40,712 bases of DNA from a virus. The DNA is taken from positions 1-40,712 of the IMG/VR virus record IMGVR_UViG_3300027734_000134; one strand, written 5' to 3'. This document shows, in pieces, positions 1 through 40,712 of the stretch; position 1 is the first letter of the stretch; each line of letters opens with the position of its first letter. The notes under the pieces are model-generated. The model was not told where the DNA came from and did not search any database. It saw nothing but the letters and a program-made list of their open reading frames with translations. A program made the translations under genes and the position numbers.

Positions 1-417
1 GGTTCTGCTGTATTGGTAGAACAAAAAACACTATTAGTTGATATTGGTGAACTGTATACACAATTAGATAATGATATGTTTGAGATAGAAGTATTTCGCT
101 ACGATAAAGATTCGGAAGGGCAAGATGTTTTAACTAAATTGTTTTTTAAACACAAAGCACCTTCAATAGTCAATAATATACTAATGGATGAAACCTCAGA
201 AAACTATTTTTTATTAGACAATTCCTATGTAGAATATTATTTTGATGTTTTTGCAGATAATGAAATAGATAATGAAACTGTTTGTAATTTTATCAGTCCA
301 ACACAAAACAGTAGAAACACAATGGTTTCTGTTGTTGCTTGCGATGAAACTATTAACCAGAAAACAACAAATAGTTTATATGCTACAACAGCAAAACCAA
401 ACGGAGATAATTGTTAA
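1..417 (+). CDS. C-terminal part of a virion-type protein, cut by window edge
   Basis: The frame is open from the first base and no ATG precedes a convincing ribosome-binding site, so this is the 3' end of a longer gene. About 138 residues are visible. They are acidic and rich in Asp, Glu and Asn, with no recognisable motif, membrane segment or signal peptide. The TTG at 13 could be read as a start, but codons upstream of it (Gly-Ser-Ala-Val) continue the frame. The stop lies 2 bp before the ATG of the next large structural-type gene, which suggests co-transcription. Function is not recognised; a virion role is inferred only from the neighbourhood. Confidence 0.6.
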   Translation, partial: GSAVLVEQKTLLVDIGELYTQLDNDMFEIEVFRYDKDSEGQDVLTKLFFKHKAPSIVNNILMDETSENYFLLDNSYVEYYFDVFADNEIDNETVCNFISPTQNSRNTMVSVVACDETINQKTTNSLYATTAKPNGDNC

Positions 418-419
418 AA

Positions 420-3209
420 ATGTTTGCACCATCCATAAAATTTACTAATATATTGATAGAAAATGGTGGCAAACCTTTAGTTGTTTCTAACCCTCACATT
501 GATTCTGATGCTGAGACAACAACAAATACTGGTTCTCAAAATTTATATAAATTAACTATAAAATTCTCAGTACTTGATCAATATAATGATAGTGGTGTTG
601 CTTCTTGGATAGAAGATGAGGATGTTAGAAAATATATAAAATATAGTATATCTTATTATAAATCAAATGGAAGAATAACTACAAAATTAAATTCTATATT
701 TGAAAACACAAACTTTGATTTAATTAGTTATTTAAAATATGATTCTAATGGTAATAGATATTATGAATATCCAATAACATATAAAATTGATGATTTTGTA
801 AAAAACATTAAAACACAAACAATAACAATAATACCATATTTTGATTTAAAAAATTATGTATTAGATAAAGGTTTGCCAAACAACAATATTACAAATGAAT
901 TTGGTAGATCATTGACTGTAGAGGTCATTAAAAATTTTAATATTGTAAACTCTCAAAACATTATAAACAATTCAATCCTAGAAGATATAGTTAAAGTACC
1001 AATAAACACTTATTTTGTTAATTCATTAGAAAATCAATTAATTTCAATTATTGAATCAAATAAAACAAACAAAGATATATCACCATATTTTACAAACTTA
1101 TTTATTTCTAAAGATGAATCAAATAAAAATCATATTTTATTTGGTATTGATAAAAAAAGAATAATAAGAACAAAATCACAAATAGGAAATTATGTTGATT
1201 CAATCGTTAATTCTACTGCTTTAAGAGAAGCTATTGTAAATAATATTTTTATTAAAGATATTAAAATATTTAAAAATCAAGTTAAAAAAATTAATAGTAT
1301 AAATAAATTAGAAGAAATAACAGATGATTATGTTGTTATTGAAAACTCACAACAAAAAATAATTGAATTAAATGATAGCAACCAAGTCAATTTATTTATC
1401 GATTCAGATCTTACTTACTATAATTTTATTGATGATGATGAAAGCAATGCAGAAAATAGTAGTTTTCAATACTCAATATATATAACTATTCAAGATTCTT
1501 TTAATGAAGTTCTTTATCAATTATATAACAATTTATTAAATGATATAAAAGTTTTAGAAAATTACTATAATTTAATATCAATACCTTATGCAAGCTCAGA
1601 TAGTTTAACTGTCATTAACCCACATATAGACTCTAGTTCTGAAACTTCTATTAGAACACGCTCTGTTGGTTACTATGATCTTAAGACAAATACATTTAAA
1701 AATGTAACTTCTGATCTTATACCAAATCTTGAACAAATATCATTAAATTTTTCTTCTTTATATTTTATGGTTTTCTCTTTAAATAAATCTATAATATTAG
1801 ATGTTCTTAATTATTCTTTAGCTCTAAAAGAAGAATTAGTAAAATCTTTATTTGTAAGTTCAACAGATGAACCAAGTTCAACATTATATGTTGTTTCTAA
1901 AACTATAGAATTAATAAAATCTTTTTCTTCAATAGTTGAAAGAACTTTTAAATTTAAATCTGTAGATATAGATAGCGAAACTTCATCCTTTTCTACTATT
2001 AAAATTGGAAGTTCCACTAACAATATTATAGAATTAAATTATGTGTTTCAAGATATTGTAACAAATAATTATTTTAATAATTTTAAAAGAAATAAATTTT
2101 TACTTATCGAGCCTAGCTATGTAGATAATTATCCTTCCATTAATTCTTCAAAATTATCAAATTATTTATCTACAACAGCAGGTAATTTGCAACCAATACT
2201 TGATTCAAATTTAAACATAATATATGATAATTTTATTAATTTAAGTAATTCAACAAACATAGACAGTAAAGAGTTTAGATTACTTGTATCTTTTTTTAAT
2301 AATTATTTAATATACTTAAATAAAAATTTAACAAATATTGATTTTGATTTAAGTGAAGAATATAATTTAACCTCTACAAGAGGAGAATTTTTAAAACCAT
2401 ACAAGTCTTTAGTATTGGATGTTCTACAAAAAAATAGTTTAAATGTAGAATCATTTAAAATTAATAAAATATTAGAAGTCACCAGAAACCCTATACCAGA
2501 GCCATCTTTTACACAAACAGACCCTTTAACTTACTCTATACCAACTCCAAGAGAAACATTTGTAAATTCTTCACCAGTATTTGACATAGAATTGGATAAT
2601 AAAAAACGCGAATCAATTGAAAAATTATTAAATTATGTATTATCTTCTTACAACGATAACCAAGTCTTGACAATAGATTACAAACAATATGCCAAAAAAG
2701 ATACTGATTTAAGTAATTTTTATAACTTTTATATACCAAAATATCAAATAACATATCTTGAAGACTTTGGAAATTCTGTAAAAGATAATAATTGGGCTTC
2801 TTTAAACCAAACTACATTTGCCAATATTCCATTACGATCTAGAGTGTTGTGCAGATTTGAACCTATATTGAATCAACTATCTTATGAAGTAAAAAATGTT
2901 ATAAACAATTTGCAAATTCCATATATGTATTTTATATTGTTTAAAGATAATACTCAATTTGGCTCAACAACATCTTCTTTGTTAAATGAAAGATTAGGAA
3001 ATTTTATAACTCCGCAAGAACGCAACGGCCCAGAAATAAATATGAATAATGAATTTATACAAGATAGAAATAATCAAACATATACGGAAAGAGAATCACA
3101 GTTTCCAAATCCTTCAAATAATGCTCCATTTGTAGAAGTACAAATAACAGCAGAACGTGAACCAAGATATTCTTTAGCAACAACTAGACCAAGGATCACT
3201 AGAAGGTAA
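420..3209 (+). CDS. large Asn/Ser-rich virion-type protein, unknown function
   Basis: This encodes a 929-aa protein from ATG 420, preceded by GGAG at 403-406; a TTG at 411 would add three residues and overlap the previous gene. It is very rich in Asn, Ile, Ser and Lys, with no signal peptide or clear membrane segment. A short motif, NPHIDS followed by Glu-Thr, occurs near residue 24 and again near residue 400, which hints at an internal domain duplication. The C-terminal ~80 residues are low-complexity (Gln, Asn, Pro, Arg). Size and co-transcription with other large beta-rich proteins suggest a tail or baseplate-region component, but I do not recognise the family. The gene is AT-richer than the terminase and capsid genes. 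Confidence 0.7.
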   Translation: MFAPSIKFTNILIENGGKPLVVSNPHIDSDAETTTNTGSQNLYKLTIKFSVLDQYNDSGVASWIEDEDVRKYIKYSISYYKSNGRITTKLNSIFENTNFDLISYLKYDSNGNRYYEYPITYKIDDFVKNIKTQTITIIPYFDLKNYVLDKGLPNNNITNEFGRSLTVEVIKNFNIVNSQNIINNSILEDIVKVPINTYFVNSLENQLISIIESNKTNKDISPYFTNLFISKDESNKNHILFGIDKKRIIRTKSQIGNYVDSIVNSTALREAIVNNIFIKDIKIFKNQVKKINSINKLEEITDDYVVIENSQQKIIELNDSNQVNLFIDSDLTYYNFIDDDESNAENSSFQYSIYITIQDSFNEVLYQLYNNLLNDIKVLENYYNLISIPYASSDSLTVINPHIDSSSETSIRTRSVGYYDLKTNTFKNVTSDLIPNLEQISLNFSSLYFMVFSLNKSIILDVLNYSLALKEELVKSLFVSSTDEPSSTLYVVSKTIELIKSFSSIVERTFKFKSVDIDSETSSFSTIKIGSSTNNIIELNYVFQDIVTNNYFNNFKRNKFLLIEPSYVDNYPSINSSKLSNYLSTTAGNLQPILDSNLNIIYDNFINLSNSTNIDSKEFRLLVSFFNNYLIYLNKNLTNIDFDLSEEYNLTSTRGEFLKPYKSLVLDVLQKNSLNVESFKINKILEVTRNPIPEPSFTQTDPLTYSIPTPRETFVNSSPVFDIELDNKKRESIEKLLNYVLSSYNDNQVLTIDYKQYAKKDTDLSNFYNFYIPKYQITYLEDFGNSVKDNNWASLNQTTFANIPLRSRVLCRFEPILNQLSYEVKNVINNLQIPYMYFILFKDNTQFGSTTSSLLNERLGNFITPQERNGPEINMNNEFIQDRNNQTYTERESQFPNPSNNAPFVEVQITAEREPRYSLATTRPRITRR

Positions 3210-3212
3210 AAT

Positions 3213-3710
3213 ATGAGTTATTCAATATCTAAAATAAATTATTATATAAATAAAGTTTCTTTTGGTAATAACCAAACTACAAGAAACAACACTGATTTTG
3301 GTATATACACACCATCAACAGAAGATACTAGCAGTTTACCTTTATCAGAAATATTAGTCGGACCACAAGTAGTATTTGCAGAACCATCAGTAACCGTAAC
3401 GGTTGGCCCAGTTACAAGCAACCAATCTGGAGCACCAACAGGCAGTCCATTAAACGGACCAAGTTCTGTATTAGACCAACAAAACATATTTAGCAATAAC
3501 AATGGTAGAGGACCAACAGGCAGTCCTTTGAATACACCAAGTTCAATATTAGAACAACAAAACATATTGCCACAAGAAACTGTAGAAAGTAATGTAGCAA
3601 ATATATTTTCTAGCGTAAGAACAAACAGGGCTAGAGAAGCAGTAAGAAACGCTCAACAAGCAGCAGAAAGAGCCTCAACAAATAATTTCGGAAGAGGTAA
3701 TAGAAGATAA
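3213..3710 (+). CDS. small Pro/Asn/Gln-rich protein with a 26-residue internal repeat
   Basis: This 165-aa protein starts at ATG 3213, 3 bp after the previous stop, and its stop overlaps the next ATG by one base. The middle holds two tandem copies of a 26-residue unit: PTGSPLN, then PSSVLDQQNIF in the first and PSSILEQQNIL in the second. The C-terminus is basic and Ala/Arg-rich. There is no membrane segment. The composition suggests a flexible linker or tail-associated protein, but the family is not recognised. An antisense open frame here is a shadow of the repeat. Confidence 0.65.
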   Translation: MSYSISKINYYINKVSFGNNQTTRNNTDFGIYTPSTEDTSSLPLSEILVGPQVVFAEPSVTVTVGPVTSNQSGAPTGSPLNGPSSVLDQQNIFSNNNGRGPTGSPLNTPSSILEQQNILPQETVESNVANIFSSVRTNRAREAVRNAQQAAERASTNNFGRGNRR

Positions 3711-6061
3711 TGGCAACACTACAAGAAATAGCTAATAAAGTAGTTGAAATAGGATTGTCTGGAGATATTGATCCAATACGCTCTATCAAGGGAAAGTATA
3801 GAACAATAGATGAAAATAATAATTTAATTAATTTTCAAACTGAAGATCTGGCATCAAAACTTTTTAATATATCAATATCTGATCCCGTAGAAGTGCCAAT
3901 GTCTGGTACTCTATTCACCAACCAAAGCACTTTCAAAATTAATAAAGAATTAGTGTCCTTAACATTTAATAACTCAAATATCTCAGAATTTCTTAGATCA
4001 ATAGGAATAAATGTAACTAGAGTTTTGGTAGAAGATTTTAAAGAAAAATTAAAATTAGCTATGTTAAATAAAATTGCTACCATAGATCTTTTTATTCCTC
4101 AAATAAATCCAAAAATATTTGAAGAATACTCTTTTGATTATAAAACACCATATTCAAAAACAGAACAAGAAATATATAATTTTGGTCTTTCTGATTTCTA
4201 TGATGTTAATTCAAATTATAATTTTTATGAAAAACAATATGAAAATTCTTTACCAAGTGTAAATGAAAAAATATTACCTAATCTTTATTTAACTCAAAAA
4301 ACTAGTAGTTTTGCTACTCAACATAGTCAATTAGAAGTTCCTGGTTTTGCTGGGCCTGTAGCTTTGGTGTCAGACTCTGACTTCACGAATGGATCTTATT
4401 TTAATTCTTGGGCATCTCAAGTAGACCCCTATATTAGTATATATCAATCTGTATACAACAAAACTATAAATCAAGTAAATTACTTTGCAATAAACAATGA
4501 TTTTAATTTTTTAGCTGACAACGATAATCGTAGAGAAAATTTTCCATTTTATAATAAAGTAAACTTTACTACAGATTTTGGCGATGTTGGTATTAACTCT
4601 TTAATCTATGATTTAAATATTAATTGCTCTTTTATCAACACATGTTTAAAAGAAGGAATTAATACTGTTTTAACATTTGGCAATGGATCTCTTGGAGGAC
4701 AATTAGAAAGATCTATAAACATTATACAAGATAGTAATGTATCTTTTGATAATAATAATATTCCTCAAATAACTTACAGTTATGTAAAGAATGATTTTAT
4801 TGGTTTAGAATTAGATTTTATGAATGTATTATCTTCTTCAATATTTGATGGAAGTAGACCAACTGTGCCTATAGCAAATGGGACAACAACAGAGCAAATA
4901 CCTGTAATTACATATCTAGACGAATGTTCAGACACTAATCAAAGTATAGCTGCTAAAACATTAAACTGGATATTATCAAAAATTGAAGTAGGGCAATTGG
5001 TAAACCCACATTTCAGAAACTATAAACAAATATATAATGGTGATTTAACAAAAAATGAAACAACAATTTATAGTGTAAGAAAGCTATTAAATGGCGCAGT
5101 TCCAGTTCAATCTTTGTTATTTATGAATCCTTTAGAAGTAAAAAATTTCTTATATTATGATACACAAATAAAATACAATCAAAACTATACTTATGAAGTA
5201 GATGCATATCAAGTTGTAATAGGTACTAACTATTATTTTGATGATTATGTATCAGAAGAAAATTCACTTATACTAGGTTGTTATTCAACTCCAACAATAA
5301 AAATAATACAAACAAAATATTTTAATAAAAATGTAATAGTTTGTGATTCCCCTCCTGTTCCATTGGATGTACAATTTATTCCTTATTTTGGAATAAATAA
5401 CAAAATTTCATTTTATATGAATAATCAAGTTGCAAGACAAATTGCAGATCCAATTAAAATTTTTAATGAAGATCAACAATTTATAGATATTGCTAGAAGA
5501 TCACAACAAAAATTAACAGGACCAATTTTGTTTGAAACAGATGATACAACAACATTCTTTCAGATTTTAAAGTTAGAAACTAAGCCATCATCATATAGTG
5601 ATTTTAAAAATGCAAGTATTACAAATGTTGCTCTGCTATCTGGTTCTTTCTCAGAAAGTTATTTAGAAACTATACAGCCAAATAAGTATTATTATTACAC
5701 ATTTAGAACTGTAGATGTTCATAATCTAATATCTAATCCAACAGCAGTATATGAAATTAAATTAATTGATGATGCTGGTGCTGTTTATCCAGAAATAAAC
5801 GTTATAAATGAATTTGGTGAAACAAGAAAAAAAGAACCATATAAAATGCTTAAAAAATATTTACATATAGCTCCTTCAATACAACAATCCTATATTGACA
5901 CAGAAGATGAGTCTGAGAGTGCAAAAAATATTACAAATGTAAAGCTTGGAATTGCTGATGATACTATATGGAATAAGAAGTTTAAAATAAGATTACGTTC
6001 CAAAGCTACTGGAAAATTGGTAGATTTTAATATTGATTTTTTAAAAAATAAAATTAATTAG
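3710..6061 (+). CDS. large virion-type protein, unknown function
   Basis: This 783-aa protein overlaps the previous stop by 1 bp (TAATG), implying translational coupling. The sequence is rich in Asn, Tyr, Phe and Ser and looks mostly beta. Near residues 650-690 a stretch ending YYYTFRTVDVHN resembles a fibronectin-III-like edge, though I cannot confirm the domain. The C-terminus (last ~60 residues) is charged. It ends before a 41-bp gap carrying a promoter-like element, so this is probably the last gene of its transcription unit. A baseplate or tail-tip role is plausible from size and context only. Confidence 0.65.
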   Translation: MATLQEIANKVVEIGLSGDIDPIRSIKGKYRTIDENNNLINFQTEDLASKLFNISISDPVEVPMSGTLFTNQSTFKINKELVSLTFNNSNISEFLRSIGINVTRVLVEDFKEKLKLAMLNKIATIDLFIPQINPKIFEEYSFDYKTPYSKTEQEIYNFGLSDFYDVNSNYNFYEKQYENSLPSVNEKILPNLYLTQKTSSFATQHSQLEVPGFAGPVALVSDSDFTNGSYFNSWASQVDPYISIYQSVYNKTINQVNYFAINNDFNFLADNDNRRENFPFYNKVNFTTDFGDVGINSLIYDLNINCSFINTCLKEGINTVLTFGNGSLGGQLERSINIIQDSNVSFDNNNIPQITYSYVKNDFIGLELDFMNVLSSSIFDGSRPTVPIANGTTTEQIPVITYLDECSDTNQSIAAKTLNWILSKIEVGQLVNPHFRNYKQIYNGDLTKNETTIYSVRKLLNGAVPVQSLLFMNPLEVKNFLYYDTQIKYNQNYTYEVDAYQVVIGTNYYFDDYVSEENSLILGCYSTPTIKIIQTKYFNKNVIVCDSPPVPLDVQFIPYFGINNKISFYMNNQVARQIADPIKIFNEDQQFIDIARRSQQKLTGPILFETDDTTTFFQILKLETKPSSYSDFKNASITNVALLSGSFSESYLETIQPNKYYYYTFRTVDVHNLISNPTAVYEIKLIDDAGAVYPEINVINEFGETRKKEPYKMLKKYLHIAPSIQQSYIDTEDESESAKNITNVKLGIADDTIWNKKFKIRLRSKATGKLVDFNIDFLKNKIN

Positions 6062-6069
6062 AATATTTA

Positions 6070-6087
6070 TATAAATACACTATTTAT
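6070..6087 (+). promoter_or_regulatory. candidate late promoter
   Basis: The gap holds TATAAATA (6070-6077), identical to the T4 late -10 element, followed at once by CTATTTAT (6080-6087), the element that recurs in other gaps of this window. It lies 15 bp upstream of the ATG at 6103, with an AGAGGT ribosome-binding site between. Promoter function is inferred. Confidence 0.45.
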
Positions 6088-6102
6088 GAAAGAGGTAATA
6101 AC

Positions 6103-7020
6103 ATGGGTTTCTTAGATAATAGCGGCGATATTATATTAGACGCAGTATTAACAGATGCTGGTAGAGCAAGACTAGCAAGAGCAGATGGTTCTTTTCAAAT
6201 AGCAAAGTTTGCATTTGGAGATGATGAAATTAATTATGGTTCTTATAATAAGAATCACCCATCTGGTTCAGCATATTATGATTTAGATATTCTACAAACC
6301 CCTGTCTTTGAAGCTTTTACCAACAATACATCAATTTTGAAATACAAACTTCAATCAATCTCAAGAACAAATTTACTTTATTTACCAGTATTAAAACTAA
6401 ACGTACAGCCCAGTTATGGAGGCTCACCAGATTATGCTTTAGATTCAACCAATTATAATTATTTAGTTGCTTGTGATACAACAACTGAATCTTTAATTGG
6501 TGGTGAAGAAGGCGTTATAAAAGGCGTTTCAAACTCTAATAACTACATTGTTATAGATCAAGGTTTGGATACAACTGAGATCTCTAGAACCTTTACTATA
6601 GATTCAGATTTAAAAGAAACACAATACCTAATAGAAGTTGATAACAGATTTGGTTCAATAGTATACGACTCAACATTAGCTACCTTATCTTTTATTGATG
6701 ATGATAATATTGCAAGCTATTATTTATCAACTGCTGACTCACCATTTGTTACATCAATTCCAGTACCTTCATCAACCGATAGAAATAGTTCAATTGACGG
6801 ACCAGTTGGAACAAGATTAAAGTTTGCTATTAGAGCCTCACTTGATCTTAATAGTAGCACATTTTTATTTACACAACTAGGTACAACTGTTAGTTCAGCA
6901 ATACTAACTGGCCGTGGTAGTGATAATTATTATGTAATATCTACAAATATAAAAGTTACTGGTGTTACAACTGGTTACTCAATAAATGTTCCAGTTAGAT
7001 TTGTAAAGAAAGTAGTATAA
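6103..7020 (+). CDS. conserved phage structural protein with GDIILDAVLTD N-terminus
   Basis: This 305-aa protein begins MGFLDNSGDIILDAVLTD and continues GRARLARADGSFQIAKFAFGDDEINYG. I recognise this N-terminus as recurring in tail-region genes of T4-like aquatic phages; its role is not defined. The rest is beta-rich with no membrane segment. The ATG follows AGAGGT (6091-6096). It opens a new cluster behind a promoter-like element and is followed after 19 bp by another structural-type gene. A virion protein is the most likely call; a tail or appendage chaperone cannot be excluded. Confidence 0.65.
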   Translation: MGFLDNSGDIILDAVLTDAGRARLARADGSFQIAKFAFGDDEINYGSYNKNHPSGSAYYDLDILQTPVFEAFTNNTSILKYKLQSISRTNLLYLPVLKLNVQPSYGGSPDYALDSTNYNYLVACDTTTESLIGGEEGVIKGVSNSNNYIVIDQGLDTTEISRTFTIDSDLKETQYLIEVDNRFGSIVYDSTLATLSFIDDDNIASYYLSTADSPFVTSIPVPSSTDRNSSIDGPVGTRLKFAIRASLDLNSSTFLFTQLGTTVSSAILTGRGSDNYYVISTNIKVTGVTTGYSINVPVRFVKKVV

Positions 7021-7039
7021 TAAAAATAAGGATATAAAC

Positions 7040-8059
7040 ATGGCGACAACTTTTAAAACATTATCAACATCAGATGTAACAAGTACAAAAACTTTACTTC
7101 ATGAGGTAATTCCACTTACTGGAACCATAGTGTCTGGTACTTACTCAGATAATAATATTAAGAACTATTCGCATGGATTATTCCAAAGTGTATATGATTA
7201 TCCTTATTTAAGCTCCTCTGCAAATCACATATTTGATATAACGGTAGGCTATTCTTCAGCTAATTCTTTATCAAGTTCTACAAATACACAAAATTCTAAA
7301 AAAATAAACATTTATAATCAAATGGCACAAGTTTTGGTTGGACACGATGTAACTGGAACTATCATGGCATTTGACCAAAATGGTGATATTACTAGCGGTG
7401 AAACTAAATTTAGAGAATGTTATTTTATGTCTTTTGCTAGATTACTTGCAAAAGATGAAATTAAAAAAGGCTCTTTTACTTTAACATTAGGTACTGGATC
7501 TTCTACTACACCATTTACTGGAACTAAAACATTATCTGATTATAATGCAGCAAATGCTTTCAAAGTCAATTCACCAGCAGGAGAATATGGTCTACTATAC
7601 ACATCTTCTGCTGACGCTGGAACAACTTCATTGGCCGTTGGTCACGTTTATTACCAAACTGGTATTGCCGTTCTTACAGCCTCTGTATTTGAAAGTGCTA
7701 ATTTTAGCGGATCATTCTCTAGAACTAATTCCCTTACTGGCTCTACCATACAACAATTATCAGACACACTCAGAAAGAGAATTCAAAATGTTCAATTTAA
7801 CAATACTACAGAATTAAACTCAACAATTTATTTCTGTCGCGCTTCTCATAATGAGTTTAATTATTCTTCTAATCCAACATATCTTTCTTCAAGCAAGATT
7901 GTTGTGAAGAATACTTCAACAGATTCTCCAGTTTCTTACATAACAACTGTTGGTTTATATTCTGCTGATAATGAACTTTTAGCTGTAGCAAAACTTTCTG
8001 AACCTTTAAGAAAAGATCCAACAAACGAACTTACAGTAAGAGTAAGATTAGACTACTAA
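7040..8059 (+). CDS. virion-type protein sharing its C-terminal domain with the next gene
   Basis: This 339-aa protein starts at ATG 7040 behind AAGGAT. It is Ser/Thr/Gly-rich and probably beta-structured. The last ~75 residues (FNYSSNPTY, then TTVGLYSADNELLAVAKLSEP, ending in VRVRLDY) match the end of the neighbouring 391-aa protein in pattern and order, so the two genes share a C-terminal module. There is no membrane segment or enzymatic motif. The gene pair probably encodes related virion components, for example baseplate or fibre-attachment proteins; this is inferred from position and shared domain. Confidence 0.65.
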   Translation: MATTFKTLSTSDVTSTKTLLHEVIPLTGTIVSGTYSDNNIKNYSHGLFQSVYDYPYLSSSANHIFDITVGYSSANSLSSSTNTQNSKKINIYNQMAQVLVGHDVTGTIMAFDQNGDITSGETKFRECYFMSFARLLAKDEIKKGSFTLTLGTGSSTTPFTGTKTLSDYNAANAFKVNSPAGEYGLLYTSSADAGTTSLAVGHVYYQTGIAVLTASVFESANFSGSFSRTNSLTGSTIQQLSDTLRKRIQNVQFNNTTELNSTIYFCRASHNEFNYSSNPTYLSSSKIVVKNTSTDSPVSYITTVGLYSADNELLAVAKLSEPLRKDPTNELTVRVRLDY

Positions 8060-8063
8060 TGAT

Positions 8064-9239
8064 ATGTCAATATATAAATTTAAAAATTCAGATATTTTAT
8101 TAAATTATGTAAAAACTTATCCACAAAACAATTTTTTTATTTATAATTCTAAAGCATACTATAACTATAAACCACAAATCAGTGGTGCTTTTACTAGTTC
8201 AATAACGTGTGTAGAACCTGGATTTGTGAGTCTGTATGAGTTAAATATAGATAGAAACGAAACACAAACTGGTTTTATATATCCATTTATAACAAAAAAT
8301 GGTACGTTAAGTTCATTTAAAACAGTAACAACAACCGAGTTTGATAGTGAATTTGACTATGGTGACACAATCACTGGCTCTTATCCTTTGTCTTCTAGTT
8401 TGTATAGAAATTATTATCAAACTGGACAATCCAGACCACATATAAATTCATTAGAAAACACTTTAAATTATTATAAGAATATTTCTACTCATTATTCTTA
8501 TTCTTCTTCTTTAGGAAATAAAGCTAATCAAGAATTAACTTTGATAAGTATACCATCAATATTTTTTGGAAAACAAATAAAAAAGCGTTCTGTAAAATTA
8601 GATTTTTATATTACTGGTTCTTTAATAGGAACTTTAGAAGATAAAAATGCAAATGGTGAATTAATTCAAACAGCTCCTTATGGTTCAACTGGGTCTGGTT
8701 CTACTGCTGGTGTTGTACTATACAACGAAGGTTTTATTATCTTAACTGGCTCTTGGAAGCTTGAAAATGGTATAGCTAGAGATTACATTAGTGATACAGA
8801 TAATCTTTTAACATCTTCTTGGATATATTTTGGAAATGGAATAAATGGTGATATAAAGACCCAAGCAGGTAGTTTGTCAGATGTATCTTACAATTTATAT
8901 TTTGAAGGAACACACACTATTCCAACAATAACTTTGTTTGCACACGCACCAAGAGGAGAGTTGAATCATTCAAACAATCCAACTTATATAAAGTATTCTA
9001 CTTCTAGTTCGTTTGCAACAAGTTCTACTTCTTTTGTTGAAAGTAATGTTTTAGAAATTAAAAACACAGTTTACTCACAGTATGACGAACCAACTGGATC
9101 TTTTCAAAAACAAACATTTATAAGTAAAGTTGGAATATACGATGAAAATAAAAATCTTATAGGTATTGCAAAATTAGCTAAACCAGTTAAAAAGACTGAA
9201 GAAAGAGACTTAACTTTTAAACTTAAAATTGATTTGTAG
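8064..9239 (+). CDS. virion-type protein, paralogous C-terminus with preceding gene
   Basis: This 391-aa protein begins 4 bp after the previous stop, without a clear Shine-Dalgarno sequence, so it may depend on coupled translation. It is Tyr/Ser/Thr-rich. The C-terminal ~100 residues carry LNHSNNPTY, then FISKVGIYDENKNLIGIAKL and end in FKLKIDL, matching the pattern at the end of the 339-aa neighbour but with a longer insertion after NPTY. The N-terminal ~280 residues do not obviously match the neighbour. It is likely a structural component acting with that protein. The next gene, 6 bp downstream, is a DNA enzyme, so a functional boundary falls here. Confidence 0.65.
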   Translation: MSIYKFKNSDILLNYVKTYPQNNFFIYNSKAYYNYKPQISGAFTSSITCVEPGFVSLYELNIDRNETQTGFIYPFITKNGTLSSFKTVTTTEFDSEFDYGDTITGSYPLSSSLYRNYYQTGQSRPHINSLENTLNYYKNISTHYSYSSSLGNKANQELTLISIPSIFFGKQIKKRSVKLDFYITGSLIGTLEDKNANGELIQTAPYGSTGSGSTAGVVLYNEGFIILTGSWKLENGIARDYISDTDNLLTSSWIYFGNGINGDIKTQAGSLSDVSYNLYFEGTHTIPTITLFAHAPRGELNHSNNPTYIKYSTSSSFATSSTSFVESNVLEIKNTVYSQYDEPTGSFQKQTFISKVGIYDENKNLIGIAKLAKPVKKTEERDLTFKLKIDL

Positions 9240-9245
9240 GTAAAT

Positions 9246-9776
9246 ATGAAACCTGGAATATTAGGGCTTGATGTAAGTTCTTCCAAAATAGGGATTGCCG
9301 TTTTGGGTGAAGATAGAAAGATATTAACATCTGAAGTTATAAAATTAAAATCTGACGACTCATTAGAGAATCGTGCTTTGATGTTAGAAAATAAGTTAGA
9401 AAAATTAAAAAAGTTTTATTTTATTGAAGACATATATGTTGAAGAACCATTTATAGCTTTTGGTGGTGGAAAAACAACCGCACAGACTATGGCAACTCTT
9501 CAAAGATTTAATGGAATGTGCTGTTATACCGTTTACAGAGTGTTTGATAAATCACCAAACATGGTTCAAGTTAGAAGTGCAAGAAGTAAATTAGGGATTA
9601 AAATACCTAAAGGAACTGCACAAAAAGATTCTAAAAAGTACATAATTGAGTATGTTGAAAAGAACCACCCAGAATTTAAATATAATTTAACAGTTCATGG
9701 TAATCCACAACCAGGAACAGATGATAGAGCCGATGCAATTGTTATTGCTCTATACGGGCTTGACCAGCAAGTTTAA
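9246..9776 (+). CDS. RuvC-like Holliday junction resolvase
   Basis: This 176-aa protein has the layout of RuvC/RNase H-fold resolvases. It has ILGLDVSSSKIGIAV at residues 5-19 with catalytic Asp9, an acidic YVEEPF strand with Glu66/67, and a C-terminal DDRADAIVIAL segment giving Asp160 and Asp163. Such enzymes cut four-way DNA junctions; in T4 this job, clearing branched DNA before packaging, is done by the unrelated endonuclease VII (gp49). The start at ATG 9246 follows TAGGT. It sits beside the primase and the Mre11-Rad50 fusion, which fits a role in recombination-dependent replication. A different RNase H-fold nuclease specificity is possible. Confidence 0.82.
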   Translation: MKPGILGLDVSSSKIGIAVLGEDRKILTSEVIKLKSDDSLENRALMLENKLEKLKKFYFIEDIYVEEPFIAFGGGKTTAQTMATLQRFNGMCCYTVYRVFDKSPNMVQVRSARSKLGIKIPKGTAQKDSKKYIIEYVEKNHPEFKYNLTVHGNPQPGTDDRADAIVIALYGLDQQV

Positions 9777-9794
9777 CAATGCTATGATTGATTC

Positions 9795-10724
9795 ATGGCA
9801 ACCAAAACATCACTACTAAGTTCGGCACTCGGAGATTACAGAAAGTCTGGTGACGAACTTCTTTTTTTCTGTCCTTTCTGTCAGCATCATAAAAAGAAAC
9901 TATCTGTAAATTTAAAAACAAACAACTATAAATGTTGGGTTTGTGATGAACGTGGACGAAACGTTCGTCGCTTGCTTAAGACTCGTCTATCCTATTCTCA
10001 GCTTTATGAGTGGGATAAAATTAATAATGTTGTTGATCTAACACAACTTGACTCCAACATTTTTGACGAAGAACAGACAGTAGTTGAAGAAATAATTGAG
10101 CTACCACCAGAATTTGTTTCTCTTGCAAATAAAAATGTTCCACTATCTGCACGATTTGCTTTGAAGTATCTTTATGATAGAGGCTTCAACAAAGAAGACG
10201 TTGTAATGTGGAAAGCTGGTTGTTGCTTGACAGGTGAGTACAAAAATAGAATCATCATTCCATCTTTCAATGAAAATGGAGATGTAAACTATTTTATTGC
10301 TCGTTCATATACAAATGACTTTCCAAAGTATATGAATCCAAAAGTGTCTAAAGACATTGTATTTAATGAACTTTATCTTGATTGGAACGAAGACATTACA
10401 ATTGTTGAAGGTGTATTTGATGCGATGAAAGCAGTAAATGCAATTCCTCTATTGGGTTCTACACTAAATCAACAATCAAATCTGTTTAGAAAGATTGTTC
10501 AGTATGATCCAAAAGTCTACATTGCTCTTGACCCAGATGCAGAAAAGAAAGCATCAACACTTATTCAGAACCTCGTTGGTTACGACATTGAGCTTTACAA
10601 AATAGATGTTTCTGGTTATGATGACGTAGGTACAATGCCAAAACACGTTTTCTTAAACAGAAAAGAAAGGGCAGAACCAATCGGAGAAGATTGGGTACTA
10701 GAGCATAGTTTGCTTGCAATCTAA
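9795..10724 (+). CDS. 61: DNA primase, CHC2 zinc finger plus TOPRIM (T4 gp61-like)
   Basis: This 309-aa protein carries an N-terminal zinc-binding site, Cys26-x2-Cys29 and Cys47-x2-Cys50, within FFCPFCQHHK and YKCWVCDERG. A TOPRIM domain follows: IVEGVFDAM with Glu205 and YIALDPDAEKKA with Asp246/Asp248. That is the DnaG-type primase architecture, shorter than T4 gp61 (342 aa). It would make RNA primers for lagging-strand synthesis with the replicative helicase. ATG 9795 is the first possible start after an in-frame stop and has no obvious ribosome-binding site. Its codons look less AT-biased than those of the homing endonuclease gene just downstream. Confidence 0.88.
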   Translation: MATKTSLLSSALGDYRKSGDELLFFCPFCQHHKKKLSVNLKTNNYKCWVCDERGRNVRRLLKTRLSYSQLYEWDKINNVVDLTQLDSNIFDEEQTVVEEIIELPPEFVSLANKNVPLSARFALKYLYDRGFNKEDVVMWKAGCCLTGEYKNRIIIPSFNENGDVNYFIARSYTNDFPKYMNPKVSKDIVFNELYLDWNEDITIVEGVFDAMKAVNAIPLLGSTLNQQSNLFRKIVQYDPKVYIALDPDAEKKASTLIQNLVGYDIELYKIDVSGYDDVGTMPKHVFLNRKERAEPIGEDWVLEHSLLAI

Positions 10725-10736
10725 AAATAAATTAGG

Positions 10737-10784
10737 TCATGACGGAAATTTAATACTACTTATAAAAGGAGGTTTCCGTCATGA
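10737..10784 (+). promoter_or_regulatory. 12-bp inverted repeat enclosing RBS and start codon of the homing endonuclease gene
   Basis: TCATGACGGAAA (10737-10748) is perfectly complementary to TTTCCGTCATGA (10773-10784). The right arm contains the ATG at 10781. The 24-base loop holds AAAAGGAGG (10764-10772), a near-perfect ribosome-binding site, and TTAATACTACTTATA (10750-10764), a promoter-like element seen again at 27560. A read-through transcript from the primase gene could fold and hide the start codon. A transcript starting in or after the loop would lack the left arm and stay translatable. T4 homing endonuclease I-TevI is controlled by a comparable arrangement; function here is inferred. 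Confidence 0.6.
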
Positions 10785-11365
10785 TTGGAATATATAAAAT
10801 AACAAATGTAATTAACAATAAAATTTACATAGGAAGTTCAACAAGGTGTTTGAATGATAGATTTAGTGTCCATAAATCATTGTTAAACAACAATAAGCAT
10901 CCAAATTCTCATTTACAAAATGCTTGGAATGAGTATGGAAAAGAAAACTTTACTTTTGAAGTAATAAAAGAATTAAAAGATAAAAATTTAGTTTTAGAAA
11001 TGGAAGAACAATTTATACAAGAACTTGATACAACAAATAAAGAAAAGGGGTATAATGTATTTTCTAAAACTAATATTAATCCAATGACTAATAAAAAAAC
11101 AAATGGTATGAAAGGGAAAAAACACTCAGATAATTCCAAACAAAAAATAAAAGAAAACCATGCTGATTTTTCTGGTGATAAAAATGGTAGAGCAAAATTA
11201 AATTGGGATATAGTAAGAGAAATTAGAAAATTATATAAGAAAAATACTTATGGATTAAAAAAAATAGCAAATCAATTTAATATTGGAATTACTACAGTTT
11301 CACATATAATAAAAAACGAAACATGGAAAGAAAAAGAGGTATTTAATGAAAATAGCACACATTAG
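10781..11365 (+). CDS. GIY-YIG homing endonuclease, free-standing
   Basis: This 194-aa protein starts with GIYKITN (residues 3-9) and KIYIGSS (14-20), the GIY-YIG nuclease signature. An Arg/His-containing helix (RFSVHKSLL) and ENFTFEVIKEL with the likely catalytic Glu follow. The C-terminal third (GRAKLNWDIVREIRKLY to GITTVSHIIKNETWK) is a helix-turn-helix/NUMOD-type DNA-binding module typical of phage homing endonucleases such as the Seg family. It probably cuts related phage genomes lacking the gene and spreads itself by repair. It lies between primase and the Mre11-Rad50 gene, overlapping the latter by 20 bp, and is more Lys/Asn-rich and AT-biased than the primase gene, which fits recent acquisition. 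Confidence 0.88.
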   Translation: MIGIYKITNVINNKIYIGSSTRCLNDRFSVHKSLLNNNKHPNSHLQNAWNEYGKENFTFEVIKELKDKNLVLEMEEQFIQELDTTNKEKGYNVFSKTNINPMTNKKTNGMKGKKHSDNSKQKIKENHADFSGDKNGRAKLNWDIVREIRKLYKKNTYGLKKIANQFNIGITTVSHIIKNETWKEKEVFNENSTH

Positions 11366-14300
11366 TGATACTCATGTAAAATTAAATAAATTTCATAAAG
11401 AATATAGAGAAGTATTTTCAAAAATTTACTCAATAATAAAAGAGGAAAAAGTAGATTATGTAGTACATACTGGTGATTTGTTTCACAACAAACTGGCTTT
11501 ATCACCAGAGGCCGTCAACCTTGCAGCAGAATTTTTACAAAACTTAGCAAATATAGCCCCAACTTATATAATTGCTGGTAACCACGACGCAAACTTGTCT
11601 AATAGCGATAGAATGGATGCAATCACACCAGTAGTGAACTTATTAAATCATAAACAACTATTTTATTTAAAAAAATCTGGTGAAACAAACCTAAAAAATA
11701 ATTTTGTTCTTAATGTCCTTTCGGTCTTTGACGAGGAAGGTTGGGTAGAACCCTCTAACCCAGATGCTATTAACATTGCTCTTTATCACGGTTCTGTAAA
11801 CGGAGTAAAGACAGATACAGGATTTGTTCTTGAAAAAGCCGATCACGACGTATCAATCTTTGAGGGTCACGATTACGCTTTTCTTGGAGACATTCATAAG
11901 ACTAATCAGACACTTGATAATGAAGGAAGAATCCGATACCCAGGATCTACTCTTCAACAAAATCACGGTGAGACAAATGATAAAGGATTTCTTATTTGGG
12001 ACATTCAAGACAAGCTCTCATTTGATTGCAGACACGTTGTAATCGATAATCCTAATCCGTTTATCACAGTTGAACTTGAAGAGAACGGAGAGCTTCCCAG
12101 CAACGTTTCAATACCTCCTAATGCAAGACTTCGATTGCTTTCTAGAACCAATCTTCCAGCAGAGATTATGAAGAATGTTGGTGACATAATCAAAGAAAAA
12201 TGGAAGCCAGAAAGTGTTTCTTTTTTATCCAAGAACGTCGCCAGATCAAAAGAATTAAAGGAAAGTGTAGATGGTATTGAAAAAGAAGATTTGCGTAATG
12301 TAAAAGTTCAAGAACAATTAATTGAAGAGTTTCTTATAAACTACAAAGTACCATCAGAAGTATTAGAGAAAGTATTTGAAATTAATAAAAAGTTTAATAC
12401 AGAAGTTGAATCAAAAGAAGAAGTTGCACGAAACATTAATTGGAAAGTTGAATCTCTAGAATGGGATAATCTTTTTAATTATGGTGGTGGCAACAAGATT
12501 AATTTTAAGAATCTGCAAGGTATTGTCGGAATCTTTGGTAAGAATTATTCTGGCAAGTCTTCAGTAATTGACAGTATCCTTTACGCTCTTTTTAATACAA
12601 CTTCCAAGAACGAAAAGAAATCATCAAACGTAATTAATACAGCAAAGAAAAATGCTGTTGTAAATTTAAAATTGTCAGTAGACGATAGTGAATACGTAGT
12701 TGCTCGTACTTGCGAAAAGACAATTAAGAAAGATGGAACAGAAGAAGCTAAGACAGTTCTAAATTTTATTGGTGACGGTGTTTCACTTAACGGAGACTCC
12801 AGAGTACAAACAGATGCAAACATTAAGAAAATGTTTGGAACTATTGATGATTTTATGCTTACATCAATGTCTTCTCAGCTCGACTCACTTTCATTTATTC
12901 GTGAAGGCTCAACGAAGCGCAAAGAGATTCTTGGTAGATTCCTCGACTTGGAAATCTTTGATGCTAAGAATAAATTAGCTAAAGAAGAATCAGCAAGCAT
13001 CAAAGCACTTATCAAGAAACTTGAAGCAACAGATTACGATACTCAAATCTTAAAAGCACAAGATGAAATTGACACAATCAACAACAATACTGAAAGATTA
13101 AAGAATAATGTAAAAGTATCTAATGAAACTCTTGCTAACTTAAAAAGTGAAATTGATTCATTAGATGGGCAACTTAAAAACATAAATGTAGAGTCAATTG
13201 ACATTTCTAAAACAATTGAGAGAAAAGATTATCTTGAAGCCACGCTAAAGAAGGCTGTTAAAGCAAAAGCAGATAAGACAGCAGAAATAGCAAATAGCAA
13301 TACTGATTTAGAAAAGATTATAGAATTTCTCAAAGAGTATGACATTGAAAGTCTAAAGAAAACAAAACAAGGGATTGTTGATTACCAAACAAAACTTTCT
13401 GCAATTACTCAAGATGTTGGATTAAATAACAAAGAAACAAAACATCTAAAAGATAAAATTAAATTGCTTGAAGAAGTTCCTTGTGGTACTCAATTCACAA
13501 CTTGTAAGTTTATTAAAGATGCGATTGCTGCTTCTAACAAAATTGAAAGTCAAGAAGAGAAAACAAATAAGTTAGTTCAAAAACAAAATGAACTTGGTAA
13601 TGTTCTACAGTCTCTAAACCCAGAGACTGTAGAAAGTCAAATTGCTAAGCATCAGCAACTAATAATTAAACAAGCTAATCTTGAGAAACAAATTCTTGAA
13701 TTAAAAGTAGATGTTGAAAAGTTTAATACAATTATTTCTAACATCAACAAGGAAATGAATACTGTTAATGACAAGATTGAACAGTATAAGAAAAACGAAG
13801 AACTATTCAAACAAGTGCAATCACTAACAGAAGATAAATTTGCTAAGCAATCACAATTAAGCAAGTTGGAGAAAGAAGCAAAAGCTGCAAATGATGAACT
13901 ACTATCATCACACATTAGGTTTGGTTCATTGAGTGAAAAGATTCTAGGACTCAAATCCTCTAAAGAAGAATTAGAAAATTATAGAAATGAATTTGCTGCT
14001 TATGATTATTTTATGAAAGCAACAAGTTCAAATGGAATTTCCTATGAGATTATTAAAAAGAAACTTCCAGTAATTAACGAAGAGATTTCAACAATTCTTT
14101 CTAATATTGTAGACTTTCAAGTTTACTTTGAGGATGATGGTTCTAAACTAAACATTATGATTGAGCATCAAAACTCAGAACCAAGACCAATCGAAATGGG
14201 TTCTGGTGCAGAGAAATCAATTGCTGCTATGGCTATTAGACTTTCTATGCTTCAAGTATCCAATCTTCCTAAGTCAAATCTATTCATACTTGATGAGCCA

Positions 14301-14471
14301 GGAACTGCTCTTGATAATGAAAATATGGAAGGATTTATTAGAATACTAGATATGATTAAAAATTATTACGATACTGTTCTTCTTATCTCACACATGGATG
14401 CTTTGAAAGATGTTGCAGATCAAATTATTACAATTGATAATATTGATGGATTTGCAAAGATTACTATTTAG
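11346..14471 (+). CDS. fused SbcD-SbcC (Mre11-Rad50; T4 gp47-gp46) in one polypeptide
   Basis: This 1041-aa protein joins two normally separate subunits. Residues 1 to ~345 are a Mre11/SbcD nuclease: ISDTHVK, HTGDLFHN, AGNHDAN, and YHGSVNG plus FLGDIHK later. Residues ~365-1041 are a Rad50/SbcC ATPase: Walker A GKNYSGKSS (399-406, Lys404), a long coiled coil, an apical Cys713/Cys720 pair, the signature MGSGAEKS (951-958), Walker B LFILDEPG (Asp983, Glu984) and a switch His in LLISHMD. In T4 these are gp47 (about 339 aa) and gp46 (about 560 aa), which resect DNA ends for recombination-dependent replication. ATG 11346 has AGAGGT upstream inside the endonuclease gene. The frame is continuous across the junction, so this is a true fusion in this sequence. 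Confidence 0.92.
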   Translation: MKIAHISDTHVKLNKFHKEYREVFSKIYSIIKEEKVDYVVHTGDLFHNKLALSPEAVNLAAEFLQNLANIAPTYIIAGNHDANLSNSDRMDAITPVVNLLNHKQLFYLKKSGETNLKNNFVLNVLSVFDEEGWVEPSNPDAINIALYHGSVNGVKTDTGFVLEKADHDVSIFEGHDYAFLGDIHKTNQTLDNEGRIRYPGSTLQQNHGETNDKGFLIWDIQDKLSFDCRHVVIDNPNPFITVELEENGELPSNVSIPPNARLRLLSRTNLPAEIMKNVGDIIKEKWKPESVSFLSKNVARSKELKESVDGIEKEDLRNVKVQEQLIEEFLINYKVPSEVLEKVFEINKKFNTEVESKEEVARNINWKVESLEWDNLFNYGGGNKINFKNLQGIVGIFGKNYSGKSSVIDSILYALFNTTSKNEKKSSNVINTAKKNAVVNLKLSVDDSEYVVARTCEKTIKKDGTEEAKTVLNFIGDGVSLNGDSRVQTDANIKKMFGTIDDFMLTSMSSQLDSLSFIREGSTKRKEILGRFLDLEIFDAKNKLAKEESASIKALIKKLEATDYDTQILKAQDEIDTINNNTERLKNNVKVSNETLANLKSEIDSLDGQLKNINVESIDISKTIERKDYLEATLKKAVKAKADKTAEIANSNTDLEKIIEFLKEYDIESLKKTKQGIVDYQTKLSAITQDVGLNNKETKHLKDKIKLLEEVPCGTQFTTCKFIKDAIAASNKIESQEEKTNKLVQKQNELGNVLQSLNPETVESQIAKHQQLIIKQANLEKQILELKVDVEKFNTIISNINKEMNTVNDKIEQYKKNEELFKQVQSLTEDKFAKQSQLSKLEKEAKAANDELLSSHIRFGSLSEKILGLKSSKEELENYRNEFAAYDYFMKATSSNGISYEIIKKKLPVINEEISTILSNIVDFQVYFEDDGSKLNIMIEHQNSEPRPIEMGSGAEKSIAAMAIRLSMLQVSNLPKSNLFILDEPGTALDNENMEGFIRILDMIKNYYDTVLLISHMDALKDVADQIITIDNIDGFAKITI

Positions 14472-14474
14472 TAT

Positions 14475-14843
14475 ATGGCTTTTATATTACAACATTGGAA
14501 ATTAATAGCAGGTATAACATACACAATTGCTATACCTGTTTATTTTAGTATTAAATCTGATAATGCAGTTAAAAATATGGAATCTGCTTTAGATACTTCA
14601 CAACAGTCTAATCAAAAACAAATAAAAGTTTTACAAGATGCTGTAAAAGATCAAAGAGAAGCATATGATAAAATGTTTAAAGATTATCAAGATAAAGTTA
14701 AAAAACTTGAAGAAGACTACCAAAAAGATTTAAAACAAGTTAAAGACAAACAAGTAAAACAACAAAAAGATTTGCAAGAAAGATTTGCTGATCCAAAAGT
14801 TGTTGATAAAGAATTAGAAGAAAGGTTTGGACTTAAAAAATGA
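14475..14843 (+). CDS. small membrane protein with coiled coil, inner-membrane spanin-like
   Basis: This 122-aa protein has a short cytoplasmic start, one hydrophobic segment (residues ~8-26, LIAGITYTIAIPVYF) and then a highly charged Lys/Glu/Gln-rich coiled coil (residues ~40-115). That is the topology of a phage i-spanin (Rz-like), which sits in the inner membrane and spans the periplasm to fuse membranes at lysis. Its stop overlaps the start of the next gene by 4 bp, and that gene encodes a secreted/membrane protein, so the two probably act as a pair. A virion or replication-anchoring role is possible. No lysozyme or holin is recognisable nearby. Confidence 0.5.
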   Translation: MAFILQHWKLIAGITYTIAIPVYFSIKSDNAVKNMESALDTSQQSNQKQIKVLQDAVKDQREAYDKMFKDYQDKVKKLEEDYQKDLKQVKDKQVKQQKDLQERFADPKVVDKELEERFGLKK

Positions 14844-15256
14844 TTACACTATTACTATTAACAAAATTAGCATTTGCACAAGACTATGCACCAATTAAAA
14901 AAGGCGAAGTAGCACCATTATCTGGTACTATTCTCGCTCCTTCTGGTATGGCAACTATTATTGCTAAATGTGATGCAGATACTGCTGAAGCAAAATTAAA
15001 AGGTAAATATGAGTTGGATAAGTTACAAACTGAATGTGACTTAAATGAAGAAAAATTACAATATGATTTAGATTTACAAATTAAAACTAGTGAAGAAATA
15101 GTTGTAATAAAAGATAAAGAATTAGAAAAAGCATACGAAATAATAAAATCAACAAACAAAAATAATACATCACTTTGGATTGGTGTAGGGTTTGCTGCTG
15201 GTATTGCTACATCTTTTGGCTCTATTTATGCTTATGAAACCTTGACAAATAATTAA
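14840..15256 (+). CDS. secreted protein with coiled coil and C-terminal membrane anchor, possible spanin partner
   Basis: This 138-aa protein starts with a short signal-like sequence (LLLLTKLAFAQ, likely cleaved after AFA at residue ~13). A charged, mostly helical region (residues ~45-110) follows, and then a C-terminal hydrophobic segment (SLWIGVGFAAGIATSFGSIYAY, about 22 residues). There is no lipobox Cys at the cleavage site, so it is not a standard o-spanin lipoprotein; Cys residues occur further in. The order (exported N-terminus, coiled coil, C-terminal anchor) resembles a unimolecular spanin without the lipid. It overlaps the preceding gene by 4 bp and ends before a 32-bp gap. Confidence 0.5.
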   Translation: MITLLLLTKLAFAQDYAPIKKGEVAPLSGTILAPSGMATIIAKCDADTAEAKLKGKYELDKLQTECDLNEEKLQYDLDLQIKTSEEIVVIKDKELEKAYEIIKSTNKNNTSLWIGVGFAAGIATSFGSIYAYETLTNN

Positions 15257-15288
15257 AATAATAATAAACTAAATTCAAGGAAAATTTT

Positions 15289-15996
15289 ATGTCATATTTA
15301 AATACACCAATTCCAGTAGTTGAAGCTTTTGTAAGAGGAAATTTCTTAAGAAACAATGAAGATTCACATGATAAAAAGTTTTCTTGTTATATTTTTGGTA
15401 TGTGTTCAATACCATCACAAGCTCCTTTATTCCACTTTATAATGGAAGATGGAGGTTTGTGGTGGAGAATGCCTATACATGCATTCTGTTGGAAAGAAAA
15501 TGCACCACAACAAGAATTGGATGAATTAGTTTTATGGGATTCTTTTTCTTATCATGTTGGTGTTACTTCTTATCCAATTTTAAAAAATAAAGTAGTAAAA
15601 TTTATTTCAAGAAGAAGGGAAAAATATCAAGGTAAGTATCTTTTTACTTTGGATTGGGCAAGCTCATCAGATGCGTCAGAGACGGATTTTGGATTAAGTG
15701 AATTTCCATCACAACATAAATGTGGTCATTTTATTGCAATGGATAATGGAAATTTTGCAATACAACCAAACAATCGTTTAACTGTTCATGATCCTTCTTT
15801 TACAGTTAAAGAAAATTTAGTAATAAATAGAAAATATAATACTACACTATGGACAGCAGAAAGAAACGCTAGGTGGGTTACCCCAGATACTGACATAATG
15901 AATTATGACCATACAGATTTAAACAATGGTGAATCTAATAAAAAAAGATCTGACACATATAATCAATTAGATAATGAAACTATTAATAAATCATAA
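15289..15996 (+). CDS. conserved phage protein of unknown function
   Basis: This 235-aa protein starts at ATG 15289 behind AAGGA. It is rich in aromatic residues (several Trp, Phe, His), including GGLWWRMPIHAFCW, FISRRREKYQGKYLFTLDWA and HKCGHFIAMDNGNFAIQPNNR. No signal peptide or membrane segment is seen. The strong aromatic and polar conservation suggests a folded enzyme-like or binding protein, but I cannot assign a family. Its stop overlaps the start of the next gene by 23 bp. A weak CTATTTAT element lies inside the preceding gene at 15222-15229 and might serve it. Confidence 0.6.
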   Translation: MSYLNTPIPVVEAFVRGNFLRNNEDSHDKKFSCYIFGMCSIPSQAPLFHFIMEDGGLWWRMPIHAFCWKENAPQQELDELVLWDSFSYHVGVTSYPILKNKVVKFISRRREKYQGKYLFTLDWASSSDASETDFGLSEFPSQHKCGHFIAMDNGNFAIQPNNRLTVHDPSFTVKENLVINRKYNTTLWTAERNARWVTPDTDIMNYDHTDLNNGESNKKRSDTYNQLDNETINKS

Positions 15997-16516
15997 AAAT
16001 ACTATTTTTGATGGTGAAAAGCCTTTACTCCATTTAGAAGCAATTAGAGAAAATGAATCTTGTAAATTTATGTTTGAAAATGGTTGGGTTCCTTTTAATA
16101 ATCTTTGGTATCAAACTTGTTCGTCAAGATTAGAATTAAAACAAATTTCTAATTCAAGAAAAAAACAAGTTGATAAAATTAATATATCTTATAAAACTAA
16201 TAACGATAAAATTTTAATTCCAAAAAATATTGAAGATTATAAAAGTAATAATTACTTAGATTTTTTCTTTGATGATATATTTTGGGGTAGAGTTAATTTT
16301 TATGAAGATCAAATCTTTTATTCTGTTATGAATAGCGTACATCATAAAAAATCTTATGGTACTTTATCTTTTTATTATTTAATTGATAAATATAAAAATA
16401 ATTATAAATATTTATATATAGCAGATTTTTTTGAACAATTTAAATATAAAGCAAACCTTCCAAATTTTGAATTTTGGAATGGAATTAGTTGGGAAAAACA
16501 TGAAAGATCCGAATGA
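15974..16516 (+). CDS. ATE/Bpt-like aminoacyl-tRNA-protein transferase homologue
   Basis: This 180-aa protein matches the layout of bacterial Bpt/eukaryotic ATE1 transferases, which add Leu or Arg from tRNA to protein N-termini and mark them for degradation. Residues 36-68 (NGWVPFNNLWYQTC, then ISNSRKK) follow the family pattern of a GW/GF motif, Tyr, Cys and a Ser-Arg-basic motif. Residues 127-176 (SYGTLSFYYLID, KYLYIADFF, FKYKANLPNFEFWNG) follow the GNAT-fold C-domain pattern SLGT, YLGY, YK and a terminal W. It is shorter than bacterial Bpt (about 235 aa), and only one of the usual N-domain Cys is obvious (Cys49). It overlaps both neighbours. The substrate is unknown and the call rests on pattern reading. 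Confidence 0.6.
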   Translation: MKLLINHKNTIFDGEKPLLHLEAIRENESCKFMFENGWVPFNNLWYQTCSSRLELKQISNSRKKQVDKINISYKTNNDKILIPKNIEDYKSNNYLDFFFDDIFWGRVNFYEDQIFYSVMNSVHHKKSYGTLSFYYLIDKYKNNYKYLYIADFFEQFKYKANLPNFEFWNGISWEKHERSE

Positions 16517-16880
16517 AATTGTAAAAATTGAAAAAGCCATAGCACAAAAATATGGCGAAGATACAATTGCAAATCCAAAACACTACTGGAATGAAGATAA
16601 AGAAAAAGAATATTTAAATCAATTAAAAGAAGTTGCCAAAAAAGAACAACAAAAAGATCAAAAGATTGATGTTGGAGGTCTTTTTATTTCTAAAAAACTA
16701 CTTAATAAAGACAGCAAAAGAAGTTGTCCAGTTTGTCACATTTATTCTTTTGATCTCAATGATGATTTGTATATGAATCGATTTGAATGTTGCAAAAAAT
16801 GTTACATTCAATGGGTTGAGGGAAGAGAAGAAAGATGGAAAACAGGATGGAGGCCAAATGAAAATAACAGTAAGTCGTGA
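16500..16880 (+). CDS. zinc-ribbon protein, conserved phage unknown
   Basis: Starting at ATG 16500, this gives 126 aa and a 17-bp overlap with the ATE-like gene; an open frame reaches further upstream, but only inside that gene. The N-terminal half is charged and helical (KIEKAIAQKYGE, then a Lys/Glu/Gln stretch). Residues ~78-105 hold CPVC and, 21-22 residues on, CCKKC, a four-Cys zinc-binding site. The C-terminus reads WVEGREERWKTGWRPN. A nucleic-acid or protein-binding zinc ribbon is likely. It overlaps the next gene by 23 bp. I recognise the general sequence as recurring in aquatic phages but know no function. Confidence 0.65.
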   Translation: MKDPNEIVKIEKAIAQKYGEDTIANPKHYWNEDKEKEYLNQLKEVAKKEQQKDQKIDVGGLFISKKLLNKDSKRSCPVCHIYSFDLNDDLYMNRFECCKKCYIQWVEGREERWKTGWRPNENNSKS

Positions 16881-17250
16881 AGAACTTAAACAAATAATTA
16901 AAGAAGAATGGGAACGTGAAATGCTTCTAGAGATGCATGGATCAGAAATGGCACATTCTGTTTTAGGTTCAGATGAAGCAGAAGACTTTGGTTTTGATAA
17001 TCCACCATCAGATATGCCACAAGGCTATGATGAAACCGTTGAAGGTCAAGATCAAGAATTAGATTATGAAGGTTATATGTCAAAAAGTCAACTTTATAAA
17101 ATTGGCGAAGCAGCTTTAAAACTTCATGATATGATCCAAGATGGTGATAATCTCCCAGAGTGGATGCAATCTAAAATAGCACAAGCTGAGCAAATGATTC
17201 AATCCGCATACAATGCATTTAAATACGATAAAGTAAGAGGGACTGTATAA
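16858..17250 (+). CDS. small acidic protein with candidate capsid-targeting leader
   Basis: ATG 16858 gives 130 aa; the frame extends upstream only as a shadow of the zinc-ribbon gene. The N-terminus MKITVSREELKQIIKEEWE resembles those of two other small proteins here (23824 and 24737), and it contains IKE and LLE sites of the (Leu/Ile)-x-Glu type cut by T4 gp21 protease. The middle is very acidic. The C-terminal ~55 residues (KIGEAALKLHDMI, LPEWMQSKIAQAEQMI) form a helical module. An internal head or scaffold-associated protein is a reasonable inference given the packaging genes downstream. Its stop overlaps the next ATG by one base. Confidence 0.6.
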   Translation: MKITVSREELKQIIKEEWEREMLLEMHGSEMAHSVLGSDEAEDFGFDNPPSDMPQGYDETVEGQDQELDYEGYMSKSQLYKIGEAALKLHDMIQDGDNLPEWMQSKIAQAEQMIQSAYNAFKYDKVRGTV

Positions 17251-17819
17251 TGGCTACTACTCTTGAAATAATTCAAGGCATCGCACAAGCAGCAGCAAAT
17301 GCTTATGATGGCTCACACATTGGTAAATACAATGTTGATGGAGAAGAAAAGAAAATAGGACTCCGTAGAGAAGAGGGTGACCCAATCCTTGATTCAAGAG
17401 TTATTGATGGTTTTAAAGTCAAGTTTAAAGGAAACAAACTTTGTGTTAATTACCAAAGTGAAATTTCCATGAAAGAAGTTCACAAAGGTGCAAAATTTGA
17501 ATCTGAAATGGAAGGCGTAATGGCTGATATTATTAAATTCTTAAAGAAAGAATACAAAACAATAACAGGCAACACTCTTTCGTTGAAACCAGTTGGAGAA
17601 GTGAACATTTTTGTTCAACCTATTTCAAGATCAAGAACAGACCTTTCTATGTATCAAGAGTTTGAGATAACATCTTTTGATAGCAAAGTTGTTATTGCCG
17701 TAGGACTTCCAAGTGAAGATACGACAAGAGAGATTACAAAAAAGTTTCTCTCTATGGGAAGACAAAAAGCTAAGAAACCAGAAAACGACAAAAGACCAGC
17801 AGAAAAGAAAAAAGACTAA
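17250..17819 (+). CDS. conserved phage protein at the small-terminase position
   Basis: This 189-aa protein lies directly upstream of the large terminase gene, overlapping the previous stop by 1 bp. It has a mixed alpha/beta look (IGKYNVDGEEKKIGL, VKFKGNKLCVNYQSE, VNIFVQPISRSR) and a strongly basic, Lys-rich tail of ~20 residues (QKAKKPENDKRPAEKKKD). No helix-turn-helix is obvious. The small terminase (T4 gp16, 164 aa) occupies this place in T4, so that role is possible by position and size, but the sequence does not let me claim it. The basic tail may bind DNA. Confidence 0.6.
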   Translation: MATTLEIIQGIAQAAANAYDGSHIGKYNVDGEEKKIGLRREEGDPILDSRVIDGFKVKFKGNKLCVNYQSEISMKEVHKGAKFESEMEGVMADIIKFLKKEYKTITGNTLSLKPVGEVNIFVQPISRSRTDLSMYQEFEITSFDSKVVIAVGLPSEDTTREITKKFLSMGRQKAKKPENDKRPAEKKKD

Positions 17820-17825
17820 AATGAA

Positions 17826-19412
17826 ATGGCTGTTTACCGACCAACAAAACAACAAATACAATCTGAAATTTTAAAGTGTGGTAAAGATCCAGTTTATTTT
17901 TTAAATACATACGCTAAAATTTCTGATACGCAAAAAGGTCCAATACCTTTTAGAACATTTGAGTTTCAAGATCAAGTGCTAAAAGATATGAAGGACTATA
18001 GATTTAACGTAGTTTTAAAAGCAAGACAGTTAGGTCTTTCTACAATTGTTGCAGGTTATATCGCTTGGTTAATGTTATTTCACAGAGACAAGAATGTTCT
18101 CATTTTAGCAACTAAACTTTTATCAGCATCAAACTTAGTAAAGAAAGTTAAATATATTATTAAGAGTCTACCAGATTGGCTTATGATTGCTGATGTATCT
18201 GTAGACAATAGAAACTCATTTGAACTTACAAACGGTTCTCAAATTAAAGCTTCAGCAACTTCTGGCGATGCTGGTCGTTCTGAGGCTCTTTCTTTACTCG
18301 TTCTGGACGAAGCAGCCTTCATAGAAAATATGAAAGACCTCTGGACAGGTGTTTATCCTACAATGGCTACTGGTGGTCGCTGTATTGCTATATCAACCCC
18401 AAACGGTGTAGGTAACTGGTTTCATCAAACCTATATTGACGCAGAAAGCGGAACAAACGATTTTCATCCAATAAAACTTCATTGGACTGTCCATCCACAC
18501 AGAGATCAAGCTTGGTTTGAAAAAGAAACTAAAAATCTTTCAAGAAGAGAAATTGCTCAAGAATATGAGTGTTCTTTCAATGCATCTGGTGAAACCGTCA
18601 TCGAATCAGACGATCTAGAAAGATTGCACTCAACCTGCAAAGATCCAAAGCATAGAACAAACTCAGATAGAAATTATTGGATCTGGAAAGAGTTTAATTC
18701 AGATCGTTCTTATGTTCTTGTTGCTGACGTTGCTAGAGGTGATGGTAAGGATAATTCTGTATTTCATATAATTGACATTGATTCATTTGAACAAGTTGCA
18801 GAATACCAAGGTAAATTAAGTACAGAAGATTTTGCTAATTTATTAGTAACTGCTGGACGCGAATATGGTAACTGTATGATAGTAGTAGAAAACAATAATC
18901 TCGGCTATTCAGTAGTTGAAAAAATTATTGTTTCTAATTATCCAAACATATATTATTCTACAAAAGGTTCTGGTGATTATGTAGATCAAGTAACTGCCGA
19001 AGGAACTTTAAATACAGTCCCAGGATTTACAACTTCACATAAATCAAGACCATTAATAATTGCAAAATTAGAAGAATTTATTAGGAATAAATCAGTTACA
19101 ATTAATTCATTAAGAACAATAAATGAATTAGATACTTTTATTTGGTCACTAGGTAGGCCACAAGCAATGCAAGGATATAATGATGATTTAGTAATGTCAC
19201 TTGCAATTGCGTGTTGGATTAAAGATACAGTATTTCAAACTAACCAAAGAGAACTAGAATATAAGAAAGCTATGTTGACAAGTCTTGTAAAAACTAATAC
19301 AATGATAGATACTAAAATACCTGGTATGGCTGGCTACAATAAAGACCTATCAATTTCTATAAACGAAGCAAAACAACAATACCAAAATTATTTCTGGGTT
19401 TATAAAGGATAA
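17826..19412 (+). CDS. 17: terminase large subunit (T4 gp17-like)
   Basis: This 528-aa packaging motor has an N-terminal ATPase and a C-terminal nuclease. The ATPase shows the P-loop-like KARQLGLST (residues 65-73), in which the usual GKT lysine is absent and Lys65 sits at the front, as in some other terminases. It also shows Walker B LLVLDEAAF with Asp161/Glu162, and AISTPNGVGN as the coupling region. The RNase H-fold nuclease shows VADVARGDGKDNS (Asp301), VVENNNLG (Glu355) and YNDDLVMSLA (third acid). It cuts concatemeric DNA and drives it through the portal encoded next. It is shorter than T4 gp17 (610 aa). The start at ATG 17826 is 6 bp after the previous stop. Confidence 0.95.
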   Translation: MAVYRPTKQQIQSEILKCGKDPVYFLNTYAKISDTQKGPIPFRTFEFQDQVLKDMKDYRFNVVLKARQLGLSTIVAGYIAWLMLFHRDKNVLILATKLLSASNLVKKVKYIIKSLPDWLMIADVSVDNRNSFELTNGSQIKASATSGDAGRSEALSLLVLDEAAFIENMKDLWTGVYPTMATGGRCIAISTPNGVGNWFHQTYIDAESGTNDFHPIKLHWTVHPHRDQAWFEKETKNLSRREIAQEYECSFNASGETVIESDDLERLHSTCKDPKHRTNSDRNYWIWKEFNSDRSYVLVADVARGDGKDNSVFHIIDIDSFEQVAEYQGKLSTEDFANLLVTAGREYGNCMIVVENNNLGYSVVEKIIVSNYPNIYYSTKGSGDYVDQVTAEGTLNTVPGFTTSHKSRPLIIAKLEEFIRNKSVTINSLRTINELDTFIWSLGRPQAMQGYNDDLVMSLAIACWIKDTVFQTNQRELEYKKAMLTSLVKTNTMIDTKIPGMAGYNKDLSISINEAKQQYQNYFWVYKG

Positions 19413-19414
19413 AA

Positions 19415-21412
19415 ATGGCAGAACAAAAATTTAAAAATACAAAAAATCAAGACTCTGAATTGTTTAAAAGGTTAACCAAACTTTTTTCTGGGCCTATAGT
19501 TAATTACAATCAGCCAGTTCAAAGTAGATATAGACGTAACCAAATGGACAAGTTTGGTCAAAATTTTACATCTGCTGGTGGGTTAGAGTTTAAGAAATCT
19601 GCCTATAATCCATACGAAAATTTCTCATCTAAAATGATGGCAAATCAAAATCGTGCTGATAGGTACATTGATTTTGATCAAATGGAATACATGCCAGAGA
19701 TAGCATCTGCTCTTGATATTTATGCAGATGAAATGACAACATCTAATGAACTTAATAGTATGTTAAATATTAAATGTGCAAACGAAGAAATTAAATCTAT
19801 TCTTAGCACATTGTATAATAAAACTTTAAATCTTGATTCTAATTTATTTAATTGGTGCCGTAATATGTGTAAATATGGTGACCATTATTTATATTTAGAT
19901 ATTGACGAAAGACTAGGTATTAAATCTGCTCTAGGACTTCCAGCAAATCAAATTGAAAGAATGGAGGGTAAAGACCCAACAAATCCAAACTATGTTCAAT
20001 TTCAATGGAACTCTGGTGGTTTAACTTTTGAAAATTGGCAAGTTGCACATTTTAGAATTCTTGGAAACGATAAATATTCTCCATATGGTACTTCTGTATT
20101 AGACTCTGCAAGAAGAATTTGGAGACAATTAACTCTTCTTGAAGACGCAATGATGGCATATCGTATCACAAGATCACCAGAAAGAAAAGTATTTTATATT
20201 GATGTTGGAAACGTTCCACCACAAGATGTAGAACAATACATGCAAAAGATTATGACTTCAATGAAGCGTAATCAAATTGTAGACCAAAATACTGGTCGTG
20301 TTGATTTACGTTATAACCCAATGTCCGTTGACGAGGATTACTTTATTCCTGTTCGTGGTGGACAGAATAATACAAAGATTGATGCACTTCCAGGTGGTCA
20401 ATTTGCTTCTGCTATTGAAGACGTAAAATATCTTAGAGATAAGCTTTTTGCTGCTCTTAAAGTTCCTATGTCTTACCTTATTAGAGGCGAAGGTGCAACA
20501 GAAGATAAAGCTACTCTTGCACAAAAAGACATTCGTTTTGCAAGAACTATACAAAGACTTCAAAGAGTTGCAGTTGCTGAGTTAGAAAAGATTGGTATCA
20601 TTCACTTGTTCACACTTGGTTATAGAGGATCGGATTTAATTTCATTTAAACTTTCTTTGAACAATCCATCAAAGATTGCTGCTCTACAAGAACTTGAACA
20701 TTGGAAAACAAAGTTTGACGTTGCTGGTGCAGCTACTGAAGGATATTTCTCCAAGCGTTGGATTGCTCAACATATCTTTGCACTATCTGATGAAGAATTC
20801 TTACGCATTCAAAGAGAGCAATATTATGATCGTAAATTTACAGCATCATTAGAAGCTGCTGGCGCACAACCACAAGCCGCCGCTGGAGGCGGTGGCGGTG
20901 GTGGATTAGGTCTTGGTGGAGATCTTGGAGGACCAGAAGCTGGAGGTCCAGAAGGCGCACCATCACCAGAAGGAGCACCACCAGAAGGCGCACCACCAGA
21001 GGGTGGAGGAGAAGGTGGAGCACCAGAAGCTCCAGAAGCTCCACCAGCAGGAGAAGAAGGTGGTAGTACATTATTAGCAGCACCATCAAAGAGAAGAGAT
21101 GGTTATGGAAAAACTATGACCACAACTTTTAAATCTAAAGGAAAATGGTACAAACCAGTTGCAACAGATAAGAGAACTATTGGCGCAAGAGCACGTTCTA
21201 TTAACGCATCTGGTGGAGGCTTTACTGCAAGTGGTAGTAAAAAGAATGTCTTTAAAGGTTCAAACGAATTAGATGATTTAATTGGTAATTTCTTAAAAGA
21301 AAATCAAAATAATAACAATGAAGAAGAATTTGAACTATTTAGAATAGAGCGTGAAACTCGTCAATTAATCGAAAGTCTGGAGTCCAAAAATAATGGAAAG
21401 AATAAAACTTAA
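19415..21412 (+). CDS. 20: portal protein (T4 gp20-like) with Gly/Pro/Glu-rich C-terminal extension
   Basis: This 665-aa protein begins two bases after the terminase stop. Its core fits T4 gp20: YIDFDQMEYMPEIASALDIYADEMT, SPYGTSVLDSARRIWRQL, SPERKVFYIDVGN, PGGQFASAIEDVKYLRDKLFAALKVP. The portal forms the dodecameric ring at the head vertex through which DNA passes, and it nucleates head assembly. T4 gp20 is about 524 aa; here residues ~485-555 form a low-complexity stretch of Gly, Pro, Glu and Ala (repeats of EGAPP), then a basic tail with RTIGARARSINASGGG and a final acidic helix. The last 20 bp overlap the next gene. Confidence 0.94.
   Translation: MAEQKFKNTKNQDSELFKRLTKLFSGPIVNYNQPVQSRYRRNQMDKFGQNFTSAGGLEFKKSAYNPYENFSSKMMANQNRADRYIDFDQMEYMPEIASALDIYADEMTTSNELNSMLNIKCANEEIKSILSTLYNKTLNLDSNLFNWCRNMCKYGDHYLYLDIDERLGIKSALGLPANQIERMEGKDPTNPNYVQFQWNSGGLTFENWQVAHFRILGNDKYSPYGTSVLDSARRIWRQLTLLEDAMMAYRITRSPERKVFYIDVGNVPPQDVEQYMQKIMTSMKRNQIVDQNTGRVDLRYNPMSVDEDYFIPVRGGQNNTKIDALPGGQFASAIEDVKYLRDKLFAALKVPMSYLIRGEGATEDKATLAQKDIRFARTIQRLQRVAVAELEKIGIIHLFTLGYRGSDLISFKLSLNNPSKIAALQELEHWKTKFDVAGAATEGYFSKRWIAQHIFALSDEEFLRIQREQYYDRKFTASLEAAGAQPQAAAGGGGGGGLGLGGDLGGPEAGGPEGAPSPEGAPPEGAPPEGGGEGGAPEAPEAPPAGEEGGSTLLAAPSKRRDGYGKTMTTTFKSKGKWYKPVATDKRTIGARARSINASGGGFTASGSKKNVFKGSNELDDLIGNFLKENQNNNNEEEFELFRIERETRQLIESLESKNNGKNKT
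20866..21068 (+). repeat. low-complexity repeat in the portal gene
   Basis: In-frame repeats of codons for Gly, Pro, Glu and Ala (units such as CCAGAAGGCGCACCA) code for the EGAPP-type stretch. The region has higher G+C than its surroundings and produces an antisense Leu-rich open frame that is not a gene. Repeat-number variation between relatives is plausible. Confidence 0.75.
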
Positions 21413-22193
21413 ACATAATAAGAAAAGAAACACCGCTTTTCTTTTTGAGTCTTTAACTAAAGAGCTTACAAAAGCAATTGTTACCAAAGATGAAAAAAGA
21501 AAAGCACTTGTATTATCAATAATTAAAGAGCATTTTAAAAAAGGTACAACTTTAGCAAAAGAACTTGATGTTTACAAATCTCTTTATGAGTCAAGAGGAC
21601 TTCCTAAAGAAACAGCAGAGAGAATGGTTACAGAAGCTAAAAGAGTTTATTTTGGTCTTAATCAACAACACATTTTTAATGATCAAACAAATGTTATTAA
21701 TAATGTAAATAAACAACTTGGTCCTGCTGTATTTACAAATTTTATGTCAAACTATAAAGATCTTGCAACAATAGCACAAATCTTTGATGAAGAAATTCCA
21801 ATGAAATCAAGAGTTATACTTGAACAATTCTTGGTTGAAAGATTATCAACAGAAGATACTATTCAAAATCTTAAACCAATTGATAATCTTGTATACAAAG
21901 AATTCATAAAGAAATTTAACAGTAAGTATGGTACATCTCTTCTTGAAGAACAAAAAGAATTATTAACAAGATACATTGCGTCTTTTTCAGACGGAGACTT
22001 TGATTTTAAAGTTTATCTCAACGAAGAGATTTCAAGAATAAGAAGTTTAGTAAAAACAACTTCTAATCTTAACGAAGGTACACAAAGACAGGACATTCTT
22101 TCTGCAATTGATGCTATAAAGAATACTCAAATAGATCATAACATTATCGAAAAAGTTCTTAAACTTCAAGGAATTGCTAAGGAACTTTCCTAA
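21393..22193 (+). CDS. conserved phage head-region protein, unknown function
   Basis: This 266-aa protein is mostly alpha-helical by composition and overlaps the portal gene by 20 bp. The N-terminus MERIKLKHNKKRNTAFLFES is basic; helical segments follow (LTKELTKAIVTKDEKRKALVLSIIKEHF, with later EIPMKSRVILEQFLVERLST). There is no membrane segment or catalytic motif. In T4 the small head genes 67 and 68 lie between portal and protease, but this protein is larger and I see no convincing match. A head-assembly or core role is inferred from position. Its stop overlaps the next ATG by one base. Confidence 0.65.
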   Translation: MERIKLKHNKKRNTAFLFESLTKELTKAIVTKDEKRKALVLSIIKEHFKKGTTLAKELDVYKSLYESRGLPKETAERMVTEAKRVYFGLNQQHIFNDQTNVINNVNKQLGPAVFTNFMSNYKDLATIAQIFDEEIPMKSRVILEQFLVERLSTEDTIQNLKPIDNLVYKEFIKKFNSKYGTSLLEEQKELLTRYIASFSDGDFDFKVYLNEEISRIRSLVKTTSNLNEGTQRQDILSAIDAIKNTQIDHNIIEKVLKLQGIAKELS

Positions 22194-22765
22194 TGTCTAT
22201 TAAAATAAAAGTCAAAGATGATAAAATGCCAGGTGCTCCACAAGAGCCACCAAAAACTAAAGTTAAACTTGACATAAGAAAAACTTTAGATGGCAATTTT
22301 ATTATCCAAGATCATCCTTACATAGACATTATTATTTCTCCATCAAAGAATAAAATACTTGTTTTATCAACCCTTTCAATGGATGATAAAACTTATTATA
22401 CTCAAAATAAGTATTTAGATTTTCTTTACAAACGTGGTGTTATTGATCCATCAACAATACAAGCAGGGAACATTTATGCATCAATGGAAGCTGCTATTCC
22501 TCAAACAGAAGAAAAAGTAGATCCAATTGAAGTTATTATTTTTTCAACCGCACTGTTTATGGATAATGAAAGACCATCATTTGAATACGAAAGACAAATG
22601 AGAAGAGAACAAGACGATTACCTCACAGATCCAGAAGAAGAAGATTCTACCGAACTTGGTGAAGTACCACAAAAAGCTCGTCAAGGTTCAATTGGTACTG
22701 CTGCTTACTCTATCAACAAACATTACAACATTGCTTATCTTGGAGAGCAAAAAGAGAAGAAATAA
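22193..22765 (+). CDS. conserved phage protein in head-assembly block, unknown
   Basis: This 190-aa protein is coupled to its neighbours by 1-bp overlaps on both sides. The N-terminal third is basic and Pro-containing (KMPGAPQEPPKTKVKLDI). The central part looks folded alpha/beta (FIIQDHPYIDIIISPSKNKILVLSTLSM, YLDFLYKRGVIDPSTI). The C-terminal ~60 residues are charged, acidic then mixed (EYERQMRREQDDYLTDPEEEDST). No known motif is recognised. Location between portal and protease genes suggests a head-morphogenesis role. Confidence 0.62.
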   Translation: MSIKIKVKDDKMPGAPQEPPKTKVKLDIRKTLDGNFIIQDHPYIDIIISPSKNKILVLSTLSMDDKTYYTQNKYLDFLYKRGVIDPSTIQAGNIYASMEAAIPQTEEKVDPIEVIIFSTALFMDNERPSFEYERQMRREQDDYLTDPEEEDSTELGEVPQKARQGSIGTAAYSINKHYNIAYLGEQKEKK

Positions 22766-23070
22766 TGTGGATTTTGTTTTTCATTCTTGCTTGTTATGGT
22801 TTAACCAACATCCTTGTTTATGGTTCAATACTTTCTTGTGTTAGACCAAAACAAGGATTGTGGGGAGAGCTTTTTAAATGTCCTATGTGTATGGGATTTC
22901 ATGTTGGATGGTTTGTTGCTTTAATGATGAAACTATCTAACTTAACAAGCATAGATCCAAACATAGTTGATGTGTTCTTACTTTCTTGTTTATCATCTGG
23001 GAGTTCTTATGTTCTTTGTTCATTATTTACCGATTTTGGAATTAATTTTAAAATCAATAAAGAAGAATAA
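22765..23070 (+). CDS. small membrane protein with CPMCMGFHVGW motif
   Basis: This 101-aa protein has an N-terminal hydrophobic helix (WILFFILACYGLTNILVYGSIL), then ELFKCPMCMGFHVGWFVALMMKL with a Cys-x2-Cys pair at the start of a second hydrophobic segment, and a third hydrophobic stretch (VDVFLLSCLSSGSSYVLCSLF). It is therefore an integral membrane protein with about three segments. Similar small proteins with a CPMCMGFWVG-type motif are common in aquatic phages, but their function is not known to me. It overlaps the preceding stop by 1 bp and ends before a 37-bp gap. Confidence 0.65.
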   Translation: MWILFFILACYGLTNILVYGSILSCVRPKQGLWGELFKCPMCMGFHVGWFVALMMKLSNLTSIDPNIVDVFLLSCLSSGSSYVLCSLFTDFGINFKINKEE

Positions 23071-23107
23071 CAAAAATGAATCTAATTAGAATAGTTGGAG
23101 TTTAATC

Positions 23108-23218
23108 ATGAAAACTAATTTAACACAAGGTTTTTGGACAAGAAAGTGGGCATTACAACCAGTTCGTTTATGTTGTCGAGGAAAACCGAAAGGTATAGGA
23201 AATTATATAAATGAATAA
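23108..23218 (+). CDS. 36-residue basic ORF before the prohead protease
   Basis: ATG 23108 is preceded by TTGGAG (23095-23100) at good spacing and encodes 36 residues containing QGFWTRKWALQPVRLCC and RGKPKGIGNYINE. It is Arg/Lys/Trp-rich with a Cys-Cys pair. It occupies a stretch between two genes that would otherwise be a 140-bp gap, and its stop overlaps the protease start by 8 bp, which suggests coupled translation. Function unknown; it is too short for family recognition, and expression is inferred only from the ribosome-binding site and fit. Confidence 0.55.
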   Translation: MKTNLTQGFWTRKWALQPVRLCCRGKPKGIGNYINE

Positions 23219-23807
23219 ATCACTATTAAGAGAATTTTATGAATTATGCCCAAACGGACTCTGCGAAGATATATTAACAGAGTCTGACAAGCATTTTATA
23301 AAACAAGGTGGAATGATGTTGTCTGGCGTTATTCAAAGGGCTGAAGCGAGAAATGGAAATGGAAGAATTTATCCATATTCAGTTCTTTCAAGAGAAATGA
23401 CAACATACAGACAACTTGTTCAAGAAAGAAGAGCATTAGGAGAATTAGATCACCCAGATCAATCTGTAATTAATCTCCGTAATGTATCACATCTTGTTAC
23501 AGAAACTTGGTGGAATGGAAACGATGTAATGGGTAAAATTCAAGTACTCAGTACTCCATCTGGTCAAGTACTTAGAGAACTTATAAACGCAAACGTAAAG
23601 ATTGGTATTTCTTCAAGAGGTACTGGCTCTGTTAGAGAAAGCAGAGGCGAAACAATTGTTGAAGACGATTTCAATCTTATTTGTTTTGATATTGTTTCTG
23701 AACCTTCTACTCACGGTGCATTTATGTTCCAAGAAAATAAAAAGATTGTTACAGAAAACAAACAAACAAAACTCAATAGTCTAATAAAAGATTTATTAAA
23801 AAATTAA
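23211..23807 (+). CDS. 21: prohead core protease (T4 gp21-like)
   Basis: This 198-aa serine protease resembles the herpesvirus-assemblin-like phage prohead proteases. Visible signatures are GVIQRAEARNGNGRIYPYSVL at residues ~38-58, GELDHP with the likely catalytic His at ~80, KIGISSRGTGSV with the likely catalytic Ser at ~133, and FDIVSEPSTHGA. T4 gp21 (212 aa) degrades the scaffold and trims capsid proteins after (Leu/Ile)-x-Glu before packaging. ATG 23211 follows TAGGA and overlaps the small upstream ORF. Substrates here would be the 32562 scaffold, the 33667 capsid protein and small leader-bearing proteins. Confidence 0.9.
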   Translation: MNKSLLREFYELCPNGLCEDILTESDKHFIKQGGMMLSGVIQRAEARNGNGRIYPYSVLSREMTTYRQLVQERRALGELDHPDQSVINLRNVSHLVTETWWNGNDVMGKIQVLSTPSGQVLRELINANVKIGISSRGTGSVRESRGETIVEDDFNLICFDIVSEPSTHGAFMFQENKKIVTENKQTKLNSLIKDLLKN

Positions 23808-23823
23808 ATAAGGAGATTTTAAT

Positions 23824-24228
23824 ATGCAACTTACAACAGCAAGACTCAAGCAAATAATTAAAGAAGAACTTGAGGCAATTGTCAACGATACAGAGGAAAC
23901 CGAAGAAGAACTTAGTGAAGGTTTATTAAATGAGTTCACAGGCATGGATGCAGCTCAAGCTATTCTTGCAGTAGCTGGTGGTGCCGCTGCTCCAATGTTG
24001 CTACAAGCATTAGTGAATATGGCTAGAAGCGTAGCAGGAAAACCAGAAGAAAACGATATTAAAAAAGCTATTGATGCTATAAAAGAAAAAATGCGTATGA
24101 ATGAAGCTAAAAAGAAAGCAGCATTAGCTAAACAAAAAATGCCAGCTAAAAGAGGCGGCAGTCCAAAAAATGTATATGCTAAAGCAGAATCTCACAAAAT
24201 GAAGCCAATGGGTTCAAAAGGTAAGTGA
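23824..24228 (+). CDS. small head-region protein with LKQIIKEEL leader
   Basis: This 134-aa protein starts behind AAGGAG. Residues 1-20 (MQLTTARLKQIIKEELEAI) carry the leader pattern shared with the proteins at 16858 and 24737, with an IKE site of the type cut by gp21. An Ala-rich, mildly hydrophobic helix follows (AAQAILAVAGGAAAPMLLQAL, residues ~40-60), and then a very basic Lys/Ala tail (MNEAKKKAALAKQKMPAKRGG). That combination fits an internal head protein that is processed and binds DNA, comparable in concept to T4 internal proteins. The assignment is inferred. It ends just before two hairpins. Confidence 0.6.
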   Translation: MQLTTARLKQIIKEELEAIVNDTEETEEELSEGLLNEFTGMDAAQAILAVAGGAAAPMLLQALVNMARSVAGKPEENDIKKAIDAIKEKMRMNEAKKKAALAKQKMPAKRGGSPKNVYAKAESHKMKPMGSKGK

Positions 24229-24237
24229 AATAAAAAT

Positions 24238-24261
24238 AAAACCTAAGTTATAGGTTTTTTT
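24238..24261 (+). terminator. intrinsic terminator after the protease block
   Basis: An 8-bp stem, AAAACCTA (24238-24245) with TAGGTTTT (24251-24258), and a 5-base loop are followed by more T. It lies 10 bp after the stop of the 134-aa gene. Confidence 0.7.
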
Positions 24262-24263
24262 CT

Positions 24264-24293
24264 GAAAGCGGTGCATTTTTATGTGCCGCTTTC
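24264..24293. terminator. second hairpin, possible terminator or RNA structure
   Basis: GAAAGCGG (24264-24271) pairs with CCGCTTTC (24286-24293). It is extended inward by two G-U and three further pairs around a short T-rich loop. There is no T-run after it; instead its last base begins CTATTTAT (24293-24300), the gap element seen elsewhere. Confidence 0.5.
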
Positions 24294-24300
24294 TATTTAT
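24293..24300 (+). promoter_or_regulatory. candidate late promoter element
   Basis: CTATTTAT lies 18 bp upstream of the ATG at 24318, directly after two hairpins. It matches the element found in other gaps; promoter function is inferred. Confidence 0.3.
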
Positions 24301-24317
24301 GTATGTATTGGTGAAAA

Positions 24318-24740
24318 ATGAATTCAAATGATCTAAAGAAAACTCTTCGTCCTCTTGTTAAGCAACTTGTAAAAGAAGCAATGCAAGAAGAACTAACAAC
24401 TGTAATATCAGAAATAATTAAACAAACTTCATCTGTTCAAATGGTAGAACAAAGACAAGTTCAACCACAAATGAATAAAAAACTACAAGAAGATAGAGCA
24501 GTAGAGAAACAAAAACAAATTGAAGAAAGAAGAAAAAGATTAGAAGAGTTTAGTAAGAATTCTTTTGGTGGTATGAACCTATTTGAAGGAACAACACCCA
24601 CACCAGCACCAAGAGATGTATCTGGTACTAAAGGAGCAGAGTCTGTTGCATCTCCATTGGCTGGCGTAGATCCAAGCGACTCTGGAGTTGACATATCTGG
24701 TTTACTTAAAATGACGGGTGGTTGGAGACAAATAAAGTGA
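24318..24740 (+). CDS. conserved phage protein, helical N-terminus, unknown
   Basis: This 140-aa protein starts at ATG 24318, the first gene after the double hairpin. Residues 1-75 are helical and charged (LKKTLRPLVKQLVKEAMQEEL, then KQKQIEERRKRLEEF). A Gly/Pro/Thr-rich linker follows, then DSGVDISGLLKMTGGWRQIK at the end. The N-terminus loosely resembles the LKQIIKEEL leader but is less similar than the other three. Function is not recognised; its position between protease and structural genes suggests a head or neck role. Its stop overlaps the GTG start of the next gene (GTGA). Confidence 0.62.
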   Translation: MNSNDLKKTLRPLVKQLVKEAMQEELTTVISEIIKQTSSVQMVEQRQVQPQMNKKLQEDRAVEKQKQIEERRKRLEEFSKNSFGGMNLFEGTTPTPAPRDVSGTKGAESVASPLAGVDPSDSGVDISGLLKMTGGWRQIK

Positions 24741-25903
24741 AAACAATAACCGAGCAACAATTAAGAAATGTTATTCGTCAAGAATTAAAAAATTATTTAT
24801 TTGAGAAACAAGAAGAAGATAAAGACAAGCAACAAAAATCTAGTGGTGTTTTACGAACAATTAAAACCTCTGGTCCACTTGTTTTGGCATTATTAACAAT
24901 TGCAACTATGTCTGGTCATACTACAAGTATGGCTTTAGGAAATGAAAATGCTGATAAAATTACACTAGAAGATCAACTTAGAGCCGAGGGAATAAACCCA
25001 GAGGAAGCAAATAAAATGATTTCTTTGGGTGGTATGACTCCAGAAGATGCTATTGAATTGCGTGATTTGTTAAAAAAACAAGAAGAAGCAGACAATAATG
25101 TACAAAAAATTCAACAAGCATTAGCAGCCACAAACTATACAGATACAGCTCAAGAAAAACTTGAAACACTTTTAAAACAAGAACAAGCAGCTAGCCGTCA
25201 CTACGGGCAACAAATACAAAGTAAAGATAAGCTTTTAAAAGGATTTTTAAACTCTGGTGCTATAGCTGCAAGTTACTTAATGAATAGCGAAAAACCTATT
25301 AGTGCTGATTTGAAAGTCATGCAACATGATATTTTAAAATATGGACTAGAGCAAGCAGAAGGTATTGCTTTACAAGTAGCACAAAACGATCTTGTAACTT
25401 TCAATTCAGAGCATGTAGGACAAGATTTTTATTATGGTAATTCTGGCATAAGTGATCCAAAAGCTTTATCACTTTCGTGGTTAGCAGCCCACAATGATGA
25501 ATTTGCAAAAGAATTATCTAGAAATCCAGATAAAAAGTATACAGCTATTGAAATTGCTAATATGCTTGATGGTGTAGAAGGGTTTGATGCAAAAATTGAT
25601 AATTATTTTACACCAAACAGTAAAGCTGTAAAATCTGCTGAATCAAGTTTAACTAAGGCAGATGATGTAATTACAGGTCAAGATGCTTTAGAAAACACTA
25701 TGAATTATAAATTAAAAATGAATAAAGTTGAAAGAGAACTTTTACCATCAGAAATTATGGCTATGTCAGAAGAAGATATTCAAAAGCTAAGCCCAGATCT
25801 TCAAAAAGCCGTTAGAGATTTTAGAACCAAAGAAGGTCTAAAAGAAAACAAAGTAAACAAACTAAGACAAAGACTAAATGAATTGAGAGGTGTTTATGTC
25901 TAA
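24737..25903 (+). CDS. candidate internal head protein with capsid-targeting-like leader
   Basis: The GTG at 24737, with GGAG at 24724-24727, gives 388 aa and a 4-bp overlap with the previous gene; TTG 24722 would add five residues. The leader MKTITEQQLRNVIRQELKNYLFE resembles those at 16858 and 23824. A hydrophobic stretch follows (SGPLVLALLTIATMSGHTTSMAL, residues ~41-63), which could be a membrane segment, then long helical regions (residues ~75-170 and 290-388) flanking a folded middle. The C-terminus is basic. A prohead-packaged or ejected protein is a reasonable inference; a membrane protein is the alternative. Confidence 0.58.
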   Translation: MKTITEQQLRNVIRQELKNYLFEKQEEDKDKQQKSSGVLRTIKTSGPLVLALLTIATMSGHTTSMALGNENADKITLEDQLRAEGINPEEANKMISLGGMTPEDAIELRDLLKKQEEADNNVQKIQQALAATNYTDTAQEKLETLLKQEQAASRHYGQQIQSKDKLLKGFLNSGAIAASYLMNSEKPISADLKVMQHDILKYGLEQAEGIALQVAQNDLVTFNSEHVGQDFYYGNSGISDPKALSLSWLAAHNDEFAKELSRNPDKKYTAIEIANMLDGVEGFDAKIDNYFTPNSKAVKSAESSLTKADDVITGQDALENTMNYKLKMNKVERELLPSEIMAMSEEDIQKLSPDLQKAVRDFRTKEGLKENKVNKLRQRLNELRGVYV

Positions 25904-26171
25904 GCAAAATACTCACGTTAATGTGAGAGTTAAAGAAAAGAAAGGCGAACCATTTGAGAGAATGGTCAAAAGATTCTTAAAGAAAGTCAAGAAAGAAAGA
26001 ATCATAGAACAAGTTAAAGAAAGACGCTATTATGAAAAACCATCTGTAACTAAAAGAAAAGAAAAGCTTGCTGGCATTGCTAGATGGAAAAAAGCAGAAG
26101 CTGAGAAAAAACAGAAAGAATTACAGAAAGAGTCTAATTATAATAAACGTTTTGATAAAAGAAAGGAATAA
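25896..26171 (+). CDS. rpsU-like: ribosomal protein bS21 homologue
   Basis: ATG 25896, behind GAGAGG (25885-25890), gives 91 aa; an earlier GTG would add two residues. The sequence follows bS21: VNVRVKEKKGEPFERMVKRF, then KKVKKERIIEQVKERRYYEKP, and a Lys-rich helix (KRKEKLAGIARWKKAEAEKK). The GEPF, RRxYEKP and basic-tail pattern are diagnostic. bS21 sits on the 30S platform near the anti-Shine-Dalgarno region and affects initiation. Viral bS21 genes have been reported in other phages, where replacement of host bS21 is proposed to favour phage mRNAs. It overlaps the preceding gene by 8 bp within a late structural block, so it may be made late. Confidence 0.85.
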   Translation: MSKQNTHVNVRVKEKKGEPFERMVKRFLKKVKKERIIEQVKERRYYEKPSVTKRKEKLAGIARWKKAEAEKKQKELQKESNYNKRFDKRKE

Positions 26172-26175
26172 ATAA

Positions 26176-26610
26176 ATGTCACAGAATTATCCTTATGGTG
26201 TTGGATTACAGAATGTAGGTTCTTATCAAGTATCTGGTATTCCTTACGCTACCTCAAGTATCGCAGCACCATCAAATGCAGGTACTCCAACAGAAATAAC
26301 ATTTTCAGATATAGCGCAAAGAGTGTTTGTTTCTAACATTAACTCTGCATCTGCTTTAAGAGTTGGTTTTTCTTCTAATGGCGTAAAAGGAACAAATTAT
26401 TTTATAATACCTGCCGCATCAAGTTCAGTAGTCTATCCAACACAAGAGTTTAGAGTTAAAGTATCTGCAATTTATTTATTGTCAAACACAACAACTCCAA
26501 CAAGTGCTTCTGTGTTTGCTGAACTTACAAACATTGGTATAAGCCACTTGCAGAATTCTGGCCCTAATGGTGTTGGAAATAATTGGTCTGGTTCTGTAGG
26601 AGTAGGATAA
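26176..26610 (+). CDS. small beta-rich virion-type protein
   Basis: This 144-aa Ser/Ala/Asn-rich protein starts 4 bp after the bS21 stop (GGAATAAATA upstream). Segments such as YPYGVGLQNVGSYQVSGIPY and DIAQRVFVSNINSASALRVGFSSNG look like beta strands of a capsid- or fibre-decoration protein. The C-terminus is Gly/Asn/Ser-rich. There is no membrane segment or enzyme motif. It heads the fibre-type cassette; a head-decoration or fibre-base role is possible. The family name is not known to me. Confidence 0.62.
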   Translation: MSQNYPYGVGLQNVGSYQVSGIPYATSSIAAPSNAGTPTEITFSDIAQRVFVSNINSASALRVGFSSNGVKGTNYFIIPAASSSVVYPTQEFRVKVSAIYLLSNTTTPTSASVFAELTNIGISHLQNSGPNGVGNNWSGSVGVG

Positions 26611-26611
26611 A

Positions 26612-27556
26612 ATGTCAAGATTTGGTTGGGCTTATGTAAACGGTTTGGTAACATCTTCTGTTGCAAGAGGCCCAACTTATGCCATTCAATTTAATTCTGG
26701 TTCAAATATTATAACTGGTAGTTCAAATCTTATTTTTGATTATACAACAAACGAATTAATTGTAACTGGTAATGTTAAAGTAATTGGACAAGTATCTTCT
26801 TCTACTTCTTTATTAACAGCAGGAACAATACAAGCAGGTTCAAACATAACTTCTAACGGAATTATTTCTTCTTCTTTAGGATTTCAAACTAATTCTACCG
26901 TTACTGCTGTAAGCAATATAACTTCAACATCTGGATTAGTATCTGCATCTAGCGGATTATATTCGGGTGATGTTCTTAATGTTGCTGGCGTTTCAAACTT
27001 AAAAAATAATTTAATTGTTACTGGAAATGTAAATATATCTGGTACTTTAGTATCCACTTCTACTATTCAAGCTGCTGGTTTTATTGGCGATGGTCTTAAT
27101 ATTACTGGAATTCAAGGATCAAATGTTTATGGTGTAGGTAATGATTGGACTGTACAATTTAAAAATGGAATTACAGGAGTTTTAACTGGTTCTTCTGCTT
27201 TAACTGTTTCTGCAAGTTCTACTCCTGGTTTATTTCTAACACAATTTAGCAGTTCTGGTGTTGTTCAATCTTCTAAAGTTAGATCAACAAATATATCATT
27301 ATCTGATGGAGATTATTACTTATTTTTATCTTCGTCTAGCCCATTAACTGCAACATTAGGCACAGCATTTACTGGTAGAGAAGTTATTTTGTCAAATTAT
27401 GGAACAGCAGAGCTATTGATAACTGGTAGTACTGGAGTAGTTGGCTTTATAACAACTGCTGGAAGTAATGTGCAAAGTGTAATTATAGGTGGTGCTGGCG
27501 CAAGAACACTTAAATTTGTTTATTTATCTAATAATGGAAGATGGATGGCAGTTTAG
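26612..27556 (+). CDS. modular fibre-type protein
   Basis: This 314-aa protein is built from beta-rich modules typical of phage fibres. Residues ~19-50 (RGPTYAIQFNSGSNIITGSSNLIFDYT) match a module in the 191-aa protein at 28535, and a related copy (DWTVQFKNGITGVLTGSSALTVSAS) follows near residue 180. FIGDGLNITGI resembles the fibre repeat FVGDGSLLTNV. The C-terminal ~90 residues (ATLGTAFTGREVILSNYGTAELLITG to NNGRWMAV) fit the C-terminal module shared across this cassette. It is probably a trimeric appendage protein for host contact. It starts 2 bp after the previous stop. Confidence 0.72.
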   Translation: MSRFGWAYVNGLVTSSVARGPTYAIQFNSGSNIITGSSNLIFDYTTNELIVTGNVKVIGQVSSSTSLLTAGTIQAGSNITSNGIISSSLGFQTNSTVTAVSNITSTSGLVSASSGLYSGDVLNVAGVSNLKNNLIVTGNVNISGTLVSTSTIQAAGFIGDGLNITGIQGSNVYGVGNDWTVQFKNGITGVLTGSSALTVSASSTPGLFLTQFSSSGVVQSSKVRSTNISLSDGDYYLFLSSSSPLTATLGTAFTGREVILSNYGTAELLITGSTGVVGFITTAGSNVQSVIIGGAGARTLKFVYLSNNGRWMAV

Positions 27557-27559
27557 TAA

Positions 27560-27574
27560 TTAATACTACTTATA
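27560..27574 (+). promoter_or_regulatory. candidate late promoter, identical 15-mer to 10750-10764
   Basis: TTAATACTACTTATA is identical to the element in the hairpin loop before the homing endonuclease gene. It ends 4 bp before the ATG at 27579, with no Shine-Dalgarno between, so a transcript from here would be almost leaderless. Function inferred. Confidence 0.4.
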
Positions 27575-27578
27575 GTTA

Positions 27579-28526
27579 ATGGCACGCCAAAAAAAATCAG
27601 ATACTGCTTGGAACCAACCAGCAACTCCTCCACCACCTTTATTTACTGGTGAAAAAGAACGCAACCTTGTTAAACAAGTCAATGACGAACTTATTGAGAG
27701 AGTCATTGGTCAACAGGTTGCGTACTTTGCTGTTGATATTGATCGATCAAACTTTCATCCTCTTTATGGAGAGGCAATACAAAAAACATTTCTTCCTCCA
27801 ATAAGAGTACACGCTTTGATAAAGTGGGAAGGTCAAACACAATCATTTACACAAAATGTTGGTATAGATAAAGCAACATCAATAGAAATTCACTTTCACA
27901 AAAAACGTTTAACAGAAGATCAAGATCTTTATGTTCGTGAAGGAGACTTTGTTTTATATGGTGATCGTTATTATGAAATTGTAAAGCTTGATGAACCAAA
28001 AAGATTATTTGGACAAATAGAAAATAAATTTGAAGTTGTTGCAAAATGTTTAAGAGCAAGAGAAGGAATGTTTAATCCTCAATTTGTTGCTAATACAATA
28101 CCAACCACCAGAATTACAACATCAACTTCAACTGGTTCTGCTTCAACTTATTCAAACCCATCTACCGTAACTGTGGGTGGACTTGTAACAAATACACTTA
28201 ATGTAAGTTCAACCTCTACATTTAATGGTGCTATGATATATAAATCTGTTTTAGTATCTGGTACTTATACAATACTTTCTACTGACTATTTAGTGGGAGT
28301 AAATACAAATTCCTCAACTGCTTCAATTATTCTCCCTTCAGTTTCAACAACTACAGCAGGAAGAACAATAATTATAAAAGATGAAACTGGAAATGGTTAT
28401 ACAAATCCTATACACATATCTGCATCATCTGGAGAAACAATAGACGGACTATCTGTATTTACTATGGACTCAGATAATGGTGCAGTAACCTTATATTGTA
28501 CTTCAACTGGTTGGCATGTAACATAG
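27579..28526 (+). CDS. 14: neck protein (T4 gp14-like) with added fibre-type C-terminal domain
   Basis: Residues ~20-165 of this 315-aa protein follow the T4 gp14 pattern: VAYFAVDIDRSNFHPLYGEAI, FLPPIRVHALIKWEG, a strand pair around GIDKATSIEIHFHKKRL, then REGDFVLYGDRYYEIVKLDEP and FGQIENKFEVVAKC. gp14 helps close the filled head and connect the tail. After a Ser/Thr-rich linker (~175-200), residues ~200-315 form a beta-rich module (TASIILPSVSTTTAGRTIIIKDE, GETIDGLSVFTM, WHVT) shared with neighbouring fibre-type proteins and absent from T4 gp14 (256 aa). The gene lies in the fibre cassette, away from gp13. Confidence 0.68.
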   Translation: MARQKKSDTAWNQPATPPPPLFTGEKERNLVKQVNDELIERVIGQQVAYFAVDIDRSNFHPLYGEAIQKTFLPPIRVHALIKWEGQTQSFTQNVGIDKATSIEIHFHKKRLTEDQDLYVREGDFVLYGDRYYEIVKLDEPKRLFGQIENKFEVVAKCLRAREGMFNPQFVANTIPTTRITTSTSTGSASTYSNPSTVTVGGLVTNTLNVSSTSTFNGAMIYKSVLVSGTYTILSTDYLVGVNTNSSTASIILPSVSTTTAGRTIIIKDETGNGYTNPIHISASSGETIDGLSVFTMDSDNGAVTLYCTSTGWHVT

Positions 28527-28534
28527 GATTTTAA

Positions 28535-29110
28535 ATGGCTTATAAAGTTATTAAAGGCAAAAATAGAATATCTGGTAGTCAGACTTTTCTTAATGATATT
28601 TCTGGTTCTATTATATCTGCTTCTTATTTTGTTGGTGATGGTTCTCTTTTAACAAACGTAACTGGTGCTGCTTCAACAGGATCAGCAACAGGCCGAGGTC
28701 CAGAAAAATCTGTACAATTTAAATCTGGCTCTTCTGGTCAAATAAGCGGCTCCTCAGATCTTTTATTTGATTATACGATACCAAAGTTTACAGTTAATTC
28801 TGGTTTTGTTGCAAAAAGAACGAGTACATCCACTAATCTAACGATAAGTCCAGCACACCATATAATTGGTGTTGATACTTCTGCTGCAACCGCTAGCATC
28901 ACTCTTACATTACCAAATGCTTCTACTCTTTCTGATGGTCAAGTATTTGTTATAAAAGATGAAGGCGGAATGGCAGATACATATAATATTCTAGTTAGCT
29001 GCTCAATAAACGGACAAACTGTTGATGGAGAACAAACAGTATTAATAGAATCACCATACTCAGCAATTAATCTGTATTCAAATGGAAATAATAAATACTT
29101 TATTTATTAG
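28535..29110 (+). CDS. short fibre-type protein
   Basis: This 191-aa protein is entirely fibre-like modules: GSIISASYFVGDGSLLTNVTG (residues ~25-45), RGPEKSVQFKSGSSG plus SGSSDLLFDYT (~55-85), and a C-terminal module (ASITLTLPNAS, GQVFVIKDEGG, QTVDGEQTVLIESPYSAINLYS) closely resembling the end of the gp14-like protein and of the 443-aa protein. It probably forms a short trimeric appendage. It starts 8 bp after the previous stop and is followed by an intergenic region with a promoter-like element and a terminator. Confidence 0.72.
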   Translation: MAYKVIKGKNRISGSQTFLNDISGSIISASYFVGDGSLLTNVTGAASTGSATGRGPEKSVQFKSGSSGQISGSSDLLFDYTIPKFTVNSGFVAKRTSTSTNLTISPAHHIIGVDTSAATASITLTLPNASTLSDGQVFVIKDEGGMADTYNILVSCSINGQTVDGEQTVLIESPYSAINLYSNGNNKYFIY

Positions 29111-29129
29111 TTGAATTGGGTGTTAACAC

Positions 29130-29138
29130 ACTATTTAT
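29130..29138 (+). promoter_or_regulatory. candidate late promoter element
   Basis: ACTATTTAT lies in the loop of an imperfect inverted repeat, GTGTTAAC (29120-29127) with GTCAACAC (29143-29150). It is 66 bp upstream of the ATG at 29205, but a terminator lies between, so it may not serve that gene. Confidence 0.3.
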
Positions 29139-29146
29139 TATTGTCA

Positions 29147-29186
29147 ACACATAGCCATATAAATTTTATGCTATGTGTCTTTTTTT
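29147..29186 (+). terminator. intrinsic terminator
   Basis: A 9-bp stem, ACACATAGC (29147-29155) with GCTATGTGT (29170-29178), encloses a 14-base AT-rich loop and is followed by a 7-T run (29180-29186). It ends the preceding fibre operon. Confidence 0.8.
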
Positions 29187-29204
29187 ATAAGGAGACAAAA
29201 TAAT

Positions 29205-30536
29205 ATGGCATATAAATTTCAGAGAGGAGCAGCAACAGCTTCTGGCTCTTTTACAGCAGAAAATGGTTTAACATCTAATAACGCTCTTTCAGTTACCGTT
29301 GGTACATCTACACTACAAGCAGTTACAGCAACAACAATTTCTGGTTCTGGCACTTTACAAGCTGGTGGCTTAGCAACTCTTAATGGTGGTGTAAACTCAA
29401 CCAACATTTCTGGTTCTGGCACTTTACAAGCTGGTGGTTCTGCAACAATCGGAAACGGTCTTACAGTTACATTTGGTGGAGCAATTATAACAGGCTCAGT
29501 AGCTGTTAACGGTAGTATTACTTCTACAGGCAATATGTCCGTAACTGCTGGTGTAGTATCTGCATCAAACGCTGTACAAACTGCTGGTAACGTGGTTGCT
29601 CTTAATGGTGCCGTTCGTGGTCAAACAGTTTCTGCATCTGTAGGTGCAGAGCTTAATGCTGCCGTTGTAACAACAATAACAGGTTCTGGTTTAGCACAAT
29701 TTCAATCTTTAACTGTTAATGGTGCAGCAACATTATCAAGTGCAGCAATTACTGGTGGTACAATTAATGGTACTACAATCGGTGCAACAACCCCATCTTC
29801 AGTTAAAGCAACAACTTTAAGTGCTTCTAGTAATCTTGATGTTGTTGGTAATGCTACTGTTTCTGGTATAACAACACTCAATAGTGCTCTCACAGTATCT
29901 GCTGGTGGTGTTACAGTATCTGCTGGTGGATTGTCAGTTAATTCTGGTGATTCATCTGTACAAAAACTTACAGTTAATGGTGACTTGATCGTACTTGGTA
30001 CAACAATCTCCGCTTCAGTTTCCAATCTTGTAATTGAAGATAAACAAATAGTTCTTGCTGATGGTGCTGGTTCTGCTGCCGCCGCTGCTGGTGCTGGTTT
30101 CTTCGTAAGTGGTGCAAACGTAGAATGGACATACAAACAAAATGGCGAAGGTACAGCAGCAGCATCTGGTGACATATTTGTAGCATCTGGTTCTTCTGGT
30201 TTAATTGACATTCAAGCTGCTAATTTCTATGGTACACTTGTTGGTACAATGGCTTCACCTGTTACTTTGATAGCAGATGCTGGTACTTTGGCTACTGGTA
30301 TCAATTACTTTGCAGATGTTGCAGGTGCCTCATCAGTTAATTTACCAGCCGCACCTTCGGTTGGTGATTCAATAAGAGTCAAGGCTCCATCAAATTGTAA
30401 TAGTACAACTAACACTATTACAATCAATAGACAAGGTTCACATCTAATAGATGGTGAAACCTTCATTGTTCTTGAATCACCATTTGCTGCTGTTGAGTGT
30501 GTTTATGTAGCAACAAACCTATGGAGAATCTTCTAA
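29205..30536 (+). CDS. fibre-type protein with Ser/Gly/Thr/Ala repeats
   Basis: ATG 29205 follows AAGGAG (29189-29194) and gives 443 aa; a GTG at 29175 lies inside the terminator stem and is unlikely. Almost the whole protein is repeats of hydrophobic-Ser-Gly-Thr strands (SGSGTLQAGG twice, then VSAGGVTVSAGGLSV), typical of a trimeric beta-helix fibre. The C-terminal ~80 residues (NLPAAPSVGDSIRVKAPSN, HLIDGETFIVLESPFAAVE, LWRIF) are the module shared with the gp14-like and 191-aa proteins. It probably contacts the host or caps an appendage. Strong codon bias and high Ala/Gly content set it apart from its AT-rich neighbours. Confidence 0.75.
   Translation: MAYKFQRGAATASGSFTAENGLTSNNALSVTVGTSTLQAVTATTISGSGTLQAGGLATLNGGVNSTNISGSGTLQAGGSATIGNGLTVTFGGAIITGSVAVNGSITSTGNMSVTAGVVSASNAVQTAGNVVALNGAVRGQTVSASVGAELNAAVVTTITGSGLAQFQSLTVNGAATLSSAAITGGTINGTTIGATTPSSVKATTLSASSNLDVVGNATVSGITTLNSALTVSAGGVTVSAGGLSVNSGDSSVQKLTVNGDLIVLGTTISASVSNLVIEDKQIVLADGAGSAAAAAGAGFFVSGANVEWTYKQNGEGTAAASGDIFVASGSSGLIDIQAANFYGTLVGTMASPVTLIADAGTLATGINYFADVAGASSVNLPAAPSVGDSIRVKAPSNCNSTTNTITINRQGSHLIDGETFIVLESPFAAVECVYVATNLWRIF
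29337..29437 (+). repeat. 32-bp direct repeat in fibre gene
   Basis: The 32 bp at 29337-29368 recur exactly at 29406-29437, an in-frame spacing of 69 bp (23 codons), coding ISGSGTLQAGG. A 17-bp tandem copy also occurs at 29892-29908 and 29913-29929 (spacing 21 bp). These are coding repeats, not CRISPR. Confidence 0.85.
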
Positions 30537-30574
30537 TCTAAAATTATATTCTGGTTTTATATTAGAATTATTTT

Positions 30575-30606
30575 GGAAGGCATCAGAAATGGTGCCTTCC
30601 TTTTTT
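30575..30606 (+). terminator. strong intrinsic terminator
   Basis: The stem GGAAGGCA (30575-30582) pairs with TGCCTTCC (30593-30600), and the next six bases are T. It closes the 443-aa fibre gene. The rest of the 105-bp gap holds an AT-rich leader with GGAG before the next ATG. Confidence 0.85.
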
Positions 30607-30641
30607 ATTTTTAAGTCTAATTATTTGGAGAGAAATTAAAT

Positions 30642-31922
30642 ATGGCATTTGGATACAATAGAACAACAGGTAGCGCAACTCAAGTAATTGGAGACTTGGT
30701 AGCAGGGTCAGATCCACAAAGAGACACTAAAATTGATTTTGAAAATGATACTATAAATTTTGTAGTTAGTGGTGCTACTATTTTTTCTGCTAGACCATCT
30801 ATTTTTGAAGTAACATCTGATATTACATCATCTGGTGATTTGTTGTTAAATGGTGGTGATTTATTATCAACAGCAGCAACATTTAATTTATTAACATCAG
30901 CTAGCACTACAACTTTAAATGTTGGTTCTACTGGTGGTACTTTTACATTAAACCTTGGAAGAACAACAAACGTTTCTACAACAAACATAGCAGCAGGAAC
31001 TAATACTGCTGGTGGTGCTACAAAAACTATAAACATAGGCACTAATACAGGACCAGCGGCTACTTGTACAGTTAATATAGGATCTTCTGGTAGTTTGGGT
31101 ATTACTACGTTAAATAATGATGTTGCATTAAGAACAGGAAATTTAATTGGTGCTCCTGGCACTGGTGCTAACGTAATGAGTTTAATATCAAGCGGTAATA
31201 TAGTTGCAAGACTTGACGTTAATAATGATTCAGCAGGACATAAATTTATTGTTCAAGATTATCTATCAACCGAAAGATTTTCTGCTGGAGAAGATGGAAA
31301 CATACTTATTGTTCCTTCATCCTCTGGAACAGGACAAGCAATCTTGGTATCTGGTTCTAATACAGTTGGTGGTTCTACCTACATAGATTTCTTAAGAGCA
31401 ACAAATACTTCTGCTGGTGCCGTAACTCCAACAAAAACATTTAGATTAACTAATTCTGGTACATTTGAAATTGTAAATAGTACATATTCATCAACTATCT
31501 ATACACTAGATGATGCAGGAAATGTTGTTATTGGTGGTGGTTTAAATGCTACAACCTCAACAGTTCTTGGAAAGATTTCAGAAAGAATAACTATGTCCTC
31601 TGCTGGAAATGGTTCTGTTACTTTTGATACTACTAACAATTCTATTTTTTATAACAATGGTCCAACTGCAAATATTACTGCAAACTTTACAAATGTTTCA
31701 ACAACTGCTGACAGAGCAATATCTGTCACAGTTATTTTATCACAAAGCGCAACAGCAAGAATCGTAAATGCTGTTCAAATCAACAGCATATCAAATACAA
31801 TAAATTGGGCAAACGGTGTAATTCCAACAGGAAATGCAAACAAACACGACATATTTGGTTTCTCACTTATACGTTCTGGGAGCACTTGGGTTACTTTGGG
31901 ACAAATGAGTACATACGGATAA
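30642..31922 (+). CDS. fibre-type virion protein
   Basis: This 426-aa protein starts behind TTGGAGAG. After an N-terminal ~70 residues (RDTKIDFENDTINFVVSG, then a phage-fibre-like SSGDLLLNGG), it carries repeats ending in -NVGSTGG, -NLGRTT, -NIAAGTN, -NIGTNTG, -NIGSSGS at regular ~20-residue spacing (residues ~80-175). These are typical beta-solenoid fibre repeats. The C-terminal half is less repetitive and ends with WANGVIPTGNANKHDIFGFSLIRSGSTWVTLG, a domain found at the end of many phage fibre proteins. It is probably a second appendage subunit. The next gene begins 4 bp later. Confidence 0.72.
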   Translation: MAFGYNRTTGSATQVIGDLVAGSDPQRDTKIDFENDTINFVVSGATIFSARPSIFEVTSDITSSGDLLLNGGDLLSTAATFNLLTSASTTTLNVGSTGGTFTLNLGRTTNVSTTNIAAGTNTAGGATKTINIGTNTGPAATCTVNIGSSGSLGITTLNNDVALRTGNLIGAPGTGANVMSLISSGNIVARLDVNNDSAGHKFIVQDYLSTERFSAGEDGNILIVPSSSGTGQAILVSGSNTVGGSTYIDFLRATNTSAGAVTPTKTFRLTNSGTFEIVNSTYSSTIYTLDDAGNVVIGGGLNATTSTVLGKISERITMSSAGNGSVTFDTTNNSIFYNNGPTANITANFTNVSTTADRAISVTVILSQSATARIVNAVQINSISNTINWANGVIPTGNANKHDIFGFSLIRSGSTWVTLGQMSTYG

Positions 31923-31926
31923 AACT

Positions 31927-32460
31927 ATGATTAGTAGAATTTCAGCTTTTGCAGGACCACTATCTTATAAGCCAGCAACTACTTTATCTGCTGGTTTATA
32001 TAGAACAACTTTTTCTGGTTATTTTAATGATGTTCCTTCTTGGTTTGCTACAGCAACTTCAACTGCAACATTAGTTCAAACAACAATAATTGAGGAATCA
32101 AGTGCAGATAATGGTGAAAACTTTAGTATGCAATGGTTAGGGTATTTTGTTCCTACGACTACTGAAACATATACATTTTTTTTAAGTTCTGATGATGCAT
32201 CTTTTATGTGGATTGGAGCTAATGCGGTTTCTGGTTTTACAACAGCAAATGCAACAGTTAATAATGCTGGACTTCATGGTAACGTTGAGCAATCTGGTAC
32301 AGCTTCACTTGCTGCTAATGTTGCTTATCCAATAAGAATTCAATTTGGTGAACTTAGCGGTGGCGATGTACTCTCTTTTAACCATTCTACTGCCACAATC
32401 ACCAAGACCACTAATGTTACTGGTAAAGTTTTTTATAATTTAGTAACTAAAGGGTTTTAA
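31927..32460 (+). CDS. PA14/GLEYA-like carbohydrate-binding protein
   Basis: Residues ~50-155 of this 177-aa protein follow the PA14/GLEYA beta-barrel pattern: FSMQWLGYFVPTTTETYTFFLSSDDASFMWIG, then ANATVNNAGLHG, and the closing strand YPIRIQFGELSGGDVLSF. This fold binds sugars in adhesins, and the consecutive Asp-Asp (in SSDDAS) is the usual ligand/calcium contact. In a phage it would suit receptor or glycan recognition at a fibre tip. It is the last gene of the fibre cassette and lies 4 bp after a fibre gene, which supports joint function. The assignment is by pattern and not tested. Confidence 0.65.
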   Translation: MISRISAFAGPLSYKPATTLSAGLYRTTFSGYFNDVPSWFATATSTATLVQTTIIEESSADNGENFSMQWLGYFVPTTTETYTFFLSSDDASFMWIGANAVSGFTTANATVNNAGLHGNVEQSGTASLAANVAYPIRIQFGELSGGDVLSFNHSTATITKTTNVTGKVFYNLVTKGF

Positions 32461-32514
32461 TTATGCCCAAGTTTTTATTTTATATAACAACATTTGGTTA
32501 TTTATAAAAATACT

Positions 32515-32524
32515 TACTATTTAT
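32515..32524 (+). promoter_or_regulatory. candidate late promoter element
   Basis: TACTATTTAT (from 32515) lies in a 101-bp gap, 37 bp before the scaffold ATG. A related second copy, CTATTATTTATT, starts at 32534. A TATAAAAATA-like stretch sits just upstream. Nothing else is seen in the gap. Confidence 0.38.
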
Positions 32525-32561
32525 CTTTGACTACTATTATTTATTATTGGAGAACGATTTA

Positions 32562-33647
32562 ATGTCTTCTTTGTTAGAACAAGCAATTATTGACGCAACA
32601 GCACTTAAAGAAGCTGCACTTAAAAACGCAGAAGCTCAAGTCTTAGAAAGATATTCAACAGATGTAAAAGAAGCTTTAAAAAATCTTCTAGAACAAGAAG
32701 AAGGTTTTACTGAACCATCTGCTACAGAACCAACTGGAACAGGTACATCTGCTACTGGTATGGGTGGTGATCAAGCAATGGGTGGTGGTGCAAATATAAA
32801 AAATCAAGCACCATCAGCATTTAGAGATGGTCAAAAATTATGTGCTTGTCCAGAAGATAAAGAACAAGTAACAATTGATTTAAATCTTTCCGATATTGAA
32901 GATATGGCAAGTGAAGCAGGAATTCCAGTTGGTGGAAATATGCCAAACCCAGCTACACTAGGTCCAACTCCAAGCGCACAATCAGCAGGGCTTCAAGAAG
33001 AATATGAAGTTAATAAAGATGAGCTTTTAGATCTTTATGAAAAACTTACAGTTGATGCAAGAAACGTTCCTTATGGAAATATAGAGTATCCTGCAAATTC
33101 TCTTGAAGTTGAATACGCAAAAGATATTTCACTTGCAAAGAAAGCACAACTTGAAGCAGAGCAAGAAGCCTCAGAAGTTGTACAAGAAAACAATAAACTT
33201 ACAAAAGAAAATAAAATATTAGCAAGAAAACTTGATTCAGTTCAAAACAAACTTGCTAAAATTTCTGAAATTGCAGAAGCACTCGCAAACAGAGTTGAAG
33301 AGTACGAATCAGCAGTTTCAACACTTAAAGAGAGGCTTGATACAATAACAGTATCAAATGCCAAACTTTTATACAAAAACAAAGTATTGAATAGTAACTC
33401 CTTGAATGAGCGACAAAAATCTAAGATTGTCGAAGCACTATCCAATGCAGAATCATCAGATGAAGCAAAAACAATCTATCAAACACTTCAAAGCACCGTG
33501 TCGAGTGACAATAAAGTTGCTGCTCCAAAATCACTTAGCGAAGCAATAAATAGAACTTCATCAATCATTATGCAAACCAGACAAAACGATGCACCACCTC
33601 CAGTAATTGAGAGAATGCAAAGATTAGCTGGTATTAAAAATAAATAA
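32562..33647 (+). CDS. 22: prohead scaffolding core protein (T4 gp22-like)
   Basis: ATG 32562 behind TTGGAG gives 361 aa; a TTG at 32547 lies within that ribosome-binding site. It starts MSSLLEQAIIDATALKEAALKNAE with many charged residues, has a Gly/Thr/Ser-rich linker (residues ~50-90), a domain around DEQVTIDLNLSDIEDMA, and a long coiled coil (residues ~200-290). It lies directly before the major capsid gene, as gp22 does in T4 (269 aa), and would form the prohead core digested by the protease. Several (Leu/Ile)-x-Glu sites are present. Sequence similarity to T4 gp22 is weak, so the call leans on position and architecture. Confidence 0.72.
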   Translation: MSSLLEQAIIDATALKEAALKNAEAQVLERYSTDVKEALKNLLEQEEGFTEPSATEPTGTGTSATGMGGDQAMGGGANIKNQAPSAFRDGQKLCACPEDKEQVTIDLNLSDIEDMASEAGIPVGGNMPNPATLGPTPSAQSAGLQEEYEVNKDELLDLYEKLTVDARNVPYGNIEYPANSLEVEYAKDISLAKKAQLEAEQEASEVVQENNKLTKENKILARKLDSVQNKLAKISEIAEALANRVEEYESAVSTLKERLDTITVSNAKLLYKNKVLNSNSLNERQKSKIVEALSNAESSDEAKTIYQTLQSTVSSDNKVAAPKSLSEAINRTSSIIMQTRQNDAPPPVIERMQRLAGIKNK

Positions 33648-33666
33648 CATTTAAGGAGTTATTACT

Positions 33667-35361
33667 ATGTCTATTATTGAAAAATTGACAGAGGGTATGG
33701 TACAAAGAGATCTTCAAGCAGAAGGCTCAGCCCTCTTAGGAAAATGGGAAAGAACAGGTCTTCTTGAAGGAATTTCTTCAGAAAGAAATAAACACACAAT
33801 GGCTAGACTTCTTGAGAATCAAGCTAAAGAACTTCTTCGCGAGTCTAACTCAATGGCTGGCGGCGACGTAGAAGGTTTCGCAGCAGTTGCATTCCCAATC
33901 GTCCGCAGAGTATTCGCTGGTCTTATCGCCAACGACCTCGTATCAGTACAACCAATGAGCCTTCCATCTGGCCTCATCTTCTTCCTTGACTTCAAAGTCT
34001 CTGACAGCAACGGTGCTCCAAGACTTGGTTACGGATCAAATGATTCCCTCTACGGTGGTGGTGTCCTTGGTCAACAAATCACTGGCGGTGTTTCACTCAC
34101 TGGTGTAAATGCTGAGAAAGGCTTCTATAACATGAACAATGGTTATACATCACCAACAGGTTCCTTTACTATAAGTTCAGTATCAAGCGTACATGGTCCA
34201 GCTATATTTGGTGCAACAGAAGCTGGTGATAAACTTGTAAGATTTGACCCAGACTTTGTTTCTGGTACAACTTACTTCCAAGTTCTTGATTTAACTATGG
34301 CCGATCTTACTCTCTTTAACAAGCAAGATTTGGTAGCTGCTGTTCTTTCTGGAACCGTCGCTCAACTATCAAGCTCAATACAAGTTCGTCGCTTAACAAC
34401 ACGCCCAAGTGATAGCGTACTTCGTGTTGTAGTATCAAAAGAGTCTTCATTCAGCTCAGTAGCTGCTGCAACTTTGACTTTAACTGCACCAGTAATTGAT
34501 CCATTCGGTACAACAGTAGCCGCTGGCGCAACCAATGCTCTTGGTGCAATTGCTGGTCAAGGTACATGGGGTCTTGAAGGCAACGCAAACATTCCAGAAA
34601 TTGACATTCGTGTTGATTCAATCAGCATCACCGCTGTAACCAAGAAACTCAAAGCAAAATGGACACCAGAACTTGGTCAAGACCTTAATGCTTACCACAA
34701 TCTTGATGCAGAAGTTGAGCTTACCTCAATTCTTTCAGAACAAATCGGTCTTGAAATAGACCGTGAAATTCTTGAAGACCTCATCAAAGGTGCAACCGCT
34801 GGTACATTCTACTGGTCAAGATCTCCAGGTCTTTTCGTCAATAGAACAACTGGTGCCGAAATTGGTGCATCAGCTAGAGCACCAGACTTCACAGGTACTG
34901 TCTCGAATTGGTATGAAACTCTCATTGAAACAATCAATGATGTATCAGCTCAAATCCACAGAAAGACTCTCCGTGGTGGTGCAAACTTCCTCGTATGCGG
35001 TCCAGAAACTGCAAATATTCTTGAGTTCACATCTGGCTTCAGAGCTAAAGTAACTCACGAAGACGAGAAAGGCGAGGTTGGCGCAGTTAATGTTGGTTCA
35101 ATCTCCAAGAAATGGGACGTTTACGTTGATCCATACTTCCTTCGTAACGTAATCCTCATTGGTCGCAAAGGTTCCAGTTTCCTTGAATCTGGTTATGTCT
35201 ATGCTCCATACGTTCCACTACAAGTCACTCCTACCATCTTTGGTACTGAGGACTTCGTACCACGCAAAGGCGTAATGACACGTTACGCTAAGAAAATGGT
35301 TAAACCAGACCTTTACGGCTTGGTCATTATCCGTGGTCTTCTTGGTGAGAGCGGTTCTTGA
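33667..35361 (+). CDS. 23: major capsid protein (T4 gp23-like)
   Basis: This 564-aa protein begins 19 bp after the scaffold stop behind a strong AAGGAG (33653-33658). The sequence fits T4-like gp23: GDVEGFAAVAFPIVRRVFAGLIANDLVSVQPM, the FLDFKVSDSN region, KLKAKWTPELGQDLNAYHNLDAEVELTSILSEQI and YVYAPYVPL. An N-terminal propeptide is expected to be removed by the protease; LRE at residues 57-59 is a good (Leu/Ile)-x-Glu site, just before SNSMAGGDVEGF. Its codons are clearly more G+C-rich than the rest of the window, as expected for a very highly expressed protein. A strong terminator follows. Confidence 0.96.
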   Translation: MSIIEKLTEGMVQRDLQAEGSALLGKWERTGLLEGISSERNKHTMARLLENQAKELLRESNSMAGGDVEGFAAVAFPIVRRVFAGLIANDLVSVQPMSLPSGLIFFLDFKVSDSNGAPRLGYGSNDSLYGGGVLGQQITGGVSLTGVNAEKGFYNMNNGYTSPTGSFTISSVSSVHGPAIFGATEAGDKLVRFDPDFVSGTTYFQVLDLTMADLTLFNKQDLVAAVLSGTVAQLSSSIQVRRLTTRPSDSVLRVVVSKESSFSSVAAATLTLTAPVIDPFGTTVAAGATNALGAIAGQGTWGLEGNANIPEIDIRVDSISITAVTKKLKAKWTPELGQDLNAYHNLDAEVELTSILSEQIGLEIDREILEDLIKGATAGTFYWSRSPGLFVNRTTGAEIGASARAPDFTGTVSNWYETLIETINDVSAQIHRKTLRGGANFLVCGPETANILEFTSGFRAKVTHEDEKGEVGAVNVGSISKKWDVYVDPYFLRNVILIGRKGSSFLESGYVYAPYVPLQVTPTIFGTEDFVPRKGVMTRYAKKMVKPDLYGLVIIRGLLGESGS

Positions 35362-35380
35362 TAGAACAGCCTAATTAGGC

Positions 35381-35423
35381 AAAGAAGCCCCCCATTCCGA
35401 AAGGTTTGGGGGGTTTTCTTTAT
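35381..35423 (+). terminator. strong intrinsic terminator after major capsid gene
   Basis: CCCCCCA (35388-35394) pairs with TGGGGGG (35407-35413), extended outward by A-T and G-U pairs, with T-rich sequence following. This is the strongest terminator in the window. Confidence 0.88.
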
Positions 35424-35426
35424 TTA

Positions 35427-35437
35427 CAACTATTTAA
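35427..35437 (+). promoter_or_regulatory. candidate late promoter element
   Basis: CAACTATTTAA (35427-35437) differs by one base from the ACTATTTAT core. It lies just after the capsid terminator and 22 bp before the gp13 ATG, with GAGGAG between. Inferred promoter. Confidence 0.35.
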
Positions 35438-35459
35438 AGTATTGAGGAGTATTTTTTGA

Positions 35460-36749
35460 ATGGCAGTTCCAACCCTAACTCCTGCATCTACATTAAGCGC
35501 AGTTGTTTTACCATCAAGCGGAAATCCTGCTGATGTTTCTTTATCCTTACCTTTAGGAATTTATTCATCAAATACTAACTTTCTTTCTGGTGCAGCAGAC
35601 CAAGTTGCTTTTGTTTATAAAAGACTTGGTGGTGATGTATTAGATATTGAATTAACAACAGGTAATGTTTATGCGGCTTACGAAGAAGCAGTATTAGAAT
35701 ATTCTTATCTTGTTAATCTTCATCAATCAATTAACTCTCTTCCTACAATGTTGGGAGCAGCTACTGGTTCATTTAATCAAGATGGTGAGTTTGTTGCTGG
35801 TTCAGCTTTAGCTGGTCAAGCTCCACAATTAGCTTATCCAAAATATAACCTTCATTATGCTTCAAGATATGGCGATGCATTTTCTACAGAGGCTGGTATT
35901 GGTGGAATAGAACCAATCTATTCAGCTTCAGTACCTATTGTGCCGTTTGTACAAGATTATGATTTGCAAGCAATAATTGAATCTTCTTCTTTAAGTAATT
36001 ACGATCCTATTACTGGCGGTCCAGTTCCATATTCTGGTTCTGTTGGAAATAAAAGAGTTATTATTAGAAGGGTATTTTATAAAACTCCAAACTCAATGTG
36101 GAGATTTTTTGGATATTATGGTGGGTTAAATGCTATTGGTAATCTTTCATCTTATGGTCAATATGCAGATGATAGCACATTTGAAGTAATCCCAACATGG
36201 CACAACAAACTTCAAGCTATGGCATATGAAACAGCTATTTACACAAGAAACTCTCACTTTTCTTATGAGATTAGAAACAATAAAATAAGATTTTTTCCAC
36301 AACCAACAGATATAGGTATTACAAATTATTGGGTTGAATTTTCAATTACAAACCAATCTAATCCTTGGGAAACAACATCTGGCTCTGCTGATGATACTGT
36401 TGGAGGCGTAAATAATATGAATACTCTTCCATTTGCTAATATACCTTATAATAATATAAATTCAATTGGTAAACAATGGATTAGAAGATATGCTCTTGCA
36501 ATTTGCAAAGAGATGCTTGGACATATTAGATCTAAATTTAGTACAATTCCAATTCCTGGCGAAAGTGTAACTTTAAATGGTGCTGCTTTAATGTCAGAAG
36601 GAAAGGAAGAAAGAAAAGAGTTAAAGGAAGAACTTAATAAGATTCTTGAACAAATCACTTATCATAAACTTGCTGAGTCTGAAGCTAAAATGGCTGATGA
36701 TATGCAAAAGGTTAGTCAAAAAATTCCTATCCTCATTTATACAGGTTGA
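35460..36749 (+). CDS. 13: neck protein (T4 gp13-like, head completion)
   Basis: This 429-aa protein shows VAFVYKRLGGDVLDIELTTGNVYAAYEEAVLEY at residues ~48-80, matching the T4 gp13 opening (an RRLG-x-P-like motif, then a helix packed with conserved Tyr/Ala/Leu). The long C-terminal helix IRRYALAICKEMLGHIRSKF, and IPGESVTLNGAALMSEGKEERKELKEEL, also fit gp13-like neck proteins. T4 gp13 is 309 aa; the extra length lies mostly in the middle (residues ~110-200). The protein would cap the filled head with gp14. GAGGAG precedes ATG 35460. Confidence 0.7.
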   Translation: MAVPTLTPASTLSAVVLPSSGNPADVSLSLPLGIYSSNTNFLSGAADQVAFVYKRLGGDVLDIELTTGNVYAAYEEAVLEYSYLVNLHQSINSLPTMLGAATGSFNQDGEFVAGSALAGQAPQLAYPKYNLHYASRYGDAFSTEAGIGGIEPIYSASVPIVPFVQDYDLQAIIESSSLSNYDPITGGPVPYSGSVGNKRVIIRRVFYKTPNSMWRFFGYYGGLNAIGNLSSYGQYADDSTFEVIPTWHNKLQAMAYETAIYTRNSHFSYEIRNNKIRFFPQPTDIGITNYWVEFSITNQSNPWETTSGSADDTVGGVNNMNTLPFANIPYNNINSIGKQWIRRYALAICKEMLGHIRSKFSTIPIPGESVTLNGAALMSEGKEERKELKEELNKILEQITYHKLAESEAKMADDMQKVSQKIPILIYTG

Positions 36750-36759
36750 TAAATAAATA

Positions 36760-37668
36760 ATGTCAAATATTTTAAAAGAAATAGAATTCCAACCATCAAC
36801 AATAGAAACAATAGATTTTGCTGTATTTGAATGGTTAAATGAGAAGATGAATATTCATTCTACAACCAATGAAGGATGGAGAAAAGTCCCAGTTATTTGG
36901 ACTTCAGCAGAAAGAGCACATCAAATAAAGAATGACCAAGATATTCGCGATTCTTCTGGTATGTTGAAGTATCCAATTATAACATTGGAAAGAACAACTA
37001 TAAATAAAGACCCACAGAAAAAAGGTTCAGTACCAGCAAACATAAGAGATATAAATGATGAAAAAGGTGGCACTATTACAATAGCAAGAAGAATACAACA
37101 AGATAAAACTTCTAATTTTCAAAATGCTGATTTAAATAAGTTACTTGGTGCTAATCAAAATATTAAAAGAGGAAACTCAAGAACTTTACAGAATAAAGCT
37201 GGTTTGTATGAATTAAGAGATCAAAGATCTTTATCTAATAAAAAAGTTGTTTATGAAACTGTAACAATACCAATTCCTGTCCATGTAACTGTTATGTATA
37301 ATATCTTTATTAAAACAGAATATGTACAACAAATGAACGAGATAATAACTCCATTTTTTACTAAAAACGGAAACACAAGATCAATAATATTAAATAAAGA
37401 TAATCATAGATTTGAAGCATTTATGAATGGAGATTTTACACAAGAAAATAACTATTCATCTTTAAATGAAGAAAGAAAAGTTTATGGTTCTAAAATAAGT
37501 TTAGAGGTTCTTGGAAAACTAATCGGATCTGATGTTAATCAAGATAGACCAAAAATTGTTATAAGAGAAAATGCAGTTGAGTTTAAATTTCCAAGAGAAA
37601 GTGTAGTATTTGGCGATCAAATTGAAGGATTAGATATAAATAAAAATAAACGTAAATTAGTAGAATAG
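36760..37668 (+). CDS. 15: tail completion protein (T4 gp15-like)
   Basis: This 302-aa protein follows the T4 gp15 layout: WRKVPVIWTSAERAHQIK, ILKYPIITLERTTIN-like KYPIITLER, then KKVVYETVTIPIPVHVTVMYNIFIKTEYVQQMNEIITPF (residues ~165-205), ending VEFKFPRESVVFG. The two conserved motifs PVIWTS and the PIPVHVT/YVQQMNEI strand-helix pair are the strongest evidence. gp15 sits at the top of the tail tube and sheath and joins the tail to the neck. It lies between gp13 and the sheath gene, which supports the call. It is close to T4 gp15 in size (272 aa). Confidence 0.72.
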   Translation: MSNILKEIEFQPSTIETIDFAVFEWLNEKMNIHSTTNEGWRKVPVIWTSAERAHQIKNDQDIRDSSGMLKYPIITLERTTINKDPQKKGSVPANIRDINDEKGGTITIARRIQQDKTSNFQNADLNKLLGANQNIKRGNSRTLQNKAGLYELRDQRSLSNKKVVYETVTIPIPVHVTVMYNIFIKTEYVQQMNEIITPFFTKNGNTRSIILNKDNHRFEAFMNGDFTQENNYSSLNEERKVYGSKISLEVLGKLIGSDVNQDRPKIVIRENAVEFKFPRESVVFGDQIEGLDINKNKRKLVE

Positions 37669-37686
37669 TGCTTTTACAATATAATA

Positions 37687-37697
37687 TTACTATTTAT
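37687..37697 (+). promoter_or_regulatory. candidate late promoter element
   Basis: TTACTATTTAT (37687-37697) is 35 bp upstream of the sheath ATG, with AGGGAG (37718-37723) between. It is the same element as at 32515. Inferred promoter for the sheath-tube unit. Confidence 0.42.
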
Positions 37698-37732
37698 TTA
37701 TGATTATAATAAAATACAGGGAGTGATTAACA

Positions 37733-40600
37733 ATGTCAGTATCAAAATTTAAGTTTGTATCACCTGGCGTTTTCGTAAAAGAATTCGACAATTCACAAAT
37801 TGCTGCTGGTGCCGTAGGCGTAGGACCAACCATAATTGGCCGTCTTGAAAGAGGACCAGCAATGCGACCAGTTCGCCTAGGCTCAATGTCAGACTTTGTT
37901 GAGATATTCGGCAACCCAGTAGCTGGTAGAGTTTCAAATGATTGTTGGAGAGATGGCAATTACGCTGCTCCAACTTACGCTGCTTATGCAATACAAGCTT
38001 GGTTAAGAAATACTCCATCTGTAAACGTCATAAGACTTCTTGGAGCCGAGCACATAAATGCGACAGACGATACAGGTAAAGCAGGATGGAAAGTAAATAA
38101 CCCAAGTACCGCTGGTAACTCTGGTGGTGCTTATGGTTTGTTTCTTGTAAACTCTGGTTCAACAAATCTTACTGGCACACTAGCAGCAGTATGGTACTTA
38201 ACAACTGGCTCTATTGCTCTCACTGGTACATTAGCAGCAGGTACTGAAGCTTTCCAAGGCTCAAATACACTCTTCAAGAGTGATGGAGAAAACTCAGAAT
38301 TCAAAGTTGTACTACTTGACGGTGGTGGTAATCAAGCTTTAAAAACTTCATTTAATTTTAACAAAGAAAGTAATAAATATATTCGTGATGTTTTTAACAC
38401 AAATGCTTCTTTAACTAATTCTAGTATTACAAGAACAAGCAATCTTAAAACTTATTGGTTAGGTGAAACATTTGATAGATCAGCATCAGAATATGTTACA
38501 AATACAACCGCTGGTACAGTATATGGTTTCGTAGCACCATTAGCAGCTAATACTAATTCGTCTTTAAAGTCTCATGGTGGTTATTTTAGAACTGGAATGA
38601 AAAAATCTAAAACAGGTTGGTTCTTCAGCCAAGATCTAGGGTTTGATACTTCCTCATATTCTCCAACTAATATGACAAAACTTTTTAGATTTATCACTGT
38701 TGACTCTGGTGAGTGGGAATCAAAGAATCTTAAGATTGCAATTTCAGATATAAAAGGTCCAAGAACAAATTATGAACAATACGGTACATTCTCTGTAGAA
38801 ATCAGAAGAGCAAATGATACCGATTTAAATCCACAAATAATTGAAAGATTTACAAATTTAAATCTAAACCCAGCTTCTGAAAATTATATTGCAAGAAAGA
38901 TAGGTGATAGATTTATTGAATGGAGCGATACCGAAAAGAGATATAGAGAGTTTGGTAACTATCCAAATCTTTCAAGATACGTTTATGTAGAAATGAATCA
39001 AGAAGTAGACAATGCTTTGACTGATCCAAAATTACTTCCATTTGGTTTCTATGGCCCTGTAAGATTCAAACAACTTCAAGTTCTTGGAACTGGTTCTACT
39101 GCTACTCCATCAAACACTTTCGTTGTAGCTTCTGGTTCACAAAACCAAGCTGGTGCATCTAAGTTCTTAAAAATTACAGGAAGCATAACAAATACATTTG
39201 ACGCAAAATTCCTATTTCCAGCACCAGCTTTAAGAGTATCAGCTTCAGCAGAGAAACTTAACGATTATACAAAAGCTTACTTTGGTTATGATGTAACTTT
39301 GAAAGCTACAAAGACTGAGGTTGATAAATCATATGTTGATTATGTAAGAATGGCCCCAAGTTTCTATAGCAATGATCCAGATTCTACCAATATTGAAAGC
39401 AATAGAGAATTCTCTTTCTATTTCACATTAGATGATATATCTGGCTCTTCTACTGATGGTGCAGTATATACTTCTGGAAGCAGAGTTGCTGGTACTTCAA
39501 TAACTGCAAATGGTTATGTAAATCAATTAACTACACTAACTTCTTCTGCTGGTTATGAAGCAGTTTTGAGTGCTGGTTTCAACAAATTTGTTGCTCCATT
39601 GGTTGGAGGCTTTGATGGTCTTGATATAACAGAAACTGATGCATTTAGAAACTCACAATTCAATGGTACAGAAACTGAACTTAATAGCTATGAGTTATAT
39701 ACACTCCGTAGAGCAGTTGATACAGTAGCAGACCCAGAATTAATAGTCACAGATATAATTGCAATGCCAGGAGTTACAAACACTAATGTAACTACTCATA
39801 TGGTTACAACAGCAGAGAATCGTGCTGACTGTATGGCTATTATTGATCTACCAAGCTATAGACCAGATTCTGAAGGTCAGATTACAACTTCTGATAGATT
39901 AGGTGGTACAGTTGATTCTGTTGTTACTGATCTAAAACGTAGAAGCTTTAATTCAAGTTATGGTGCAACCTACTATCCTTGGGTACAAATCAGAGATACT
40001 ATAAGTAATCAAAACGTATGGGTTCCACCATCAGTTGTTGCTCTAGGTGCTCTTTCTTATGGTCAAGCATCACAAGAACTTTGGTTTGCTCCAGCAGGAT
40101 TTACCAGAGGTGGTTTAAGCGAAGGTCGTGGCGGTGTTCCAGTATTAGCTGTAGCACAAAGACTTAACTCAAGAGAACGTGATTTGCTATATGAAGCTAA
40201 TATCAACCCAATTGCACAATTCCCAGCAGAAGGCATTGTAATCTTTGGTCAAAAGACTCTTCAAGTTACACCATCTGCACTTGATAGAATTAACGTTCGT
40301 AGATTAATGATCTACTTGAAGAGAGAGATTTCAACAATCGCTTCAACACTTCTCTTTGATCAAAACGTTTCTTCTACATGGTCAAGATTTAAGTCACAAG
40401 TAGAACCATTCTTAGAGAGCGTTAAATCTAGACTTGGTATAACTGAATACAGATTGATTCTTGATAGTACAACAACAACCCCAGATCTTGTCGATAGAAA
40501 TATTCTCTACGCAAAGATTTACTTAAGACCAGCTAGAGCAATTGAATTTATTGCAATTGACTTTAATATTTCAAGTTCTGGTGCATCATTTGCAGACTAA
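37733..40600 (+). CDS. 18: tail sheath protein (T4 gp18-like), enlarged
   Basis: This 955-aa protein starts VSKFKFVSPGVFVKEFDNSQ, then GVGPTIIGRLERGPAMRPVRLGSMSDF, the hallmark N-terminus of T4-like sheath proteins. The C-terminal domain (GLSEGRGGVPVLAVAQRLNSRERDLLYEANINPIAQFPAEGIVIFGQKTLQ, RINVRRLMIYLKREIS) is also clear. Sheath subunits contract to push the tube through the cell envelope. T4 gp18 is 659 aa; the extra ~300 residues lie between about residues 120 and 600 and look like inserted surface domains. AGGGAG precedes the ATG. The N-terminal part is more G+C-rich, as expected for high expression. Confidence 0.95.
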   Translation: MSVSKFKFVSPGVFVKEFDNSQIAAGAVGVGPTIIGRLERGPAMRPVRLGSMSDFVEIFGNPVAGRVSNDCWRDGNYAAPTYAAYAIQAWLRNTPSVNVIRLLGAEHINATDDTGKAGWKVNNPSTAGNSGGAYGLFLVNSGSTNLTGTLAAVWYLTTGSIALTGTLAAGTEAFQGSNTLFKSDGENSEFKVVLLDGGGNQALKTSFNFNKESNKYIRDVFNTNASLTNSSITRTSNLKTYWLGETFDRSASEYVTNTTAGTVYGFVAPLAANTNSSLKSHGGYFRTGMKKSKTGWFFSQDLGFDTSSYSPTNMTKLFRFITVDSGEWESKNLKIAISDIKGPRTNYEQYGTFSVEIRRANDTDLNPQIIERFTNLNLNPASENYIARKIGDRFIEWSDTEKRYREFGNYPNLSRYVYVEMNQEVDNALTDPKLLPFGFYGPVRFKQLQVLGTGSTATPSNTFVVASGSQNQAGASKFLKITGSITNTFDAKFLFPAPALRVSASAEKLNDYTKAYFGYDVTLKATKTEVDKSYVDYVRMAPSFYSNDPDSTNIESNREFSFYFTLDDISGSSTDGAVYTSGSRVAGTSITANGYVNQLTTLTSSAGYEAVLSAGFNKFVAPLVGGFDGLDITETDAFRNSQFNGTETELNSYELYTLRRAVDTVADPELIVTDIIAMPGVTNTNVTTHMVTTAENRADCMAIIDLPSYRPDSEGQITTSDRLGGTVDSVVTDLKRRSFNSSYGATYYPWVQIRDTISNQNVWVPPSVVALGALSYGQASQELWFAPAGFTRGGLSEGRGGVPVLAVAQRLNSRERDLLYEANINPIAQFPAEGIVIFGQKTLQVTPSALDRINVRRLMIYLKREISTIASTLLFDQNVSSTWSRFKSQVEPFLESVKSRLGITEYRLILDSTTTTPDLVDRNILYAKIYLRPARAIEFIAIDFNISSSGASFAD

Positions 40601-40633
40601 TACTAATTACAATATATTAGGGAGAAATAAGTA

Positions 40634-40712
40634 ATGGCAACATTTTGGAGTTCAGCACAGGTAGAACCAAAAAGAAAGTTTAAATTTTTAGTACAATTCA
40701 ATCCAATAAGTG
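40634..40712 (+). CDS. 19: tail tube protein (T4 gp19-like), 5' end only
   Basis: ATG 40634 follows AGGGAG (40619-40624). The visible 26 residues are MATFWSSAQVEPKRKFKF followed by LVQFNPIS. This N-terminus and its place directly after the sheath gene fit the T4-like tail tube protein, which stacks as hexamers inside the sheath. The gene runs off the window end, so the length and C-terminus cannot be judged. Confidence 0.75.
   Translation, partial: MATFWSSAQVEPKRKFKFLVQFNPIS

Follow-up and report, generated by a model that had tools for sequence, protein, structure and literature searches.

A divergent phage protein related to ATE/Bpt aminoacyl-tRNA-protein transferases and encoded in near-constant overlap with phrog_3704

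The locus and its genes

The window analysed in this work is the whole stretch of 40,712 nucleotides of IMG/VR record IMGVR_UViG_3300027734_000134. It is a fragment of a T4-like phage whose gp17-like terminase (17826-19412) is nearest those of Flavobacterium phage immuto and Microcystis phage Mel-JY01 (43-45%). Of three consecutive genes on the plus strand, the second overlaps both of its neighbours. The first gene (15289..15996, 235 aa) belongs to the phrog_3704 family (T4-GC171; PHROG E=1.2e-51). The second gene (15974..16516) is the ATE/Bpt-like gene, which has an ATG start and an intact ORF of 180 aa. The third gene (16500..16880, 126 aa) begins with MKDPNE and encodes a zinc-ribbon-like protein with CPVC...CCKKC. 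The ORF coordinates place the start of the ATE-like gene 23 nt within the 3' end of the phrog_3704 gene (15974..15996), which is a candidate for translational coupling, and its stop 17 nt within the zinc-ribbon-like gene. The latter is an operon partner in close relatives only, and the same order is found in L002 and L005.

The ATE-like gene is very AT-rich, with a GC content of 21% against 32% for the window, and the strand opposite 15974-16516 is full of stops. The dN/dS of the gene is about 0.17-0.34 against three relatives. Since synonymous changes exceed non-synonymous changes among the homologues, the ORF is a real protein under purifying selection.

Other genes were observed upstream in the window. 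A single ORF of 1041 aa (11346-14471) encodes a fusion of an Mre11-type metallophosphatase and a Rad50-type ATPase, which correspond to T4 gp47 and gp46, and the matching ORF of L005 is likewise one continuous chain. A GIY-YIG endonuclease (10781-11365) is inserted between the DnaG-like primase and this fusion. Two overlapping small genes (14475-15256) are placed like an i-spanin/o-spanin pair, judging by an impression of their sequences; the first has an N-terminal hydrophobic stretch and a coiled coil, and the second has a signal-like start.

Relatives of the ATE-like protein

The relatives were gathered by scans of viral contigs and form two clades. The short clade (175-205 aa) comprises T4-like phages including the window, and its members share 34-94% identity with the window protein. 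The long clade (about 255 aa) is found on 190 contigs of HTVC033P/CRP-3-like phages. These phages are unrelated to the T4-like phage of the window; their small terminase is nearest those of Pelagibacter phage HTVC033P and Roseobacter CRP phages. The two clades are linked by tblastn (25-31% identity, E about 1e-6 to 1e-4) and are homologous over their full length in a profile alignment with hhalign (P=2.9e-15). The gap between them is bridged by two intermediates (L184 and L237) and by the outliers L151 and L171. The tree of 33 proteins exhibits the short clade, the long clade and bacterial Bpt as one group each with strong support, in a topology with arbitrary rooting and long branches.

No cellular donor was found among 84,980 species genomes scanned with the catalytic half, where the only match was L171. 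This distant member lies on a contig of a Neomarinimicrobiota metagenome-assembled genome and is apparently phage-derived; ATE_C is absent from 80 Neomarinimicrobiota genomes. The S-Y-G-T motif became N-G-I-T-P in the short-clade members L049 and L051 (5001-5582), so that the G-T of S-x-G-T is lost. Both are possibly inactive paralogues of the family, as judged from this change.

Sequence homology to the ATE/Bpt group

The window protein alone has no match in Pfam, PHROG or NCBIfam, including ATE_C and the NCBIfam arginyltransferase equivalog. The signal appears among its relatives. Long-clade members score 25.5 and 25.9 bits with ATE_C (cut-off 25), and one of these matches covers model positions 4-119 of 122. 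The short member L008 scores 20.1 bits (1.1e-3) against the same cut-off. The NCBIfam arginyltransferase model is matched by the long clade (3.1e-10) over model positions 74-237 of 239, where L112 reaches 40 bits against an equivalog cut-off of 205. ATE_N gave no match in any phage member scanned. The Aat family (PF03588) gave no match for the window protein and values of 0.03-0.05, below cut-off, for long members. Matches to USP47_C, XFP_C and an ATP-synthase subunit were rejected as weak and composition-driven.

The PDB was searched with a profile of 18 phage proteins from both clades. It returned five matches (E=0.002-0.017), all of which are arginyltransferases; neither a generic GNAT nor an empty result was obtained, as the search of solved structures led to ATE1 chains only. 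The phage profiles were also compared with seven database Bpt proteins verified by Pfam, for which another Bpt sequence served purely as bait. The comparison gave P=0.014 for the short clade alone, 4e-4 for the long clade alone and 8e-6 for both. The phage gene is thus almost certainly homologous to the ATE/Bpt group and does not resemble it by chance. The resemblance to ATE1/Bpt proposed in the initial annotation is backed by the bridging homologues, by the profile search of the PDB and by a confident structural model that has ATE1 as its best match.

Predicted structure

The AlphaFold model built from 31 phage sequences has a pLDDT of 87.6 and a pTM of 0.83. Foldseek against the PDB ranked human ATE1 (8tzv) first with probability 1.00, E=4.4e-4 and TMq 0.55, in a comparison of the kind that the initial annotation had proposed. 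The TM-scores are moderate because the phage protein is much smaller than ATE1. VipF, yeast ATE1 and the E. coli L/F-transferase follow, FemX ranks lower, and Kribbella GNATs are also among the matches. An earlier model from six short-clade sequences (pLDDT 60.9) also had an ATE1, that of yeast, at Foldseek rank 1 and was too poor for reliance. The predicted structure has the ATE fold, in which a GNAT core is combined with an N-terminal domain; in the phage protein this domain is small and beta-rich.

The N-terminal beta-rich part (residues 1-58, 15974..16147, plus strand as for all features below) has invariant H7, G37-W38 and R52 and stands in for the Cys-rich N-domain of ATE. It is followed by a basic helix of sequence N-S-R-K-K-Q-V-D (residues 60-67, 16151..16174), which was assigned by DSSP of the model and by the alignment; the basic residues after R52 are conserved. 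The basic helix alpha-f of ATE1 inserts into the major groove of the tRNA acceptor arm (PMC10115844), and residues 60-67 are the predicted counterpart of that helix.

Residues kept and lost

The residues G37, W38, W45, R52, Y158, K159, F165, W168, G170 and W173 are invariant in 31 sequences. Comparison with the seven Bpt proteins identified the G-[F/W] turn (G37-W38), R52, the basic segment next to R52, S-x-G-T (127-130), Y148, Y158-K159, E166 and W173 as kept. R52 (16127..16129) aligns with the Bpt-invariant R73 and is present in all phage relatives. The S-Y-G-T motif (16352..16363) is the counterpart of S-L-G-T in Bpt, Y158-K159 (16445..16450) aligns with the invariant Y-K, and W173 (16490..16492) aligns with the Trp that lies C-terminally in the catalytic domain of Bpt.

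The ORF and the residues quoted in the initial annotation are all present, namely G37-W38, Y46, C49, S51-R52 and the basic residues 62-68 in the N-terminal half and S127-Y-G-T130, Y146-L-Y-I149, F156-K-Y-K-A160 and W173 in the C-terminal half. They are conserved with the exception of C49, which is T, M, Q, R, K or C in relatives. Since C49 is not conserved, the Cys in that pattern is regarded as a coincidence of sequence. The loss of most N-domain Cys, also proposed there, goes further than stated, as no conserved Cys remains at any of the four Bpt positions. The columns of C19, C63, C66 and C69 hold a gap, N, W and T in the window protein, and its relatives lack conserved Cys there. The Bpt motifs YRP and RH are lost as well, together with D173 and S180, and the short clade further lacks the greater part of the helical segment that follows the basic helix. 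The tRNA side of the protein therefore looks preserved, and the acceptor side looks rebuilt. Since ATE_N and the Cys set are lacking and the window protein stays below ATE_C, its sequence places the protein among divergent variants of the ATE/Bpt kind rather than with canonical Bpt or ATE1.

The loss of the metal site, the presence of VipF and Kribbella GNATs in the Foldseek results and a weak Acetyltransf_1 match of the long member L022 (0.008) would all suit a repurposed GNAT acyltransferase, for example one dependent on acetyl-CoA, whose likeness to ATE reflects only the common fold. We regard this explanation as very improbable. The sequence profiles pick ATE/Bpt over general GNATs, and the basic tRNA helix is retained. 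The site of the CoA pyrophosphate loop (Q/R-x-x-G-x-G/A) holds K-S-Y-G-T-L in the phage protein, as it holds R-S-L-G-T-Y in Bpt.

Pairing with phrog_3704

The ATE-like gene has a phrog_3704 gene directly upstream in 80 of 82 distinct ATE-like proteins, in both T4-like and HTVC033P-like phages; the 82 are those among 88 with enough upstream sequence to be scored. The preceding gene of the long clade is a phrog_3704 homologue of 37% identity and likewise overlaps. The stop-to-stop frame distances between partner and ATE-like gene range from -85 to +4 nt, so the genes overlap or abut. The two exceptions are L048, where an overlapping methyltransferase takes the place of phrog_3704, and L151.

The converse does not hold. 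The ATE-like gene is found at only four of 67 scorable phrog_3704 loci (63 are without it), and none adjoins phrog_3704 in the seven deposited phages examined. The dependence runs one way: an ATE-like gene requires the phrog_3704 neighbourhood, and phrog_3704 does not require the ATE-like gene. The adjacency may be co-inheritance.

The phrog_3704 family is widespread in cyanophages and pelagiphages (114 deposited records and at least 588 viral contigs) and has no relative in Pfam or PDB. Many cyanophage records name it purM or ferredoxin (e.g., PSSM2_175 of P-SSM2), although it lacks an AIR-synthase domain. The true PurM of P-SSM2 is the next, overlapping gene PSSM2_176 (AIRS and AIRS_C, E 1e-22 to 1e-24), and the purM name was probably transferred from this neighbour. 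An oxygenase gene overlaps or abuts phrog_3704 in place of the ATE-like gene in P-RSM4 (PRSM4_037, annotated 2OG-Fe(II)), and similar ORFs are found in L210 and L218. The phrog_3704 gene may attract protein-modifying enzymes.

Proposed function

The reading that we favour, which we hold to be evenly poised, is that the phage protein could be a tRNA-dependent aminoacyl transferase of the ATE type acting on or with the phrog_3704 protein. The basic helix 60-67 would dock the acceptor arm of a charged host tRNA. The pocket residues R52, S-Y-G-T, Y158-K159 and W173 would then pass the amino acid to a protein amine or side chain. The cellular enzymes have a metal-bound N-domain and an RH helix that are missing here, and target recognition might therefore have shifted to the co-translated phrog_3704 protein or to its binding partner; alternatively, that protein or its binding partner would be the target. 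It is somewhat more probable than not that the putative enzyme is active. The role of the phrog_3704 protein as putative target or adaptor is tentative. Several observations count against the favoured reading: the window protein matches no family by itself, the short clade taken alone matches Bpt weakly, G-T is lost in L049 and L051, and phrog_3704 mostly occurs with no ATE-like gene beside it. The loss of the four metal cysteines, YRP, RH and D173 counts against it too, as the metal site in ATE1 contributes to stability and RNA binding and probably to the access of peptides (PMC10115844). The donor amino acid is not deducible from the sequence; tRNA genes were found near the ATE-like gene at two loci only, with no consistent Leu or Arg tRNA.

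The protein might instead be an ATE derivative that has lost catalysis and only binds charged tRNA or the acceptor, for example as a decoy, an inhibitor or a chaperone for the phrog_3704 protein. Such a derivative would fit the reduction to 180 aa with the metal site and the RH/D173 residues lost, the absence of G-T in L049 and L051, and a constraint on the ATE-like gene (dN/dS 0.17-0.34) that is weaker than that on its partner (0.02-0.06). However, R52, Y158, K159 and W173 are invariant across very distant phages as in a working site, and we regard a dead protein as distinctly unlikely.

The proteins Bpt and Aat are known to serve the N-degron pathway, which is their established role. The phage protein could in the same way mark proteins of the host or the phage with a destabilising Leu or Arg, for delivery to ClpAP by a ClpS of either origin. 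A ClpS gene (L263, 1441-1713; PF02617, E=2.8e-16, 56 bits) was identified on the 100-kb contig of the relative L141, which carries a short-clade ATE-like gene, and phage ClpS is already known from jumbo phages (PMC7824862). However, ClpS occurs in one of about 20 ATE-bearing records against none of about 10 comparison records, mostly fragments, and this co-occurrence is not significant. The N-domain parts tied to peptide entry in ATE1 are absent from the phage protein. Its constant neighbour is phrog_3704 and not a protease adaptor. A role in degradation tagging is therefore considered unlikely. The pairing with phrog_3704, which the initial annotation had not seen, is a better lead to function.

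The aminoacyl transferase reading can be extended to a dedicated two-gene system of phages, unrelated to degradation, in which a metal-free mini-transferase adds an amino acid to the substrate or adaptor phrog_3704 encoded in the overlapping frame. Unrelated marine and freshwater phages would use this system during infection. We consider the extended form rather doubtful.

Novelty and implications

Searches of 50,697 deposited phage records returned no member of the ATE-like family from any of its clades. The only Bpt matches there, two that are labelled as phage, were rejected as mis-scoped contigs of Acinetobacter chromosomal DNA (ftsK, trxB, aat and Bpt). No report of a phage ATE/Bpt was found in the literature searched, which comprised open papers. 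Since the ATE-like gene almost always overlaps phrog_3704, the findings in this work suggest that marine and freshwater phages have a protein-modification pair not described before.

If the phage protein is active, it is to our knowledge the smallest ATE-type transferase. Its activity would show that the metal-binding N-domain is dispensable, would offer a first way into the function of phrog_3704, a gene that cyanophages and pelagiphages very commonly carry, and would make phage protein modification with tRNA-borne amino acids testable.

Comparison with known systems

The FemX and L-PGS proteins are aminoacyl-tRNA-dependent GNATs that share the fold and the tRNA-helix principle (PMC10115844) with the phage protein. 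However, their structural match is weaker and no sequence relation to them was found here. The E. coli L/F-transferase Aat (PF03588; 2cxa and 2dpt) is also a GNAT-fold aminoacyl-tRNA transferase and ranks high in Foldseek, whereas its sequence signal is weak and confined to the long members noted above.

Bacterial Bpt (NCBIfam PRK01305; Pfam ATE_N and ATE_C) shares with the phage protein the order G-[FW], Arg, basic helix, S-x-G-T, Y, Y-K, E and W, and the long clade aligns with it end to end from the Arg onward. It has about 240-270 aa with four Cys, YRP, the RH helix and D173, whereas the phage protein has 180 aa without them and, unlike Bpt, is paired with phrog_3704. Eukaryotic ATE1 differs in having the C20/C23/C94/C95 metal site and a variable domain, both of which the phage protein lacks at about one third of the length. 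However, ATE1 (8tzv, 8e3s, 7tif and 7wfx) is its best structural match, with both the GNAT core and the N-terminal domain, and is the sole PDB family found by the profile.
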